DNA of 64,000 nucleotides from Bacillus pumilus. GTDB lineage: Bacteria > Bacillota > Bacilli > Bacillales > Bacillaceae. The notes beneath the pieces were generated by a model. It was not told the origin of the DNA. It made no database searches and saw only the letters and a program-made list of their open reading frames with translations. Position 1 is the stretch's first letter. Every line of letters begins with the position of its first letter. Below, one piece after another: positions 1 to 64,000 of the stretch. The stretch spans positions 1,982,272-2,046,271 of the forward strand of contig NZ_CP047089.1 in the NCBI RefSeq assembly GCF_009937765.1, written 5' to 3'. The position numbers were made by a program, and so were the translations under genes.

Positions 1-691
1 GGTAGGCATGCAAGCTTTCGAGTGAGATGCGGCTTATAAAGTGATCCAGCGTAAGCTCTTCTTGTGTTTCGGCGGAGTCATCTTGTGCCTGCCAGTCTTT
101 AGCTAGTTCAATCAGTTGATTTGCTGCAAATGATTTAATAGAAGCATCCCATGTGCTCTGCTCTTCCATGAGCTGTCTAGCGGTTCGAAGAGAGTCGTTT
201 ATTTTTTCGTCTTCTTCGAGGTTGAAGTAGAGAAGGCACTCTTCATTGCTCCATTGGATTGTTGTTTCAAACAAGTCTAGTCCTTTCACTAATTCAAAGG
301 TGCCTAGCAGGTCATCATGATAAAAGACAGGTTTTTGGGCTTCTTCTAGAATCTCTTGTAGCTCTTCATCCTGTGTATTTGTATCGATAAGTGATACTAG
401 CATGAACTCACCTTCACCTTTTCGGACCTGAAGTGTCACAATTGATTCTTTATGTAATTGTGCCTGCTTTTCCCTTAACCCCTCTTCATCTGTTAACCAA
501 CATAGCCTTATGTTTTCGGTTGTGATGAGGTCTTTATCTTTCCAAGCAATTAGTGGAATAGAAGCGGTCCAAAGGGCTTCCTGTCCGGCTTTTCCTGCAC
601 CTACTCCTGAAGGTCCTGTGACAGCAATGATGTGGACTATTTCTTCTGAAAATCGTTCTTCAAATGCGTTTATTTGTTTGTTATGTTTCAT
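1..691 (-). CDS. DUF2262-type protein of unknown function (3' end outside window)
   Basis: An open frame starts at an ATG at 691 (minus strand) and runs without a stop to the window edge, so only the first 230 residues are visible. A GGAGGA ribosome binding site lies about 8 nt upstream of the ATG. The N-terminus contains a GPSGVGAGKAGQE stretch. From about residue 120 the pattern DDLLGTFELVKGLDLFE followed by an acidic segment resembles the DUF2262 family of Bacillus proteins, whose function is not known. The loop-like GPSGVGAGK is not a proper P-loop (no GKS/T), so I do not infer nucleotide binding. It is divergent from the LTA synthase gene. Family call is from memory of the pattern; the frame itself is secure. 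Confidence 0.75.
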   Translation of the reverse strand, partial: MKHNKQINAFEERFSEEIVHIIAVTGPSGVGAGKAGQEALWTASIPLIAWKDKDLITTENIRLCWLTDEEGLREKQAQLHKESIVTLQVRKGEGEFMLVSLIDTNTQDEELQEILEEAQKPVFYHDDLLGTFELVKGLDLFETTIQWSNEECLLYFNLEEDEKINDSLRTARQLMEEQSTWDASIKSFAANQLIELAKDWQAQDDSAETQEELTLDHFISRISLESLHAY

Positions 692-1060
692 GTGAATGTC
701 CTCCAGCCTGATTTGTTGAAAATCTATATCTTTATCACACCGCATATGAGGAGGAGAAATCAAGCTTTTTCTGCTAAAACTTTTTTAGATTGTCAGAGAA
801 GGGAAAATACATGGATGGCCTTGAGGTTGAGTCACAATAAACACGAATAAGATATGTAGCGAATTTTGTATAAAATTAGGATAAAGAGTCGAAAGACCTA
901 GGTGATTCTTCCTTTTCTTTATAATTACTTTGACACGAATAGATGAAAAAAGTAAAGTAGTACTGAGTGATTTACAAACCCTTCTTCATCCATTGAATTG
1001 CAAAGTGTATGTAAATCAAACGTAAATGGATATTTTTCCTTTTATTTACTCGAATTTTTT
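692..1060. other. Intergenic region between divergent genes
   Basis: AT-rich divergent intergenic stretch. It should hold the promoter of the minus-strand DUF2262 gene, but I see no convincing -35/-10 pair. The only clear promoter-like signal is the ECF-type motif that follows it at 1061-1087. Confidence 0.5.
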
Positions 1061-1087
1061 TGAAACCTATGATGCTTCTCATACGTT
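1061..1087 (+). promoter_or_regulatory. Putative ECF sigma (SigM-like) promoter
   Basis: TGAAAC at 1061-1066, preceded by a T-run, is followed after 17 nt by CGTT at 1084-1087. This matches the ECF pattern (TGAAAC, 16-17 nt, CGTC/CGTA/CGTT) used by SigM and related factors in Bacillus. The distance to the LTA synthase ATG leaves a leader of about 130 nt. In B. subtilis the LTA synthase paralogue yfnI is a SigM target, which supports the reading. Confidence 0.6.
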
Positions 1088-1223
1088 ATATTAAAGGAGC
1101 ACACATATCCGGCGGAAACAGAGCATCGGAATGCTTGGTGAAGAAGATTTACATTTGCAATATCAGTGTAAATTTTTTATGATTTCATTTATATTAGAAC
1201 GATAATAAGAAAGAAGAGGTTTT

Positions 1224-3164
1224 ATGAAAAAAATATTTGCGAACAAATATAGCTTTTTTGTATTGGCTGTCCTTTTATTTTGGGCGAAATCGTATGCAGC
1301 CTACAAAATGGACTTTAATTTAGGAGTGAAAGGTTCTTTTCAAGAGGGTCTTCTTTTATTAAATCCATTTAGTTCAGCCATTGTGTTTTTGGGACTGGCT
1401 CTCTTTTTGAAGGGTCGTAAATCTGCCATTGTTTTAATTGTGATTGACTTTATTATGACCGCACTTTTATATGCGAATGTAGCGTACTACCGTTTCTTTG
1501 ATGACTTTTTGACTTTCTCTACAATGAAGCAAGCAGGCAATCTTGGAGGAGGCATGACTGGCGGTGTGTTATCTAGTATTAAGCCACATGACCTTTTGTA
1601 CTTCCTTGATATTATTATCTTGATTGCGATTGTGATCTGGAGACCAGAAGTGAAGAAATTCCAAATGAAAAAGACATTTGCACTGTTGATTGTGGCTGCA
1701 GGTGTAGGACTATTCTTTGTAAACCTTCATTTAGCTGAAAAGGATCGTCCAGAATTATTAACAAGAACTTTTGATCATAAGTATGTTGTCAAATATTTAG
1801 GTGTTTATAATTATACGATTTATGACGGAGTACAATCTGCACAAAATGCAACACAGGTAGCAAATGCGAGCAGTGAAGATTTAACGGATGTTGTCAACTA
1901 TACAGCTTCTCACTATGCGAAACCAAACGCAGAGTACTTCGGTAAAGCTAAAGGGAAGAACATTATTAAAATCCATTTAGAAAGCTTCCAGTCTTTCTTA
2001 ATTGACTACAAACTAAATGGAGAAGAAGTGACACCGTTTTTAAACAAGCTGGCTCATGGGAAAGAGGACTTTACGTATTTCGATAACTTCTTCCATCAGA
2101 CAGGTCAAGGAAAGACAGCTGATGCTGAGCTGATGATGGATAATAGTATGTTCGGCTTGCCAGAGGGAGCAGCGTTTGTGACAAAAGGTGAAAATACTTA
2201 CCAATCACTCCCTGCCATCCTAGATCAAAAAGCAGGCTATACGAGCGCAGTGCTTCACGGCGACTATAAATCTTTCTGGAACCGTGACACGATTTATAAG
2301 CATATGGGATATGATCAATTCTTTGATGCTTCCTATTACAACATGGATGAAGAAAATCTTGTGAATATGGGTCTGAAGGATAAACCATTCTTCAAAGAAT
2401 CAATTCCGATGCTAGAATCAATGAAAAAACCATTTTATGCACATTTAATGACATTAACTAATCACTATCCATTTAATTTAGATGAAAAAGATGCGACGAT
2501 TGCTAAGGCAACAACTGGTGACAAAACAGTAGATAACTACTTCCAAACAGCAAGATATCTAGATGAATCATTAGAGCAATTCTTTAAAGACTTGAAAAAG
2601 TCAGGTATGTATAAAGACTCTGTCATTTTATTATATGGTGACCATAATGGTATTTCTGAAAACCATAACCGTGCAATGAGCGAGATTCAAGGGAAAGAAA
2701 TTACACCTTATCAAAATGCACAAAACCAGCGTGTACCACTCATGATTCGTATTCCTGGCAAACAGGGCGGCGTGAACCATACGTATGGTGGTGAAGTAGA
2801 TGTGATGCCTACGCTTCTTCACTTACAAGGTATTGATTCAAATGAGTATGTGAATTTTGGAACAGATCTATTCTCTAAGAAGCATGATCAAACTGTTGCA
2901 TTTCGTAACGGAAACTATGTGACACCAAAATATACACTTGTAGATAACACTGTCTACGATACAAAAACAGGTAAAGTTGTGAAACAAAATAAAAAGACAG
3001 AGGCGATTAAAGCCCGTGTCGATAATCAGTTAAGCCTTTCAGATAAAGTGCTTTATAGGGATCTTCTTCGATTCCATAAGCTGTCTGACTTTAAACCAGT
3101 GAATCCATCTGATTATTTCTATGGTAAATCAAAAGATAAAGAAGAGGATTCTTCTGCTAAGTAA
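1224..3164 (+). CDS. Lipoteichoic acid synthase (LtaS/YfnI type)
   Basis: A 646-aa polyglycerolphosphate LTA synthase. It polymerises glycerol phosphate from phosphatidylglycerol onto the glycolipid anchor at the outer face of the membrane. Five hydrophobic segments fill residues 10-170, followed by the extracellular sulfatase-like domain. Visible active-site motifs are HLESFQ (metal-binding Glu about 253), GQGKTADAE (nucleophile Thr298) and YGDHNGISENHN. An ANAS motif at residues 213-216 sits where LtaS proteins are cut by signal peptidase. RBS GAAGAGG lies 5 nt before the ATG. The SigM-like promoter and overall sequence suggest the YfnI paralogue rather than housekeeping LtaS, but I cannot settle this by eye. 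A signal peptidase gene follows, separated by a terminator. Confidence 0.93.
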   Translation: MKKIFANKYSFFVLAVLLFWAKSYAAYKMDFNLGVKGSFQEGLLLLNPFSSAIVFLGLALFLKGRKSAIVLIVIDFIMTALLYANVAYYRFFDDFLTFSTMKQAGNLGGGMTGGVLSSIKPHDLLYFLDIIILIAIVIWRPEVKKFQMKKTFALLIVAAGVGLFFVNLHLAEKDRPELLTRTFDHKYVVKYLGVYNYTIYDGVQSAQNATQVANASSEDLTDVVNYTASHYAKPNAEYFGKAKGKNIIKIHLESFQSFLIDYKLNGEEVTPFLNKLAHGKEDFTYFDNFFHQTGQGKTADAELMMDNSMFGLPEGAAFVTKGENTYQSLPAILDQKAGYTSAVLHGDYKSFWNRDTIYKHMGYDQFFDASYYNMDEENLVNMGLKDKPFFKESIPMLESMKKPFYAHLMTLTNHYPFNLDEKDATIAKATTGDKTVDNYFQTARYLDESLEQFFKDLKKSGMYKDSVILLYGDHNGISENHNRAMSEIQGKEITPYQNAQNQRVPLMIRIPGKQGGVNHTYGGEVDVMPTLLHLQGIDSNEYVNFGTDLFSKKHDQTVAFRNGNYVTPKYTLVDNTVYDTKTGKVVKQNKKTEAIKARVDNQLSLSDKVLYRDLLRFHKLSDFKPVNPSDYFYGKSKDKEEDSSAK

Positions 3165-3174
3165 CTGAGTTTTG

Positions 3175-3205
3175 GGCAAGCACAGAAGGGTGCTTGCCTT
3201 TTTCT
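3175..3205 (+). terminator. Terminator of the LTA synthase gene
   Basis: Perfect 9-bp stem GGCAAGCAC (3175-3183) with GTGCTTGCC (3190-3198), loop AGAAGG, then TTTTT. Confidence 0.9.
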
Positions 3206-3321
3206 CTCTCATCGCTTGATTTGTTGGCAAAATTTGTTTATATTTAGGGTGATACAAGAGTAAATGCTGGCGTAAAGCTGGCAGAAACTCATTTCGTCCT
3301 AGGGGATTTCAGGAGGAGCTT

Positions 3322-3888
3322 ATGACAACAAATACAAAAACACAAAAAAAGAAGTCAGAAGTATGGGGCTGGCTTAAAGCGATTTTAATCGCATTCATCG
3401 CTGTTTTTATCATTCGTAACTTTTTATTCGCACCGTACATTGTAAAAGGAACCTCTATGGAACCAACATTGCATAATACAGAACGGGTTTTTGTGAATAA
3501 AACGGTTGATTACTTCGGTGATTATAAGCGGGGACAGATCATTGTTCTTGATGGGGAAGACCGCAGCACTCATTATGTTAAACGATTAATTGGTTTACCT
3601 GGTGATAAAATTGAAATGAAAAATGACCAACTGTATGTCAATGGTCAAAAAGTGGCTGAGCCTTACTTAGCGTCAAACAAAAAGAAAGCAGCAGCAGATG
3701 GCATCTTGTTGACACCTGATTTTGGTCCTCTTACTGTACCAAAAGGAAAGTATTTTGTCATGGGTGACAATCGTCAAAATTCAATGGACAGTCGCAATGG
3801 CTTAGGTCTTTTTACAAAGAGTGATATTCAAGGAACGACATCATTTGTGTTTTATCCTTTCCAAGACGTTCGACTACTTAACGATTAA
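3322..3888 (+). CDS. lepB: Type I signal peptidase (SipS/SipT family)
   Basis: A 188-aa type I signal peptidase with one N-terminal transmembrane segment (about residues 17-38). It cleaves signal peptides from exported preproteins on the outer face of the membrane. The catalytic serine is Ser45 in KGTSMEPT and the general-base lysine is Lys87 in YVKRLIGLPGD. The family box GDNRQNSMDSRNGLG follows near residues 148-162. Length and motifs match the major B. subtilis enzymes SipS/SipT. The RBS AGGAGG precedes the ATG by about 6 nt. It lies directly downstream of an LTA synthase that carries a plausible signal-peptidase cleavage site. Its own terminator is the hairpin into which the IS element has inserted. 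Confidence 0.96.
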   Translation: MTTNTKTQKKKSEVWGWLKAILIAFIAVFIIRNFLFAPYIVKGTSMEPTLHNTERVFVNKTVDYFGDYKRGQIIVLDGEDRSTHYVKRLIGLPGDKIEMKNDQLYVNGQKVAEPYLASNKKKAAADGILLTPDFGPLTVPKGKYFVMGDNRQNSMDSRNGLGLFTKSDIQGTTSFVFYPFQDVRLLND

Positions 3889-3899
3889 TAACACGTAAA

Positions 3900-3921
3900 A
3901 AAGCACACCACAGTGTGCTTT
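3900..3921. repeat. Left 22-bp target duplication (copy of sip terminator hairpin)
   Basis: AAAGCACAC, loop CACA, GTGTGCTTT. The identical 22 bp recur at 5426-5447 on the other side of the IS. The flanks outside the pair (a run of A on the left, TTCT on the right) reconstruct a normal bidirectional terminator with full A and T tracts, so the insertion split a terminator shared by the signal peptidase gene and the convergent PLP-enzyme gene. Confidence 0.9.
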
Positions 3922-3922
3922 C

Positions 3923-3952
3923 AGCTTGTAGACAAAGTCTACAAGCTTTTTT
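3923..3952 (+). terminator. Hairpin terminator at left end of the IS
   Basis: AGCTTGTAGAC, loop AAA, GTCTACAAGCT, then TTTTTT. It overlaps the terminal inverted repeat and precedes the transposase promoter region, so it should block read-through into the transposase. Confidence 0.8.
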
Positions 3953-3992
3953 GTATAATAAGGGTAATAACAATAATCTGTGGGGGATAAAC

Positions 3993-5348
3993 ATGTTATC
4001 GAAACGTGAAGAAGAAAGAAGAAATCAATTAGAAGTAGTGGCTTTAGATGAATTAGTGCCTGAAGATCATCTTGTGCGGAAAATTGAACAAGCAATCGAT
4101 TTCGATTTCATTTATGATCTTGTCAAAGATCATTATAGTTCTGATAATGGTAGACCAAGTGTTGATCCTGTTGTTCTCATTAAGATGGTCTTAATCCAAT
4201 ATCTATTTGGCATTCGCTCCATGCGTCAAACCATTAAAGAAATTGAAACCAATGTGGCTTATCGTTGGTTTATTGGGTATGGATTTTCGGAGAAAATTCC
4301 GCACTTTTCTACCTTCGGTAAAAACTACGTGAGACGCTTCCACGATACAGATTTATTCGAACAAATTTTTTATCGAATCTTAAGAGAAGCGATGAAAAAA
4401 GGGCTCGTTGACCCGTCTATCGCCTTCATTGATTCGACTCATGTCAAAGCGAACGCCAATAAGAAAAAACTTGAAAAGAAAATCGTTCGAGTTGAGACAA
4501 GAAGTTATCAAAATCAGCTTCATGAAGAGATCAATATTGATCGTGAAGAACATGGAAAAAAGCCCTTACCCCTACAGAATAAAGAAGAAACAAAAGAAAT
4601 CAAGGTCAGTACAACTGACCCAGAGAGTGGCTATTATGTAAAGGATGAACGTGAAAAGTCATTTGCTTATTCATTTCATACAGCGTGTGATTCAAAAGGA
4701 TTTATTTTAGGCTCGCTGGTCACAGGCGGAAATGTTCATGATAGTCGTATGTTGGATTCACTCGTATCAAAAGTGACAGAGAAAGTCGGAAAACCAAATG
4801 TAGTCGCAGTAGATGCGGGGTATAAAACACCTTACATCGCTAAGTTCTTAATGGATCAAGAGATAAGACCTGTCATGCCCTACACTCGTCCAAGAACAAA
4901 AGCTGGTTATTTGAAAAAGAATGAATACGTATATGATGCATATTTTGATTGTTACATTTGCCCCAACGGGCAAATTCTCTCTTATCGTACAACGACTAGA
5001 GAAGGCTATAAGCAATATGTATCCGATTCAGAAGTATGTGAGTCCTGCTCGTTTTTAGATAACTGTACCCAAAGTCAAAACCACACCAAACAAATTCATC
5101 GGCATATTTGGCAGGATTATCTAGATGAAGCAGACAATCTGAGACTCACTGAAATAAATAAGAGCATCTACGCAAAACGGAAAGAAACGATTGAACGCGT
5201 TTTTGCGGATGCAAAAGAAAAGCATGGTATGCGTTGGACGAAACTTCGTGGACTAAAAAAAGTTTCAATGCAAGCGATGCTTACTTTCGCTGCCATGAAC
5301 CTTAAAAAACTAGCAAACTGGACATGGAAAGTACCATGTCCAGCGTAA
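3993..5348 (+). CDS. IS1182-family transposase
   Basis: A 451-aa transposase starting at the ATG at 3993, which has GTGGGGGA 5 nt upstream; the frame is open further upstream but without a ribosome binding site. The N-terminal part (about residues 1-120, with GRPSVDPVVLIKMVLIQYL) is the DUF772-like DNA-binding region. The DDE-type catalytic part has Asp in AFIDSTHVKAN, Asp in VAVDAGYKTP and the C-terminal Glu region ERVFADAKEKHGMRW. A CxxC-type cluster (CYICPNG...CESCSFLDNC) sits between them. The frame is uninterrupted, so the element may be active. Confidence 0.95.
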   Translation: MLSKREEERRNQLEVVALDELVPEDHLVRKIEQAIDFDFIYDLVKDHYSSDNGRPSVDPVVLIKMVLIQYLFGIRSMRQTIKEIETNVAYRWFIGYGFSEKIPHFSTFGKNYVRRFHDTDLFEQIFYRILREAMKKGLVDPSIAFIDSTHVKANANKKKLEKKIVRVETRSYQNQLHEEINIDREEHGKKPLPLQNKEETKEIKVSTTDPESGYYVKDEREKSFAYSFHTACDSKGFILGSLVTGGNVHDSRMLDSLVSKVTEKVGKPNVVAVDAGYKTPYIAKFLMDQEIRPVMPYTRPRTKAGYLKKNEYVYDAYFDCYICPNGQILSYRTTTREGYKQYVSDSEVCESCSFLDNCTQSQNHTKQIHRHIWQDYLDEADNLRLTEINKSIYAKRKETIERVFADAKEKHGMRWTKLRGLKKVSMQAMLTFAAMNLKKLANWTWKVPCPA

Positions 5349-5377
5349 AACACATGATGTTTTTCAAAAAAAATGTG

Positions 5378-5413
5378 AAAACCCCACTTTTACTTGAAGT
5401 AAAGGTAGGGTTT
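5378..5413. terminator. Imperfect hairpin at right end of the IS
   Basis: AAAACCCCACTTTTAC (5378-5393) pairs imperfectly with GTAAAGGTAGGGTTT (5399-5413). In the minus direction it is followed by T-rich DNA. It probably terminates the transposase transcript and transcripts arriving from the minus-strand gene. Confidence 0.6.
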
Positions 5414-5425
5414 GTCTACGGTCTG

Positions 5426-5447
5426 AAAGCACACCACAGTGTGCTTT
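5426..5447. repeat. Right 22-bp target duplication (terminator hairpin copy)
   Basis: Identical to 3900-3921. For the minus-strand gene ending at 5455 this copy supplies the hairpin, but only three T follow before the IS end, so part of the original U-tract has been lost. Confidence 0.9.
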
Positions 5448-5454
5448 TTCTATT

Positions 5455-6768
<1,314 letters not shown>

Positions 6769-6809
6769 TTAGATAGAACCAACTACTTTGATAAGAAATA
6801 TTTAATAAG

Positions 6810-6838
6810 ACTATAAATCTTGTTTCATGCTTGGTCAA
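6810..6838 (-). promoter_or_regulatory. SigA-type promoter of the MetY-like gene
   Basis: On the minus strand TTGACC, 17 nt, TATAGT. The -10 is about 60 nt upstream of the start codon, leaving a short leader with no riboswitch. Confidence 0.7.
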
Positions 6839-7515
6839 TCATTTTTTAGATAAATCTGAAAAAATAATAAATAAAGTTGATAGGCTTTTTTATTTCAATA
6901 AGAAAAGGTAGGGACATGCTGGATGAAAAAGAGGGATGGTTTCATTAGAGAATACGGATCCGTTTTTTGAAAGCAATTAATCATTGACAGCTAGTGAAAT
7001 CATGGAATGTTTATGTTGTATTGCTCTTTCATAGTAAGAAGCGAATCATATGTTGAATGTGACTTAAGAAAAGGAAGGGCTTTTTTCCCAACGGACTTTC
7101 TTGTATATACATATTTTAAGTGACAAGAGAAGAAGGAAAATAGACTCACTCTTTTGTCGGAATTATCAGTAAATATTTCATAAATAATGTGTTAACGACA
7201 TATAATCAGGACTTTTTTATCTGATATATCGGGGGAATTCTTTCTATTTCACAAAAAAGAAAGAATATATAAAGGGATTGATAAATAAGGACTATTTCAA
7301 AAAATGAAGCTTTTATTGCCATTATATGGGTTTGGTGGTTCTTAAGGGGTGGGAAAATCTAGATAATAAGTTAGAGGTTCTACACTTAAAAGTGAAGAAT
7401 TGAATAAAAAGTCACATTTTACCCAAAAGTACGTTCGGTCAAAAATGGGATCTTCTGTTGATGCTTGGAGAGTAGAGCCTATGATACGATCATCATAAGC
7501 TGGGAGGTGAAAAGT
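6839..7515. other. Long AT-rich intergenic region before the peptide gene
   Basis: About 680 bp without a supportable gene. On the plus strand TATAAT at 7201-7206 with TTCATA at 7177-7182 (18-nt spacer) could be the promoter for the peptide gene, which would give a leader of about 300 nt. I saw no second peptide gene with a ribosome binding site here. The length and AT-richness suggest regulatory content or a decayed sequence left of the peptide cluster. Confidence 0.5.
7177..7206 (+). promoter_or_regulatory. Candidate SigA promoter for the peptide cluster
   Basis: TTCATA, 18 nt, TATAAT. The -10 is perfect and the -35 is weak, so this is a tentative call. Confidence 0.35.
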
Positions 7516-7728
7516 ATGACTTATGCAGCGCCGCAAGTTGACTATTCCACTATGGAACCTGCTATTATGGACCAAGCTTGGTTCTTAGTATTTGTTGCTG
7601 TCCTTCTTGGATTGGGAGCAACAGTTGTTCTAGGAGCAGCAGTTTGGTGTATAGCTAACGGCAAGGGTAGCTTTACAGGAGCCGTTCAGTGGGAAAGTGG
7701 CTTAAAAGTCCAAATTGAATGTAAGTAG
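7516..7728 (+). CDS. 70-aa hydrophobic peptide, putative bacteriocin or RiPP precursor
   Basis: The ATG at 7516 has a near-perfect RBS (GGAGGTGA at 7503-7510, 5 nt spacing); the frame is open further upstream but lacks a start with an RBS. Residues 1-20 are a polar acidic segment ending TMEPAIMDQ. Residues 21-48 are strongly hydrophobic and Gly/Ala/Val-rich (LGLGATVVLGAAVW). The tail is polar with a final Lys. Cysteines are at 45 and 69. A strong hairpin terminator follows, then genes for an ABC transporter, a PqqD-like/M50 protease and a small membrane protein. This layout is typical of secreted peptide clusters. I do not recognise the sequence; it does not resemble circular bacteriocins, SkfA, YydF or lantibiotics as I know them. 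No modifying enzyme is adjacent. Confidence 0.7.
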   Translation: MTYAAPQVDYSTMEPAIMDQAWFLVFVAVLLGLGATVVLGAAVWCIANGKGSFTGAVQWESGLKVQIECK

Positions 7729-7772
7729 CTATACTTAGGATTCATCTTTTTACTTCTATGAAATGACACCAG

Positions 7773-7815
7773 GGCTAAACCGTCTGTGGCGGGCGGTTTA
7801 GCCTGATCTGTTTTT
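7773..7815 (+). terminator. Attenuating terminator after the peptide gene
   Basis: GGCTAAACCG (7773-7782) pairs with CGGTTTAGCC (7794-7803), followed by TGATCTG and TTTTT. It separates the small peptide gene from the transport genes; partial read-through would give much more peptide mRNA than transporter mRNA. Confidence 0.85.
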
Positions 7816-7843
7816 AAAGAATATGCAGACACTTGGAGGTTAT

Positions 7844-8590
7844 ATGTTTACGATCGAGAAATTAACCAAGACGTATAAAAATAACGTGACTGCTGTCAAA
7901 GATTTTCATTTAAAGATCGACCCTCATCAAATCGTTGCTGTCGCTGGACCGAATGGTTCTGGTAAAACAACGATGATTAACTGTATACTCGGCATCATCA
8001 AGCATACAGAAGGAACGATTTTTTTGCAGGACGTCACAAATGACGAACCATCCTTTAAAAAACAAGTAGCCTATGTTCCAGATGATCTGCTGCTCCCTGA
8101 AGCATTGACTGGTGCTGAATATTTAGATTTTGTTTCTTCTATGTATGAATGTAAAACAATTCATAGAAGAAATCAACTAATTGAACTGTTTGATATGGAC
8201 TCAGCTTTATCAAGACCGATTGAAACCTATTCACATGGTATGAAAAAAAAGACACAGCTGATTGCCGCCTTTATGCTTGATAGTCAATTGGTGATTATGG
8301 ATGAGCCCTTTAGAGGACTTGATATTGAAGCGGTTATAAACACAAAGAAACTGATGAAACGTTATGCCGAGCACCATGGTGCGATCTTGCTTTCAACGCA
8401 TGATATGCTTTCAGCGGAAGAGCTGTGCCATAAAATCGCCATTATTTCTAAGGGAAATAAAATGGATGAAGGAACGGTCTCAGCCTTAAAGGAGAAGTAT
8501 CAATCAAGCACATTGGAACAGGTGTTTCTGAAAGCTTCAATGTTAAGTGATAGGGGTGCACATTTTGATGAAATCATTAATCATTTCTAG
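7844..8590 (+). CDS. ABC transporter ATP-binding protein (peptide export/immunity)
   Basis: A 248-aa ATPase subunit. The start at 7844 has GGAGG just upstream; an in-frame ATG at 7823 lacks an RBS. Walker A is GPNGSGKT (residues 35-42), the signature is the degenerate YSHGM (129-133, in place of LSGGQ), Walker B is LVIMDEP (149-155) and the switch His is His186 in STHD. Such short single-domain ATPases, related to YydI/BcrA types, pair with a separate permease to export peptides or give immunity. The next gene, overlapping by 23 nt, encodes that permease. Substrate is inferred from context only. Confidence 0.88.
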   Translation: MFTIEKLTKTYKNNVTAVKDFHLKIDPHQIVAVAGPNGSGKTTMINCILGIIKHTEGTIFLQDVTNDEPSFKKQVAYVPDDLLLPEALTGAEYLDFVSSMYECKTIHRRNQLIELFDMDSALSRPIETYSHGMKKKTQLIAAFMLDSQLVIMDEPFRGLDIEAVINTKKLMKRYAEHHGAILLSTHDMLSAEELCHKIAIISKGNKMDEGTVSALKEKYQSSTLEQVFLKASMLSDRGAHFDEIINHF

Positions 8591-10034
8591 AATGATGCTT
8601 AAAATGTGGCAGCAGGAGATGTATAAGCTCTTTGATACTCAGACGAAGCGGATCATTGTGATCTTATTCTTTTTATTTGCCGTCACAATGGGCGCCATCA
8701 TCGGATACAGTTTTACGGGTGTCTTTATGAAGGCATTCTTACATGGCGATGAACGTTCACTTGGATTACTCGTTGTGTCAATGGCGATCAATGCATCCAT
8801 CTTTACAAGTCTGTTATTCATTTTGATCAAGGTCAGAACGCCTGAGCAAGACCGTTTTTCTATGCAGCTCAGCTGGTTCCCGCTTTCTACTTTTCAGAAA
8901 AGCCTTGGATACTTTATTCCGATGGTGACAGTGGTGGCAGGGCTTGTTTTATTTTTTATCGGTATTCTGCTTTTACCTAATTTTATTGCCCAGGGAATAG
9001 GTGTTTATTTTATTGTTACGTTCTTTTTGATGGTGATTTTGCAATCGCTTTTTGTCTTAATGCTTTTGCAACTCATTTACAATATGACGTATTTGGTCGT
9101 TCTAAAATTAAAATTACCGTTGCAAAAATTTGCAGCGATCTTTGTTTTATTAGCACTGGTTGTAGCGTATGGAATGACGCATTTTGATATAAGTCAAATT
9201 CAGCAATCATATATACAGTTTGATTATCATTTGATGTATTTCACAGCACCGTTTTTCTTAGTGGCTCAAGGAATGTCTCCTGAAGGGGTAAACTATGCAA
9301 TCTTGATTCTGTTTATCCTTTTATCGACGTGTGGCGCTTTTCTTTCTCTTGCGATGATGCCGATTATGGCAGAGAAAAAAGCGTTAACCTTTTTAAACAA
9401 ATTGCCGTTCTCTTCTTCAAAAAAATGGTCACTGATTGTAAAGGAAATGAAATCACAGGTGCGAAATGAAGAAAACATTTTAAATTTTCTCATTCTCCTC
9501 ATTGTGATCTTATTCGTCCGTTATCAGTTTGGGTTCCGCTTTGAAGAAGAAGCATTTTTTGTTCTCTGTGCTCTCGCTGGATTAACCGCCTTCAATTCAT
9601 TTGGCAATGATAAACGAATGCTGGGGATGTACAAAACATTTGGCCTAAGATCGTGGGAAGTGGCTCTGTATAAGTTTATCGGGCTTTTGCTTGTTGGTGT
9701 AATGCAAATTGCCATCTTCATGCTGACAACGCTGACCCTTCCTGATCAAGTTTGGAACGTATTGATTGGGGCCGCTGTGCTATGCAATGCCACTGCGCTC
9801 TTTTATGTGGTAGGTATTTTACTTCCGCTTGATCGGAACAATCCCTACACAGGCATTTTTTCATTTGGAGCACTTATTTTACTCATGATTCCAATTGTTT
9901 TTATTGGAAACTATGTCATAGGGGAGTCGAGTCAAACGCTTCAGTGGCTGCTTGTAGCTGCATTTGAAGGTCTGCTCATCTTTGCCATATATAAAGGTTT
10001 TTCATGGAGGTATTCACATGATTCAACTTCTTAA
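8568..10034 (+). CDS. ABC transporter permease, multi-spanning membrane protein
   Basis: A 488-aa very hydrophobic protein with about twelve membrane segments and no recognisable catalytic motif. It overlaps the ATPase gene by 23 nt and is the obvious membrane partner. The ATG at 8568 has AGGGGTG about 9 nt upstream; a GTG at 8547 is possible but less likely. A central soluble stretch (KALTFLNKLPFSSSKKWSLIVKEMKSQVRNEEN) separates two membrane halves, as in two-domain permeases. It would export the 70-aa peptide or pump it away from the membrane. Family identification is weak and rests on position and topology. Confidence 0.75.
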   Translation: MKSLIISRMMLKMWQQEMYKLFDTQTKRIIVILFFLFAVTMGAIIGYSFTGVFMKAFLHGDERSLGLLVVSMAINASIFTSLLFILIKVRTPEQDRFSMQLSWFPLSTFQKSLGYFIPMVTVVAGLVLFFIGILLLPNFIAQGIGVYFIVTFFLMVILQSLFVLMLLQLIYNMTYLVVLKLKLPLQKFAAIFVLLALVVAYGMTHFDISQIQQSYIQFDYHLMYFTAPFFLVAQGMSPEGVNYAILILFILLSTCGAFLSLAMMPIMAEKKALTFLNKLPFSSSKKWSLIVKEMKSQVRNEENILNFLILLIVILFVRYQFGFRFEEEAFFVLCALAGLTAFNSFGNDKRMLGMYKTFGLRSWEVALYKFIGLLLVGVMQIAIFMLTTLTLPDQVWNVLIGAAVLCNATALFYVVGILLPLDRNNPYTGIFSFGALILLMIPIVFIGNYVIGESSQTLQWLLVAAFEGLLIFAIYKGFSWRYSHDSTS

Positions 10035-10923
10035 CAATAAGCTAAAGATTGAGCGGGTACCGGCACTCGCGCCGTATGTGACTTTACAAAAGAGACATCT
10101 CACGGATACGCAATATGGAAGCACACTCCCGATTAATGAAAGTGCCTATCATATGTTAACGAAAGTAGATGGCAAAAGGACAGAAGCGAGTATTACAGCA
10201 GAGCTCGCCGATTTGTTTCAAGTCGATGAGTCTGTGATTTCTCGAGACTTTTATCAACTGATGATGGGGTTGAATCAGCATCATTTACTGTCTATTCATT
10301 ATCAATCACCGTATCGGATTGTGACAGCTTGCTGTCAATTTTTCAAACAGTATCAATTGAAAATGAAGGAACGATTTGATTGCACTGGTCACTCGTTCCT
10401 TCATATTTTTGGGACAGCATTACTCATGGTGACACGTAAAATCATCTTTTTCTGGATGCTTTTTATGGTCATGGCAGGAATCGCTTTTTTATTCATTCCT
10501 GATCGATCAATTGCAGCCATTGCGATTTATTTTACAATTATTTATTTTGGATTAATTACCGGGACCGCCTTACATGAGGCAGCACACGGCTATGCGCATC
10601 GTAAATTTGCGGGACGGGATGGTCCACAAGGTTTTTTTGCGAGTGATATGATGTCTGTGAAATTTGTGAGACCTGTATTAGATCCGTTTCAGAAAAAGCA
10701 GGTATGGATTACCTTGCTTGGGCCGCTTGTCCCAGGTGTGATCGGAGCAGCAGGGATCATTTTGACCGTATTATGTCTAAAAGAAAATCCAATTTCAACA
10801 GGTTTCTTTATTTTTTCTATCACGTATTTTATTCAATTACTCTATCTTCTTCCTTTTATGGGGGATGGTAAATCTATTATGAAGCAGCTATTGCTTGGGG
10901 GAATGGGAGGACAACGATCATGA
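10018..10923 (+). CDS. PqqD-like domain fused to M50-type membrane metalloprotease
   Basis: A 301-aa protein starting at the ATG at 10018, 8 nt after GGAGG, overlapping the permease gene by 17 nt. Residues 10-95 resemble the PqqD/RiPP-recognition fold: LPINESAYHMLTKVDGKRT followed by an acidic helix and a two-residue turn. Residues 130-280 hold four or five membrane segments with the zinc motif HEAAH (186-190) and the distal LPFMGDGKS (third ligand Asp283), diagnostic of M50/S2P-like proteases. PqqD-like domains bind leader peptides, so the likely job is to recognise and cut the 70-aa precursor at the membrane. YydH of the B. subtilis epipeptide cluster is a functional parallel, but no radical-SAM enzyme is present here. 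Confidence 0.8.
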   Translation: MIQLLNNKLKIERVPALAPYVTLQKRHLTDTQYGSTLPINESAYHMLTKVDGKRTEASITAELADLFQVDESVISRDFYQLMMGLNQHHLLSIHYQSPYRIVTACCQFFKQYQLKMKERFDCTGHSFLHIFGTALLMVTRKIIFFWMLFMVMAGIAFLFIPDRSIAAIAIYFTIIYFGLITGTALHEAAHGYAHRKFAGRDGPQGFFASDMMSVKFVRPVLDPFQKKQVWITLLGPLVPGVIGAAGIILTVLCLKENPISTGFFIFSITYFIQLLYLLPFMGDGKSIMKQLLLGGMGGQRS

Positions 10924-11201
10924 ACGTACAGGCGATGAAACAAGGTGCAATTGTTGGTGGTTTTCTTGGGTTTTTAGGCTTTCCGATGCTGACAATCGGT
11001 GTATTGTTCTATCATTTATTTCAATCAAAAACGAATGATGCTTTATTATTTAACAGCCTCGCTTTTGAGATGGAAGGTTCATCCGCATTTACTTTTCAGA
11101 TCAAGCCAAACTTTTTTATTTATATGATGGTGATTTTTGCCGCGAGTTTTCTCATTGTGGCCATCTTATCAGCCATGAAGCAGAAAAAAGCGAAAGGTTA
11201 G
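10920..11201 (+). CDS. Small two-helix membrane protein, possible immunity protein
   Basis: A 93-aa protein whose ATG overlaps the stop of the protease gene (ATGA), so it is translationally coupled and the last gene of the cluster. Two hydrophobic segments (about residues 8-35 and 66-85) flank a short extracellular loop, ending in a basic tail (KQKKAKG). Small basic membrane proteins at the end of peptide clusters are often self-immunity factors. This is an inference from position; I recognise no family. Confidence 0.7.
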   Translation: MNVQAMKQGAIVGGFLGFLGFPMLTIGVLFYHLFQSKTNDALLFNSLAFEMEGSSAFTFQIKPNFFIYMMVIFAASFLIVAILSAMKQKKAKG

Positions 11202-11225
11202 GAGAATTCTCCTAATCTTTTTTTG
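11198..11225 (+). terminator. Terminator of the peptide cluster
   Basis: The 18-bp palindrome TTAGGAGAATTCTCCTAA, which includes the stop codon, is followed by a run of T. Confidence 0.8.
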
Positions 11226-11251
11226 TATATTAAACCAAATATTAGTATAAT
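11223..11251 (+). promoter_or_regulatory. SigA-type promoter of the lipoprotein gene
   Basis: TTGTAT, 17 nt, TATAAT, about 30 nt upstream of the start codon. With the preceding terminator it shows that the lipoprotein gene is a separate unit. Confidence 0.75.
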
Positions 11252-11281
11252 AGAAAATAAAAAACATCAAAGGGGATCTCA

Positions 11282-11962
11282 ATGTTAAAAAAATGGAGTG
11301 TTCTTATATTCACTTTTGTTCTATTAGCAGGATGCGGCGAGAAGGCCGAAGAAACCACACAAACTGAGAAGACGGTATCAGAAAAACCTGCAACAGAAAA
11401 AAATAAAAAAACAGCAACTCAAAATGAAATAACTATCGAACCTATGAAACTAACAAAAAATGAAAAAAATCTTCTGGAATCATTATCAGATAAATCATTT
11501 GAAGCGATGACAGTGAAGGGATTAAAAGAAAGTGTCAAAAGTGTTTCCTTGATCGGTTTGCATTACAAGGATGGACAATTATTGAAAGAAGATACAAAAA
11601 AAATTACCCTGAAACTTCATCAAAATGGTGTCGATAACAGTGTCAAATTTATCTATCAGCTAGAAGAGAAAAAAGATGATCTGCTAAAAGTAACGTATAG
11701 CTTGTGGAAAGATAAGGAGCAGAGCGAACAAACGAAGCTCGCCACTAGCGTTGATTTTAAACAGGACGTGGGAGGAAACACAACGATATCAGAAACAGAT
11801 ATTTTTCACATGTCTCCTGGAGAGAAAAAATTAATTTCTATTACCATCACGACTGGAATGAACTATGAGTTTTCTGGTTTAACAAATTCTGAAAAGATTC
11901 TAAAAGAAGAATTAAAAAATGTGAAGCAGGCTTATTTGGTGTATTTGCAACTCGATAAATAA
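11282..11962 (+). CDS. Putative secreted lipoprotein of unknown function
   Basis: A 226-aa protein with a lipoprotein signal peptide: basic MLKKW, a hydrophobic core and the lipobox LLAGC with Cys18. A low-complexity Glu/Lys/Thr-rich linker (about residues 20-50) leads to a globular domain of roughly 170 residues. I recognise no family. It is expected to be anchored on the outer face of the membrane. Preceded by its own SigA promoter and RBS AAAGGGG. It lies between the peptide cluster and a tRNA gene and may be accessory DNA; there is no evidence that it belongs to the peptide system. Confidence 0.8.
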   Translation: MLKKWSVLIFTFVLLAGCGEKAEETTQTEKTVSEKPATEKNKKTATQNEITIEPMKLTKNEKNLLESLSDKSFEAMTVKGLKESVKSVSLIGLHYKDGQLLKEDTKKITLKLHQNGVDNSVKFIYQLEEKKDDLLKVTYSLWKDKEQSEQTKLATSVDFKQDVGGNTTISETDIFHMSPGEKKLISITITTGMNYEFSGLTNSEKILKEELKNVKQAYLVYLQLDK

Positions 11963-11979
11963 CTATCGTAATATATACG

Positions 11980-12019
11980 GAGAATATGAAGTTTTTTGAC
12001 GAAAAATCTTCATATTCTC
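11980..12019. terminator. Long hairpin after the lipoprotein gene
   Basis: GAGAATATGAAG (11980-11991) pairs perfectly with CTTCATATTCTC (12008-12019). No T-run follows, so termination would be weak in this direction; the tRNA promoter begins immediately after. Confidence 0.5.
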
Positions 12020-12048
12020 TTGACGAATTGTTAAGAAAGTTGTAACAT
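12020..12048 (+). promoter_or_regulatory. Promoter of tRNA-Gly
   Basis: TTGACG, 17 nt, TAACAT, about 40 nt before the tRNA 5' end. Confidence 0.55.
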
Positions 12049-12089
12049 AATAAAAGTCAACGCGATGACGTTGCTTTTTAAAAATTGAT

Positions 12090-12163
12090 GCGGGTGTAGT
12101 TTAGTGGTAAAACCTCAGCCTTCCAAGCTGATGTCGTGAGTTCGATTCTCATCACCCGCTCCA
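12090..12163 (+). tRNA. tRNA-Gly (anticodon TCC)
   Basis: 74 nt including an encoded CCA. Acceptor stem GCGGGTG pairs with CACCCGC. The anticodon stem TCAGC/GCTGA encloses the loop CTTCCAA with anticodon TCC, and the T loop is GTTCGATTC. Reads GGA/GGG glycine codons. Confidence 0.97.
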
Positions 12164-12181
12164 ATACATAATTTTGTTTAT

Positions 12182-12226
12182 AACGCAGTATTTCGTTTCA
12201 TAGATAAACGAAGTGTTGCGTTTTTT
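12182..12226 (+). terminator. Terminator of tRNA-Gly
   Basis: AACGCA...TTTCGTTT pairs with AAACGAA...TTGCGTT in an interrupted stem, followed by TTTTTT. Confidence 0.75.
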
Positions 12227-12245
12227 ATTATGTCAGTATAATGTG

Positions 12246-12275
12246 AAAAAGCACTGTCAATCTAAAGTGCTTTTT
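12246..12275 (-). terminator. Terminator overlapping the end of the 12262-12858 gene
   Basis: AAAAAGCACT (12246-12255) pairs with AGTGCTTTTT (12266-12275). It functions in the minus direction and overlaps the last codons of the gene. Confidence 0.75.
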
Positions 12276-12858
12276 CAATAAGTTCATATTTACTTTCTCC
12301 ACCATGTATCTGTACAAACATCTTCGTCAAGGATTGAATGAGAGCTTCACTCTTTTCCCGGGAAATAGATGGCGGAAACAGGATAATTTGCAGAATGTTT
12401 TTTGTGCCTTGAGAAATGTGAGCTTTACTTGGTTGAGAAAATAATCCTTTAAGTCCTGCTTTGTCTTGCCATTCAATGTGACCAGTCTCATGTTTTGCTA
12501 GTGAAAGTGGCTCTTCTACGCGATCAGCATCGAAGGTCAATATAGGCAAGAAATATTTTAAAGAGAAAAAGATCGACAAATCCTGTACGGAATTGGTCGA
12601 GTCAATAAATTGTTCCTTTTGGATATCCGCAAGAATTGGCAGGAAAGGAACGTCTTTTAAAAGATCCGTCCATTCTTTGATTGCTGGTACTTCCTCTAAG
12701 ACTTTATCTTCGTATTCAAAGAATAAAGATTCTTGAAACAGGCGTAACCGGCCTTTTAACATTTGAGGGGATGTGCCAACTTCAATATGAGAATATTCAA
12801 TCTGTCCAACATGGATAGACGGGTTTTCAGGATGAGAAATTTCCATATGTATCTTCAC
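12262..12858 (-). CDS. Hypothetical protein, 198 aa
   Basis: A soluble acidic protein of 198 aa with no signal peptide or membrane segment. The start MKIHMEISHPENPSIHVGQIEY suggests a beta-rich N-terminal part; the C-terminal region (NILQIILFPPSISREKSEALIQSLTKMFVQIHGG) looks helical. I do not recognise the family. It is divergent from queG, with 80 nt between the two starts. No catalytic motif is visible. Confidence 0.8.
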   Translation of the reverse strand: MKIHMEISHPENPSIHVGQIEYSHIEVGTSPQMLKGRLRLFQESLFFEYEDKVLEEVPAIKEWTDLLKDVPFLPILADIQKEQFIDSTNSVQDLSIFFSLKYFLPILTFDADRVEEPLSLAKHETGHIEWQDKAGLKGLFSQPSKAHISQGTKNILQIILFPPSISREKSEALIQSLTKMFVQIHGGESKYELIEKAL

Positions 12859-12938
12859 AGTGACTCACTCCAATCGGTCGTGATACACTCGTATTATACT
12901 GAAAACAACAGAAGAAACAAAGAAAGGAGGTTTGCAAG

Positions 12939-14090
12939 GTGATTCATGTTGGAGAATTAAAAGAAGAATTGATTCAATATGCGAAAGAAATTGGTGTTGA
13001 TAAAATCCGATTTGCAAGTGCTGATACATTTGATTCATTAAAAGACCGCCTCATCTTACATGAATCGTTAGGGTATTTGTCAGGCTTTGAAGAGCCTGAT
13101 ATCGAAAAACGAACAAACCCTTCTTTGCTGCTTCCGAAGGCCAAATCAATTGTTGCGATAGCGCTCGCATATCCTTCTAAAATGAAAGATGCTCCTCGAA
13201 GTACAAAGGATGCAAGAAGAGGGATCTTCTGCCGTGCCTCTTGGGGAACAGACTATCATGTTGTGCTGAAAAAAAAGCTCGACATGCTTGAAGAATTCTT
13301 GCGTAGCAAACATGTCGACATCCGAACAAAATCAATGGTGGACACAGGTGAACTGTCTGATCGTGCAGTAGCGGAACGCGCTGGCATCGGTTTTAGTGCG
13401 AAGAACTGTATGATTATCACGCCAGAGTTTGGGTCTTATGTGTATTTGGCCGAAATGATCACAAATGTCCCCTTTGAACCGGATGAGAAAATTGAAGACC
13501 AGTGCGGGACGTGTAATAAATGTGTCGATTCGTGTCCAACTGGTGCACTTGTGAATCCAGGGCAACTGAATTCACAACGATGTATTTCCTTTTTAACGCA
13601 AACAAAAGGGTTTTTGCCTGACGAATTTCGTTCGAAAATAGGAAATCGATTGTATGGGTGTGATACGTGCCAAATTGTCTGCCCGATCAATAAAGGAAAG
13701 GACTTTCACCTGCATCCTGAAATGGAGCCGGACCCAGAAATTGCGAAGCCGCTCTTAAAGCCGCTTCTTACGATCAGTAATCGTGAGTTTAAAGAAAAAT
13801 ACGGTCATGTTTCAGGTTCATGGCGGGGGAAAAAGCCGATTCAGCGAAATGCAATTTTGGCACTCGCTCATTTTAAAGATACCTCTGCCTTACCAGTGTT
13901 AATTGAGTTGATGCACAAGGACCCAAGACCGGTCATTCGGGGAACGGCTGCTTGGGCAATTGGCAAAATTGGCGACGATCAGCAGCTTCCAGAGCTGGAA
14001 AAAGCCCTTGAACGGGAAAGTGATGAAGAAGCAAAAGAGGAGATTGTGAAAGGGATTGAGCTTTTACAGACACCTTTAAATACTAAATAA
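12939..14090 (+). CDS. queG: Epoxyqueuosine reductase QueG (YhbA)
   Basis: A 383-aa cytosolic enzyme that reduces epoxyqueuosine to queuosine at position 34 of Asp, Asn, His and Tyr tRNAs, the last step of queuosine synthesis, using cobalamin and two 4Fe-4S clusters. Cluster ligands are visible as CGTCNKCVDSCP (Cys189, 192, 195, 199) and CDTCQIVCP (Cys241, 244, 248). The catalytic Asp135 lies in MVDTGELSDR. HEAT-like repeats form the tail from about residue 300 (IQRNAILALAHF, VIRGTAAWAIGKIG). Start is GTG with AAAGGAGG 8 nt upstream. Matches B. subtilis yhbA in position and length. Confidence 0.96.
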   Translation: MIHVGELKEELIQYAKEIGVDKIRFASADTFDSLKDRLILHESLGYLSGFEEPDIEKRTNPSLLLPKAKSIVAIALAYPSKMKDAPRSTKDARRGIFCRASWGTDYHVVLKKKLDMLEEFLRSKHVDIRTKSMVDTGELSDRAVAERAGIGFSAKNCMIITPEFGSYVYLAEMITNVPFEPDEKIEDQCGTCNKCVDSCPTGALVNPGQLNSQRCISFLTQTKGFLPDEFRSKIGNRLYGCDTCQIVCPINKGKDFHLHPEMEPDPEIAKPLLKPLLTISNREFKEKYGHVSGSWRGKKPIQRNAILALAHFKDTSALPVLIELMHKDPRPVIRGTAAWAIGKIGDDQQLPELEKALERESDEEAKEEIVKGIELLQTPLNTK

Positions 14091-14151
14091 CATCCCTGTG
14101 AACATAGAATGAACCAAACAGAGATTTTAAAAAATGTTTGGTGGTGTCTGT

Positions 14152-15054
14152 GTGAAACAATTATTAGAGAAAACTTTAGAAGACAGGCTGGCGTATTTAA
14201 TCAATGACCGTGCAATCAAACAACCACAGCTCATGTCTGATGTGGAAGCAGTCGAACGGAAAAAAGAACTTTTTGCTAGAAGACAGGTGGAGATTGTCAA
14301 AGCGAAAGCCAAAGCAACACTCCTCGATTCTTCGATTCAGGATGACGGGGCTCAGCATGTGCAGTATCTCGCTCATCTTACTTATGTATGCAAGGATGTA
14401 GACGAATCTTTTTATTTAGAGGAGCAGGTAGAAAAAAGAGAAGCGTTCCTTTACAACGACATGCTTGTGAAAGACCGGTTGATGATAGAAAAGCGCCAAA
14501 TGGAAGATCAAGTGGATGAGCGTTTTCAAACCGAAGAACAGTTTGGGAGAGCCTTTCACTATGACCGACGGGCAGCTGTGCAATATGCGGAGACGTACTG
14601 GAATAAACGAAATCCTGCCTATAAAAATTTTGAAGATAACTGCACAAATTTTATTTCACAATGCTTGAAGGCTGGAAATGCGCCAACGAGAGGGTATCCG
14701 AACCGCGGATCTGGCTGGTGGGTACGGCCGCATACGTGGAGCTATAGCTGGACAGTAGCTCATTCGATGAAAAATTATTTAGCAAATTCGAAAGCGGGTT
14801 TAAGAGCACAGAAACTCAAAGATGCACAGGAACTTCAAATTGGTGATGTCATTTGCTACGATTTTGAGGGAGATGGCAGGTATAATCATACAACCATTGT
14901 TGTCGATCACGATAAAGGTGGAATGCCTCTTGTGAATGCTCAGACATATGACAGTCGAATGCGTTATTGGTCGTATGAGGATTCAACCGCCTATACACCA
15001 GCTATTCGATATATGTTTTTTCACATTTTGGACGATGCCGCGAAGGATAGTTAA
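14152..15054 (+). CDS. yhbB: Amidase-domain protein YhbB
   Basis: A 300-aa protein with a C-terminal amidase-like (Amidase_6) domain: YDRRAAVQYAETYWNKRNPAYKNF, then NCTNFISQC with the putative catalytic Cys, and later YNHTTIVVDH with a candidate His. The N-terminal half (about 1-140) is charged and helical. I chose the GTG at 14152 because GGTGGTG precedes it at suitable spacing; an ATG at 14134 in the same frame has no RBS. No signal peptide is visible, so it may act in the cytoplasm or on the spore. Located between queG and trmL as in B. subtilis, where yhbB is uncharacterised. Confidence 0.85.
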   Translation: MKQLLEKTLEDRLAYLINDRAIKQPQLMSDVEAVERKKELFARRQVEIVKAKAKATLLDSSIQDDGAQHVQYLAHLTYVCKDVDESFYLEEQVEKREAFLYNDMLVKDRLMIEKRQMEDQVDERFQTEEQFGRAFHYDRRAAVQYAETYWNKRNPAYKNFEDNCTNFISQCLKAGNAPTRGYPNRGSGWWVRPHTWSYSWTVAHSMKNYLANSKAGLRAQKLKDAQELQIGDVICYDFEGDGRYNHTTIVVDHDKGGMPLVNAQTYDSRMRYWSYEDSTAYTPAIRYMFFHILDDAAKDS

Positions 15055-15097
15055 TGGTATAATGTTGAGCGGAAAAGAAAATTAGAGGTGAACTTTT

Positions 15098-15571
15098 TTG
15101 GGACTTCATGTCGTTTTATATCAACCAGAGATTCCAGCTAATACTGGAAATATTGCGCGTACATGTGCAGCAACAAATACAACCCTTCATCTGATTCGTC
15201 CGCTTGGTTTTTCGACAGATGATAAAATGCTGAAGCGTGCAGGACTCGATTATTGGAAATATGCCAATGTAGTCTATCATGACTCGCTTGATGAATTGTT
15301 TGAGGCTCATCCAAAGGGGCAATTCTTCTATATCACAAAATTTGGCCAAAAGCCGCATACGACATTTGATTACTCTCAGCTAGATGAAGACTATTTCTTC
15401 GTATTTGGCAGAGAGACAAGTGGGTTACCGAAAGATTTGATCGAGCGGAATATGGACCGCTGTCTTCGTTTACCGATGACAGAACATGTTCGTTCTCTGA
15501 ATCTATCGAATACGGCAGCAATTCTTGTGTATGAAGCACTTCGCCAGCAGCAATACCGTGATCTGATTTGA
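15098..15571 (+). CDS. trmL: tRNA (cytidine/uridine-2'-O-)-methyltransferase TrmL (CspR)
   Basis: A 157-aa SPOUT methyltransferase that 2'-O-methylates the wobble nucleotide 34 of some leucine tRNAs using S-adenosylmethionine. The trefoil-knot motifs are complete: GNIARTCAATN near residue 17, GRETSGLP near 108 and LNLSNTAAILVYEALRQQ at the C-terminus. The TTG start has AGAGGTG 7 nt upstream. Known as cspR in older B. subtilis annotation, in the same position after yhbB. A hairpin terminator follows. Confidence 0.95.
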   Translation: MGLHVVLYQPEIPANTGNIARTCAATNTTLHLIRPLGFSTDDKMLKRAGLDYWKYANVVYHDSLDELFEAHPKGQFFYITKFGQKPHTTFDYSQLDEDYFFVFGRETSGLPKDLIERNMDRCLRLPMTEHVRSLNLSNTAAILVYEALRQQQYRDLI

Positions 15572-15581
15572 GGTCATAATG

Positions 15582-15611
15582 AAAGCCGGGATACTGATCT
15601 CGGCTTTTTTT
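15582..15611 (+). terminator. Terminator after trmL
   Basis: AAAGCCGGGAT pairs with ATCTCGGCTTT (one G-T pair), followed by T. Confidence 0.85.
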
Positions 15612-15662
15612 ATGTGAGATAAGAAACAAAAAGAAGGAAAATACGACACTTTTATACTTTTT

Positions 15663-15691
15663 TTGACATGTAAAAAAATAGGTAGTATGAT
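15663..15691 (+). promoter_or_regulatory. SigA promoter of the YncM-like gene
   Basis: TTGACA, 17 nt, TATGAT: a strong SigA promoter 50 nt before the start codon. Confidence 0.8.
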
Positions 15692-15697
15692 AGATAA

Positions 15698-15711
15698 TGA
15701 TAACGTTTTCA
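15698..15711 (+). promoter_or_regulatory. Catabolite response element (cre)
   Basis: TGATAACGTTTTCA just downstream of the -10 matches the CcpA site with one deviation. Its position suggests roadblock repression by CcpA when glucose is present. Confidence 0.65.
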
Positions 15712-15741
15712 AATAATGAATCCATTAGGAGGAAAAATGAG

Positions 15742-16449
15742 ATGAAAAAGCTACTGATCACTAGTGCCATTAGCTCAGCTATTTTATTGGGGGCGATTCC
15801 AGTCAGTGTCCCAGGTCTTTCTCAGACGCAGGAAATAGAAGCAGCGCAATTATCGAAAGGTATCGGCGGACGTACTTAAATCAATAGCAATGGGTCCATA
15901 TTGGTCACAAAGATTCAACTCCCTTCCGCAATGAGTGTATCAAATGGGACAGCTTATATTTATTCTGGATTCACAGGGTCAAAGGAAGCGGATATTGGTC
16001 TTCAATACAGTTCAACATATAATGTGTGGAAACCTACGATGAAAGTAGGAGCAAATAATCAAGAAACCTATATCGAAGGAAAAAATGATTTTACGTATAC
16101 AAAAGGGTTTAAGCCTGGAAGTATTGTGCAAATGACCATTTATAAAAACTTGAATGGACATACAAGAGCAACGTTCTGGGGGACAAATAATGTTGGTTAT
16201 ACTGGGCGTATTATCACGGAAATCCAAAACTCTAACATTGGTTCTGTGACGAAGTGGAAATTACTGTCGACAGTAGCAGTGACTGACGATATCTATCGGA
16301 AAGATATTCGTGCGAACTTCTCTACTCGTTTTACTGACATCACATTAGACAGTCGTGCCGTCACACCTGTGATTGATACGCAAGACTTTACGTCCATTCA
16401 AGTATCAGGGAATACAGTAAATATGCAGGTGTTAAAAACAACGAATTAA
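15742..16449 (+). pseudogene. YncM-like secreted protein gene interrupted by an in-frame stop
   Basis: The ATG at 15742 with AGGAGG upstream starts a signal peptide (MKKLLITSAISSAILLGA) and 46 codons ending KGIGGRT followed by TAA at 15877-15879. The same frame then continues without another stop to 16449, reading [15 protein letters not shown] and a conserved secreted domain ([36 protein letters not shown]). From memory B. subtilis YncM has a Tyr at the stop position, so one base change (TAY to TAA) would explain it. Together the parts give about 235 residues. The sequence is otherwise undamaged, so the change is recent, or it is a sequencing error. Function of YncM is unknown. Confidence 0.75.
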
Positions 16450-16451
16450 AT

Positions 16452-16487
16452 AAAAAAGGATGTTCCCTCATGGAACATCCTTTTTTT
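16452..16487. terminator. Bidirectional terminator
   Basis: AAAAAAGGATGTTCC pairs with GGAACATCCTTTTTTT; serves the pseudogene and the convergent 28-aa peptide gene. Confidence 0.9.
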
Positions 16488-16573
16488 CATTTACCAGGCT
16501 TGCCTTCGTAGCCAGCTGTGAAAATGGATACTAAAAACGTAATGATGACGCCCATCATAATGACCGTTCTCAT
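16487..16573 (-). CDS. 28-aa small membrane peptide
   Basis: On the minus strand an ATG at 16573 is preceded by AGGGGGAG about 6 nt upstream and encodes MRTVIMMGVIITFLVSIF followed by the tail TAGYEGKPGK and a TGA. It has one hydrophobic helix with a short polar tail. It ends exactly at a strong bidirectional terminator. The RBS, helix and terminator together support a real small gene; I cannot name a family or function. Confidence 0.6.
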   Translation of the reverse strand: MRTVIMMGVIITFLVSIFTAGYEGKPGK

Positions 16574-16823
16574 GTAAGCTCCCCCTTATCCCTTTGTTTC
16601 GATCGCTGCCTGTTTCATATGATGTGAAGTTCGCCTTGAAAAGCAGGAGAAGAAGATCATTTTTCTCCTGTTTTTCCTTTATTATGAAGGGTCTTGCGGA
16701 TGGTTGTCAATTCAGTTTGCCAATTCGTCATTTTGAAGAACGAAAGCATGTAATAGGACGCCTCCGCATAGATTGTAAAACAGTATCTGATTACTTGCTT
16801 CAATCTTGAAAGAGGAGGTTCAT
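16574..16823. other. Upstream region of prkA
   Basis: 250 bp between the small peptide gene and prkA. The candidate SigE promoter at 16727-16754 is the only signal I would support. Confidence 0.4.
16727..16754 (+). promoter_or_regulatory. Candidate SigE promoter of prkA
   Basis: GTCATTTT, 12 nt, CATGTAAT resembles the SigE consensus (KCATATT, 13-15 nt, CATACAAT). In B. subtilis prkA is transcribed by SigE in the mother cell. The match is imperfect. Confidence 0.4.
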
Positions 16824-18719
16824 ATGGATATTTTAAAGAAAATCGAACAGCACAGAGAAGAAGAGCAGCGTCTTAAATGGGAAGGAACATTTGGCGAGTA
16901 TTTAGACATTATAAAGGAAAATCCACTTGTCGCTCAATCTGCTCATTCTCGCGTTTATCATATGATTAAAGACAGCGGGATTGAAGAGGAGAATGGGGTC
17001 AGAACGTACAAATTTTTTGATCAGGAGCTTTTTGGATTAGAGGAATCGTTGGAAAGATTAGTGGAAGAATATTTTCACCCTGCTGCCAAACGGCTTGATG
17101 TGAGGAAGCGTATTTTGTTGTTAATGGGACCAGTGAGCGGTGGGAAATCTACACTTGTTACTAGGCTGAAAAGAGGACTAGAAGAATATTCACTGACAGA
17201 TAATGGCGCAGTCTATGCGATCAAAGGCTGCCCGATGCATGAAGATCCGCTTCATCTTATTCCGCAAAATCTGCGTGAGGATTTCTATAGAGAGTATGGC
17301 ATTCGTGTACAGGGGAATTTGTCCCCTTTGAATATGATGAGGCTGGAAGAGGAATTCGGCGGGCGAATTGAGGACGTAAGGGTTGAACGGATCTTTTTCT
17401 CAGAGGATAAACGGACCGGGATTGGTACCTTTAGTCCGTCTGATCCGAAATCTCAAGACATTGCTGATTTAACAGGAAGCATTGACTTTTCCACTATTGC
17501 TGAATTTGGATCAGAGTCAGATCCAAGGGCCTACCGCTTTGATGGAGAACTCAATAAAGCAAACCGGGGAATGATGGAGTTTCAGGAGATGTTAAAGTGT
17601 GATGAGAAATTTCTATGGCATCTTCTGTCATTAACGCAAGAAGGAAATTTTAAAGCAGGCCGTTTTGCCTTGATAAGTGCAGATGAATTGATCGTTGCTC
17701 ATACGAATGAAACCGAGTACCGGTCGTTTATTTCAAATAAAAAGAACGAGGCTTTGCATTCAAGAATTATTGTGATGCCGATCCCTTATAACTTGAAGGT
17801 GACAGAGGAGGAACGCATTTATCATAAAATGATTTCAGAAAGTGATGTCGCAGATGTGCATATTGCACCGCACACGCTAAAAGTGGCAGCGATGTTCTCC
17901 ATTCTGACAAGACTCAAAGAGCCGAAGCGTTCTGATATTGATTTGGTGAAAAAAATGCGTCTGTATGACGGAGAGAGTGTCGAAGGCTTTCAATCTGCTG
18001 ATATTGATGAGATGAAAAAGGAATTTCATGATGAAGGGATGAGCGGAATTGATCCACGGTATGTCATTAACCGCATTTCCTCCACTATTATCAGGAAGAA
18101 CATGGAATCGATTAATGCCCTAGATGTCCTTCGTTCGTTAAAAGAAGGACTCGATCAGCATCCGTCTATCTCCAGTGAGGACAGGGAGCGCTATTTGAAT
18201 TTTATTTCTGTTGCTCGAAAAGAGTACGACGATATTGCGAAGAAGGAAGTACAAAAGGCATTTGTGTATTCCTATGAGGAGTCTGCGAAAACGCTCATGG
18301 ATAATTATTTAGATAATGTCGAGGCATATTGCAACAAAAACAAGCTGCGTGATCCATTAACCGGTGAAGAAATGAATCCTGATGAAAAGCTTATGCGTTC
18401 AATTGAGGAGCAGATCGGGATTTCTGAAAACGCCAAAAAAGCTTTTAGAGAAGAAATTCTGATTCGTATTTCGGCTTATGCAAGAAAGGGCAAACGCTTT
18501 GATTATAATTCTCATGAAAGATTGCGTGAGGCGATTCAGAAGAAGCTGTTTGCTGATTTAAAAGATGTGGTGAAAATTACGACGTCAACGAAAACGCCGG
18601 ATGAACAGCAACTGAAGAAAGTGAATGAAGTAGTAGCTAGATTAATTGATGAACATGGCTATAATTCTACAAGTGCAAATGAACTTTTAAAATACGTAGG
18701 TAGTCTTCTCAATCGTTAA
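16824..18719 (+). CDS. prkA: PrkA, AAA+ serine protein kinase/Lon-like sporulation protein
   Basis: A 631-aa protein, the exact length of B. subtilis PrkA. The N-terminal AAA+ domain has Walker A GPVSGGKST (102-110) and a Walker B-like region (VERIFFSED); the C-terminal part resembles protein kinases. PrkA is a mother-cell sporulation protein needed for normal SigK-dependent expression; its kinase and protease-like activities have both been proposed. The ATG at 16824 follows GAGGAGG; an in-frame TTG upstream has no RBS. It pairs with yhbH next door, as yeaG with yeaH in E. coli. A hairpin between the two genes may reduce yhbH expression. Confidence 0.96.
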   Translation: MDILKKIEQHREEEQRLKWEGTFGEYLDIIKENPLVAQSAHSRVYHMIKDSGIEEENGVRTYKFFDQELFGLEESLERLVEEYFHPAAKRLDVRKRILLLMGPVSGGKSTLVTRLKRGLEEYSLTDNGAVYAIKGCPMHEDPLHLIPQNLREDFYREYGIRVQGNLSPLNMMRLEEEFGGRIEDVRVERIFFSEDKRTGIGTFSPSDPKSQDIADLTGSIDFSTIAEFGSESDPRAYRFDGELNKANRGMMEFQEMLKCDEKFLWHLLSLTQEGNFKAGRFALISADELIVAHTNETEYRSFISNKKNEALHSRIIVMPIPYNLKVTEEERIYHKMISESDVADVHIAPHTLKVAAMFSILTRLKEPKRSDIDLVKKMRLYDGESVEGFQSADIDEMKKEFHDEGMSGIDPRYVINRISSTIIRKNMESINALDVLRSLKEGLDQHPSISSEDRERYLNFISVARKEYDDIAKKEVQKAFVYSYEESAKTLMDNYLDNVEAYCNKNKLRDPLTGEEMNPDEKLMRSIEEQIGISENAKKAFREEILIRISAYARKGKRFDYNSHERLREAIQKKLFADLKDVVKITTSTKTPDEQQLKKVNEVVARLIDEHGYNSTSANELLKYVGSLLNR

Positions 18720-18730
18720 TCAATGAAGGA

Positions 18731-18768
18731 GGCATTATTGGCGCACCTGCACCGGTAATGTCTTTTTT
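18731..18768 (+). terminator. Hairpin between prkA and yhbH
   Basis: GGCATTATTGG pairs with CCGGTAATGTC (with G-T pairs), followed by TTTTTT. It could end part of the prkA transcripts. Confidence 0.6.
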
Positions 18769-18859
18769 AGAAATGACCGTCAACTTGGGTGACGAGCAGC
18801 ATAAGATAAAGAAATCGGTGGTTAGAAGAATTGTGCAAAACAGGTGAGGAGGGGGATGG

Positions 18860-20023
18860 ATGTCCCGGCAAGGAAAAAGTCAGTTTATTGTATCTCAGGA
18901 AGACTGGTCCCTCCATCGAAAAGGCTATGACGACCAGCAGCGTCATCAGAAAAAAGTCAAAGAAGCGATTAAAAACAATTTGCCGGATCTTGTCACAGAG
19001 GAAAGCATTATCATGTCTAATGGAAAAGATGTTGTTAAGATTCCGATTCGTTCGTTAGATGAATATAAAATTCGTTACAACTACGATAAAAATAAGCATG
19101 TGGGTCAGGGCGATGGAGATAGCGAGGTAGGCGATATTGTCGCACGTGATGGATCAGATAGTAAGCAAGGGCAAGGAAAGGGTCAGAGTGCAGGGGATCA
19201 GGCTGGAGAGGATTATTACGAAGCAGAGGTCTCATTAATGGATCTTGAGGAAGCGCTGTTTCGGGAATTAGAGCTGCCAAACCTTAAACAAAAAGAGCTT
19301 GACGACATCATTGTTGAGCAAATTGAGTTTAATGATATTCGCAAAACCGGGTTAACAGGGAATATTCATAAAAAACGAACGATGCTCTCAGCATTTAAAC
19401 GAAATGCAATGACAGGTAGCCCTTCCTTTTATCCAATCTATCCAGAGGATATCAAATATAAGACGTGGAATGAAGTGACCAAACCAGAGTCGAAAGCCGT
19501 CGTTTTAGCAATGATGGATACGAGCGGAAGTATGGGGCTTTGGGAAAAATATATGGCGAGAAGTTTTTTCTTTTGGATGACACGTTTCTTACGGACAAAG
19601 TATGAGACGGTCGATATTGAATTTATTGCCCATCATACAGAGGCGAAGGTTGTCGATGAAGAACATTTCTTCTCGCGCGGCGAGAGCGGGGGAACGATTT
19701 GCTCCTCTGTCTATCGAAAAGCACTAGAGCTCATAGACGAACGTTATCCGCCATCGCGATATAATATTTATCCTTTTCATTTTTCTGATGGAGACAATTT
19801 GACATCAGATAATGCACGTTGCGTGAAGCTTGTGTCTGAAATTATGAAAAAAGCTAATTTATTCTGTTATGGTGAAGTGAATCAATACAACAGGCATTCT
19901 ACATTAATGTCAGCATATAAGCATATACAGGATGAGAAATTTAAGCATTATATTTTGAAGCAAAAATCAGATGTCTTTCTCGCCTTAAAAAAATTTTTTC
20001 AGCAAGAAGAAGTTCTTTCGTAA
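18860..20023 (+). CDS. yhbH: Sporulation protein YhbH (DUF444, VWA-like)
   Basis: A 387-aa member of the YhbH/YeaH (DUF444) family. An N-terminal segment [19 protein letters not shown] typical of the family is followed by a Gly/Asp/Gln-rich linker (about 82-118). A von Willebrand factor A-like domain begins near residue 210, with the MIDAS-type motif DTSGS (220-224). The ATG at 18860 lies 7 nt after GAGGAGG. In Bacillus the gene is expressed during sporulation with prkA; in enterobacteria the homologue YeaH works with YeaG (PrkA) and YcgB (SpoVR). spoVR is also in this window, at 59-60 kb. Confidence 0.94.
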
Positions 20024-20034
20024 ATAGCACATTT

Positions 20035-20071
20035 GAAAAAACCTTTCAGCATAAGGGCTGAAGGGTTTTTT
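20035..20071 (+). terminator. Terminator after yhbH
   Basis: AAAACCTTTCAGC pairs with GCTGAAGGGTTTT, then T6. Confidence 0.85.
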
Positions 20072-20386
20072 GTATGGAGAAGGAAGGGATCACCAGAAAA
20101 AAAGTAAAACTTTCTCTTTGACATTTCAATTTTCATTTATTAATATTTAATCTTGTTAAATATAAGTTTTTCAAAAAAGATGCCGATCGTCTTTTCTTCT
20201 TTTTCTACTCTTTGCTCATGAGTGAACAATAAGTATAAATGGGCTGCACACCATTATTCATGCGGGGAAGATGAAGGAGAAATAACAGTTTTATGAGCTT
20301 ACTTCATATTCTGTCAGATGATGGGCATTCTAAGTTTGCTAAAGCAGATGACACTATATTTTTATACATGAAAGGAGAAACAAAAC
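20072..20386. other. Upstream region of the yhbJ-yhcA operon
   Basis: About 315 bp. In B. subtilis a MarR-type regulator gene (yhbI) starts this operon; none is visible here. The region holds the promoter candidate at 20118-20146. A possible 68-codon frame at 20293-20499 overlaps the start of yhbJ and is not supported. Confidence 0.5.
20118..20146 (+). promoter_or_regulatory. Candidate SigA promoter of the yhbJ operon
   Basis: TTGACA, 17 nt, TAATAT; perfect -35 and weak -10. It would leave a leader of about 230 nt. Confidence 0.4.
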
Positions 20387-21019
20387 ATGAACAGAGGGCG
20401 TTTATTGCTAACGAACATTATTGGCCTTATTGTGATTCTTGCCATTATTGCCGGAGGTGCTTATTACTATTACGAAAGCACAAATTTTGTCAAAACTGAC
20501 GAGGCAAAAGTAACAGGTGACATGTATCAAATCACAGCACCAGCAGCTGGACAAATCAAAGGCTGGGATATCAATGAAGGTGACGAAGTGCAAAAAGACA
20601 GCACAGTTGCAAAAGTTGAAGGAGAAACAAAAACAAACATTAAATCAGTGGCTGATGGCACATTAGTCAAAAAAGAAGTACAAAACAATCAACAAGTGCA
20701 GCCTGGTACAGTTCTTGGTGAAACCATTGATTTAAGCAAGCTATACATCACAGCGAATATCAAAGAAACAGATATTAAAAACATTGAAAAAGGCGACAAA
20801 GTCGACATCGTGGTAGATGGTGATCCTAGTACAACATTTGAAGGAACAGTTGAACAAATTGGTTATGCGACAAACTCAACATTCAACATGCTACCAGCAA
20901 CAAACTCAAGTGGTAACTATACAAAAGTGACACAAAAAGTAGCAGTGAAAATTTCAATTAAAAATCCATCAGACAAAGTACTTCCTGGTATGAATGCTTC
21001 TGTCAAAATTTCATCTTAA
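20387..21019 (+). CDS. yhbJ: HlyD-type efflux adaptor YhbJ
   Basis: A 210-aa periplasmic-adaptor-like protein (EmrA/HlyD family). One N-terminal membrane anchor (residues 7-28) is followed by a biotinyl-lipoyl-like beta domain: TAPAAGQIKGWDINEGDEVQKDSTVAKVEG and the second half GTLVKKEVQNNQQVQPGTVLGE. It then forms the beta-barrel part (GDKVDIVVDGDPSTTFEGTVEQIG). It lacks a long coiled coil, as expected for a monoderm partner. It should sit outside the membrane with the MFS pump YhcA encoded 39 nt downstream. RBS AAAGGAG. The usual upstream regulator gene yhbI is absent. Confidence 0.9.
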   Translation: MNRGRLLLTNIIGLIVILAIIAGGAYYYYESTNFVKTDEAKVTGDMYQITAPAAGQIKGWDINEGDEVQKDSTVAKVEGETKTNIKSVADGTLVKKEVQNNQQVQPGTVLGETIDLSKLYITANIKETDIKNIEKGDKVDIVVDGDPSTTFEGTVEQIGYATNSTFNMLPATNSSGNYTKVTQKVAVKISIKNPSDKVLPGMNASVKISS

Positions 21020-21058
21020 TGATGATTGATATCAAAAAATGAAAGGAGGTTGTCTGAG

Positions 21059-22678
21059 ATGGCAAATCAACCTGCAGCAACAAAACAGGGAGCAGGCTCC
21101 TTGTCTTTACTGATCATTTTAATGGCCGGGTTGTTCGTCGCGATTTTGAACCAAACGCTTCTGAACGTAGCCATGCCCCATTTAATGACTGAATTTAATG
21201 TGAGTGCAACGACAATTCAGTGGCTTACAACAGGTTATATGCTTGTCAACGGTGTGCTCATTCCGTTATCTGCGTTTTTAATCACACGCTTTGGACAGCG
21301 TAGCTTATTCCTAGTTGCCATGATCTCGTTTACACTAGGGACCTTTATTTGCGGGATTGCGCCGAACTTCTCGACCATGCTCATCGGCCGTTTGATTCAG
21401 GCAGTCGGCGGCGGTATCTTGCAGCCACTCGTGATGACAACAATCCTTTTTATTTTCCCTCCAGAAAACAGAGGGAAAGGAATGGGGATTTTCGGTCTTG
21501 CGATGATGTTTGCTCCTGCGGTAGGACCAACATTATCTGGTTACATTATTGAACATTATTCTTGGCGTATTATGTTTTATGGACTTGTTCCAATCGGAGC
21601 AATTGTCATTATCGCGGCTTTCTTTATGTTTAGAAATATTGTAGAGCCTAAAAAGATCAAGCTGGACAGCCTTGGTGCGATTCTTTCCATCGTTGGTTTT
21701 GCTTCGCTTCTATACGGAGTGAGTGAAGCCGGAAGTGATGGCTGGACAGATCCGATCGTCTTATCGACGATTATTGTTGGTGCGATTGCGATTATTCTCT
21801 TTATTTTCCAACAGCTGAAAGCTGATAATCCGATGCTTGATTTCCGGGTGTTTAAATACAGTATTTTCTCACTATCAAGTGTCATTAATATTATTATTAC
21901 AGTTGCCTTATATACTGGGATGTTCTTACTACCAATTTATCTGCAGAACCTCGTTGGGTTTACGGCATTGCAATCTGGGCTATTAATGCTTCCAGGGGCA
22001 CTTGCGATGCTGATTATGTCCCCGATTTCAGGGATTTTGTTTGATAAATTTGGACCTCGTCCGCTTGCGATTGTGGGAATGCTCATTACCGTTGTCACCA
22101 CATTCGAGTTTACAAGGCTGACGATTGATACATCATATAGTCACATCGTGCTCATGTATGCAGTGCGTGCATTCGGTATGTCACTCCTTATGATGCCTGT
22201 GATGACAGCTGGGATGAACCAATTACCACAGCACTTAAACAGCCATGGTACAGCGATGTCTAATACATTGAGACAAATCAGTGGTTCGATCGGTACGAGT
22301 TTGATCACAACGATTTATACGAATCGGACAACATTCCATTATTCCAATATGGCGGATCAAACAAATACAGCGGACCCGTTCTTCATGAATTCGTTCCAGG
22401 CAGCTGTGTCGAATGTGATGCATCATATGGGTATGACAGCTGAAGCTGCTCAAAAATATGTATCTACCCAGCTCTTTACGAAAGCTCAGGTTGATTCAAA
22501 TGTAATGGGTATCAATGATGCTTACATGTGGGTAACGTTATTCTGTGCCGCTGGTGTCATTCTCAGCTTGTTCCTGCGTGATGTACGTAAGGATAAAAAG
22601 CGAAAAGATCAGCAGCATAAAAAACAAGAAATGACACTGCTTCCAGCACCTAAGGAAGCAAACCAAGATGCAAGATAA
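21059..22678 (+). CDS. yhcA: DHA2-family MFS drug efflux transporter YhcA
   Basis: A 539-aa major facilitator with about 14 membrane segments, of the EmrB/QacA (DHA2) type. Family motifs: [17 protein letters not shown] near the start, [36 protein letters not shown] (motif B/C region) and [18 protein letters not shown]. It exports drugs or metabolites by proton antiport together with YhbJ. The ATG at 21059 lies 9 nt after AAAGGAGG; an upstream in-frame TTG would include that RBS within the coding region, so I reject it. The C-terminus is charged ([14 protein letters not shown]). In operon with yhbJ and yhcB. Confidence 0.93.
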
Positions 22679-22695
22679 GTGTGGAGGGACCGTAC

Positions 22696-23220
22696 ATGAA
22701 AATTTATGTCGTATACGATAGTGAAGGTGACCATACAAAAGCACTGGCAGAAGCAATTGCAGCGGGTGCAGGTGAAACGGAGCAGGCTGAAGTATTCGTT
22801 GATCACGTGAAAGATGCGGATATTCGCAAGCTTGATCAAATGGATGCAATTATTTGGGGCTGTCCTGGTCACTTTGGAACCATTAGTGCTGGATTAAAGA
22901 CATGGATTGACCGTCTTGGCTACCTATGGGCTGAAGGAAAATTAATCGATAAAGTCGGTGCCGTTTTCTGTACAACTGCTACAACGCACGGCGGTTTAGA
23001 AATGACGATGCATAATTTGATTACCCCAATGTTCCACCAAGGGATGCTTGTCGTTGGTCTTCCTGGAAATGTGCCAGAGAATGCGTTATATGGCTCTTAC
23101 TATGGAGCAGGTGTGACATGTCCGATTGATTCTGATGAAGTGATTTCGACAGAAGGTATTGAACTCGGAAAAGCATTAGGAAGACGTGTAGCATCAGTCA
23201 CTGCGTCATTTAAGCGATAA
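22696..23220 (+). CDS. yhcB: Flavodoxin-like NAD(P)H:quinone oxidoreductase YhcB
   Basis: A 174-aa WrbA-like flavodoxin-fold protein. The FMN phosphate-binding loop is [19 protein letters not shown] near the N-terminus; [20 protein letters not shown] and [12 protein letters not shown] are the other cofactor-binding loops. By family it reduces quinones by two electrons in the cytosol. RBS GGAGGG lies 7 nt before the ATG at 22696; the upstream in-frame GTG would swallow the RBS. It is 17 nt after yhcA and probably in the same operon, suggesting a response to redox-active compounds. Confidence 0.88.
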
Positions 23221-23233
23221 GGAGAGGGTTCTT

Positions 23234-23593
23234 TTGGCGACGATTATTGTAGCGTTAGTAGCTGCTGTTCTAGTCATTATCGGATTAGTAGCATTCAATG
23301 TCAGACACGCTTCGGTCGAGAAGAAAGAGATCAATGAAGATGTGCCTCATCAGCCTGACGTGCCCCGTAGCGAGTCAGAAGCTGCGGCGAGACCTGTAGA
23401 GCCTGAAGTAGAAGAGGAAGCGTCAACGCCTCCTCAAACGAATGAACGAGTGTCTGGCGATGATTTCTATAGACAGGCGCTTCAAAAGTTTAAGCAACCA
23501 GAACCACCTGTCAAAGAAGAAGAGCCAAAGACAAAAATGAATGATGATATGTATCGTTCTGCCTTGCAGAAGCTAAAGCAGAAGGACAAATAA
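23234..23593 (+). CDS. yhcC: YhcC-like single-span membrane protein
   Basis: A 119-aa protein with an N-terminal membrane helix (TIIVALVAAVLVIIGLVAF) and a long acidic Pro/Glu-rich soluble tail. The tail contains a repeated motif, DDFYRQALQKFKQ and DDMYRSALQKLKQ. Starts with TTG, 7 nt after GGAGAGG. It matches the position of B. subtilis yhcC, of unknown function, and is the last gene of the operon before a strong terminator. The duplicated motif could be a protein interaction element; this is inference. Confidence 0.75.
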   Translation: MATIIVALVAAVLVIIGLVAFNVRHASVEKKEINEDVPHQPDVPRSESEAAARPVEPEVEEEASTPPQTNERVSGDDFYRQALQKFKQPEPPVKEEEPKTKMNDDMYRSALQKLKQKDK

Positions 23594-23628
23594 AAAGGAG
23601 AACCTCTCGTCAGGTTCTCCTTTTTTTT
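23592..23628 (+). terminator. Terminator of the yhbJ-yhcABC operon
   Basis: AAAAAGGAGAACCT pairs with AGGTTCTCCTTTTT, followed by further T. Confidence 0.92.
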
Positions 23629-23634
23629 ATGGGA

Positions 23635-23667
23635 CAAAAAAACCGCCGGCAGAAGCCGAGCGGTTTT
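23635..23667 (-). terminator. Terminator of cspB
   Basis: In the minus direction AAAACCGC ... GCGGTTTTTTT, with a G/C-rich extended loop. Confidence 0.75.
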
Positions 23668-23707
23668 CCTTCACTCTATAAAGTGCTAAAGAGCAGATGC
23701 TCTTAAA

Positions 23708-24001
<294 letters not shown>

Positions 24002-24034
24002 TTAAAGATGATACGAACAAAAATAATTACCTTT

Positions 24035-24063
24035 ACTTTACCAGTGTTTGCGGGAAAAAACAA
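24035..24063 (-). promoter_or_regulatory. Candidate promoter of cspB
   Basis: On the minus strand TTGTTT, 17 nt, TAAAGT, giving a transcript with a leader of roughly 120-130 nt. Confidence 0.5.
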
Positions 24064-24125
24064 CTGTTATACGAAAACTTTTTTAAAAATAATGATCGCT
24101 AACAAATTGAGGAAAAAGCCTATAT

Positions 24126-25211
24126 TCATTGGCCTCTTTTTCTCCCTGAGAAGCTCACTTGATTTCGACCAGACTGCTTCGCTTTATAGAGCTCCTGATC
24201 AGCTATAATCGGTAATTGTTTGATGTCTGGACTTGTCCCAGAGTAATACGCACACCCAAGTGATACTGTAATATGAATGGACATGCCATTTTGTAAATAA
24301 ACCGGCTGATCTGCTATTTTTCTCCGTAAACGTTCTGCAATCTGCCATGTTTTTTCAACTGTACAATTTGGTAGAAAGACAGCAAATTCCTCGCCACCGA
24401 TCCTGCCAATATAATCAGAGCTTCTTGTGTTTTTGATCAGCCTTTTTCCGATTTCTTTTAAAACCATATCTCCCTCATGATGTCCATATTGGTCATTGAT
24501 GGATTTGAAGTAATCGATGTCTAAGTAAATAAGGGACATTTGATGGGTAGGGTGCTTAAATTTCATCGAAAAAGCATCATTTAAGACCTCATCGAACTTC
24601 CGTTTATTTAAAACACCTGTTAAAAAGTCATAATGAGCTTGGAATTTATACAAATTCAACAGCTGATATGCTTTTGTTTGATGTTCAATGACGTAAAAGT
24701 TAAACAAAACTGCAATATATGAGAACATCCAATAAGTAAAATGCAGTTCAAATGATGTCTCATGCACGATCATGATAAACAGGCTTGTGGCAATCACATT
24801 ACCGATCGTAATGGACAAAAGCATTTTCACAACATGATTCATATGTCGTTCAGCAATTAAAAAAGAAGCTGTAGCAATGATCATCATGGAAAAAATATTG
24901 ATGAAAGAAGCGATGTTGGCTTCGATTAATAATCGACCAATGATCACAACAACGGCTGCAATAATGGTTTGGGCAATGCCTCCGTAAAAGGCCGTTAAAA
25001 TAAGGGGGATATGTCTTAAATCGATGATAGCTGGTCCAGCTTTGATAGAGAAGAACATTAAGAGGACACCGAGTAACCCAGAAAGAATGCCTTTGCATAG
25101 TTGTCTGAGCAGGGTATCTTCTTTCTTTAGAAAATTCTCTTTAAACACAAGCATAAATAAATAATGGAAAGTGACAAGAATTGTTAAATTAATAAAGAGG
25201 TCTCTTAGCAA
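24126..25211 (-). CDS. dgcK: Diguanylate cyclase DgcK (YhcK)
   Basis: A 361-aa membrane protein that makes cyclic di-GMP from two GTP. Residues 1-175 form about six membrane segments of the 5TM-LYT sensory type. Residues 190-355 form a GGDEF domain with the active-site variant GGEEF at 272-276. An RxxD inhibitory site, RSSD at 263-266, lies exactly five residues before it, so product inhibition is expected. The length and position next to cspB match B. subtilis yhcK (dgcK). C-di-GMP in this group controls motility and exopolysaccharide. Confidence 0.95.
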   Translation of the reverse strand: MLRDLFINLTILVTFHYLFMLVFKENFLKKEDTLLRQLCKGILSGLLGVLLMFFSIKAGPAIIDLRHIPLILTAFYGGIAQTIIAAVVVIIGRLLIEANIASFINIFSMMIIATASFLIAERHMNHVVKMLLSITIGNVIATSLFIMIVHETSFELHFTYWMFSYIAVLFNFYVIEHQTKAYQLLNLYKFQAHYDFLTGVLNKRKFDEVLNDAFSMKFKHPTHQMSLIYLDIDYFKSINDQYGHHEGDMVLKEIGKRLIKNTRSSDYIGRIGGEEFAVFLPNCTVEKTWQIAERLRRKIADQPVYLQNGMSIHITVSLGCAYYSGTSPDIKQLPIIADQELYKAKQSGRNQVSFSGRKRGQ

Positions 25212-25309
25212 AATTAAATCACCTTTTTAAAATTACTAAAATTTGTTGCAAAAGAAAAGGGGAAAAAGGATAATTAATAAAAATTTCACTTATGAGGGGA
25301 TCAAAACAC

Positions 25310-25690
25310 ATGCATGGAAAACGCTTCCCGGATGAACCGGACTTGTTTTCTTTTTTTGAAACGGAGCCTGATGAAAGGTTCGAGAAAGGGATGCCGATTG
25401 AATATCAAAACCTGACATTTCGATTTGAGAATCAAGACGAGCGCTTCGTTGTCACGATGTACCTTGGAAGTCAAGAATTTACGTTAAAGGCTGTTCGAAA
25501 AAAAGATGGATCTATTTTAGGCATCTATGATTTTAAAACCGTGCAGCATGTAGAGATAAAAAAGGACAATCAATACGAGAAAGAGCTTTTGATCATAGTA
25601 GAAGCTTATGGTGATTTTATGACAACAGTTGAAATCGCTTTTTTACCTTTCTTCTCTGTGATGGTGAAAGAGCATTTTTCAGAAGAATAA
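25310..25690 (+). CDS. Hypothetical protein, 126 aa
   Basis: A small acidic soluble protein without signal peptide or membrane segment. The ATG at 25310 lies 9 nt after GAGGGGA; an ATG at 25292 is in frame but overlaps that RBS. The segment FRFENQDERFVVTMYLGSQEFTLKAVRKKDG suggests alternating beta strands. I do not recognise the family. In B. subtilis this place after yhcK is taken by tcyP, which is absent here. Confidence 0.75.
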   Translation: MHGKRFPDEPDLFSFFETEPDERFEKGMPIEYQNLTFRFENQDERFVVTMYLGSQEFTLKAVRKKDGSILGIYDFKTVQHVEIKKDNQYEKELLIIVEAYGDFMTTVEIAFLPFFSVMVKEHFSEE

Positions 25691-25724
25691 ACAGGAGCCT
25701 CAATATTTGAAGGCTCCTGTTTTC
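25690..25724. terminator. Bidirectional terminator
   Basis: CAGGAGCCT (25692-25700) pairs with AGGCTCCTG (25711-25719), with TTTT on the plus side; shared by the convergent genes. Confidence 0.85.
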
Positions 25725-26123
25725 TTATTTGTGCTCGATGTCATTGATTACTTGCTGGATTGATTCATCATCCATCACATTCATGACACTTTCATCAATG
25801 TGGAGAGACTGTGCATAGGACTCTCTTGGCTGATGGTTTCTTGATGTTGATTCGTGCTGATTCGAATGATTTGGCTGTACAGCTGTGAATGCCTGCTTCA
25901 TCATTTGTCCGATTTCCGCAGTGCCCTTTGATTCTCTTTGTGCGTGTGACTCGTGTCGAGGCGAGTCATGGTGCTGTTGATCTTTTCCCTTCATCATTGA
26001 AGACATATTCATTTGCGTCATGCTTTTCAGCCTTCTTCGTAAAGCCGGGGAAAATAATGCAATGATGGCTGTTGATACTGCGATCATTGCGCCAGTGCTC
26101 ATGCCTTTTCTTTTTTTAAACAA
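25725..26123 (-). CDS. YhcM-like protein, 132 aa
   Basis: The best start is a TTG at 26123, 5 nt after GGAGGG; an ATG at 26180 in frame lacks an RBS. The protein begins MFKKRKGMSTGAMIAVSTAI with one hydrophobic helix (about residues 9-26), then a basic stretch (RRRLKS) and a low-complexity His/Ser/Gln/Arg-rich region. It ends in an acidic helix. Its position next to yhcN suggests the sporulation-associated yhcM of B. subtilis, of unknown function. Sequence resemblance is judged from memory and is weak. Confidence 0.6.
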   Translation of the reverse strand: MFKKRKGMSTGAMIAVSTAIIALFSPALRRRLKSMTQMNMSSMMKGKDQQHHDSPRHESHAQRESKGTAEIGQMMKQAFTAVQPNHSNQHESTSRNHQPRESYAQSLHIDESVMNVMDDESIQQVINDIEHK

Positions 26124-26271
26124 ACGAATCCCTCCATTTGATCGTGATGATCTTTCATCAAGTTTAGGATGACCAAACACAGCTGAATTATGAATTCATT
26201 TTGCGGAAACAGAGGATGTATGCATAAAAAGTCGGCTGGATGAAAAACCTAAGAGCAAAAGGAGGGAATAA

Positions 26272-26781
26272 ATGATGAATAAGAAATGGATGCTATCTTT
26301 ACTACTCGTTCCAGCATTGATCACCACTGGATGTGGTATGAACAACCAGGGCGATGAGCGAAGAGGAACAATGAAACGACAGTATGAAAATGTCACATAT
26401 AAGAATGACAACATGAGGCAGGATGAGCCAGATGTTCAAACACCTCAGAAGGTCAAAGTGGCAGACAAAGCGTCAGAGCTTGTAGCCAACATGCCTGAAG
26501 TAAAAACAGCGAACGTACTGGTTACAGGAAAGAATGCATTTGTTGCCGTAATGCTTGAAGGCGATAAAAGCGGTAATGTGACAGATGATTTGAAAAAGAA
26601 AATTTCTGATAAAGTCAAATCAACAGATCAACAAATCGACAATGTGTATGTCTCTGCCAATCCAGACTTCGTTGATCGAATGGAAGGATATGGAAAGAGA
26701 ATTAGAAGCGGAGAACCCATCTCAGGATTTTTCGATGAATTTACTGAAACAGTCAGACGTGTCTTCCCTGAATCAAAATAG
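26272..26781 (+). CDS. yhcN: YhcN/YlaJ family sporulation lipoprotein
   Basis: A 169-aa lipoprotein: basic start, hydrophobic core and lipobox ITTGC with Cys21. A charged linker is followed by a domain from about residue 62 to 165 with VADKASELVANMPEVKTANVLVTGKNAFVAVML, the hallmark of the YhcN/YlaJ family. In B. subtilis yhcN is made in the forespore under SigF and the lipoprotein sits in the spore inner membrane, where it helps germination or outgrowth. RBS AGGAGGG before the first ATG. A terminator follows. Confidence 0.92.
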   Translation: MMNKKWMLSLLLVPALITTGCGMNNQGDERRGTMKRQYENVTYKNDNMRQDEPDVQTPQKVKVADKASELVANMPEVKTANVLVTGKNAFVAVMLEGDKSGNVTDDLKKKISDKVKSTDQQIDNVYVSANPDFVDRMEGYGKRIRSGEPISGFFDEFTETVRRVFPESK

Positions 26782-26788
26782 CTACGAC

Positions 26789-26817
26789 AAAAGCCGTATG
26801 TCATATGCGGCTTTTTT
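26789..26817 (+). terminator. Terminator of yhcN
   Basis: AAAAGCCGTATG pairs with CATATGCGGCTTTT, then further T. Confidence 0.8.
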
Positions 26818-26937
26818 GTTTGGAACCGCACCTTGCGCACCTGACTGCATAAAGTAAAAAATATATCACCTCTTGTTGATCTTTGTTTCTTCATAGAAAG
26901 AGAAAGAGGCTGCAGGATGAATTCAGGTGGGGAGCAA

Positions 26938-27813
26938 ATGAAAGCCAAGCCGTCAATGATTCATAAAAAGCTTGTAGGCGGAATGATAGCAGCAGGTCTC
27001 ATTTTTTATGCTTTCACCGCGTACTTGATTTATGTTGCGTTTCAGCTGACAGGACAATATTTAGAGCAGCAGTCTTCTCCTAAAACGATTTTAACGGAGA
27101 GACTCAATAAGCAAGTCTATGAACATATTAGAATATACTATACAGAGAAAGAGGACGCTTTTGTTGATTTGACAATCGAGGCCATAGAACAGGCAAAGAA
27201 GAGGACAGCGTCAGTGTTTCAATTTGATACTGACAAACCTTTAGACATTATTTATTTTGATGATAAAGAAACAATTGAGCAATATGCTGGGATCAAGCAT
27301 ATTACGGGTTTTTATTCTGATCATGATCAAATGATAGGGTTATATCCAGATAAACGGGAAGCATTATTGAAGAAAGAGACACTGCCTTTATACTTTTTCA
27401 ACACGTTATTGATTCATGAATATGCTCACTTTGTTTTCTATGAAAAAGTTCATTCTTACGAAGTGTCTCCGGTGATCTTCCCACTTTGGTTCCATGAGGG
27501 AACAGCAGAATGGACGGCCTATGACGTGTTAAATGCCACGTCTGAACGGTTCGACGTCATTCCCTTCCAGTCTCTTCATTCTGATCAAGATTGGCAAGAC
27601 TCTCGGATGACGTATGAGACAGATGTTTATGTGCAAAGCTACTATATGATCTATGAGCTGGTGCAGCTTTACGGACGAGATATCATACACGAGATTATGC
27701 AGGAAACGGCGAAAACAGGTCTATTTGCTAAAGGCTTTGAACAGGCGACAGGGCAACGGCTCGCAGATTTTGAAGATTATTTTCACAAGATATATCAAAG
27801 AAAAAACGGCTGA
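26938..27813 (+). CDS. Membrane-anchored gluzincin-type metallopeptidase
   Basis: A 291-aa protein. The ATG at 26938 follows GGTGGGGAG; an in-frame ATG at 26917 is possible. One N-terminal membrane helix (about residues 12-36) anchors an extracellular domain. The zinc motif HEYAH is at 160-164, and the downstream WFHEGTAEW (184-192) supplies the third ligand Glu. This is the HExxH plus EGxAEW pattern of the peptidase MA family. It fits a secreted or membrane-bound protease of unknown substrate. It lies between the spore genes yhcN and yhcQ and may be sporulation-related; that is inference. It shares a bidirectional terminator with yhcQ. Confidence 0.8.
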   Translation: MKAKPSMIHKKLVGGMIAAGLIFYAFTAYLIYVAFQLTGQYLEQQSSPKTILTERLNKQVYEHIRIYYTEKEDAFVDLTIEAIEQAKKRTASVFQFDTDKPLDIIYFDDKETIEQYAGIKHITGFYSDHDQMIGLYPDKREALLKKETLPLYFFNTLLIHEYAHFVFYEKVHSYEVSPVIFPLWFHEGTAEWTAYDVLNATSERFDVIPFQSLHSDQDWQDSRMTYETDVYVQSYYMIYELVQLYGRDIIHEIMQETAKTGLFAKGFEQATGQRLADFEDYFHKIYQRKNG

Positions 27814-27840
27814 CCAGTGAAAATGGCCAGCCGTTTTTTT
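27801..27840. terminator. Bidirectional terminator overlapping two gene ends
   Basis: AAAAAACGGCTGACCA pairs with TGGCCAGCCGTTTTTT (one mismatch). It overlaps the last codons of the metallopeptidase gene and touches the stop codon of yhcQ. Confidence 0.9.
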
Positions 27841-28483
27841 AATGAAGGGGCTTTTGCTGATTCGCTTTGCTTGGCGGCATTTGAACCTGCCCTTGAAGCG
27901 GTGCAAAAGCTGATGTCATGGCCGTCATGTCTTGTCTGGAAAGCTGAGGGACTTGATAGTAGCCATGCTTGTTTTGATACAAGAATATTTCATACGCCAT
28001 TTCGATAAAGTTCGGGATTTGCGCAGCAAGTACACGTCTGACAACTGGATTCGTTACTTCTAATGCTGACATGGAAAGTAATCCAGCATGTGATTTGACG
28101 AGGCTGAGCATATGCCCTGTGATGCCCAAGTCTTTGACATCCTGTAACGATTGATTCGGCTTCTTCGGCTGAGAAGGCTTGATTCCGTATGTCACTTGTG
28201 TGTGTTCTTTCATCATATAAGTAGCGGTTTCTTCACTAGGCTTTTGTCCAGTAGAAAAACAATCTACAGTGACATTGTACTGAGATAAAACGAATTGGTA
28301 TTGTCGATCCAAGATGTCGGATAATGCAGGATCTTGAATAAACTGCCGTAGGATCATATACTGATCCAAAATATTAATTGTGCCGGCTAAAATTTCATGT
28401 AAGTCGAATAATTCATGTCCGCCATGATTGAGTTCAGGCTGGGGAGCGCTTCCTTGAAACATTGGTTGTTGATCGTTTTGCAC
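27839..28483 (-). CDS. yhcQ: Spore coat protein YhcQ (CotF-like)
   Basis: A 214-aa protein with a CotF-type coat domain: helical segments LHEILAGTINILDQYMILRQFIQDPALSDILDRQYQFV and, in the C-terminal half, DLGITGHMLSLVKSHAGLLSMSALEVTNPVVRRVL. The C-terminus is Gln/Pro-rich. B. subtilis YhcQ is a spore protein of nearly the same length. RBS AGGAGG precedes the ATG at 28483. It is divergent from the large kinase gene. Confidence 0.9.
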   Translation of the reverse strand: MQNDQQPMFQGSAPQPELNHGGHELFDLHEILAGTINILDQYMILRQFIQDPALSDILDRQYQFVLSQYNVTVDCFSTGQKPSEETATYMMKEHTQVTYGIKPSQPKKPNQSLQDVKDLGITGHMLSLVKSHAGLLSMSALEVTNPVVRRVLAAQIPNFIEMAYEIFLYQNKHGYYQVPQLSRQDMTAMTSAFAPLQGQVQMPPSKANQQKPLH

Positions 28484-28627
28484 TTGAGATTCCTCCTTCT
28501 ATTTATACAATCTGTTTTAATGTGAGGATGTTTTCCTTCTTTCATGCAAAAACATTATTTACAATTAGAGGGTTTTCTTCCTTTTTGTCGAAAAAAAGTA
28601 TCAGACGAATGAACATGGGGGTACCAG

Positions 28628-31600
28628 ATGCAGGACAAAATCATTAATCGTTTGATAGAAGACGAACATGTGCAGACACCAGTGATTGGCATCGGTGTTT
28701 CGCCGTTTGAACAGCATCATCTTGAGGCTTTCTTTCAATCATTTCCACATGAATTAAATGCCTCTTTTATTGTTGTGCAAAATCATGTGACAGGCGATTG
28801 TATAACTGATTTGGAAGCACTTGTTTTACCGATTGGCTACCGGGCAAAAACGATTAAACATGGTGAGAAAGTCATGAAGAAGACGATTTATTTTTGTCCA
28901 CAGCATGCGGTAGTGACGTTAACAGAAGATCAGCGGCTGCACCTATCAGAGCAGCTGCCTGCGTGCATGGCTTGCTCTGTGGACTTGCTTTTTCAATCTC
29001 TTGCCAGCGTTCAAAAAGAGGAGGCTTATGCGATTTTCTTTCAAAAAGGTCATTGCGTGGGAAATGGCTTGCTTCAGTTGGTTGAGCAGGGCGGTACAGC
29101 TTTATCGTGCAGTGAGGAAGAAAGTGGTTTTGATACTTTGTATCAACAATCATTCAAGGACCCTTCCACCCTTGCGGCATACATCTCCAATATCATGAAT
29201 GTTCCGCATATTGATGAGGCAGATCCTGTTTTACTGAGAATCATTGAACGTCTTGAAATGTATAAAGGCATTGCCTTTTCAAACTATGAAAGGAAAAGGC
29301 TGCTATCTGTCATTCAAAAGCGAATGAAGGCTACAAAAAATCAGATTTCATTGTTAGCAGAGTACGACTACTTATTAGAAAGAGAACCAGATGAGCTTGA
29401 CCTTCTGCACGTACAGCTTCTAAGCGGCATGACATCTTTTTTTAGAGATAGGGAGGCTTTTCATGTATGTGAACATCAAATCATTCCGACGATCATTGAA
29501 AATGCGGTGAAAAACGGGAAATCTCGTTGCCGTATTTGGATTGCTGGATGTTCGACAGGAGAGGAAGCCTATTCTTTTACGATCTTATTTTTAGAAGAAA
29601 TGAAGCGAAGACAAGTGACCATTGAACTTCAAGTATTTGCAACAGATATCAATCGGAAAGCCATTCAAAAAGCTAGTAAAGGTCTTTACTCAGTAGAGTC
29701 TATGGCAAGGATGCCGGAAAAATGGCGGGCGCGATATTTCGAAAGGAAAGGTGACGCTTTTATTGTGAAGCAGTCGCTTAGAAAACATATTGTCTTTGCA
29801 CCTCACAATTTATTGATCGATTCACCTTTTATCCACCTCGATTTTATCAGTTGCCGAAATGTTCTGATGTACTTCCAGCCTGAAGTGCAAAAACGAGTAT
29901 TGTCCCGATTCCAATATGCTTTAAAAGATGAAGGGATATTAATATTAGGGCCAAATGAAACTGTACCCAATATCCCTCGTTTATTTCATTTATTTAATGA
30001 AAAATGGAACATTTACACCCATTCAAACATTTCAAAACCACATGTCCCTTGGACATCAGACGCTCGTGATATCGAGTTGAAAGCGCGAGCTGCACAATAT
30101 ATGAAAGAAGTAAGCGAGGATTATGATGCATGTATGGTCATCAATGATAGTGACAAAATCCTGGCAGTATCAAAGGGTGCATATTCTTTTTTAGATCATA
30201 CAGAAGTGTCAGATCAATCATGTGAATATGTGACACCTGATTATATGAAAGAGATGCTCAGTCAAACCTTTCAAAAGGTGTGGACAGACGAGACAGAGGT
30301 TGTGTTTCAACATGTTCTCATTTCAGAAAAAGGCAGCAAGCAGTATGCAGATTTTACCGTGAAAAGTTTTGACCGCCGTTTTAAGGGAGTATACGTCATT
30401 CTCATACGAATGAATGAGAGAGGGAAAAATCAAAAGAACGGCAGGGAAATAGGGATGTCAGATCTGAATTCAGTCTATCAACAGCGTATAGTCGATTTGG
30501 AAAATGAACTCAATGAAGTCAAACAAAAGGAGCAGGAGGCAAGGGCTCAATTAAAAGAGAAACACACGCAGTTAGAGGAGATTGAGAAAAAACACGAGCA
30601 TTATATAAATATCATAAACAATTTAAGGGTGACAAGAGAAGAACTGTACAAACCCTCTATCAAGCCGGAGCTTGCAACGCTGTTTGTAGACAAGGACATG
30701 AATATTCGCTATTACACTCCTACAGCTGCCTCTTTATTTACTTCAGCGAAAATTAGACATCAGCAATCCTTTCAGTCGATGGCTAAAAAACTCACGAAGG
30801 AAACGCTCTGTCATGATATCCAATCCGTCATATCGGATAGGCGCGCGATCGAACGTGAAATTGAAACGAACGAAGGCGAGCAATTCACCGTTCACATCAC
30901 ACCCATCTTCGATGAAGAACATGAAGGAGCGGTGATGACTTGGATGAAAATGACTGAAGTAACGAAAATTAAGCAGTCGCTTCATCTAGCGGTGACGGCA
31001 CTTGATAACAGCCATATTCATATTGTTGTGGCAACTGAGGAAGGGGTCATCCAATGCGTGAACCAGCGTTTCTGTCAATTCGTCCAGCAACACGAATATG
31101 ACCTGATCGGCAAAGATATTTTTTCCGTCTATCATTCACTATGTCAATGTGATGATTTAGAGAAACAATGGAAAGTTTGTTTAAGAGAGGGCAGCTGGAC
31201 AGGTGAGTTGTACTTTCAAGATTTATGTGGACGTGAACGATGGGAAAGAGTCTCTTTACATCGAATTGATGATCCTGACAAGATGCAGTCAACCGTCATG
31301 CGGATTTCAGAGGATATCACCAATCAAAAGCAGTCAGAGAAGATGCTGATGAAATCAGAGATGCTGTCAGCAGTAGGGCAGCTTGCAGCAGGCATCGCTC
31401 ATGAGATACGGAACCCGCTGACCTCATTAAAAGGGTTTTTACAGCTGATGATTCAAAGTAAAAAGTATCAGAAAGATTATGCAGATGTCATGATGTCAGA
31501 GTTTAATCGGCTCGAGTCAATTATTAATGAATTTCTCGTACTTTCGAGAAGCAAATCGGTGAAATTTGAACCGGTACATGTCAATCTTCTGCTCGAAGAA

Positions 31601-32008
31601 GTGATCATGGTCGTTGAATCTCAGGCGGTCTTAAAAGGCGTATCTATTCAGAAAAAGCTGTCTCCATCGCTCCCTAACATTCAAGGCATTCCGAATGAAC
31701 TGAAACAAGTTTTCCTAAACATCCTTAAAAACGGAATAGAAGCGATGGATGGTGTGACAGGTGTCATCAAGGTGACCTCTCTCATGAAAGATCATCAGAT
31801 GATGTTGATCTTTGAAGACCAAGGAAAGGGAATACCAGAGGACGAAATAGGGAAACTCGGTGAACCATTTTATACAACAAAAGAAAAGGGAACAGGCCTC
31901 GGTTTAATGATGACCATTAAAATCATTGAAAGCCATGGTGGCACCATTCGTTTTGAAAGTAAAAGCTTTGAGGGAACACGAGTGATAATTACCTTTCCGA
32001 TGAGTTAA
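28628..32008 (+). CDS. CheB-like/CheR/PAS/histidine kinase fusion protein
   Basis: A 1126-aa cytoplasmic protein without membrane segments. Residues 15-175 resemble a CheB methylesterase, with Ser25 (IGVSPFE) and His53 (VVQNHVTG) retained. The normal G-x-D-G loop is replaced by FFQKGHCVGNG, so the catalytic Asp is missing. Residues 195-465 are a CheR methyltransferase with WIAGCSTGEEAYS and SCRNVLMYF. Then come a PAS-like segment (490-600), a coiled coil (610-665) and two PAS domains (675-900). The kinase core has GIAHEIRNPLTSLKGF (His925), the N-box NILKNGIEAM and TTKEKGTGLGL, closely like KinA/KinE of the sporulation phosphorelay. No response regulator is adjacent. The start is ATG after GGGGGT. 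Probably an orphan kinase; the input signal is unknown. Confidence 0.9.
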   Translation: MQDKIINRLIEDEHVQTPVIGIGVSPFEQHHLEAFFQSFPHELNASFIVVQNHVTGDCITDLEALVLPIGYRAKTIKHGEKVMKKTIYFCPQHAVVTLTEDQRLHLSEQLPACMACSVDLLFQSLASVQKEEAYAIFFQKGHCVGNGLLQLVEQGGTALSCSEEESGFDTLYQQSFKDPSTLAAYISNIMNVPHIDEADPVLLRIIERLEMYKGIAFSNYERKRLLSVIQKRMKATKNQISLLAEYDYLLEREPDELDLLHVQLLSGMTSFFRDREAFHVCEHQIIPTIIENAVKNGKSRCRIWIAGCSTGEEAYSFTILFLEEMKRRQVTIELQVFATDINRKAIQKASKGLYSVESMARMPEKWRARYFERKGDAFIVKQSLRKHIVFAPHNLLIDSPFIHLDFISCRNVLMYFQPEVQKRVLSRFQYALKDEGILILGPNETVPNIPRLFHLFNEKWNIYTHSNISKPHVPWTSDARDIELKARAAQYMKEVSEDYDACMVINDSDKILAVSKGAYSFLDHTEVSDQSCEYVTPDYMKEMLSQTFQKVWTDETEVVFQHVLISEKGSKQYADFTVKSFDRRFKGVYVILIRMNERGKNQKNGREIGMSDLNSVYQQRIVDLENELNEVKQKEQEARAQLKEKHTQLEEIEKKHEHYINIINNLRVTREELYKPSIKPELATLFVDKDMNIRYYTPTAASLFTSAKIRHQQSFQSMAKKLTKETLCHDIQSVISDRRAIEREIETNEGEQFTVHITPIFDEEHEGAVMTWMKMTEVTKIKQSLHLAVTALDNSHIHIVVATEEGVIQCVNQRFCQFVQQHEYDLIGKDIFSVYHSLCQCDDLEKQWKVCLREGSWTGELYFQDLCGRERWERVSLHRIDDPDKMQSTVMRISEDITNQKQSEKMLMKSEMLSAVGQLAAGIAHEIRNPLTSLKGFLQLMIQSKKYQKDYADVMMSEFNRLESIINEFLVLSRSKSVKFEPVHVNLLLEEVIMVVESQAVLKGVSIQKKLSPSLPNIQGIPNELKQVFLNILKNGIEAMDGVTGVIKVTSLMKDHQMMLIFEDQGKGIPEDEIGKLGEPFYTTKEKGTGLGLMMTIKIIESHGGTIRFESKSFEGTRVIITFPMS

Positions 32009-32094
32009 AAAAGACAAGTTTTACATGAAATCCATTCAACATCAATATTTACTTTGTACACTATGAGAGATGAAGCGCAAAGGGGAGAGGTCTA

Positions 32095-34986
32095 ATGAAA
32101 CGAATGTTATCTATTCGAATGATTTGTTGTTTGGTTTTGGTGATCTTTAGTTTGCAGTCCTTATTGCCTGGCATGTCCGCAGTGAGCGAGGTCAGTGCAT
32201 CTGAAAAGAAAGAAATAAAAAAGATTGTGCAGATCAAAAAAGCCCGTCAGCTCATAGGAGAGACCGTGACGGTAAGTGGCATTGTAACAGCAGATCAATC
32301 AGCTATAGGCAATGGAAAACTGTCCACATACATTCAAGACAAATCAGCCGGAATCAATGTTTATTCAGCCCAGCCCAATCACTTCCCGGAACTAAAAGCA
32401 GGGATGAAGGTGACAGTGACTGGTAAGATCATGTCTTATAAAGGACTGATTGAAATTGTGCCAGATCAAGGTAGTCTGAAGGTAGATACTGTGAACCAAC
32501 CCTTGCCAAAGGCGAAGCGAGTGTCTGTGAAGCAGCTAGAAATGGAACAAGCAGGTAAACATGAAGGAAGACTAGTGAAGGTCAAAGGCTATGTAGAGAC
32601 AAAACCAGCTCAGCCGGCTGGCGGTGGATACAATGTGGTGATCATTGATAAAAAATATCACAGCACCACACTGAGAGTGATGGTCGATACGAATGTGATT
32701 GATAAAGTAAAGACAGGGAAATGGTACGAGTTTACAGGGGTGTTAAGCAGGTATGATACGCTGCAGGTGCTTCCAAGACATCAGGATGATATCAATCTTC
32801 TCAAACGCCAGCCAAAGCCGCCAAAGATGAAGAAAGAATACAAAGCAACGGTTGACCGTGTGGTGGATGGAGATACGATTCATTTAAAGAAGCCCGTTCT
32901 AGGTACAACAAAGGTGCGTTTTGTGAATATGGACACGCCAGAAACGTATCATCAGCCAAAAAGTGAATTAGACAAAAACCAATTGCGTTTTGGACAGCAA
33001 GCGACTGACTATTTAAAAACACTACTTTCGAGCGGTGACCAAGTCACATTAAAAATTGGTCCTGAAGCTAAGGATCACTATGGACGTCTTTTAGCTCAGG
33101 TGAAAACCAAAAAAGGGTTAAATACAAATCTAGAGCTTGTGAAAAAAGGATATGCCCCTACTTATTTCATCTGGCCAATTGGAGATGAAAAGGACTATCA
33201 TACGTATCAAAAAGCAGTAAAAGAAGCAAAGGAAAAAGGACTGGGCATTTGGGACGAAGCGGTCCCTCTGCTTGAACAGCCGTTTGAATTTAGAGCACGT
33301 GAACAGAAAAAAGGACTGACACGCTATGTTGGCGATTCATCTGTCAAAACCTACGTGTCCCCTGACAAATGGAAAGAAATCGATGTGGATAAACGGATCT
33401 TTTTTGCTTCTAAAGAAGAAGCAGAGCAGGCTGGTTACGAGCCGGTAAAGGATGCGGGCGAAGTACCATTAACGATTTTAAGTATGAATGATTTACACGG
33501 TAAAATTGATCAAGAATACGAATTGGATTTAAAAGGTGACGGCAATAAAGCCATGTACGGGCGGATGGATTATGTCGCAGCCTATATGAAGCAAAAACAA
33601 GCAGCGCACAAAAATACGATTACGGTCCATGCTGGAGATATGATTGGCGGGAGCTCTCCAATATCTTCACTTCTGCAAGATGAACCAACCGTTGAACTCA
33701 TGGAGAACATTGGATTTGATGTCGGCACGGTTGGCAACCATGAATTCGATGAAGGGGTAGACGAGCTATTGCGTATCTTAAATGGTGGAGATCATCCAAA
33801 AGGGACAAAGGGGTATGACGGACAGAACTTTCCGCTCGTTTGTGCGAACTGTGAGTACAAGGATACAGGTAAACCGCTTTTACCGGCTTACGAAATCATT
33901 GATGTTGAAGGAATCCCTATCGCATTTATCGGCGTTGTGACCAAGTCTGCGGCAGGAATGGTCATGCCAGAAGGGATTAAAGACATTCAGTTTACAGATG
34001 AAGTCAAAGCCGTGAATGAAGCCACGAAGGAATTAAAACAAAAAGGAATTAAAGCTATAGCGGTTTTAGCTCATATGACAGCCTCTCAAAATGGCGATAC
34101 CATCACTGGAGAGAGTGCAAAGCTTGCCAAAGAAGGTGATGAAGAAATTGATGTCATTTTTGCAGGTCATAATCACGAAGTGGTCAATGGAGAGGTCAAT
34201 GGAAAATTAATTGTGCAAGCCTTTGAATACGGGAAGGCGATTGGCGAAGTCAATGTGACACTTGACCGTAAAACGAAGGATATCGTCAAAAAGAGTGCAA
34301 ATATCCAGTATGTAGATCAGGCTGGAATAGAAAAGGACAAGGAAGCAGCAGACATCTTGGCTCATTACGGGAAAGAAGTGGAGCCGATTATTAGTGAGGT
34401 TGTTGGAGAAGCCGGGGTCAAAATGGAAGGCGGCTATTCAAATGATGGAGACACGCCGCTTGGTAATTTGATTGCGGATGGTATGAGATATTCAATGAAA
34501 AGTGACTTTGCCATGATGAATGGAGGCGGTATTAGGCAAAACCTTGAAAAAGGGCCGATAAAATGGAGAGATCTCTTTAATATTCAGCCATTTGGCAACG
34601 TTCTAGTCAAACTAGAGATCAAGGGAAAAGACTTAGTAGAGATCATAGAAGCACAAATTTCTCCACAATTTGGACCAGATTATAGCATTTCAGGCTTTTC
34701 ATATTCCTATGATCCTGTAACATATAAAGTAGTCGACTTGAAGCTGCCAGATGGTTCAGCCCTAGCTCTCGATCAAACGTATACACTCACTGTGAATAAC
34801 TTCATGGCAACAGCAACTGGCAGTAAATATGCACCAATCGGCAGGCTTGGACAAAACCCTGAAACTGGCCCAGAAGATTTAGAAGCCACTGTCGATTTTG
34901 TGAAAAGCTTTGAGGGAGCTTCCATTGTGTATCAAAAAGAGGGACGAATTCAAAAAGCAAAACAAGAAGAAAAAGCAGCAAGCTAA
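32095..34986 (+). CDS. yhcR: Secreted sugar-nonspecific nuclease/5'-nucleotidase YhcR
   Basis: A 963-aa exported protein. A signal peptide (about 1-36, ending SEVSAS) is followed by two OB-fold nucleic-acid-binding modules (about 45-130 and 145-235). Next is a staphylococcal-nuclease domain (about 248-392; VVDGDTIHLKK, VRFVNMDTPET). A metallophosphatase domain follows (from 457; MNDLHG, HAGDMIGG, GNHEFDEG, AGHNHEV) and a C-terminal 5'-nucleotidase substrate domain (about 735-940; GNLIADGMR, MNGGGIRQNL). It should degrade DNA/RNA and release phosphate. B. subtilis YhcR is about 1217 aa and ends in a sorting signal; this copy ends QKAKQEEKAAS with neither LPxT motif nor membrane helix, although the sortase gene follows 46 nt downstream. 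Confidence 0.94.
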   Translation: MKRMLSIRMICCLVLVIFSLQSLLPGMSAVSEVSASEKKEIKKIVQIKKARQLIGETVTVSGIVTADQSAIGNGKLSTYIQDKSAGINVYSAQPNHFPELKAGMKVTVTGKIMSYKGLIEIVPDQGSLKVDTVNQPLPKAKRVSVKQLEMEQAGKHEGRLVKVKGYVETKPAQPAGGGYNVVIIDKKYHSTTLRVMVDTNVIDKVKTGKWYEFTGVLSRYDTLQVLPRHQDDINLLKRQPKPPKMKKEYKATVDRVVDGDTIHLKKPVLGTTKVRFVNMDTPETYHQPKSELDKNQLRFGQQATDYLKTLLSSGDQVTLKIGPEAKDHYGRLLAQVKTKKGLNTNLELVKKGYAPTYFIWPIGDEKDYHTYQKAVKEAKEKGLGIWDEAVPLLEQPFEFRAREQKKGLTRYVGDSSVKTYVSPDKWKEIDVDKRIFFASKEEAEQAGYEPVKDAGEVPLTILSMNDLHGKIDQEYELDLKGDGNKAMYGRMDYVAAYMKQKQAAHKNTITVHAGDMIGGSSPISSLLQDEPTVELMENIGFDVGTVGNHEFDEGVDELLRILNGGDHPKGTKGYDGQNFPLVCANCEYKDTGKPLLPAYEIIDVEGIPIAFIGVVTKSAAGMVMPEGIKDIQFTDEVKAVNEATKELKQKGIKAIAVLAHMTASQNGDTITGESAKLAKEGDEEIDVIFAGHNHEVVNGEVNGKLIVQAFEYGKAIGEVNVTLDRKTKDIVKKSANIQYVDQAGIEKDKEAADILAHYGKEVEPIISEVVGEAGVKMEGGYSNDGDTPLGNLIADGMRYSMKSDFAMMNGGGIRQNLEKGPIKWRDLFNIQPFGNVLVKLEIKGKDLVEIIEAQISPQFGPDYSISGFSYSYDPVTYKVVDLKLPDGSALALDQTYTLTVNNFMATATGSKYAPIGRLGQNPETGPEDLEATVDFVKSFEGASIVYQKEGRIQKAKQEEKAAS

Positions 34987-35032
34987 AAAGCGTATCATCT
35001 AAGAGAAATGTAACAGGCAAAGGAGTTTAAGC

Positions 35033-35599
35033 ATGAAAAAGTGGCTTGCGCTGACTGTGATGACAGCCGGGATTGTGCTGCTCGGCTGGGGGATATGGCA
35101 AATCGCATCAACTCATCTTCAAACAGCCCAATCATTAGACGAAGCGAAGAAGGTCGTGGCGACCGATCAAGGGATGTCCAAGAAGCAGTTTGCTCCTGAA
35201 ATAGGTAAAGCCTCTGGCATCCTGACGATTCCAAAATTAAAAGCAGACCTTCCGATTGTCGAAGGGACAGATGCGGATGACCTTGCAAAGGGAGTAGGAC
35301 ACTACAAAGACAGTTATTATCCGGATCAAAATGGACAGATTGTCCTTTCTGGTCACCGTGACACGGTGTTTCGCCGGACAGGCGAACTAGATATTGGAGA
35401 TCAGCTGAAAATCACTGTGCCGTATGGTGAATTTATATATGAAATCACACATACGAAAATTGTTGATCAGCATGATACATCCATCATTACGTTGCAAAAT
35501 GAAAAGGAAGAGCTGATATTAACGACATGCTATCCTTTTCATTTCGTCGGCAATGCGCCAGAGCGGTATATTATATATGCAAAAAGAGTGTCTGAATAA
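35033..35599 (+). CDS. yhcS: Class D sortase YhcS
   Basis: A 188-aa sortase with an N-terminal membrane anchor (residues 5-24). The catalytic triad is visible: His108 in LSGHRDTVFR, Cys166 in ILTTCYPF and Arg178 in NAPERYIIYA. Sortases cut LPxT-type signals and join proteins to the cell wall; B. subtilis YhcS acts on YhcR and YfkN. RBS AAAGGAG. Tight linkage to yhcR suggests an operon, but the neighbouring YhcR lacks a sorting signal, so the substrate must be elsewhere. Confidence 0.95.
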   Translation: MKKWLALTVMTAGIVLLGWGIWQIASTHLQTAQSLDEAKKVVATDQGMSKKQFAPEIGKASGILTIPKLKADLPIVEGTDADDLAKGVGHYKDSYYPDQNGQIVLSGHRDTVFRRTGELDIGDQLKITVPYGEFIYEITHTKIVDQHDTSIITLQNEKEELILTTCYPFHFVGNAPERYIIYAKRVSE

Positions 35600-35601
35600 A
35601 G

Positions 35602-35633
35602 AAAAAGAGCCTGCTTTCGTACGCAGGCTTTTT
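35602..35633. terminator. Bidirectional terminator yhcS/yhcT
   Basis: AAAAAGAGCCTGC pairs with GCAGGCTTTTT. Confidence 0.88.
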
Positions 35634-35634
35634 G

Positions 35635-36543
35635 TTAATGGATGATTTGACTCATGAGTTGGTCCATATCAGGTGGTAAAGGAGCTTCTATGATCAGATG
35701 CTCACCTGTAAAAGGATGTTTCATGTCAACTTGCTTGGCGTGAAGAGCACACCTGTTGATGTATTCACGAACTCCGTCATATAACGTATCTCCAGCTAGT
35801 GGGTGCCCGAGACTGCTAAGGTGGACACGAATTTGATGCGTTCTACCCGTCTCTAGTTGTAGTTTAACCGCTGTTAGTTGCAGACGTTTATTCATGTCCA
35901 TGACCTGAAAATGAGTCACAGCTTTTTGCCCTGTAGGAGAAATTCTTCGTCTCACTGCGTGGTGTTTGTCACGACCGATCGCTGCATCGATGGTGCCTTT
36001 CTTCTTTTTGAAAAGTCCCTCTGCTATGGCGATATATGTGCGTTTAATTGTTTTTTTAGAAAGCATTTGATCAAGAGCCGCATGAGCTAATCTATGCTTT
36101 GCAAAAATGACGGTTCCGCTTGTGTCTTGATCTAGCCTGTGGATATGTCTTACCCGCTTTTCTTCTCCATTTGCTTGGAAATGAAATGCCACAAGATTTG
36201 CCAGTGTGCCAGTTTGTCCTTGTTCATTCGGATGAGTTGGTCGTCCGGCAGGTTTTTGTACAATTAATAAATGCTCGTCTTCGAAGAGTACTTCTAATTC
36301 ACCGTATTCCGGTGTCACATCACTTTCTTCTGTTTCAAATAAATCAATGATGATCTGATCGCCTTGACTGACTTTAGCCGCGTGATGGGCAGGCTTTTGA
36401 TTTAAACGAACCTTTTGATGCTCCATCCAAAAATGAATAATCGGTTTTGATGCAGATACGGCTGTCTTTAAAAAATGACTGAGTGAAGTGTGATGATACT
36501 GCTCGTCTACTTTTAGTGAGAGCGTGTGTCCTTTTATAATCAT
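35635..36543 (-). CDS. yhcT: RluA-family pseudouridine synthase YhcT
   Basis: A 302-aa pseudouridine synthase. The catalytic motif is HRLDQDTSG (Asp in HRLD) near residue 137; further family marks are QKPAGRPTHPN (about 95) and LETGRTHQIRVHLSSLGHPLAGDTLY (about 230-255). The N-terminal part may be S4-like. It isomerises uridines in rRNA or tRNA in the cytosol; the exact target is not known. RBS GAGAGGA precedes the ATG at 36543. Convergent with yhcS. Confidence 0.93.
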   Translation of the reverse strand: MIIKGHTLSLKVDEQYHHTSLSHFLKTAVSASKPIIHFWMEHQKVRLNQKPAHHAAKVSQGDQIIIDLFETEESDVTPEYGELEVLFEDEHLLIVQKPAGRPTHPNEQGQTGTLANLVAFHFQANGEEKRVRHIHRLDQDTSGTVIFAKHRLAHAALDQMLSKKTIKRTYIAIAEGLFKKKKGTIDAAIGRDKHHAVRRRISPTGQKAVTHFQVMDMNKRLQLTAVKLQLETGRTHQIRVHLSSLGHPLAGDTLYDGVREYINRCALHAKQVDMKHPFTGEHLIIEAPLPPDMDQLMSQIIH

Positions 36544-36652
36544 GATATCCGTTCCTCTCTTTGGGTATATATAGGAAACACTTACCTTGGCGAATGCCTT
36601 TTTTTCTGTGCTATTCTGAATGGAGAAATAACGACAGAGAGGTAGATGTCAC

Positions 36653-37003
36653 GTGAGATTAATGAAAGCTGCTACAGACCTGCAAGAGCAGGCAATTGAA
36701 GAAATATCAAAGGATGTTGAAGATCTTCTTTCTCATGCTGTCAATGGACAGGAGCGGGATACGCGCCAGAAAGATCGCTCGCTTACCTTTATTGATGGCG
36801 TATATAACGGAACGATGGATGATGCTTTTCGTATTTTATCGGGACTTCAGCTATTACATACCATTATTGTAAAACCGAAACGTCATCTCACCAAACGAGA
36901 TCGTGAGTTATTCGAGCGAAACCGTGAGCAGGTCAACGCCTGCGGCTTTTCTTTTCCTTTTGATCTAGACGATTTTGCTAGCCGTCACCTTCAAAATGCG
37001 TAA
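36653..37003 (+). CDS. yhcU: DUF5365-type protein YhcU
   Basis: A 116-aa soluble helical protein starting at GTG 36653, 9 nt after GAGAGGT. Pattern: QEQAIEEISKDVEDLLSHAV, then FIDGVYNGTMDDAFRILSGLQLL, then a basic segment. It matches B. subtilis YhcU in position and roughly in length. No enzymatic motif is visible. Function unknown. Confidence 0.8.
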   Translation: MRLMKAATDLQEQAIEEISKDVEDLLSHAVNGQERDTRQKDRSLTFIDGVYNGTMDDAFRILSGLQLLHTIIVKPKRHLTKRDRELFERNREQVNACGFSFPFDLDDFASRHLQNA

Positions 37004-37204
37004 AAGATGGTGTGAACTTCCTTGTTAACTTACAAGGCCCTCGCACATACTATTTTTAAGGGAACGGAGAAACCTTTAAGATCTGTAATACCAAACCCGC
37101 TCTTTTTCAACATCGTCTATTTCTCCACGAATCGGAGCGCTTGGATCTCTTGCAGAATGAACCGAACACGGATAGGAGCCTGACAAACGATGCAGGCTCC
37201 TTTT
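37004..37204 (+). other. Structured intergenic region, possible small RNA or long 3' UTR
   Basis: About 200 nt after yhcU with no coding frame worth supporting. It starts with a nested hairpin: GTGTGA (about 37011) pairs with TCGCAC, enclosing CCTTGT/ACAAGG. It ends in a strong terminator at 37175-37204. In B. subtilis yhcV occupies this place and is absent here. I could not match it to a known riboswitch, 6S RNA, SRP RNA or RNase P. Low confidence as a separate RNA. Confidence 0.35.
37175..37204 (+). terminator. Terminator upstream of yhcW
   Basis: GGAGCCTG (37175-37182) pairs with CAGGCTCC (37193-37200), then TTTT. Confidence 0.85.
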
Positions 37205-37311
37205 ATACATAATCATTTTAGCAGACATTCATCTTTGAAAGTCAATTTTATTCACGATATGATAGCATTGGGTATATGTTTGAGACTTTTGTAAAAAAAG
37301 GAGTGGCCTCG

Positions 37312-37977
37312 TTGGTAAAGGCGATTATATTTGATTTCGACGGATTAATTTTAGATACAGAAACACATGAATATGAGGTTTTACAAGAAATGTTTGCGGA
37401 GCATGAATCAGATCTGCCTCTTTCTGTATGGGGCAAGGTCATTGGCACGCAGGCAGGCTTTAAGCCATTTGAATATTTGGAAAAGCAGCTAGGGAAGACG
37501 CTGGATCATGAGACACTCACAGCAGATCGGCGTTCTCGTTTTCAACAAAGAATGAAGGACGAATCAGCAAGACCTGGTGTAGAAGCTTATTTAGAAGCAG
37601 CAAAGGAGCTCGGTATCAAGATTGGCCTTGCTTCCAGCTCAGACTATAAATGGGTGTCTGATCACCTAAAGCAGATTGGTCTTTTCGACTACTTTGAATG
37701 TATCCGCACGTCAGATGATGTGGAAGAAGTGAAACCAAATCCAGAGCTTTATTTGCAAACCGCACGATGCTTAGGGGTCGAGCCAAAAGATTGCGTGGCA
37801 TTTGAGGATTCTGTGAATGGATCAGTAGCTGCCAAACGAGCAGGTATGAAATGTGTGATCGTTCCAAACAAAGTCACGAGCACGCTTCAATTTGAAGAAT
37901 ATGATGTCAGATTAGAATCCATGGCTGAAATCGAATTGCTCCAGCTATTCCATCAGCTTGAAAAAGAGGATCAGTAA
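37312..37977 (+). CDS. yhcW: HAD-family phosphatase YhcW
   Basis: A 221-aa haloacid dehalogenase-like hydrolase of the beta-phosphoglucomutase/phosphoglycolate phosphatase type. Motif I is DFDGLILDTET (nucleophile Asp), motif II GLASSSD, motif III Lys in VKPNPELY, and motif IV FEDSVNGS. Substrate unknown. The TTG at 37312 follows AAAGGAGTGG at good spacing and gives the length of B. subtilis YhcW; the longer frame from 37276 has no RBS. It is 15 nt upstream of yhcX and likely co-transcribed. Confidence 0.9.
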   Translation: MVKAIIFDFDGLILDTETHEYEVLQEMFAEHESDLPLSVWGKVIGTQAGFKPFEYLEKQLGKTLDHETLTADRRSRFQQRMKDESARPGVEAYLEAAKELGIKIGLASSSDYKWVSDHLKQIGLFDYFECIRTSDDVEEVKPNPELYLQTARCLGVEPKDCVAFEDSVNGSVAAKRAGMKCVIVPNKVTSTLQFEEYDVRLESMAEIELLQLFHQLEKEDQ

Positions 37978-37992
37978 GGGGGCAAATACATC

Positions 37993-39531
37993 ATGGCAGA
38001 AAAACTAGACTTAACGCGTTTTGAAAAAAGAATGGTGATCCGTAATATTCGGGAAGAGGATATTGACCGAATCATTGCGTTGCAAGAGGTATGCTTTCCA
38101 GGCATGGACCCTTGGAAACGAGAACATCTTGAAAGCCATCTTGAGCATTTCCCAGAAGGACAGTTTTGTGCTGAATTCGAGGGAGAAATCATTGGCTCTT
38201 GTTCAAGTTTATTAATTAACTTTGACGAATACGATGATCGCCACACGTGGCAGGACATTACAGATGATGGGTACATTACAAACCATAATCCGGATGGAAT
38301 GAATATGTACGGAATCGAAGTCATGGTGAGTCCTGAGTACCGACGAATGAAAATTGGACATCGTTTGTATGAAGCGAGAAAAGATTTAGCAAGAAGATTA
38401 AATTTAAAAAGCATCATCATTGGCGGACGCATTCCGAACTATCATAAATACCAAGAGGAAATGACGCCTCGCCAGTATGTGGAGCAGGTCATGCTTCATC
38501 AAATCTATGATCCTGTTTTATCTTTTCAGCTATTAAATGAATTTAGTCTTATGCGGATCAATCCGAATTACTTGCCAGATGATAAAGCATCGAGCACATA
38601 TGCAACGTTAATGGAATGGAACAATGTCGATTATCGCCCGCAATCGAAAAGGTACTATAAATCGGCATTCCCTGTTCGAATTTGTGTGATTCAATATGCA
38701 ATGAAACAAATTCATTCCTTTGAAGAATTTATGAATCAGGTCGAGTATTATGTAGATGTCGCATCAGATGCATCAGCTGACTTTGCCGTATTCCCAGAAA
38801 TTTTCACGACGCAGCTCATGTCTTATTTAGAAGAGCGGTCACCAAGTCTTGCTGTGCAGCGAATTACGGAATATACAGAAGACTACATTAATTTGTTCAC
38901 AGACCTTTCTGTGAAATATAACATTAATATCATCGGCGGTTCTCACTTCGTGGAAGAAGAAGGGAAAATCTATAATATTGCCTATTTATTTAGACGTGAT
39001 GGAACGATTGAAAAGCAATATAAGCTTCATATCACGCCGAACGAAAGAAAATGGTGGGGGATTTCAGCTGGTGATCAAGTCAGGGTATTTGATACGGATT
39101 GCGGCAAAATTGCGATCCAAATTTGCTACGATATTGAATTTCCAGAGCTTGCAAGGATCGCAGCTGACAAAGGAGCAAAAATTATTTTCACTCCGTTTTG
39201 TACAGAAGACCGCCAAGGCTATTTAAGGGTACGTTACTGTGCACAGGCGAGAGCGGTTGAAAACCAGATTTATACCGTCATCTCTGGAACAGTTGGCAAC
39301 CTTCCGCAAACCGAAAATATGGATGTTCAATATGCACAATCGGCTATTTTCGCCCCATCAGACTTTGAATTTGCAAGAGATGGGATTGTAGGAGAGTGTA
39401 ACCCAAACATTGAGATGGTCGTCGTAGGTGATGTCGATTTAGAAATTTTAAGAAGACAAAGACAAGATGGGACTGTACGTCAGCTGAAAGACCGAAGAAG
39501 AGACGTGTACCATATTGAATATAAGAAATAA
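37993..39531 (+). CDS. yhcX: GNAT-nitrilase fusion hydrolase YhcX
   Basis: A 512-aa two-domain protein. Residues 14-190 are a GNAT acetyltransferase-like domain (GIEVMVSPEYRRMKIGHRLY, the acetyl-CoA loop). Residues 225-505 form a carbon-nitrogen hydrolase of the nitrilase family. Its catalytic Glu is in AVFPEIF, Lys in YKLHITPNE and Cys in IQICYDIEFPE. The same architecture and length occur in B. subtilis YhcX. It probably hydrolyses an amide; the substrate is unknown. RBS AAGGGGG. It ends in a hairpin terminator. Confidence 0.93.
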   Translation: MAEKLDLTRFEKRMVIRNIREEDIDRIIALQEVCFPGMDPWKREHLESHLEHFPEGQFCAEFEGEIIGSCSSLLINFDEYDDRHTWQDITDDGYITNHNPDGMNMYGIEVMVSPEYRRMKIGHRLYEARKDLARRLNLKSIIIGGRIPNYHKYQEEMTPRQYVEQVMLHQIYDPVLSFQLLNEFSLMRINPNYLPDDKASSTYATLMEWNNVDYRPQSKRYYKSAFPVRICVIQYAMKQIHSFEEFMNQVEYYVDVASDASADFAVFPEIFTTQLMSYLEERSPSLAVQRITEYTEDYINLFTDLSVKYNINIIGGSHFVEEEGKIYNIAYLFRRDGTIEKQYKLHITPNERKWWGISAGDQVRVFDTDCGKIAIQICYDIEFPELARIAADKGAKIIFTPFCTEDRQGYLRVRYCAQARAVENQIYTVISGTVGNLPQTENMDVQYAQSAIFAPSDFEFARDGIVGECNPNIEMVVVGDVDLEILRRQRQDGTVRQLKDRRRDVYHIEYKK

Positions 39532-39536
39532 TGAAG

Positions 39537-39566
39537 GAAGCGCCTATCGTTGAGGCGCTTCTTTTT
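39537..39566 (+). terminator. Terminator of yhcWX
   Basis: GAAGCGCC pairs with GGCGCTTC, then TTTTT. Confidence 0.85.
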
Positions 39567-39659
39567 GATAACATCAGATTTTTTTCAATGGCCAAAGGGA
39601 TGCTGGAGAAAAAGCTGAATATACTGAAAGGAGATTATGTGTTCAAGAAGGGGAGGAAC

Positions 39660-40076
39660 ATGGGGCGACAATCTAAACATCTGTATATTAATTTGCCGGT
39701 AAATCATGTGAAGGAATCAATCGCTTTTTTTGAGCAGCTAGGCTTTGAATTTGAGGAGCAGTTTACGAGTGATCAGGCGGCCTGTATGGTCATTGATGAT
39801 GCGATCACTGTCATGCTGTTATCTCTTAGGCATTTTCAATCCATTTCAGAGAAACAATTAGTGGATGCAAAAAAGGCATCAGAGGTGATTATCTCTATGC
39901 GCGTGCATTCACGAGAAGAGGTCGATGATCTTGTTGAACAGGCAATAGCGGCAGGCGGTTCACCTTTTAAGGAAAAGCAGGATCATGAGTTTATGTATGG
40001 ATGGAGCTTTCAGGATCTAGATGGTCATTTGTGGGAAGTATTTTATATGGATGAGGAAAGAAGCGGCCTTTCTTAA
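39660..40076 (+). CDS. VOC-family (glyoxalase/dioxygenase fold) protein
   Basis: A 138-aa protein of the vicinal oxygen chelate superfamily. The beta-alpha-beta modules are visible as YINLPVNHVKESIAFFEQLGFEF and, at the end, YGWSFQDLDGHLWEVFYMD. The ATG at 39660 follows GGGGAGG. Glu in WEVFY is the usual second-module metal ligand. The substrate could be an antibiotic, a methylglyoxal adduct or another compound; no specific call is possible. No counterpart stands at this place in B. subtilis. Confidence 0.88.
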   Translation: MGRQSKHLYINLPVNHVKESIAFFEQLGFEFEEQFTSDQAACMVIDDAITVMLLSLRHFQSISEKQLVDAKKASEVIISMRVHSREEVDDLVEQAIAAGGSPFKEKQDHEFMYGWSFQDLDGHLWEVFYMDEERSGLS

Positions 40077-40090
40077 GGGTGCTTCTTTTT
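40060..40090 (+). terminator. Terminator after the VOC gene
   Basis: AAAGAAGC pairs with GCTTCTTT across a loop that includes the stop codon; a T-run follows. Confidence 0.6.
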
Positions 40091-40163
40091 TATTGTTTAT
40101 CAGTGGTATGATAATGAGGAGCAGAAGGAATCTGGAATACAACTAGAGAAAAGTAGGTGCAGC

Positions 40164-41081
40164 ATGGAGTTTTTACTTGTCTTACTGCCAGTGTTCGGCA
40201 TATTCCTGATCGGGTATATCGGGCAGAAGGCGATCGGTTTTGATATACATACGCTCTCAACAATGTCTTTATACTTAATGTCACCATTTCTTGCGTTTGA
40301 AACCTTTTATCAAAACAAAGTGTCGATGGACTATGTATATCTATCCATTTTTGTTGTCGGGCTTTGTCTTGCACTTATTTTATGTGTCTTTATTTTATCT
40401 CGTATTTATGGGTATTCGAATGAAACGTATTGCGCCATGATTCTGTCGTCAGCTTTTATGAACAATGGAAATTATGGTACGCCTGTTGTGCTGCTTGTCT
40501 TTGGAGCAGCAGGTTTGGATATTGCCATCGTATTGATGGTGCTGCAGCAGCTTGTCATGAGTACAATCGGCATGTATTATGCAGCAAAGGGCGGAGAGGA
40601 TGCAGGAGATGGAAAGGTCGTTTTGAAAAAAGTGCTGCGTATGCCAGTTGCTTACGGTGCGCTCATCGGTCTATTATTTCAGCTGATTGACCTTTCATTA
40701 CCTAAAGAGCTGATGACGGGTATTCAGCTTGTTGGGAATGCTGCCATACCGACGATTATGCTTATTTTAGGCATGCAGCTTGCAGTGATCTCGTTTAAAC
40801 AAGTGGATTATCGCCATATTTCTTATGCTGTTTTGCTGAAGCTGTTTATCTCCCCACTTATCGCATTTGGCTTTACGCTTATTTTACCGGTAGACGATAT
40901 GGTGAAACAAATTATGATTTTAGTGGCAGCCATGCCGACAGCAGCAAATACAACGCTGATGGCTGTACAATTTCGAACGAAGCCTGAGTTTGTCTCAAGC
41001 ACGACATTTCTCAGTACCATCTTAAGTATCGTGACATTACCAGTTTTATTATGGATTTTATCCATGCACCCTCTGGGATAG
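40164..41081 (+). CDS. AEC-family (auxin efflux carrier-like) transporter
   Basis: A 305-aa membrane protein with about ten segments in two inverted halves, as in the AEC family. The half-repeat crossovers contain AMILSSAFMNNGNYGTPVVL and AAMPTAANTTLMAVQF. Bacterial members move dicarboxylates or amino-acid derivatives. It is directly upstream of a PucR-type regulator and an omega-aminotransferase, which suggests uptake or export of an amine or beta-amino acid. The ATG at 40164 lies after TAGGTGC, a weak RBS. Confidence 0.88.
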   Translation: MEFLLVLLPVFGIFLIGYIGQKAIGFDIHTLSTMSLYLMSPFLAFETFYQNKVSMDYVYLSIFVVGLCLALILCVFILSRIYGYSNETYCAMILSSAFMNNGNYGTPVVLLVFGAAGLDIAIVLMVLQQLVMSTIGMYYAAKGGEDAGDGKVVLKKVLRMPVAYGALIGLLFQLIDLSLPKELMTGIQLVGNAAIPTIMLILGMQLAVISFKQVDYRHISYAVLLKLFISPLIAFGFTLILPVDDMVKQIMILVAAMPTAANTTLMAVQFRTKPEFVSSTTFLSTILSIVTLPVLLWILSMHPLG

Positions 41082-41113
41082 GGGATAGGCGGCAAACAAA
41101 GGGGGACATATGA

Positions 41114-42706
41114 ATGAATGTAGATGTTCATTTCCAAGTGAGTGACGTGTTGAAAACGAAGCATTTTGCGCATGCAAAAGTGCTAGCAGGGGAAAAAGGA
41201 TTGTTTCGGCAGGTCAAATGGATACATGTGTTAGAAGTGCCTGATGTAGAGGATTTGTTAAATGGAGGCGAGCTGATATTAACGACAGCCGCAGGCTTCC
41301 ATGATCAACTGGATGTGTTTCAAGCGTTTTTACGTCAATTGATTGATTCAGGGGCGGCCGGCTTGTGTATTGAATTTGTTCCGCTAAGATTCGAAGTGCC
41401 GAAAGAATTACTGACTTATGCAGAAGAAAGGGATTTTCCACTTATTCTGTTTACAAAAGAAGTGAAGTTCGTCAACATCACACAGCACCTTCATACGATG
41501 ATGATCGAGCGTCAGTATCAAATGATGGCTGATTTAGAAGCACTATCATCAAAGCTGAATGAGCTTTTACTGACCCCGCATCCGCAAATGGATATATTGG
41601 ATCAAGTGTATCAGCACGTAAGGGGGATTCTTTTACTCCTTCCTGTTCAGGGCGAGCCGATTATTTTATGTGATTCTTCCAAACAAACGGAAGAATTGGT
41701 CATGAATTATTTGCAGTTTGCTTCCGTGCCAAAAGGATACGAAGTGACACAAAAACAAGTGCTTGCGCTCAAGCAAACATTTGCAGATCTTGTGCTCATT
41801 CATCAAGCAGACACGCTCTCAGAATTCGAACTGCTAGTCATGGATAAAGGAGCGAATGCTCTTGCCCAGCAAACATTAAGAGAACTTTATACAGAAGAGA
41901 TAAAGAAGACAAAGGAAAATGAATGGCTGCAAAAATGGTTCCAAGAAGAGCATACAGAACAAGAGATCATAGAGCACCTTGAAGAAACAGAAGGTGTGAA
42001 AAAGCCAACTGGCTGTGTAGTCTTGCTCTTTCAAAAGCATCATGAAATGGAAGAAATCGCAGGGAACCTTTACTTTCTTGTCTCTTGCCGCTCCATTTTT
42101 CAGCGTGCTGGTTTCCATCTGATTGCATATGAGCATCAAGGTCAAACCTTGTTTATTTTATTAAACACGAGAAAAAAAGAGGACTGGAAAGCGCGTGCAG
42201 AAAAGGCTGCAAACGACATCAAACAATTGTATAACCGGGAGCAGCCCCGAGGAACCGAGATCAATTTTGGTATCGGTCAATATTGTGAAAAGTTTCAGCA
42301 CATGAGAAAAAGCTTTCAAGCAGCCAAAGAAGTGCTGCATTTAAAAAAAGTGATGCCTCAGCGGGTGGAAAGTCCATTTTATCAAGATCTCCATATGCTC
42401 CGTCTCATGCCGATGATGAAGGAAAGCGGTCTGCTTGAATGTATGGTGAAAGAGTATTTAGAGCCCGTGATTGTATACGATAATCAAAACAGCGGAAGAC
42501 TCTATCAAACGCTGAATATCTTTTTACAGACAAATGGTTCTAAAAAAGAAACCGCAAGCCAGCTTTATATTGTCAGACAAACCCTTTATCATAGACTGGA
42601 TAAATTGCATGCCTTGCTTGGTGAGGATATGATGCAGGCGCCGAAACGACAGGCGCTTGAATTTGCGATCCTTGCTTATGAATTCCTACAAGGAAATCGA
42701 CGTTAG
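41114..42706 (+). CDS. PucR-family transcriptional regulator
   Basis: A 530-aa regulator. Residues 5-125 form the PucR N-terminal domain (DVLKTKHFAHAKVLAGEKGLFRQVKWIHVLEVPDVEDLLNGGELILTT). The middle has a GGDEF-like regulatory domain. The C-terminal 65 residues are a PucR-type helix-turn-helix (LNIFLQTNGSKKETASQLYIVRQTLYHRLDKL). Such proteins usually activate purine, amino-acid or amine catabolism genes when the substrate is present. Here it lies between a transporter and an aminotransferase, its likely targets. RBS GGGGG precedes the ATG at 41114. Confidence 0.92.
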   Translation: MNVDVHFQVSDVLKTKHFAHAKVLAGEKGLFRQVKWIHVLEVPDVEDLLNGGELILTTAAGFHDQLDVFQAFLRQLIDSGAAGLCIEFVPLRFEVPKELLTYAEERDFPLILFTKEVKFVNITQHLHTMMIERQYQMMADLEALSSKLNELLLTPHPQMDILDQVYQHVRGILLLLPVQGEPIILCDSSKQTEELVMNYLQFASVPKGYEVTQKQVLALKQTFADLVLIHQADTLSEFELLVMDKGANALAQQTLRELYTEEIKKTKENEWLQKWFQEEHTEQEIIEHLEETEGVKKPTGCVVLLFQKHHEMEEIAGNLYFLVSCRSIFQRAGFHLIAYEHQGQTLFILLNTRKKEDWKARAEKAANDIKQLYNREQPRGTEINFGIGQYCEKFQHMRKSFQAAKEVLHLKKVMPQRVESPFYQDLHMLRLMPMMKESGLLECMVKEYLEPVIVYDNQNSGRLYQTLNIFLQTNGSKKETASQLYIVRQTLYHRLDKLHALLGEDMMQAPKRQALEFAILAYEFLQGNRR

Positions 42707-42950
42707 CAGTTTTGCCAAGGTATCAAGAAAAGTGTCTTATGATGGTGTTCAATCAGTTGACGATCTGTCTAATGTATTCGGCCTGACCCCTTTTTTATAA
42801 TGAGAGTAACGATTGGTTCTCTTTTACAGGCGTACTAGTGCCAGTTTCATAAGCCTCACGTTTCATCCATATAATGAATGGAGAGGCAATGTGCTGCTGA
42901 ACTGGTCTAAGCTTCTTTATTGATGAAAACGGATACATGGGGGCGGGAAG

Positions 42951-44291
42951 ATGAAAATACATGAGCAGGCTCAAAATCTTCAGGCAAAAGATGATCAGTT
43001 GATCTGGCACCATATGAAAGGGACAAACAAGGACAATGAAAGTATGGTCATTCACGAGGCAGAAGGCGCATGGGTGACAGATATTCATGGGAATCGCTGT
43101 TTAGACGGGATGTCAGGTCTTTGGTGTGTAAATGTCGGATATGGCAGGAAAGAGCTTGCAGAAGCGGCGTATAAGCAATTAAAGACAATGCCTTACTATC
43201 CGCTCACACAAAGCCACGTACCGGCGATTCAGCTGGCTGAAAAACTAAATGAGTGGCTTGGCGGTGATTATGTCATCTTCTTTTCTAACAGCGGTTCTGA
43301 AGCCAATGAAGCCGCATTTAAAATGGCCAAACAATATCATGCGCAAAAAGGAGAGAGTACAAGGACAAAATTCATCTCTCGGTATCGGTCGTATCACGGC
43401 AATACAGCAGCAGCTCTTGCCGCAACCGGTCAAGCGCAGCGTAAATATAAATATGAACCATTAGGTCAGGGTTTTATTCATGTCGCACCGCCTGATATGT
43501 ATCGTCACCCTGAGGATCAAGAGAATCTGGCAAGTGCAGCAGCAATAGATCAAGCCATGACGTGGGAACTAAGTGAGACGATAGCTGGGGTCATTATGGA
43601 GCCGATCATTACAGGCGGAGGTATCCTAATGCCGCCAAAAGGGTATTTGAAGAAGGTCAAAGACATCTGTGAATCCCATGGAGCGCTTCTCATTGTAGAT
43701 GAAGTCATCTGCGGATTTGGCCGGACAGGGAAGCGGTTTGGTTTTATGCATGAGGAAGTAAAGCCGGATATTATCACTATGGCAAAAGGGATCACAAGCG
43801 GCTATTTACCGCTTTCTGCAACGTGTGTGAAACGAGAAATCTATGAAGCCTATGCAGGAGAAGATACGTATGACAGACTGCGCCATGTGAATACATTTGG
43901 CGGTCATCCTGCTTCCTGTGCGGTGGCACTTGCCAACCTAGAGATAATGGAAAACGAGCAATTAGTGGAACGGTCCGAGACGCTCGGCCGAGATATGCTT
44001 GAACGTTTGCAAGAGTTAAAAGAACACCCATTTGTCGGAGATGTCAGAGGAAAAGGTTTGCTGTTTGGCATTGAGCTTGTTCAAGATCAACAAACCAAGA
44101 AACCAGCTGAACCTCATGTCGTTGGTCAATTGATTGCTGAATGTAAAAAACGGGGGCTGATTATCGGGAAAAATGGGGATACAGTGGCCGGCTTTAATAA
44201 CGTTGCCCAGCTTGCACCGCCGCTGAATATAACAGATGATGACGCCTCATTTATCATCAATACATTAAAAGAAAGCATGGCACAGCTATAG
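42951..44291 (+). CDS. yhxA: Class III omega-aminotransferase (YhxA)
   Basis: A 446-aa PLP-dependent class III aminotransferase of the beta-alanine/omega-amino acid:pyruvate type. The PLP lysine lies in MAKGITSGYLPLSA; cofactor residues are in FSNSGSEANEAAFKMA and LLIVDEVICGFGRTG. B. subtilis yhxA stands in the same place before glpP but has no experimentally fixed substrate. The adjacent PucR regulator suggests catabolism of a beta-amino acid or amine. RBS GGGGGCGGGAAG. The gap of about 240 nt after the regulator allows its own promoter. Confidence 0.92.
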   Translation: MKIHEQAQNLQAKDDQLIWHHMKGTNKDNESMVIHEAEGAWVTDIHGNRCLDGMSGLWCVNVGYGRKELAEAAYKQLKTMPYYPLTQSHVPAIQLAEKLNEWLGGDYVIFFSNSGSEANEAAFKMAKQYHAQKGESTRTKFISRYRSYHGNTAAALAATGQAQRKYKYEPLGQGFIHVAPPDMYRHPEDQENLASAAAIDQAMTWELSETIAGVIMEPIITGGGILMPPKGYLKKVKDICESHGALLIVDEVICGFGRTGKRFGFMHEEVKPDIITMAKGITSGYLPLSATCVKREIYEAYAGEDTYDRLRHVNTFGGHPASCAVALANLEIMENEQLVERSETLGRDMLERLQELKEHPFVGDVRGKGLLFGIELVQDQQTKKPAEPHVVGQLIAECKKRGLIIGKNGDTVAGFNNVAQLAPPLNITDDDASFIINTLKESMAQL

Positions 44292-44315
44292 CAGAGAGAC
44301 TTCTCTGCTTTTTTT
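44290..44315 (+). terminator. Terminator of yhxA
   Basis: GCAGAGA pairs with TCTCTGC, then T7. Confidence 0.8.
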
Positions 44316-44462
44316 ATGGAATAAAGGTTTGAATTTCATCATTTTGAGTTAGTTATAGGAAGAAGATGCGAGATGAAAGCGGTATTGGGCACACTACGTG
44401 TATTGAAAAATAGAAGAGTTTCTATTACTGTTAGGAGAAGACACTTTTGAAGGAGACGGCTT

Positions 44463-45020
44463 ATGAGTTTTCATGATCAACCCATTTTACCTGCTGTTCG
44501 CAATATGAAGCAATTTGAGGAATTTTTAAAAAGTCCATTTACATATGGTGTTTTACTTGATGTTCACTTAGGCCGGCTGAAGGGCATCATGAATGAGGCA
44601 AATGCTCATCACAAAAAAATGTTTGTCCATGTCGATCTTATTCACGGGATTAAACATGATGAGTATGGGACCGAATTTATTTGTCAGGAAATGAAGCCAG
44701 CAGGAATTATTTCTACTAGGTCTTCTGTCATAGTAAAAGCCAAGCAAAAAAAGGTATACGCCATTCAGCGAATGTTTTTACTTGATACGAGCGCCATGGA
44801 AAAAAGCATGGAGTTCGTTGGGAAACATCGTCCGGATTTTATTGAAGTATTACCGGGCGTCGTGCCAAATTTAATTACAGAAGTGCGTGAGCGAGCTGGG
44901 ATCCCGATTTTTGCAGGCGGATTTATCCGTACAAAAGAAGATGTAGAAAGAGCGCTTGAAGCAGGCGCTACAGCTGTGACGACCTCAAATACCACCCTTT
45001 GGAAAGCGTTCCAAAAGTGA
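44463..45020 (+). CDS. glpP: Glycerol-3-phosphate responsive antiterminator GlpP
   Basis: A 185-aa RNA-binding regulator. With glycerol-3-phosphate bound, it prevents termination in the leaders of glpFK and glpD. It has a TIM-barrel-like fold; typical stretches are [18 protein letters not shown] at the start and [18 protein letters not shown] and GTIFAGG-like [18 protein letters not shown] in the C-terminal half. RBS AAGGAG. Both target leaders lie in this window (45107-45175 and 47615-47670). Confidence 0.96.
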
Positions 45021-45042
45021 CAAGATAAAATGTGAATATTTA

Positions 45043-45071
45043 TTGACAACGTTTTCATCCTCTGATACTAT
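45043..45071 (+). promoter_or_regulatory. glpFK promoter (SigA)
   Basis: TTGACA, 17 nt, TACTAT. The -35 overlaps the cre site at 45044-45057. Confidence 0.88.
45044..45057 (+). promoter_or_regulatory. cre site in the glpF promoter
   Basis: TGACAACGTTTTCA, a close match to the CcpA consensus, overlapping the -35 box, so catabolite repression of glycerol uptake is expected. Confidence 0.85.
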
Positions 45072-45106
45072 AGCACTAAGTTAATATCATGTGATGGAGA
45101 AACGGA

Positions 45107-45175
45107 GATCCACAACAACGCTTTACTAGGTGACAAATGACCCTGATGTAAAGTATGTTTGTTGTGGATCTTTTT
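45107..45175 (+). terminator. Leader terminator of glpFK, GlpP antitermination target
   Basis: GATCCACAACAA (from 45107) pairs with TTGTTGTGGATC (to 45170), with an inner CTTTAC/GTAAAG pair, followed by TTTTT. It lies between the promoter and glpF and is the site where GlpP allows read-through. Confidence 0.9.
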
Positions 45176-45233
45176 CTTTATCTTTTCTACACATTCATAG
45201 GGGATGGCAACTGAACCAGAGGAGGAATTTTTC

Positions 45234-46049
45234 ATGACACCATTTTGGGGAGAAGTCGTAGGTACAATGCTGCTCATTATTTTTGGAGGCGGCGTGTGTG
45301 CGGCAGTTAATTTAAAGAAATCACTCGCATATCAATCCGGTTGGATTGTAATCGCTTTCGGATGGGGATTTGCAGTAGCTATTGCAGCATATGCAACTGG
45401 TGGAATCAGCGGAGCGCATTTAAACCCCGCACTCACCATTGGGCTTGCGCTAGAAGGAAGTTTTCCTTGGGCTGATGTTCCAATGTATATTGTTGGTCAA
45501 ATGCTTGGCGCATTAATAGGGGCTACTATTGTCTTTTTACATTACTTACCGCACTGGAAAGCAACAGATGATCCAGGTGCAAAACTAGGTGTATTCTCAA
45601 CTGGTCCTGCGATTCCGCATACTTTTGCAAACGTACTTAGTGAAGTCATCGGTACATTTGTATTGGTTCTAGGAATCTTAGCGATTGGTGCAAATAAATT
45701 TGCAGACGGAGTCAATCCGCTGATTGTTGGTTTCTTAATTGTTGCAATTGGACTTTCTTTAGGTGGAACAACTGGTTATGCAATTAACCCTGCTCGTGAT
45801 TTAGGTCCGAGAATCGCGCATGCGATCTTGCCGATTCCAGGGAAAGGCCCATCGAACTGGAAGTATGCTTGGGTACCAGTCGTTGGTCCAATTTTAGGCG
45901 GCGCATTTGGCGGTGTTTTCTACAATGCAGCCTTTAAAGCGAACGTCACTCCAGCCTTTTGGATTGTAAGCGTTATTTTGATTGTGGTATTGTTAGGACT
46001 CTATGTCTCTACGAAAAACCAAACAAATGCTGTAAATGAAAGTATGTAA
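45234..46049 (+). CDS. glpF: Glycerol uptake facilitator GlpF
   Basis: A 271-aa aquaglyceroporin with six membrane segments and two NPA half-helices: [10 protein letters not shown] (Asn64) and AINPARD in the second half. It lets glycerol diffuse in. The ATG at 45234 lies just after GAGGAGGAA; the upstream in-frame ATG at 45204 has no RBS. In operon with glpK, 15 nt downstream, behind a cre-controlled promoter and a GlpP-responsive terminator. Confidence 0.97.
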
Positions 46050-47580
<1,531 letters not shown>

Positions 47581-47614
47581 TTAAGTAAGTTAATAGAACG
47601 GTTGGAGAACTGGA

Positions 47615-47670
47615 GAGACCGCAGGCACTGAAGTGTAGAAATACGCTTTGGGTGTTTGCGGTCTCTTTTT
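47615..47670 (+). terminator. Leader terminator of glpD, GlpP antitermination target
   Basis: GAGACCGCAGGCAC (from 47615) pairs with GTGTTTGCGGTCTC (to 47665), then TTTTT. It lies between the promoter and glpD, as in B. subtilis. Confidence 0.88.
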
Positions 47671-47700
47671 CTTTACCGTACAACATGGGAGGAACAAGAG

Positions 47701-49362
47701 ATGACTTTTTCTAGCTTAGAAAGAGAACAAATGCTGCAGGAAATGACAAAAAAACCATATGATGTGTTTATCATTGGTGGGGGTATTACAGGCGCGGGTA
47801 CAGCACTTGATGCGGCTTCACGAGGAATGCGCGTCGGTCTTGCAGAAATGCAGGATTTCGCAGCAGGTACATCTAGCCGCTCAACGAAACTAGTGCACGG
47901 TGGACTTCGTTATTTAAAACAATTTGAAGTAAAAATGGTCGCAGAGGTCGGTAAAGAGCGTGCCATTGTATATGAAAACGGTCCTCATGTGACCACACCA
48001 GAATGGATGCTTCTTCCGATGCATAAAGGCGGCACATTCGGTAAATTTTCAACATCCATCGGGCTGAGAGTGTATGACTTTTTAGCTGGTGTTAAGCATA
48101 ATGAACGCAGAAGCATGCTAAGTGCAAAGGAAACACTTGCAAAAGAACCGCTTGTGAAAAAAGACGGCTTAAAAGGCGGCGGCTATTATGTTGAATACCG
48201 TACGGACGATGCACGCCTCACAATCGAAGTGATGAAAGAGGCTGTGAAATTCGGAGCAGAAGCGGTCAACTATGCGAAAGTAAAAGAATTTATTTATGAT
48301 AAAGGCAAAGTGGTCGGTGTTGTCATCGAAGATGTCATGACGCAGAAAACCTATGATGTATATGCGAAGAAAATTGTCAATGCGACAGGTCCATGGGTCG
48401 ATCAGCTAAGAGACAAGGATCACTCAAAAGAAGGGAAGCACTTACAGCATACAAAAGGGATTCACTTAGTATTCGACCAATCAGTCTTCCCGTTAAAACA
48501 AGCGATCTACTTTGACACACCTGATAAACGGATGGTCTTTGCGATTCCAAGAGAAGGTAAAACGTACGTTGGTACAACCGATACAGTGTACAAAAAACAG
48601 CTGGAACATCCGCGTATGACAAAAGCAGATCGTGACTATGTGATCAAAGCGATTCAATACATGTTCCCTGATCTCAATATTACAGAAAACGATGTTGAAT
48701 CTAACTGGGCTGGTCTTCGTCCACTCATTCATGAAGAGGGCAAAGACCCTTCAGAAATTTCTCGTAAGGATGAAGTATGGACATCATCTTCAGGCTTAAT
48801 CACCATTGCTGGCGGTAAATTAACAGGCTACCGCAAAATGGCTGAGCACATTGTAAATCTTGTACGTGATGGACTGAAAGAAGAAACAGGCAAAGACTTT
48901 GGACCATGTAAAACAAAGCATATGCCAATTTCAGGCGGTCACGTAGGCGGATCTAAAAATATGGCTGCCTTTGTCCAAGCGAAAACATCAGAAGGAGCAG
49001 CTGTTGGTCTAACAGAACCAATTGCTCAAAAACTGGCCGAAAAATATGGCTCAAACGTTAGCAGTCTCTTCAAGCGTGTAGATCAGCTTCAAGGTGAAGC
49101 AGACAAACGAAAGATTCCAGCGTATGTACTGGCAGAGCTTGTCTATGCAATTGAAGAAGAATTAGCTGTTACTCCTGTCGATTTCTTCTTAAGAAGAACA
49201 GGAAGCCTACTATTTAATATCAACTGGGCAAAAAAATATGCACAGCCTGTCGTTGATTATATGGCAGAGCGTTTTGGCTGGGATGAAGCAGTCAAACAGA
49301 AGCTTCAAACAGAATTAGATCAACTATTCCATGAAGCAGTTGTACCGCTTGATGCTGAATAA
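47701..49362 (+). CDS. glpD: Aerobic glycerol-3-phosphate dehydrogenase GlpD
   Basis: A 553-aa FAD-dependent membrane-associated enzyme that oxidises glycerol-3-phosphate to dihydroxyacetone phosphate and feeds electrons to menaquinone. FAD motif [23 protein letters not shown] near residues 17-40; [17 protein letters not shown] follows. The ATG at 47701 lies after GGAGGAA; the longer in-frame start at 47656 lies inside the leader terminator and is rejected. Its own terminator has been split and duplicated by a small mobile element. Confidence 0.97.
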
Positions 49363-49368
49363 AAGAAA

Positions 49369-49389
49369 AAGCCGATCATATATCGGCTT
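49369..49389. repeat. Left 21-bp target duplication (glpD terminator hairpin)
   Basis: AAGCCGAT...ATCGGCTT hairpin, repeated identically at 49565-49585. Only the right copy keeps the following T-run. Confidence 0.9.
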
Positions 49390-49564
49390 CAGCGTGTAGA
49401 CAAACCCTCGCATTCGTTGTCAGTCCTGCGTGCTGGTGCTCACGAATGTCAAATTCGCTCCGCGCCAGTACTCGTCCTTCCTAGATTGCAAAGGTTTTCT
49501 ATCACGCTGAAAAGAAGACAAAGAGCTAAAATAAAGATCATTTTAGCTCTTTGTCAACAACCTG
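49390..49564. mobile_element. 175-bp non-autonomous element (MITE) related to the IS1182 element
   Basis: It begins CAGCGTGTAGACAAACCC and ends in the complement of CAGGTTGTTGACAAAG, sharing CAG...GT.GACAAA with the IS at 3922-5425. Like that IS it inserted in a terminator hairpin and duplicated it (21 bp). No coding capacity is evident. Inside are a second inverted repeat (CAGCGTG/CACGCTG) and a 39-nt palindrome at 49517-49555 with a 16-bp perfect stem. Confidence 0.85.
49517..49555. repeat. Palindrome within the MITE
   Basis: GACAAAGAGCTAAAAT, 7-nt loop, ATTTTAGCTCTTTGTC. The same structure with compensatory changes is at 55407-55445. Confidence 0.85.
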
Positions 49565-49585
49565 AAGCCGATCATATATCGGCTT
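49565..49585 (+). terminator. Right copy of the glpD terminator hairpin (target duplication)
   Basis: AAGCCGAT, loop CATAT, ATCGGCTT, followed by TTTTTTT. It retains full terminator structure for glpD transcripts that read through the element. Confidence 0.88.
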
Positions 49586-49695
49586 TTTTTATTTGTTCAT
49601 CATATTTTTAGATATAGCATGACATTAAGGGTGATTAGATATAAAATAAAAATAGATATTATTTATATTTGATGGAGATATATAGGAGGAAGACC

Positions 49696-51441
49696 ATGAA
49701 TTGGAAGACGAATTATGAGCGATGGATCAATGAGAAGCACCTGAATACTGAGCTAAGGGAATGGCTGGAGGCACATCAAGATGATCAACAAGCACTTGAA
49801 GACTGTTTCTACAAAAACCTTGAGTTCGGCACTGGAGGAATGCGTGGGGAGATTGGTGCTGGCACGAATCGAATGAATGTGTACACGGTTCGTAAAGCAT
49901 CAGCAGGTCTTGCTGCGTATATTGCAAAACATGGGGAGGATGCAAAAAGAAGAGGCGTCGCCATTGCATACGATTCACGCCATAAATCGCCTGAATTTGC
50001 GATGGAAGCAGCTAAGACTCTTGCCGCGCAGGGCATTAAAACATACGTATTTGACGAACTGCGTCCAACACCAGAGCTTTCCTTTGCTGTTCGTGAGCTG
50101 AATGCATTTGCTGGGATTGTCGTAACAGCAAGTCATAATCCACCAGAATATAATGGCTATAAAGTATATGGAGAAGACGGCGGACAGCTGCCGCCATTTC
50201 AAGCAGATCAAGTCATTCAGGAAGTAGATGCAATAGAAAATGAACTGTCGATTTCAGTTGATTCAGAAGAAACGTTAAAACAACAAGGGCTGATCAACAT
50301 GATCGGAGCAGAAATCGATCTTGCTTATATTGAAAAATTAAAAACCATCAGTGTTCACCCTGAGCTGGCAGATGAAGTCGATGTTAAAGTCGTTTTCACC
50401 CCGCTTCATGGCACGGCCAATCAGCCTGTCCGAAAAGGGCTTCAAGCTTTAGGCTATCAACATGTGACCGTTGTGCCTGAACAGGAAAGGCCAGACCCAC
50501 AATTTTCAACAGTGACATCGCCAAATCCAGAAGAGCATGCCGCATTTGAATATGCTATCAAGCTTGGCGAAAAGCAGAACGCTGATATTCTTATCGCAAC
50601 AGATCCAGATGCGGATAGATTAGGTATTGCGGTCAGAGATCATGATGGCGAGTTTACCGTCTTAACAGGCAACCAAACAGGAGCCTTATTGCTCCATTAT
50701 TTATTGTCTGAAAAACAAAAACTTGGTCAGCTGCCGCCTCGTCCTGTTGTGATGAAAACGATTGTTACAAGTGAGCTTGGGCGTGCAGTTGCTTCCGCAT
50801 TTGGTGCCCATACGATTGACACACTGACCGGCTTTAAATTTATTGGAGAAAAAATCAAGCAATTTGAAGAGAGCGGAGAATACACGTTTCAGTTCGGTTA
50901 CGAAGAAAGCTATGGCTATTTGATCGGTGACTTTGCCCGAGATAAAGATGCGGTGCAAGCAGCGCTGTTAGCTGTCGAAGTCGCTGCTTTCTATAAAAAA
51001 CAAGGCAAGTCCTTGTACGATGCGCTTGTTGATATTTTCAAGGAATTTGGATTTTACCGAGAAGGGTTAAAGTCGTTAACCTTAAAAGGAAAAGAAGGAG
51101 CAGAGCAAATTTCAGCGATCCTTCATACCTTTAGAACAAATCCGCCAGCTGCTATCGCGGGTCAGCGCATCACTGTCATCGAGGATTATCAATCAAGTCA
51201 AAGACATCTCGTTGCTGAAAAAAAAGAAGAAACCATTCATCTGCCAGCATCAAATGTGCTGAAATATTTCCTTGAGGATGGCTCGTGGTTCTGTTTAAGG
51301 CCTTCCGGCACTGAGCCTAAAGTGAAATTTTATATGGCTGTCAAAGGTACATCTTTAACAGATAGCGAAGAAAAGCTGAAGCATTTGTCAGAAGAAGTGA
51401 TGAAAGTCGTTTATGAGATCGTGGAAGAAACAGCTAAATAA
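49696..51441 (+). CDS. pgcA: Alpha-phosphoglucomutase PgcA (YhxB)
   Basis: A 581-aa phosphohexomutase interconverting glucose-6-phosphate and glucose-1-phosphate, needed for UDP-glucose, teichoic acid glucosylation and the glycolipid anchor of LTA. The active-site serine loop is [15 protein letters not shown]; the metal loop is [12 protein letters not shown]; the sugar loop is GYEESYGY; the phosphate-binding loop is [12 protein letters not shown]. The length equals B. subtilis PgcA. The ATG at 49696 follows AGGAGGA. Functionally linked to the LTA synthase at the window start. Confidence 0.96.
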
Positions 51442-51447
51442 ACAAAC

Positions 51448-51479
51448 AAGGCCATCGTGTGAATGCATGATGGCTTTTT
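51448..51479 (+). terminator. Terminator of pgcA
   Basis: AAGGCCATC pairs with GATGGCTT, then T. Confidence 0.8.
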
Positions 51480-51592
51480 CTCCATCAAAAGGATGAGAAA
51501 AAATCATCCTTTTAGAGAAAGAACCGGCAGAATGCTCATGATATAATGAGCATAATGAAAAGAGAAGGCAGAAAATGCCGGGGGTAAACAGA

Positions 51593-52738
51593 ATGGGAGA
51601 ATATCAAGAGAAGGTTGAAACATTAAAAACGTTAAAAGAAATTGCTGAAAAGCTGAATGAAGGCACGGAAATGAAAGATACGCTTCATGAAGTGCTCCAT
51701 ATGCTGATGGATGTCACAGGCTTTCACTCCGCATGGATTTATTTTATAGAAAAAGACGGCTCGTACGAACTGATGGCAGAGGTTTCCTTACCGGAAGCGC
51801 TGGCAACTCATCAAAAAGAGCTCATGTGCCAAAACGATTGCTATTGCATCAATCGATACACAAAAGGTTCACTCCAATCAGCCACAAACATTATGAATTG
51901 TAAACGCATCGAAACGGCGATGAAAAAGAAACTTGGGGATACTGAAGGTATTACGCATCATGCGACAGTTCCCCTCAAAGCATGTAAGCGTACATTCGGA
52001 TTATTAAATGTGGCAGCAAAGGGAAAAGTCACATTTACGCAAGAAGAATTGAACTTGCTTGAAAGCATTGCGCTTCAAATTGGTACGGCCATTCAACGGA
52101 TGAAGCTTGTGCAAAACGAACATCAACATGCTCTTTTGGAAGAAAGAAACCGGCTTGCACAGGACTTACATGATTCCGTCAACCAAATGCTATTTTCTGT
52201 TAGTCTGACTGCTAAAGCTGCTCGTCAAATGACGAATGATCAGAATCTAGGGGAAATGATTGATTTTATTCAGCATTTGTCACAAGATGCCTTGGTTGAA
52301 ATGCGGTCACTCATTTGGCAGCTAAGACCAAGAGGACTTGAAAAAGGATTCACAACAGGAATCCAAGAGTATGCAAAACTTTTAGGATTACGCTGTACAT
52401 TATCTTTATCAGGCTGTATGGAGATGGATCATTCACAGCATGAAACGTTGTTTCGAGTATGCCAGGAAGCGCTGAATAATTGTCAAAAACATGCGGAAGT
52501 AGAGGAAGTCAAAGTTCAGCTTGAACAATCAAAAGACACGTTTGAAATGAAAATTATTGACCACGGAAAAGGGTTTCAGTATGACGAGCAAATGAACCTC
52601 CCTTCACTTGGTCTGAAAGGGATGTCTGACCGCATCAAAAGAGCGGGTGGTACATTTTGTATCGAGTCTGAACTCGGTAAAGGAACAACGATTCAAGTGA
52701 AGGTGCCATTTTCTCAAGAAAGGAAGGGGTCGTCATGA
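51593..52738 (+). CDS. yhcY: Two-component sensor histidine kinase YhcY
   Basis: A 381-aa cytoplasmic NarL-type sensor kinase. A GAF domain (about residues 10-180; DVTGFHSAWIYFIEKDG) contains several Cys (MCQNDCYCINRY), a possible redox or metal sensor. The HisKA_3 segment has LAQDLHDSVNQMLFSVSLTAKAAR (phospho-acceptor His), then a HATPase domain with CQEALNNCQKHA, DHGKGF and GLKGMSDRIKRAGG. I prefer the ATG at 51593 after GGGGGT; the ATG at 51575 is in frame. It overlaps yhcZ by 4 nt. Confidence 0.92.
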   Translation: MGEYQEKVETLKTLKEIAEKLNEGTEMKDTLHEVLHMLMDVTGFHSAWIYFIEKDGSYELMAEVSLPEALATHQKELMCQNDCYCINRYTKGSLQSATNIMNCKRIETAMKKKLGDTEGITHHATVPLKACKRTFGLLNVAAKGKVTFTQEELNLLESIALQIGTAIQRMKLVQNEHQHALLEERNRLAQDLHDSVNQMLFSVSLTAKAARQMTNDQNLGEMIDFIQHLSQDALVEMRSLIWQLRPRGLEKGFTTGIQEYAKLLGLRCTLSLSGCMEMDHSQHETLFRVCQEALNNCQKHAEVEEVKVQLEQSKDTFEMKIIDHGKGFQYDEQMNLPSLGLKGMSDRIKRAGGTFCIESELGKGTTIQVKVPFSQERKGSS

Positions 52739-53385
52739 GAGTTGTCATTGCAGATGATCATCATATTGTGAGAAAAGGGCTTGTGTTTTTCCTCCAGACA
52801 CAGCCTGACGTTGAAATCGTTGGTGAGGCTTCTAATGGAGAAGAAGCATTAGAAATTGTTAGGCAAACGCGGCCTGACATCGTTCTCATGGATCTATCAA
52901 TGCCTGTAATGAATGGCATTGAGGCAACGAAACAAATGACGCTGGAAATGCCTGATACCCGCATTGTGATCCTGACAAGCTATGCGGATAAAGATTATGT
53001 TATCCCAGCCATTCAAGCAGGGGCAAAAGCCTATCAGCTCAAGGATGTAGCACCAGAAAAACTCCTTACGACCATGATTGACGTACAAAAAGGTACCTAT
53101 CAATTAGATGGTCATATCACCAATTTTCTTGTGCAGCATTTGACTGAGCCAAAAGAGCAAAAATGGGAGTTAATGAAAGAGCTGACCAATAGAGAGCGAG
53201 ATGTCTTATTCGAAATTGCAAAGGGGAAAAGCAATAAAGAAATTGCCTCATCCTTGTTTATTTCTGAAAAGACTGTCAAAACGCACGTATCTCATGTATT
53301 ATCAAAGCTAGAGCTGGCAGATCGTACCCAAGCGGCTCTTTATGCAGTGGATTATCAAAAAAGTCAGCCTAAAGAGCTGCTATAA
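52735..53385 (+). CDS. yhcZ: NarL-family response regulator YhcZ
   Basis: A 216-aa response regulator. The receiver domain (1-120) has the acidic pair in VVIADDHH, the phosphorylation Asp in IVLMDLSMP and Lys in YQLKDVAPE. The C-terminal LuxR-type helix-turn-helix reads LTNRERDVLFEIAKGKSNKEIASSLFISEKTVKTHVSHVLSKL. Translationally coupled to yhcY (ATGA overlap), its cognate kinase. The regulon is not known. Confidence 0.95.
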   Translation: MRVVIADDHHIVRKGLVFFLQTQPDVEIVGEASNGEEALEIVRQTRPDIVLMDLSMPVMNGIEATKQMTLEMPDTRIVILTSYADKDYVIPAIQAGAKAYQLKDVAPEKLLTTMIDVQKGTYQLDGHITNFLVQHLTEPKEQKWELMKELTNRERDVLFEIAKGKSNKEIASSLFISEKTVKTHVSHVLSKLELADRTQAALYAVDYQKSQPKELL

Positions 53386-53449
53386 CAGAAGGGAATTTAG
53401 TCGTTATGCTAAAACTTTTAAGCGCACATTCAGTTCAATGAATTGAATA

Positions 53450-53488
53450 AAAAGAGCACGGTAGCTGGTTTATTTAACGTGCCCTTTT
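53450..53488 (+). terminator. Possible terminator after yhcYZ
   Basis: AAAAGAGCACG and CGTGCCCTTTT pair with one mismatch across a 17-nt loop; only a short T tract follows. Confidence 0.5.
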
Positions 53489-53536
53489 GCGTGAAAAGAG
53501 AAGCATGTTCAGTCTAATTTCTATGAGATAAACGTT

Positions 53537-53575
53537 AAAAGACTTGATGAGTATATGCTCATCAAGTCTTTTTTT
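53537..53575 (+). terminator. Strong terminator upstream of the GNAT gene
   Basis: AAAAGACTTGATGAG pairs perfectly with CTCATCAAGTCTTTT, then T. Confidence 0.88.
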
Positions 53576-53636
53576 ATTTTGAAGGAGGTGATAAATCGGC
53601 TGACTAAAGGTGAAATGATAAAAGGAGGAAATGAGC

Positions 53637-54521
53637 ATGGAGACATATGAATTAGTGAGTGATTATCGCCATGATGACAAATTGAAAGAAAGCTTTAATC
53701 AGTTAGCGATCCATACATTTGATGTGGATTTTAGTGACTGGTACAAAAGAGGATACTGGGATGAGAAATATATTCCTTATTCCTTTGTCCATCACGGGAA
53801 AGTGATCTCAAACGCTTCCGTTTATCTCATGTCACTGATCATTGATGGAAAAACGTATCGAGCTGTTCAAATTGGCACGGTGATGACGGATCAAGCTCAC
53901 CGCAACAAGGGATTAGCATCAAAGTTAATGCAGCACATTATGGATACGTACGAACATGATTGTGATTTGATTTTTCTTTTTGCCAATGAAACTGTACTGG
54001 ATTTTTATCCGAAATTTGGCTTTACCCGTTACCACGAAAGTGAATTTAGTCTCGATATCGGCAAAAGTGCCATTCAAATAAAAAAGAACGTGCGTCTCAA
54101 GCAGCTGACATTGGATCATGACCTGCCATTACTTGAACAGTTCGCAGAAAAACGCCAAATCGATTCAATGAAATTAGATGCTAAGGATCATGGCAGCTTA
54201 TTGATGTTCTACTTTACATTAGTTTGGCCGGATGCCATTTTCTATATTGAAGCGTTGGATACGATTGTTCTGATGAATGAAGAAAATGAAACCATACATG
54301 TCTTTGATATCATTTCTTCAGAGCCACAAAATATAGAGGAAGTTGTTGCACATATTGTGGGTGAAACGACGGAAAAAGTGATGTTCTATTTTACACCTGA
54401 TACGTCAATTGATGGCTTACATGCGGTGATGGTGCCAAATGACGAGGATGCGCTGTTTGTTTATACAAAAAAAGATTGGGGCAAAGGCCACTTTATGCTT
54501 CCAATCACTGCGCACTGCTAA
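53637..54521 (+). CDS. GNAT-family N-acetyltransferase
   Basis: A 294-aa protein with an N-terminal acetyltransferase domain (about 1-145). Its acetyl-CoA loop is QIGTVMTDQAHRNKGLASKLMQHIMDTY, and NETVLDFYPKFGFTRY is the typical end of the fold. The C-terminal half is a second alpha/beta domain, as in Eis-like two-domain acetyltransferases. The ATG at 53637 is preferred because AAAGGAGG lies 8 nt upstream; the ATG at 53631 would be only 2 nt from it. Substrate unknown; a small molecule or aminoglycoside is possible but unproven. Confidence 0.9.
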   Translation: METYELVSDYRHDDKLKESFNQLAIHTFDVDFSDWYKRGYWDEKYIPYSFVHHGKVISNASVYLMSLIIDGKTYRAVQIGTVMTDQAHRNKGLASKLMQHIMDTYEHDCDLIFLFANETVLDFYPKFGFTRYHESEFSLDIGKSAIQIKKNVRLKQLTLDHDLPLLEQFAEKRQIDSMKLDAKDHGSLLMFYFTLVWPDAIFYIEALDTIVLMNEENETIHVFDIISSEPQNIEEVVAHIVGETTEKVMFYFTPDTSIDGLHAVMVPNDEDALFVYTKKDWGKGHFMLPITAHC

Positions 54522-54529
54522 ATGTATGT

Positions 54530-54554
54530 AAAAAGGCTGATGATCAGCCTTTTT
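54530..54554. terminator. Bidirectional terminator GNAT/yhdB
   Basis: AAAAAGGCTGA pairs with TCAGCCTTTTT. Confidence 0.88.
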
Positions 54555-54556
54555 CT

Positions 54557-54805
54557 TTATGTGTACATCGGTTGTGAATAAACTTCAGCAGCAGCAGCTT
54601 CTGAAGCATGGTCAATGTACTGCAAGAGCCCATATAAACATTTTTCAACATCAGCATCGTTCCGGTTAAATTGATACGCGTGTAAGAAATGCTCAATACG
54701 TTTCGAGAGCAAGTCATCTTGCGTACGTACCATAAGAATAAGTAAATTATCCCACTGCGAGCGATGCGTATAATAAAGTGCTTTATCATAATCCGCCACA
54801 TTCAT
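54557..54805 (-). CDS. yhdB: YhdB-like small protein
   Basis: An 82-aa soluble protein (MNVADYDKALYYTHRSQWDNL...). The ATG at 54805 is preceded by AAAGGAGAAGG at good spacing, so the longer in-frame start at 54838 is rejected. It matches B. subtilis yhdB in size and position. Helical; no known function or motif. Confidence 0.78.
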   Translation of the reverse strand: MNVADYDKALYYTHRSQWDNLLILMVRTQDDLLSKRIEHFLHAYQFNRNDADVEKCLYGLLQYIDHASEAAAAEVYSQPMYT

Positions 54806-54996
54806 TAAACCTTCTCCTTTCCCTTGAGAAGTCCTCATTAGTTTGCTCGGAACATATCGACATTTTCAGGGGAAAAGTTGGTGTCCGCATCAATCGTGTA
54901 CCGGGAATTATAGGCTGAATAAATGCTTCATGTATGAAAATGGATCGATCAGCAAAACATAAACAAAATATACATGAAAGTGAGATCAATGATATT

Positions 54997-55317
54997 ATGC
55001 AGCCGAAATGGTGGGTGCCTTTTGTAGCGGCAATGGTTTTGTTTGGCAGTTTCATGATCCATCCTGCAACAAATGCAGCGACGCAGCCTGTTGAAAATTG
55101 GGAAAGACTTGCGTACACAGCGTTGCAAGAGGAATATGAAGGCGCCGCTCTAAACGATTATCAATATATCGGGCGTACACAAGTAAATGAAGATCAGACA
55201 AAGGATGTCTTTCGCGTCACCGTGAAGGAAGGCTCAGCACTTTTTGCTGCGCATGCAGAAATCTATTTTCACCCGATCACCGGTCATTTGATTAGTATTA
55301 ACGTTTTCCGGCTATAA
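54997..55317 (+). CDS. yhdC: DUF3889-type secreted protein YhdC
   Basis: A 106-aa protein from the ATG at 54997 with an N-terminal signal sequence (MQPKWWVPFVAAMVLFGSFM, cleavage near ATNAA). It is followed by a small domain of the DUF3889 type (YQYIGRTQVNEDQTKDVFRVTVKEG). Length matches B. subtilis YhdC. RBS is weak (AGTGAGATC, about 11 nt away); an ATG at 54934 in frame has no RBS. Function unknown. Its terminator lost its T-run to a small mobile element. Confidence 0.75.
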   Translation: MQPKWWVPFVAAMVLFGSFMIHPATNAATQPVENWERLAYTALQEEYEGAALNDYQYIGRTQVNEDQTKDVFRVTVKEGSALFAAHAEIYFHPITGHLISINVFRL

Positions 55318-55344
55318 AAAAAGCACCTCTTTATTAGAGGTGCT
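55316..55344 (+). terminator. yhdC terminator stem, T-run lost
   Basis: AGCACCTCT pairs with AGAGGTGCT behind a run of seven A, but CCAGCG rather than T follows, because the element at 55346 starts there. Confidence 0.75.
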
Positions 55345-55345
55345 C

Positions 55346-55455
55346 CAGCGTGTAGACAAACCCTTGCATGCTTGTGCTCAAAGAATGTCTATCATGCTGA
55401 AAAGTAGACAAAAGGCTAAAATCAAGATTATTTTAGCCTTTTGTCAATATTCTTA
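55346..55455. mobile_element. Decayed second copy of the terminator-targeting MITE
   Basis: Starts CAGCGTGTAGACAAACCC (identical for 18 nt to the start of the element at 49390), has the inner repeat CAGCGTG/CATGCTG and the 39-nt palindrome at 55407-55445. It sits directly after a terminator stem. The right end (GTCAATATTCTT) no longer has a clear CTG end, and there is no second copy of the target hairpin, so the right flank has been deleted or altered. Right boundary is approximate. Confidence 0.7.
55407..55445. repeat. Palindrome within the decayed MITE (possible katA terminator)
   Basis: GACAAAAGGCTAAAAT, 7-nt loop, ATTTTAGCCTTTTGTC. It differs from 49517-49555 at stem positions that change on both sides, keeping pairing. 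It lies 16 nt from the katA stop and could now act as its terminator. Confidence 0.75.
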
Positions 55456-55460
55456 AGCCA

Positions 55461-56936
55461 TTATTTCATGTTTCCTTGAAGGTATGAGCGGATATCTACG
55501 CCAAGTGAATCGGCTAATCGTTGTCCGTAATCTTCATCTGCACGATAGAAGTTGCAGATCGCAAGTAATTTTGTTTTATCATTTACGTCTTTCAGATCAG
55601 CTGTTAGGTTTTTGATCAATGCTTGTTTCTCTTCTTCTGAGTAGCTTCGATATTTTTCCCCAGCTTGTTTGAAATCGTTTGGTTTTTCAATTTTTTGTCT
55701 CACCATACGATCATCGTGAAGGACTTGTTCACTTTCCTTGTAGTGAGGGTTTTCTTTTGGCTGATCATCGTAACGGTTTGGTTCATAGTTAATATGACCG
55801 CTTGGACGAGTCGTTGTCATAAAGCCATCCTGCTGATTATTGTGTACAGGTGCATAAGGACAGTTCACCGGAATGCGCATATAGTTGGCACCAAGACGAT
55901 GACGCTGCGTATCTGGATATGAGAACAGACGACCTTGAAGCAGTTTATCTTCAGATGCTTCAATTCCTGGAACAAGTGCACTTGGTGTGAAAGCAGATTG
56001 CTCTGTTTCAGCAAAGAAGTTCTCAGGATTGCGGTTCAGTGTCATGCGTCCTACTTTTTGAAGCGGGTAATCTTCTTCACTCCATGTCTTTGTTGGATCA
56101 CATGGATCATAATCAAGATCATCATAATCGCTCAGCGGCATCAACTGGACATATAAGTCCCAGGCTGGATAGTTGCCGTTTTCAATGCGGTCATATAAGT
56201 CTCTTGTCGCATGCTGGAAATCATTCGCTTGGATTTCTGCTGCTTCTTCCATTGATAAATTACGAATGCCTTCTGAAGGTCTCCAGTGATATTTCACATA
56301 TTTTGTTTCTCCATATTTGTTGACCCATCTAAATGTATGCACACCAGAACCGCGCATTTCAGCGTAGTTCGCAGGAATTCCTTCATCAGAGAAGAGCCAT
56401 GTGAGCATATGAGTGGATTCAGGTGTTAAGGTCATAAAATCCCAATAACGGTCAGGATCTTGGATATTCGTTACAGGATCTGGTTTGAGAGAGTGAACCA
56501 TATCAGGGAATTTCAATGCATCACGTATAAAGAAGATCGGCAAGTTATTACCAACTAGATCATAGTTGCCTTCTTCTGTATAAAATTTGACAGCAAAGCC
56601 GCGCGGATCACGCAATGTTTCAGGTGAACCTTTAGGATGAATAACGGTAGAGAAGCGAACAAAAACATCTGTCTGTTTTCCATCTTCACTTAAGAAGGCA
56701 GCTTTTGTATGTTTCTCCATGCTATTTTCAACTTCAAACACACCATAAGCGCCGGCGCCTCTTGCATGAACAACACGCTCTGGAATGCGTTCACGATCGA
56801 AGTGTGCAAGTTTTTCAATCAAATGGTAATCATCAAGAAATGTAGGACCGCGGTGACCAGCTGTTCTTGAGTTTTGATTATCGCCAACAGGTACGCCTTG
56901 GTTCGTTGTCAAATTTTTATGATTTGAATTTGTCAT
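55461..56936 (-). CDS. katA: Catalase KatA
   Basis: A 491-aa clade-type small-subunit heme catalase that degrades hydrogen peroxide in the cytosol. The active-site His lies in RVVHARGAGAYGVFE (about residue 60). Asn is in GNNLPIFFIRDALKFPD, and the proximal heme ligand Tyr in RLFSYPDTQRHRLG. The length suits vegetative KatA of Bacillus. RBS AGGAGGAG. A PerR box lies upstream of a SigA promoter, so derepression by peroxide is expected. In B. subtilis katA is elsewhere; its presence between yhdC and nsrR is a difference of this lineage. Confidence 0.95.
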   Translation of the reverse strand: MTNSNHKNLTTNQGVPVGDNQNSRTAGHRGPTFLDDYHLIEKLAHFDRERIPERVVHARGAGAYGVFEVENSMEKHTKAAFLSEDGKQTDVFVRFSTVIHPKGSPETLRDPRGFAVKFYTEEGNYDLVGNNLPIFFIRDALKFPDMVHSLKPDPVTNIQDPDRYWDFMTLTPESTHMLTWLFSDEGIPANYAEMRGSGVHTFRWVNKYGETKYVKYHWRPSEGIRNLSMEEAAEIQANDFQHATRDLYDRIENGNYPAWDLYVQLMPLSDYDDLDYDPCDPTKTWSEEDYPLQKVGRMTLNRNPENFFAETEQSAFTPSALVPGIEASEDKLLQGRLFSYPDTQRHRLGANYMRIPVNCPYAPVHNNQQDGFMTTTRPSGHINYEPNRYDDQPKENPHYKESEQVLHDDRMVRQKIEKPNDFKQAGEKYRSYSEEEKQALIKNLTADLKDVNDKTKLLAICNFYRADEDYGQRLADSLGVDIRSYLQGNMK

Positions 56937-56990
56937 TCTTTTTCTCCTCCTGTAAACAAAAAAATAGTATCTAGCAATCTATATACCCTA

Positions 56991-57018
56991 ATTATATTGA
57001 ATCAAACATGATAGTCAA
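56991..57018 (-). promoter_or_regulatory. katA promoter
   Basis: On the minus strand TTGACT, 16 nt, TATAAT, about 55 nt upstream of the start codon. Confidence 0.75.
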
Positions 57019-57025
57019 TATCTAT

Positions 57026-57040
57026 TTATAATAATTTTAA
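57026..57040. promoter_or_regulatory. PerR box upstream of katA
   Basis: TTATAATAATTTTAA differs from the Per-box consensus TTATAATNATTATAA at one position. It lies just upstream of the katA -35. Confidence 0.75.
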
Positions 57041-57063
57041 ATTAATTATTATTACAAGAAGGT

Positions 57064-57097
57064 AAAGAAAAAGACGAAAGAATAGAATTCTTTCGCC
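57064..57097 (-). terminator. Terminator of nsrR
   Basis: CGAAAGAAT and ATTCTTTCG form the stem; in the minus direction a T-rich tract follows. Confidence 0.75.
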
Positions 57098-57528
57098 TAA
57101 AGGAGGAGCTCTCTAAGAGCATCTTTGTTTTGAGTTAAATCTTTTAATGTGTATTGGTCAAGAACGCGCAAGTAAGCAGAGAGTGCTTCATGAAGTACAT
57201 GCTTTAATGAACAAATCGGAGAGATGATACAGCTGTTTTTCCTAGGATCAAAGCATTCAACCATGACTAAATCATCCTCTGTATAACGGACAACCTCTCC
57301 AATGTTAATGCTTTCTGGGCTTTTCCCAAGCCTAATCCCGCCATTTCTTCCACGGATCGTTTCTACATACCCGCGTTTTCCAAGATGATAAATCACCTTT
57401 GTCAGATGATTTTTAGAAATGTCATAAACATCGGCGATCTGCTGAATATTTGACAGTTCATTGTTCTCTCTTGATGCTAAATAAATGAGTACTCTTAATG
57501 AGAAATCGGTATAATTCGTTAGTTTCAT
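57097..57528 (-). CDS. nsrR: Nitric oxide-sensing repressor NsrR (Rrf2 family)
   Basis: A 143-aa Rrf2-type winged-helix regulator with a nitric-oxide-sensitive 4Fe-4S cluster. The cluster ligands are exactly placed: Asp8 (NYTDFS), Cys92, Cys100 and Cys106 (ECFDPRKNSCIISPIC). The DNA-binding helix is around residues 28-58 (QQIADVYDISKNHLTKVIYHLGKRG). It represses hmp and, through ResD, other genes when no NO is present. Divergent from hmp, with a matching operator between them. Corresponds to B. subtilis yhdE. Confidence 0.96.
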   Translation of the reverse strand: MKLTNYTDFSLRVLIYLASRENNELSNIQQIADVYDISKNHLTKVIYHLGKRGYVETIRGRNGGIRLGKSPESINIGEVVRYTEDDLVMVECFDPRKNSCIISPICSLKHVLHEALSAYLRVLDQYTLKDLTQNKDALRELLL

Positions 57529-57673
57529 TTTGACGACCTCTAAACCTGATAGAGTTTTGTATCATCGTAACACATTTTAGACAAAAACTGTTCGAGAAAG
57601 TGTTAAATGTGACAACATTTAAAACATGTATTATAAATATTGCTTTTATAAGTTGTCATCCGTTACGATAAAG

Positions 57674-57690
57674 ATGTATTTAAAATACAC
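57674..57690. promoter_or_regulatory. NsrR operator of hmp
   Basis: ATGTATTTAAAATACAC, a nearly perfect dyad matching the NsrR consensus (ATGTATTTTAAATATAC-like), 22 nt before the hmp start. Confidence 0.8.
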
Positions 57691-57711
57691 CTTTTGAAAG
57701 AAGGAATGACG

Positions 57712-58911
57712 ATGTTATCTAAAGATCAAATGAATGCTATTAAACAATCAGCCCCTCTATTAAAAGCCGAGGGAACCAAACTTGTGACTGTTTTTTATCA
57801 AAATATGATTCGTCAGCATCCAGAGCTACTCAATCAATTTAATAAAACAAACCTCATGAACGGAAGTCAGCCAGAGGCGCTTGCTGCAACACTATACCAA
57901 GCTGCACTGCACATCGATCGATTAGAAGAATTACTCCCTGTGGTTAAACAGATCGCCCATAAGCATGTCAGTGTGATGGTCAAAAAAGAGCAATATCCAA
58001 TCGTCGGATATCACCTGATTGAAGGAATGAAAGAAGTGTTTGGTTTAACGGAAAAAGATGACACGCTTTTAGCTTGGAAGGCGGCATATGACATCATTGC
58101 GAATATCTTTATTACGATTGAAGCAGAAATGATGGAGGAGAATGTAAAACAAAAAGGCGGATGGTCAGATGTGAAACCGTTTGTGATTAAGAAAAAGGTA
58201 CAGGAATCTCCAGCGCTGATCTCCTTTTATTTAGTACCAGAAGATGAATCAGAGCTGCCGATGTTTGAAGCCGGTCAATATATTACGGTTCAGGCAGATA
58301 TGCCAGGTGAGGCTTATATGTGCAGTAGACAATACAGCTTATCAGATCAGCATCATCCATCTTATTACCGCATTACAGTGAAGCGCGATGGTCATGTGTC
58401 TACATTTTTGCATGATGAAATGGAAGAAGGAGACGTTCTTCAAGTGAGTATGCCGCAGGGAATGTTCTGCTTGCAAGAAGACACAAAAGAGCCTGTTTAT
58501 TTCATTAGTGCTGGTTCTGGCGTCACGCCAATGATCGGTTTATTGAAAACAGCAGCGCAAAACAGTCATCCATTTACAATGATTCATGCAGATCGATTAG
58601 AGGATGTGACCGCCTTTGAACATGAATTTGAAAGCGTTCTATCATCAGCTCCGCATGGCCGCATCCTCTTATGTAATGAACAATTTGCGCAGTCTGGTAA
58701 GGGAGAGCTTGTTGAAAAAGCAGCTTCCCGCATTGACCGTTCATTCCTTCAATCAGTGGTTGGAGAAGGGAAAGGTCAATTTTATCTATGCGGTTCCCCT
58801 GTGTTTACCGAAGAGATGATTCATATACTAAAAGAGTTGGGAATTCCAGAACAGAATATTCATTTCGAATCATTTGGAGGGCAATCCACAAAAGAAATGG
58901 AAGTCGTCTAA
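57712..58911 (+). CDS. hmp: Flavohemoglobin Hmp (nitric oxide dioxygenase)
   Basis: A 399-aa protein, same length as B. subtilis Hmp. Residues 1-138 are the globin domain (FYQNMIRQHPELLNQFNKTN; proximal His in HKHVSVMVKKEQYPIVGYHL). Residues 150-255 bind FAD (MCSRQYSLSD), and the rest bind NAD(P)H (ISAGSGVTPMIGLL, LCGSPVFTEEM). It oxidises NO to nitrate with oxygen. The ATG at 57712 lies about 7 nt after AGAAGGA; earlier in-frame starts are rejected. Under NsrR control through the operator upstream. Confidence 0.96.
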   Translation: MLSKDQMNAIKQSAPLLKAEGTKLVTVFYQNMIRQHPELLNQFNKTNLMNGSQPEALAATLYQAALHIDRLEELLPVVKQIAHKHVSVMVKKEQYPIVGYHLIEGMKEVFGLTEKDDTLLAWKAAYDIIANIFITIEAEMMEENVKQKGGWSDVKPFVIKKKVQESPALISFYLVPEDESELPMFEAGQYITVQADMPGEAYMCSRQYSLSDQHHPSYYRITVKRDGHVSTFLHDEMEEGDVLQVSMPQGMFCLQEDTKEPVYFISAGSGVTPMIGLLKTAAQNSHPFTMIHADRLEDVTAFEHEFESVLSSAPHGRILLCNEQFAQSGKGELVEKAASRIDRSFLQSVVGEGKGQFYLCGSPVFTEEMIHILKELGIPEQNIHFESFGGQSTKEMEVV

Positions 58912-58987
58912 ACGAATGCTGGAACATCATGTTTTATTAGATGCGCTCATATAGTAGGAATAAGTCCGATGAGGAGGGATGGTTTCC

Positions 58988-60403
58988 TTGAGCGTATCTG
59001 AAAAACGTCTTTTACAAAAAGCCATTGATGAAATTACAGAAATTGCAGAAGGATTTAGTCTAGATTTTTATCCGATGAGATATGAAATCTGTCCCGCTGA
59101 AATTATTTATACGTTCGGTGCATACGGAATGCCAACACGATTCAGCCACTGGAGCTTCGGGAAACAATTTCATAAAATGAAGCTTCATTATGATTTAGGA
59201 TTAAGCAAAATTTATGAGCTGGTCATCAATTCAAATCCTTGCTATGCCTTTCTACTTGATAATAACACGCTTGTTCAAAATAAATTAATTGTGGCTCATG
59301 TATTGGCACATTGTGATTTCTTTAAAAATAATTGCCGTTTCCAAAACACAAAACGAGACATGGTAGAAAGCATGTCAGCAGCGGCTGAGCGGATCAAAGA
59401 ATATGAGCATCTTCATGGAACAAAAGAAGTTGAATCTTTTTTAGACGCCGTATTGGCTCTCCAGGAGCATATTGATCCGTCTCTTGTTCGCTCAAAACTA
59501 AGCTGGAACATCGGCGATGAAGAAGAATATGAAGATGACCAGCCAAAGCGCCAGACGCCGTATGATGATTTGTGGGGGATGGATGAGCCAAAAATACGTG
59601 AGAAAAAGAAAATCGTCAAGCCATTTCCACCAAAGCCGGAAAAAGATATTTTACTCTTTATTGAGGCGCACTCCCGGGAGTTAGAGCCATGGCAGCGTGA
59701 TGTTCTCACGATGCTGAGGGAGGAAATGCTCTATTTTTGGCCGCAGCTAGAAACAAAGATTATGAATGAAGGCTGGGCATCGTATTGGCATCAGCGGATT
59801 ATGCGAGAGCTTGATTTGGATTCAAGTGAATCGATTGAGTTTGCCAAATTAAATGCTGGCGTTGTGCAGCCGTCAAAAACAGGCATCAATCCTTACTATT
59901 TAGGTCTGAAGATTTTTGAAGATATCGAAGAGCGCTATGATAATCCATGTGAAGAATTAACAAAAGCAGGGGTGACAAAAGGATCAGGCCGCAGCAAAAT
60001 GTTTGAAGTCAGGGAGATTGAATCAGATATTTCCTTCATACGAAATTACTTAACAAAAGACCTTGTGATGAGAGAAGATTTGTACTTGTTTCAAAAACAA
60101 GGGAGAGATTACAAAGTCATCGATAAAGAATGGAAGGCTGTTCGTGATCAGCTAGTCAGCATGAGGGTCAATGGCGGCTTTCCTTATTTGACAGTGATGG
60201 ATGGCGACTATTTAAAAAACAATGAACTTTATATTAAACATTGGTATGAGGGCATTGAACTAGATCTGAAATACTTAGAAAAAGTACTTCCTTATTTGCA
60301 TCAACTATGGGGAAGAAGTGTGCATATCGAATCCATTCTTGAAGGAAAAGAAGTCATGTTTTCGTATGATGGAAAAGGAGTTCATAGAAAATATCTCGCA
60401 TAA
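58988..60403 (+). CDS. spoVR: Stage V sporulation protein SpoVR
   Basis: A 471-aa SpoVR/YcgB-family protein involved in spore cortex formation; its biochemical activity is not established. Family-typical stretches: [75 protein letters not shown], and [16 protein letters not shown]. The TTG at 58988 lies 9 nt from AGGAGGG; the ATG at 58979 touches the RBS and is rejected. In E. coli the homologue YcgB works with YeaG/YeaH (PrkA/YhbH), both encoded in this window. Confidence 0.95.
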
Positions 60404-60407
60404 AAAC

Positions 60408-60438
60408 AAAAAGATGTCTCTGAGCAGACATCTTTTTT
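60408..60438. terminator. Bidirectional terminator spoVR/phoA
   Basis: AAAAAGATGTCT pairs with AGACATCTTTTT. Confidence 0.9.
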
Positions 60439-60445
60439 GCCGATT

Positions 60446-61810
60446 TTATTGGTTTTTCAGCAGTTTGAAAATGTGTTTTGCTTGATCGGTGTTTTCCATC
60501 AAACCTTTTAGCTTTTGGCTTGTTGGACCATACGCAAAGAATGGCACTTCATCACCCGTATGACCTGATGTGGTCCAGCCTGTATGTGATCTCACGTTGA
60601 TTACTTCTTCAATTGCATCATCAATTTTAACCGCATCCTTTGTTTCAGCAGCTTTTTGAATGGAGGCCATTTCTTCTTTTGTGAAATCAAGATCGATATA
60701 TTGTTTCAGTGCTGATTCAACAGTCATGCCACTGACGATTTTGTTTGCGATAAAATCAGGGGTCTTTTTCGCTGCTTTTACCGGTTTGTAATCCCAGCTA
60801 CCCGAGCCGTCTGCCCCAAAGGAGAGTCCGCCAGTTGAATGATCGGCAGTGGTGATAACTAACGTATTTTTATCCTTTTTTGCAAAACGAATCGCTTCTT
60901 CAAATGCTTTTTCAAAATCCTTCATTTCACTCATGGCACTCACAATATCATGATCATGGCCAGCCCAGTCAATTTGGCTGCCTTCAACCATAAGGAAAAA
61001 CCCATTTTTGTTTTTAGACAGCTGTTTAATGGCTGAGTGCGTCATGTCTTGCAGGGAAGGGGTCTTTTTATCACGATCAATCGCTTTATCAAGGCCGCTA
61101 TCTGCAAAAATGCCTAACACCTTTTGGTTCTTGTTTTGTTGTAAGTCATCTTTATTGGTGACATAATCATATCCTGCTCGCTTAAATTCCTTCGTTAAAT
61201 CCCGATCCTTCCGGACAAAATCGACGAGTCCTCCGCCAAGCATGACATCGACTGTATGCTGTTTTCCGATTTTTTCATCGAAGAAATCATCAGCGATGGC
61301 TGCTGTGTTTTTTCTCGATACATCATGAGTCGCATACGCAGCAGGGGTAGCATTCGTTAATTCAGAGGTCACGACAAGCCCCGTAGATTTTCCCTTCCGT
61401 TTTGCTTCTTCTAGTACTGTTTTTAATTTTTTGCCGTTTTTATTTACACTAATTGCATTGTTGTAAGTCTTTTTACCAGTTGCCATAGCTGTACCAGCCG
61501 CTGCTGAATCCGTGATATTGCTTTTCGAATCATTAGGGTATGTTTTATGCATGCCTGTGAGGTAAGGGTCAAACGCTGTTTGCTTTGAAAGGTCTCCGTT
61601 GTGCTTAAATGAACGGTAAGTTGAAAGATACGGTGTTCCCATGCCATCCCCGATCAGCACAATCACATTTTGCACGTCATTTTTTGGCTTCTTTTTAGCC
61701 TCTGCTTTGTCAGCCTGTCCAAATTCAATTCCTGAAAAAATGCCAATCGATAGCACAGATGCTGCCGCCACTGCAGCTATTTTCGTTTTCGAGCTTTTCA
61801 ACACACTCAT
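60446..61810 (-). CDS. phoA: Secreted alkaline phosphatase PhoA
   Basis: A 454-aa exported phosphomonoesterase. The signal peptide spans about residues 1-38 (AAVAAASVLSIGIFSGIEFG). Metal and catalytic residues are visible: Asp55 in LIGDGMG, the phosphorylated Ser102 in TDSAAAGTAMATG, EGSQIDWAGHDHD and ITTADHSTGG. It releases phosphate from extracellular esters under phosphate starvation. RBS GAGGAGG. The upstream DNA has several TTTACA-like hexamers, but not in the clean 11-bp phasing of a PhoP site. Convergent with spoVR, divergent from lytE, as in B. subtilis. Confidence 0.95.
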   Translation of the reverse strand: MSVLKSSKTKIAAVAAASVLSIGIFSGIEFGQADKAEAKKKPKNDVQNVIVLIGDGMGTPYLSTYRSFKHNGDLSKQTAFDPYLTGMHKTYPNDSKSNITDSAAAGTAMATGKKTYNNAISVNKNGKKLKTVLEEAKRKGKSTGLVVTSELTNATPAAYATHDVSRKNTAAIADDFFDEKIGKQHTVDVMLGGGLVDFVRKDRDLTKEFKRAGYDYVTNKDDLQQNKNQKVLGIFADSGLDKAIDRDKKTPSLQDMTHSAIKQLSKNKNGFFLMVEGSQIDWAGHDHDIVSAMSEMKDFEKAFEEAIRFAKKDKNTLVITTADHSTGGLSFGADGSGSWDYKPVKAAKKTPDFIANKIVSGMTVESALKQYIDLDFTKEEMASIQKAAETKDAVKIDDAIEEVINVRSHTGWTTSGHTGDEVPFFAYGPTSQKLKGLMENTDQAKHIFKLLKNQ

Positions 61811-61990
61811 TCATTTTGCCTCCTCATTGTTTATGTATCGCTCTTACGTTTACAATGGTAGAGCAGAATTGTGGATTCCCATTTACAGGATCGTAAAAAT
61901 CCCTTTAAAATTGTAAAGGACCACTTTACATAGAATGGACTAAAAAGAGAAATGAATGTATCATTTATCCATGACAAGATGCATTTATTT

Positions 61991-62007
61991 TGTCATGATT
62001 GTGTAAT
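61991..62007 (+). promoter_or_regulatory. WalR (YycF) box upstream of lytE
   Basis: TGTCAT, 5 nt, TGTAAT matches the WalR consensus TGTWAH-N5-TGTWAH with one deviation. lytE belongs to the WalR regulon in B. subtilis. Confidence 0.6.
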
Positions 62008-62025
62008 GAAAATGAAATATAAAGA

Positions 62026-62053
62026 ACCCTAAAAAAAAATAAATTTTGCCGAA
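62026..62053 (+). promoter_or_regulatory. Candidate SigI-type promoter of lytE
   Basis: ACCCT followed by an A-rich spacer and CGAA resembles SigI promoters (ACCCCC, CGAA). In B. subtilis SigI drives lytE under heat stress. The -35 match is partial. Confidence 0.35.
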
Positions 62054-62164
62054 TTAATAAGCATAATGTCGTAGGAAGTCAAGACTATTTCTTCTGGTAT
62101 TTGATCCTTATAATAGTAAGTAGATAAAAATTCGGATCACGATAGATACATACAGGAGGAACAA

Positions 62165-62998
62165 ATGAAAAAACAATTGATCACAGCTGCAAGTGCAGTT
62201 CTACTTGGGACGACATTATTTGCCGGAGCTGCCTCAGCACAATCAGTAAAAGTTCAAAAAGGTGACTCTCTTTCTGTTCTAGCGAAAAAATATAAGACAA
62301 GCGTAAGCAAGATTAAATCAGACAATAAACTGAAATCTAATACGATATATGTTGGACAAACGTTAAAAGTAAATGGTACTGCCGCAAAAAAAACAACGAA
62401 AACATCAAAAACAACGACTAAAGTAAAAGCGGCGTCAACGGCAGCGACTCATAAAGTTGTAAAAGGTGATACGTTATCTAAAATCGGCAAAAAATACGGC
62501 ATGACCGTAAAAGAGCTGAAATCGTTAAATAAACTCAAAACAAACCTGATCAAAATTGGGCAAAAGCTAAAGGTCAAAAAGACGTCTAAAAAAGTGAAGA
62601 CAACACCTGTGAAAGAAAAAACAGTTTCTGTTTCTTCTTTGAACACGTCTAAACTTGTAGCGGATGCTAAAGCGCACAATGGCACACCATATAGATGGGG
62701 TGGAACGACACCAAAGGGCTTTGATTGCAGCGGGTTTATGTGGTATATCATTAACAAGCAAAAAAAGATTTCAAGACAAACAACTGAAGGTTTCTGGGGA
62801 TCAATGAAAAGCGTATCTTCTCCAAAGATTGGCGATTTTGTGTTCTTTACAACATATAAATCGGGTCCATCTCACATGGGTGTCTACATTGGGAACAACA
62901 AGTTTATCCATGCTGCTTCTGATGGTGTGACGATCAGTGATATGAATTCAAGCTATTGGAAGCCGATTTACCTTGGAGCGAAAACATTTGTGAAGTAA
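62165..62998 (+). CDS. lytE: D,L-endopeptidase autolysin LytE
   Basis: A 277-aa secreted cell wall hydrolase. A signal peptide (1-25, cleavage near AASA) is followed by two LysM repeats (about 27-70 and 95-138: VQKGDSLSVLAKKY and VVKGDTLSKIGKKY). A Lys/Thr-rich linker leads to an NlpC/P60 domain (160-277) with Cys188 in GFDCSGF, His237 in SHMGVYIG and His249 in FIHAAS. It cuts the D-Glu-mDAP bond in peptidoglycan and supports cell elongation. B. subtilis LytE has three LysM repeats and 334 aa, so this form is shorter by one repeat. RBS AGGAGG. Confidence 0.93.
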   Translation: MKKQLITAASAVLLGTTLFAGAASAQSVKVQKGDSLSVLAKKYKTSVSKIKSDNKLKSNTIYVGQTLKVNGTAAKKTTKTSKTTTKVKAASTAATHKVVKGDTLSKIGKKYGMTVKELKSLNKLKTNLIKIGQKLKVKKTSKKVKTTPVKEKTVSVSSLNTSKLVADAKAHNGTPYRWGGTTPKGFDCSGFMWYIINKQKKISRQTTEGFWGSMKSVSSPKIGDFVFFTTYKSGPSHMGVYIGNNKFIHAASDGVTISDMNSSYWKPIYLGAKTFVK

Positions 62999-63006
62999 TT
63001 TATTTT

Positions 63007-63035
63007 AAAAGACTGCTGATGAAGCAGTCTTTTTT
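63007..63035 (+). terminator. Terminator of lytE
   Basis: AAAAGACTGCT pairs with AGCAGTCTTTT. Confidence 0.88.
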
Positions 63036-63072
63036 ATTTGCGCTATAGACATAAGAATATAAATTGATATTC

Positions 63073-63118
63073 AAAAAAGCCCGTGCTACTTGGCATTAGT
63101 CAAGTAACACGGGCTTTT
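63073..63118 (-). terminator. Terminator of the yhdLK operon
   Basis: GCCCGTGCTACTTG pairs with CAAGTAACACGGGC (one mismatch); the minus-direction T-run corresponds to AAAAAA at 63073-63078. Confidence 0.88.
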
Positions 63119-63133
63119 CATGTTGAGAATGGC

Positions 63134-63424
63134 TTAAAAACCTAATTGAAGATCAACATCGATTGATACGATGGCATAGACACATACAATGACAAAGATA
63201 TTCAGTACGACACCGAGGAATCCAGGGCCCGTACGGCCTTTTTTAATGAACAGTTCAATAATGCCAAATGGAACTGCGGCCATTGCAAAAGGAAGCATCT
63301 GAAAAGAATAAAATGTCACATTACTGATAATGGCGAGGTTCAGCATGAGCAGGGATAATATCGCAGTACCGACAGAAATCCAGCCAAATACATTATGCTC
63401 TTTAAAAATTCTTACCAATTCCAT
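63134..63424 (-). CDS. yhdK: YhdK, SigM negative-regulator partner
   Basis: A 96-aa protein with three membrane helices (about 13-33, 38-58 and 68-88). Its start overlaps the end of the upstream gene by 13 nt, showing translational coupling. Size, topology and linkage match B. subtilis YhdK, which acts with YhdL to hold the ECF factor SigM at the membrane. sigM itself would lie beyond the window edge. Recognition is by synteny and general resemblance. Confidence 0.8.
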   Translation of the reverse strand: MELVRIFKEHNVFGWISVGTAILSLLMLNLAIISNVTFYSFQMLPFAMAAVPFGIIELFIKKGRTGPGFLGVVLNIFVIVCVYAIVSIDVDLQLGF

Positions 63425-64000
63425 AATTCCACCTCGCTCACTTTTGCCGTTTTAATGCGTTTTGTCTTCACAAATTTCTCAATTTCTTTTGAAGGACCTG
63501 TGATCACAGAGCCATAAATCGTAACACCATTTTGGTTGATATAGCGTATTCGGTTTGACAGATCCAGTTCAGGTCTGCCAGATATCGTTTTTGCCCAGGT
63601 TGGGTGCTGATTGACGTAAGTAAGGGCATCTTTAAATTGATCGACCTCTGTTTTTGATGTGTGCTGAAGTTCTTTTAAGAATTCAGAGTCTCTCCCAGGA
63701 AAGCCAATTGGCCGCTGATTCCCACTTAAAGAATCCTCTGTTTTAATCGCATTCCAGAGCACTTTCATATCATATTTTTTAGCAAAGGAATAAACGTCCT
63801 TTGGTGTATATGCTTTGTCATAAGAAACATACACTTCACTGACTGTTCCTTCAGGAAGCTTGTCTAAAGTAGTCAGTGTTTGTTTTTTAGATGCATCTGC
63901 CTGAGTAGAAGGATGGGTAAAGAAATCCTCCGTATCACGTGAGCTGTCACCATAATATGAAATCATAGGCTGCTTTAATTTATCGAAAAACATCTCGATT
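63412..64000 (-). CDS. yhdL: YhdL, anti-SigM factor (C-terminal part; 5' end outside window)
   Basis: The frame is open to the window edge, and the first ATG inside (63993) has no clear RBS and is probably internal. The visible 196 residues correspond to the extracellular C-terminal sensor domain of YhdL-type anti-sigma factors (EVYVSYDKAYTPKDVYSFAKKYDMKVLWNAIKTED). B. subtilis YhdL is about 358 aa with a single membrane segment and binds SigM in the cytoplasm. Coupled to yhdK. SigM responds to cell-wall stress and controls genes such as the LTA synthase type seen at the window start. Confidence 0.75.
   Translation of the reverse strand, partial: IEMFFDKLKQPMISYYGDSSRDTEDFFTHPSTQADASKKQTLTTLDKLPEGTVSEVYVSYDKAYTPKDVYSFAKKYDMKVLWNAIKTEDSLSGNQRPIGFPGRDSEFLKELQHTSKTEVDQFKDALTYVNQHPTWAKTISGRPELDLSNRIRYINQNGVTIYGSVITGPSKEIEKFVKTKRIKTAKVSEVELWNW

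Follow-up and report, generated by a model that had tools for sequence, protein, structure and literature searches.

Background

TMcins are a RiPP class which was published in 2025-2026 and whose gene set comprises TmcA, TmcB, TmcC, TmcP and TmcE (PMC12328743, PMC13252029). One member, TMcin-G1905, was characterised in these publications; it is plasmid-borne and originates from a human pathogen, and its locus, which comprises tmcA, B, C, E, P and D, is located on the Staphylococcus aureus plasmid pCT545 (PMC12328743, PMC13252029). TmcP strips a 45-residue leader from a precursor with a single TM helix, the C25-C50 disulfide is formed via TmcD, TmcBC performs the export, and TmcE functions as escort; apart from the loss of the leader, one disulfide is the modification that was described (PMC13252029). 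The N-terminus of the mature peptide was determined by sequencing, TmcP-G1905 matched 3b4r, and the peptide kills Gram-positive bacteria and forms large beta-barrel pores (PMC12328743, PMC13252029). The authors described homologs in Bacillota and Actinomycetota with three gene arrangements, gave NC_006270.3 as a chromosomal example, and tmcD is said to be missing outside of staphylococci (PMC12328743, PMC13252029).

Bacteriocins of another type have also been described. The clusters of circular bacteriocins such as pumilarin and altitudin A contain a SpoIIM/DUF95 protein, according to PMC10888436. A mining study of B. altitudinis ECC22 lists a closticin-like gene besides pumilarin and altitudin A, and neither PqqD nor WFLVF occurs in the searched passages of its main text.

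Organisation of the operon

The window, a stretch of 64,000 nucleotides from Bacillus pumilus (NZ_CP047089.1, positions 1,982,272 to 2,046,271), contains five ORFs on the + strand between positions 7516 and 11201, arranged in the order A-B-C-P-E. The host chromosome is a single contig of 3.77 Mb. The ORF check confirmed the five-gene cluster of the earlier note at all its coordinates, with gene overlaps of exactly 23, 17 and 4 nt and with Cys45 and Cys69 in the peptide. Upstream of tmcA, a weak promoter-like site (TTGATG-16-TATGAT, 7458..7485, + strand) is present. Since 14 such sites were observed in the region and 12.6 were expected, this site alone is no evidence.

Between tmcA and tmcB, a hairpin with 15 pairs (7772..7804, + strand) was found, which had been regarded as an attenuating terminator. 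The hairpin itself is real (RNA fold z -2.6), and gapless hairpins at or below -15 kcal/mol occur 3' of tmcA in 19 of 28 loci. Hairpins are also present in the loci L078 and L085, although the strict scan missed them, and no such hairpin was detected in six Peptostreptococcaceae loci and in Kocuria. In four examined loci of the B. licheniformis group the stem is kept via base changes and the T-run is absent; therefore, the function as attenuating terminator is not secure, and a hairpin at the 3'-end of the mRNA is equally likely. A terminator-like hairpin with a T-run (11192..11221, + strand) is located at the end of the operon.

The precursor peptide TmcA

The gene tmcA (7516..7728, + strand) encodes a peptide of 70 aa, whose assignment as a precursor is based on its relatives, their alignment and an AF2 model. 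The family core reads AWFLVF...WC...FTG...G...C; W22, C45, F53 and G55 are invariant in 23 aligned rows, and W44 occurs in at least 90% of them. With the residue that precedes the conserved Trp as position 1, the first Cys is located at position 25 in 22 of the 23 aligned relatives and the second at 49-51 in the same 22 rows (25 and 49 in the window peptide); the exception is L116 with Cys at 20 and 42. Position 25 is that of the first Cys in mature TMcin-G1905, and the cut was therefore placed at Gln20/Ala21. From this numbering and the conserved AW start, an acidic leader comprising residues 1-20 (7516..7575, + strand) is predicted, which is most probably removed at about Gln20/Ala21. The predicted mature peptide (residues 21-70, 50 aa; 7576..7725, + strand), for which the alignment, the Cys numbering and the AF2 model were used, possesses Cys25 and Cys49, W2 and W24 flank its helix, and its calculated average mass with the disulfide is about 5207 Da. 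The AF2 model shows a helix at 21-48 and strands at 53-58 and 64-69 (pLDDT 68).

No Pfam or NCBIfam model matched the window peptide, the best hit of a PDB sequence search had an E-value of only 0.29, and the best hit of a fold search one of only 1.8. In the absence of a family model and of a useful PDB or fold match, readings of the peptide as a circular, class II or lanthipeptide bacteriocin were rejected; a SpoIIM/DUF95 domain was not detected by Pfam among the five proteins.

The protease TmcP and the accompanying genes

The gene tmcP (10018..10923, + strand) encodes an RRE-fused intramembrane protease of the site-2 type (S2P) with 301 aa. The S2P domain (residues 126-298; 10393..10911, + strand) contains the motif HEAAH at residues 186-190 and the motif LLPFMGDG with Asp283; H186, E187, H190, P279, D283 and G284 are invariant in 20 rows. 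All features of the S2P clan, i.e. HExxH, a distal Pro and Asp, about four TM helices and a 3B4R-like fold, were found. DUF3267 (PF11667), the Pfam family to which TmcPs of TMcins are assigned, did not match the window TmcP (P0004) in the Pfam scan; it lay under the cut-off in L073 and L133, and 9 of 20 TmcPs matched it at E 0.1.

In the N-terminal part, a PqqD domain was detected above the Pfam cut-off (27.6 vs 23.4 bits), and the model of TmcP matches the RREs of lasso B1 proteins, PqqD and mjS2P 3b4r. TmcP is also the only protein of the window genome which matched PqqD at E 0.01.

The gene tmcB (7844..8590, + strand) encodes an ABC exporter ATPase of 248 aa; a TmcB-like ATPase was found near tmcA in all 22 loci searched, and an HExxH membrane protease accompanies tmcA in 23 lineages. 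For the ABC permease TmcC (8568..10034, + strand; 488 aa) no Pfam or NCBIfam family was found above the cut-off, and its profile matched permeases from loci that lack the RRE (prob 94, E 1e-7). The small protein TmcE (10920..11201, + strand; 93 aa), aligned from 16 loci, was judged from its sequence to possess two membrane helices, and its profile matched small membrane proteins from loci without an RRE (prob 90, E 1.5e-6). It had been noticed previously as a small membrane protein, but its role as predicted escort had been missed. Hence tmcA, tmcB, tmcC, tmcP and tmcE are all present, with the identities of tmcC and tmcE resting on these modest profile matches.

In principle, the five genes could form an operon for a plain membrane protein that is not secreted at all, as the peptide could merely span the membrane. 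This is very unlikely, because an ABC ATPase and an intramembrane protease stand beside the peptide in nearly all lineages examined and because the characterised relative TMcin-G1905 is secreted.

The Trp-bounded helix, the Cys spacing, the model, the S2P residues and the gene set agree and identify the locus as a TMcin locus. We therefore consider the operon to direct TMcin biosynthesis and to represent a subtype that bears an RRE, with a probability of roughly 0.88. The earlier view that the peptide resembles no known family is superseded by its defining TMcin features and the published gene set. Its proposal of a ribosomal peptide that is released by a leader-recognising membrane protease and exported by the ABC pair is consistent with the relatives and the TMcin papers, but the implied novelty is lost. 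No classical modification enzyme is encoded among the five proteins, as had been observed, and leader removal and a single disulfide are also all that was reported for TMcin-G1905.

There is no oxidoreductase gene within the five-gene operon. DsbA-like Thioredoxin_4 matches are located elsewhere on the chromosome (767605-768117, E 7e-33; 3222621-3222872, E 8.5e-6). In some relatives, thioredoxin-like genes occur near tmcA (L062 and L088 according to Pfam, L082 according to a CxxC motif), and in L133 a thioredoxin domain is fused to a TmcE-like protein. In view of these genes, the reported lack of tmcD outside of staphylococci has to be qualified. An immunity gene is not evident at the locus, and models of defence systems gave no match except for many ATPase models on TmcB, judged from the best 25 of 39 matches.

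The RRE domain and the leader motif

The predicted leader of TmcA contains the sequence YAAPQV (residues 3-8; 7522..7539, + strand), which corresponds to the RRE-binding motif YxxPx[LVIFA] of lasso-type recognition (PMC13381572). PqqD was detected above the cut-off in 10 of 11 lineages with an RRE and marginally below it in the remaining one. The leader motif YxxPx[VIA] is present in 11/11 of these lineages and in 0/12 tested lineages without PqqD. This tally excludes the near-copies L063-L072, L074-L076, L079 and L081-L083, whose peptides carry YxxP (in L081 with Met in the sixth place); the proteases of near-copies lay outside the Pfam scan, and the record of L079 stops before the protease. 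The leader of L086, which is kin of L085, also lacks the motif, and this locus is not counted among the twelve, as its protease lies outside the scan. In the N-terminal segment of TmcP (10051..10296, + strand), Asp77 is invariant in 12/12 RRE rows and aligns with an Asp of lasso B1 proteins.

In a tree of TmcB (22 rows, with L117 as a long row and three rows of odd composition; L087 and L120 were omitted due to a split or out-of-reach TmcB), all RRE lineages are located on one side of a single branch, and the RRE label requires one change (support 99/100). The co-occurrence of RRE and motif is consequently one old event and not repeated evidence, and a Fisher test was for this reason not used as evidence. 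The pairing goes back to one event and was then kept over a long time, and its retention across cores as divergent as those of L116, L133 and L134 is still informative.

This retention also bears on the question whether the RRE of a TMcin locus could be a relic or have a different task, such as keeping TmcP close to TmcBC or making the fold more stable, while the leader is recognised only within the membrane as in RRE-less TMcins. The TmcPs of the 12 lineages without a PqqD match show that the chemistry needs no RRE, and its presence traces back to one change. Nevertheless, YxxPx[VIA] was kept in 11/11 RRE lineages though the remaining leader and the core diverge (L116, L133, L134), Asp77 is invariant, and the motif is the one bound by lasso and LPP RREs (PMC13381572), so that a relic or a different task is rather unlikely. 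The motif YxxP had also prompted a reading of the locus as an LPP system, which was rejected; LPP were found via an archaeal-type signal peptidase and have highly variable C-termini (PMC13381572), and the window shares only the RRE logic with them.

A daptide- or epipeptide-like pathway without its modification genes was considered as well. TmcP gives a weak match to the NCBIfam model of the daptide protease that extends over its two domains (31.6 of 300 bits, E 9e-8). An RRE-S2P fusion is likewise known from MpaP, and the leader motif ELExMEAP of daptides has the same xxAP ending as YAAP of TmcA (PMC10036551); this ending would be compatible with a common origin of the two RREs. However, the window peptide ends in ECK and not in Thr, which is invariant at the C-terminus of daptides, and the five proteins comprise neither an oxidative decarboxylase, an aminotransferase or a methyltransferase, i.e. 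no Dmp-forming enzymes, nor a radical-SAM enzyme. The epipeptide pathway uses the radical-SAM enzyme EpeE, and EpeXEPAB includes an ABC pair; no radical-SAM epimerase occurs among the five proteins. In profile comparisons, the S2P part of RRE-bearing TmcPs was closer to RRE-less TmcPs (E 1.1e-21) than to daptide proteases (E 1.1e-6). A protease tree separated 23 TmcPs from 12 daptide proteases by a branch with 100/100 support and placed the RRE-bearing TmcPs on one side with weaker support (86/81); its alignment is short, several branches are long, and L146 was left out of the daptide set, as no HExxH occurs in the part taken. The RREs of TmcP and daptide protease match poorly (prob 29, E 6e-4). 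Due to the S2P closeness, the split in the tree and this poor match, the window TmcP was not taken for a daptide protease, and such a pathway is extremely improbable.

Taken together, it is rather probable that TMcins form two old branches, and that in the RRE branch, to which the window and the loci of the pumilus and licheniformis groups belong, the protease carries a fused lasso-type RRE that reads YxxPx[VIA] in the cytosolic leader; the RRE would have been gained or lost once and looks distinct from the daptide RRE. Neither the main text of the TMcin papers (PMC12328743, PMC13252029) nor paper searches revealed an RRE on TmcP. Judged from these main-text word searches and paper searches, RRE-bearing TMcins are apparently unreported. 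Thus, the class is already known, and what is new, relative to the main text of those papers, is the RRE fused to TmcP together with the leader YxxPx[VIA].

Distribution and selection

Profile searches with the peptide, which had been suggested previously, yielded relatives in spite of the lacking Pfam or NCBIfam model. The gene tmcA was detected in 24 of 44 genomes of the genus, and a scan with one genome per species revealed 26 loci in Bacillota and Actinomycetota; the ORF is therefore not a product of chance. Five more genomes of the genus with tmcA (G061, G062, G064, G065, G067) were left out of the closer comparison. The 26 loci belong to Bacillus, Metabacillus, Marininema, Paraclostridium, Romboutsia, Actinoplanes, Georgenia, Oceanitalea, Kocuria, Enterococcus and an uncultured Peptostreptococcaceae bacterium. 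The record NC_006270.3 is presumably that of B. licheniformis ATCC 14580.

Profile searches were positive for 9/398 genomes of the host's own class, for 4/394 of the class to which the Actinoplanes locus belongs and for 2/291 of the class to which a Romboutsia locus belongs, where one match was rejected. In the Enterococcus family 3/105 genomes were positive, and in the family of G256 3/10. In each tally, the centre genome or other previously known genomes are counted. The locus L125 (G1044, E 3e-4) was dropped; the match covers 36 of 67 positions, and no such ABC or HExxH gene was seen alongside. Plasmid copies were found three times in Paraclostridium and once in Roseburia, and phage records gave no match.

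In the pumilus group, the peptides of relatives are 89-99% identical to the window TmcA. Comparisons of the window with six pumilus-group relatives indicated purifying selection in most cases, with the core of L072 as exception (10 amino-acid vs 4 silent changes), and tmcA and tmcB showed far less synonymous divergence than tmcC, tmcP and tmcE.

Between the pumilus and licheniformis groups, TmcA is 80-83% identical and TmcP 47-49%. Such unusual conservation of the peptide, together with its presence in more than half of the genus genomes, resembles a steady trait rather than a fast-evolving weapon. This might be explained if the TMcin-like membrane peptide served a purpose of the cell itself, such as signalling, envelope stress or the killing of siblings, instead of interspecies killing; the epipeptide EpeX is an analogue acting on siblings. 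The patchy occurrence in the other searches (9/398, 4/394 and 3/105 genomes), the plasmid copies and the killing by TMcin-G1905 fit a bacteriocin, and a cell-own purpose is regarded as improbable. Antibacterial activity of the window TMcin is presumed by analogy, as are the pore, the disulfide and the docking.

Proposed mechanism

The genes, their conservation, the active-site residues and the co-occurring RRE fold and motif are the basis of the following model, in which cutting, docking, disulfide, export, pores and killing are carried over from TMcin-G1905 or from the RREs of lasso systems. TmcA would enter the membrane of the producer via its single helix (residues 21-48), and the cytosolic leader (1-20) would dock via Tyr3-x-x-Pro6-x-Val8 onto the RRE domain of TmcP. 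This docking may position the helix, so that the zinc S2P domain, assisted by TmcE as escort, could cut at about Gln20/Ala21. The Cys45-Cys69 disulfide (Cys25-Cys49 in the mature peptide) might be formed by a DsbA-like enzyme of the host whose gene lies outside the operon, and TmcBC would extract and export the mature peptide of 50 aa, which may assemble into beta-barrel pores in other Gram-positive cells.

If this is true, a soluble recognition module passes a transmembrane helix to an intramembrane enzyme, and if the RREs are distinct, the RRE-S2P design was reached more than once for membrane-born peptides. As a chromosomal locus in Bacillus, the operon would be well suited as a second TMcin model, RRE and motif offer a cheap test of leader guidance in intramembrane proteolysis, and RRE-S2P, YxxP and AWFLVF can serve as a search key for further members.

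Comparison with known systems

In lasso B1 proteins (TfuB1 6jx3, TbiB1 5v1v) and LppB of LPP, a small RRE serves other leader peptidases (PMC13381572), whereas the RRE of the window forms a fusion with an intramembrane protease whose substrate is a membrane helix. The daptide protease MpaP likewise carries an N-terminal RRE on an intramembrane site-2 protease and removes the leader (PMC10036551), but it belongs to another S2P clade, its motif is ELExMEAP, and the Thr-derived Dmp C-terminus and its enzymes are absent in the window. The epipeptide system EpeXEPAB also combines a short peptide with an M50 protease in Bacillus, according to PMC10885120.

The comparison with TMcin-G1905 was made through the features printed in the papers. 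In the Enterococcus relative L088, HEYMH is located at 69 and is accompanied by Asp158, close to H68 and D158 of the TMcin paper, and its order B-C-E-P-A, with tmcB first and tmcA last, is as the core operon in that paper seems to be. The window differs from TMcin-G1905 in its predicted leader of 20 instead of 45 aa, the order A-B-C-P-E, the RRE on TmcP, the leader motif YxxPxV and an operon without tmcD. Both share a single-helix precursor with Trp at both ends of the helix, a mature Cys25 and a second Cys near 50 (49 in the window, 50 in TMcin-G1905), and an S2P protease, ABC pair and two-helix escort with no further modification enzyme, and the modelled fold of TmcA, a helix plus two strands, resembles that reported for TMcin.

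Silent-site divergence along the operon, and genes in its neighbourhood

In comparison to six relatives of the pumilus group, dS was low (about 0.07–0.31) in the precursor peptide gene tmcA and the ABC ATPase gene tmcB (window 7516-8590), whereas it was high (about 0.44–2.6) in tmcC, tmcP and tmcE, encoding the permease, the RRE-fused S2P protease and the predicted escort protein (window 8568-11201). High expression, RNA constraint or recombination could be the cause of this difference.

On the 3' side of the operon, a lipoprotein gene (window 11282-11962) was detected. Since this lipoprotein shows 64% and 42% identity in the related loci L069 (B. pumilus) and L071, respectively, and was not seen adjoining the operon in L072, L073 and L075, the gene is probably not part of the TMcin system. 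An ORF judged by eye to be transposase-like (window 3915-5348) is flanked by signal-peptidase-like and PLP-enzyme-like genes. It looks like an insertion, because the apparent counterparts of both flanking genes directly adjoin in L069. Furthermore, two adjoining ORFs at window 15697-16449, a signal-peptide-like piece and a separate 182-aa secreted-looking piece, may represent a single interrupted gene.

Variant genes in related loci

Tandem doubling of tmcA within a single locus was observed in L077 (5716-6213) and L114 (5406-6043). Beside these, tmcC of a Paraclostridium plasmid (L062:6916-8378) and tmcB of Kocuria sp. 36 (L087:6252-6964) each read as two ORFs.

The tmcA genes of L116 (6238-6435) and L134 (minus strand) are divergent, with EWTVV or DWTVV replacing AWFLVF, the usual start of the core; in L116, cysteines occupy positions 20 and 42. 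Both loci possess the PqqD-like RRE and the YxxP leader motif, and they were placed on a long branch in the TmcB tree.

In L133, a TMcin locus of the RRE type with the gene order P-A-B-C-E, a TmcE-like membrane protein and a thioredoxin domain (CPDC) are fused in one protein (8560-9276).
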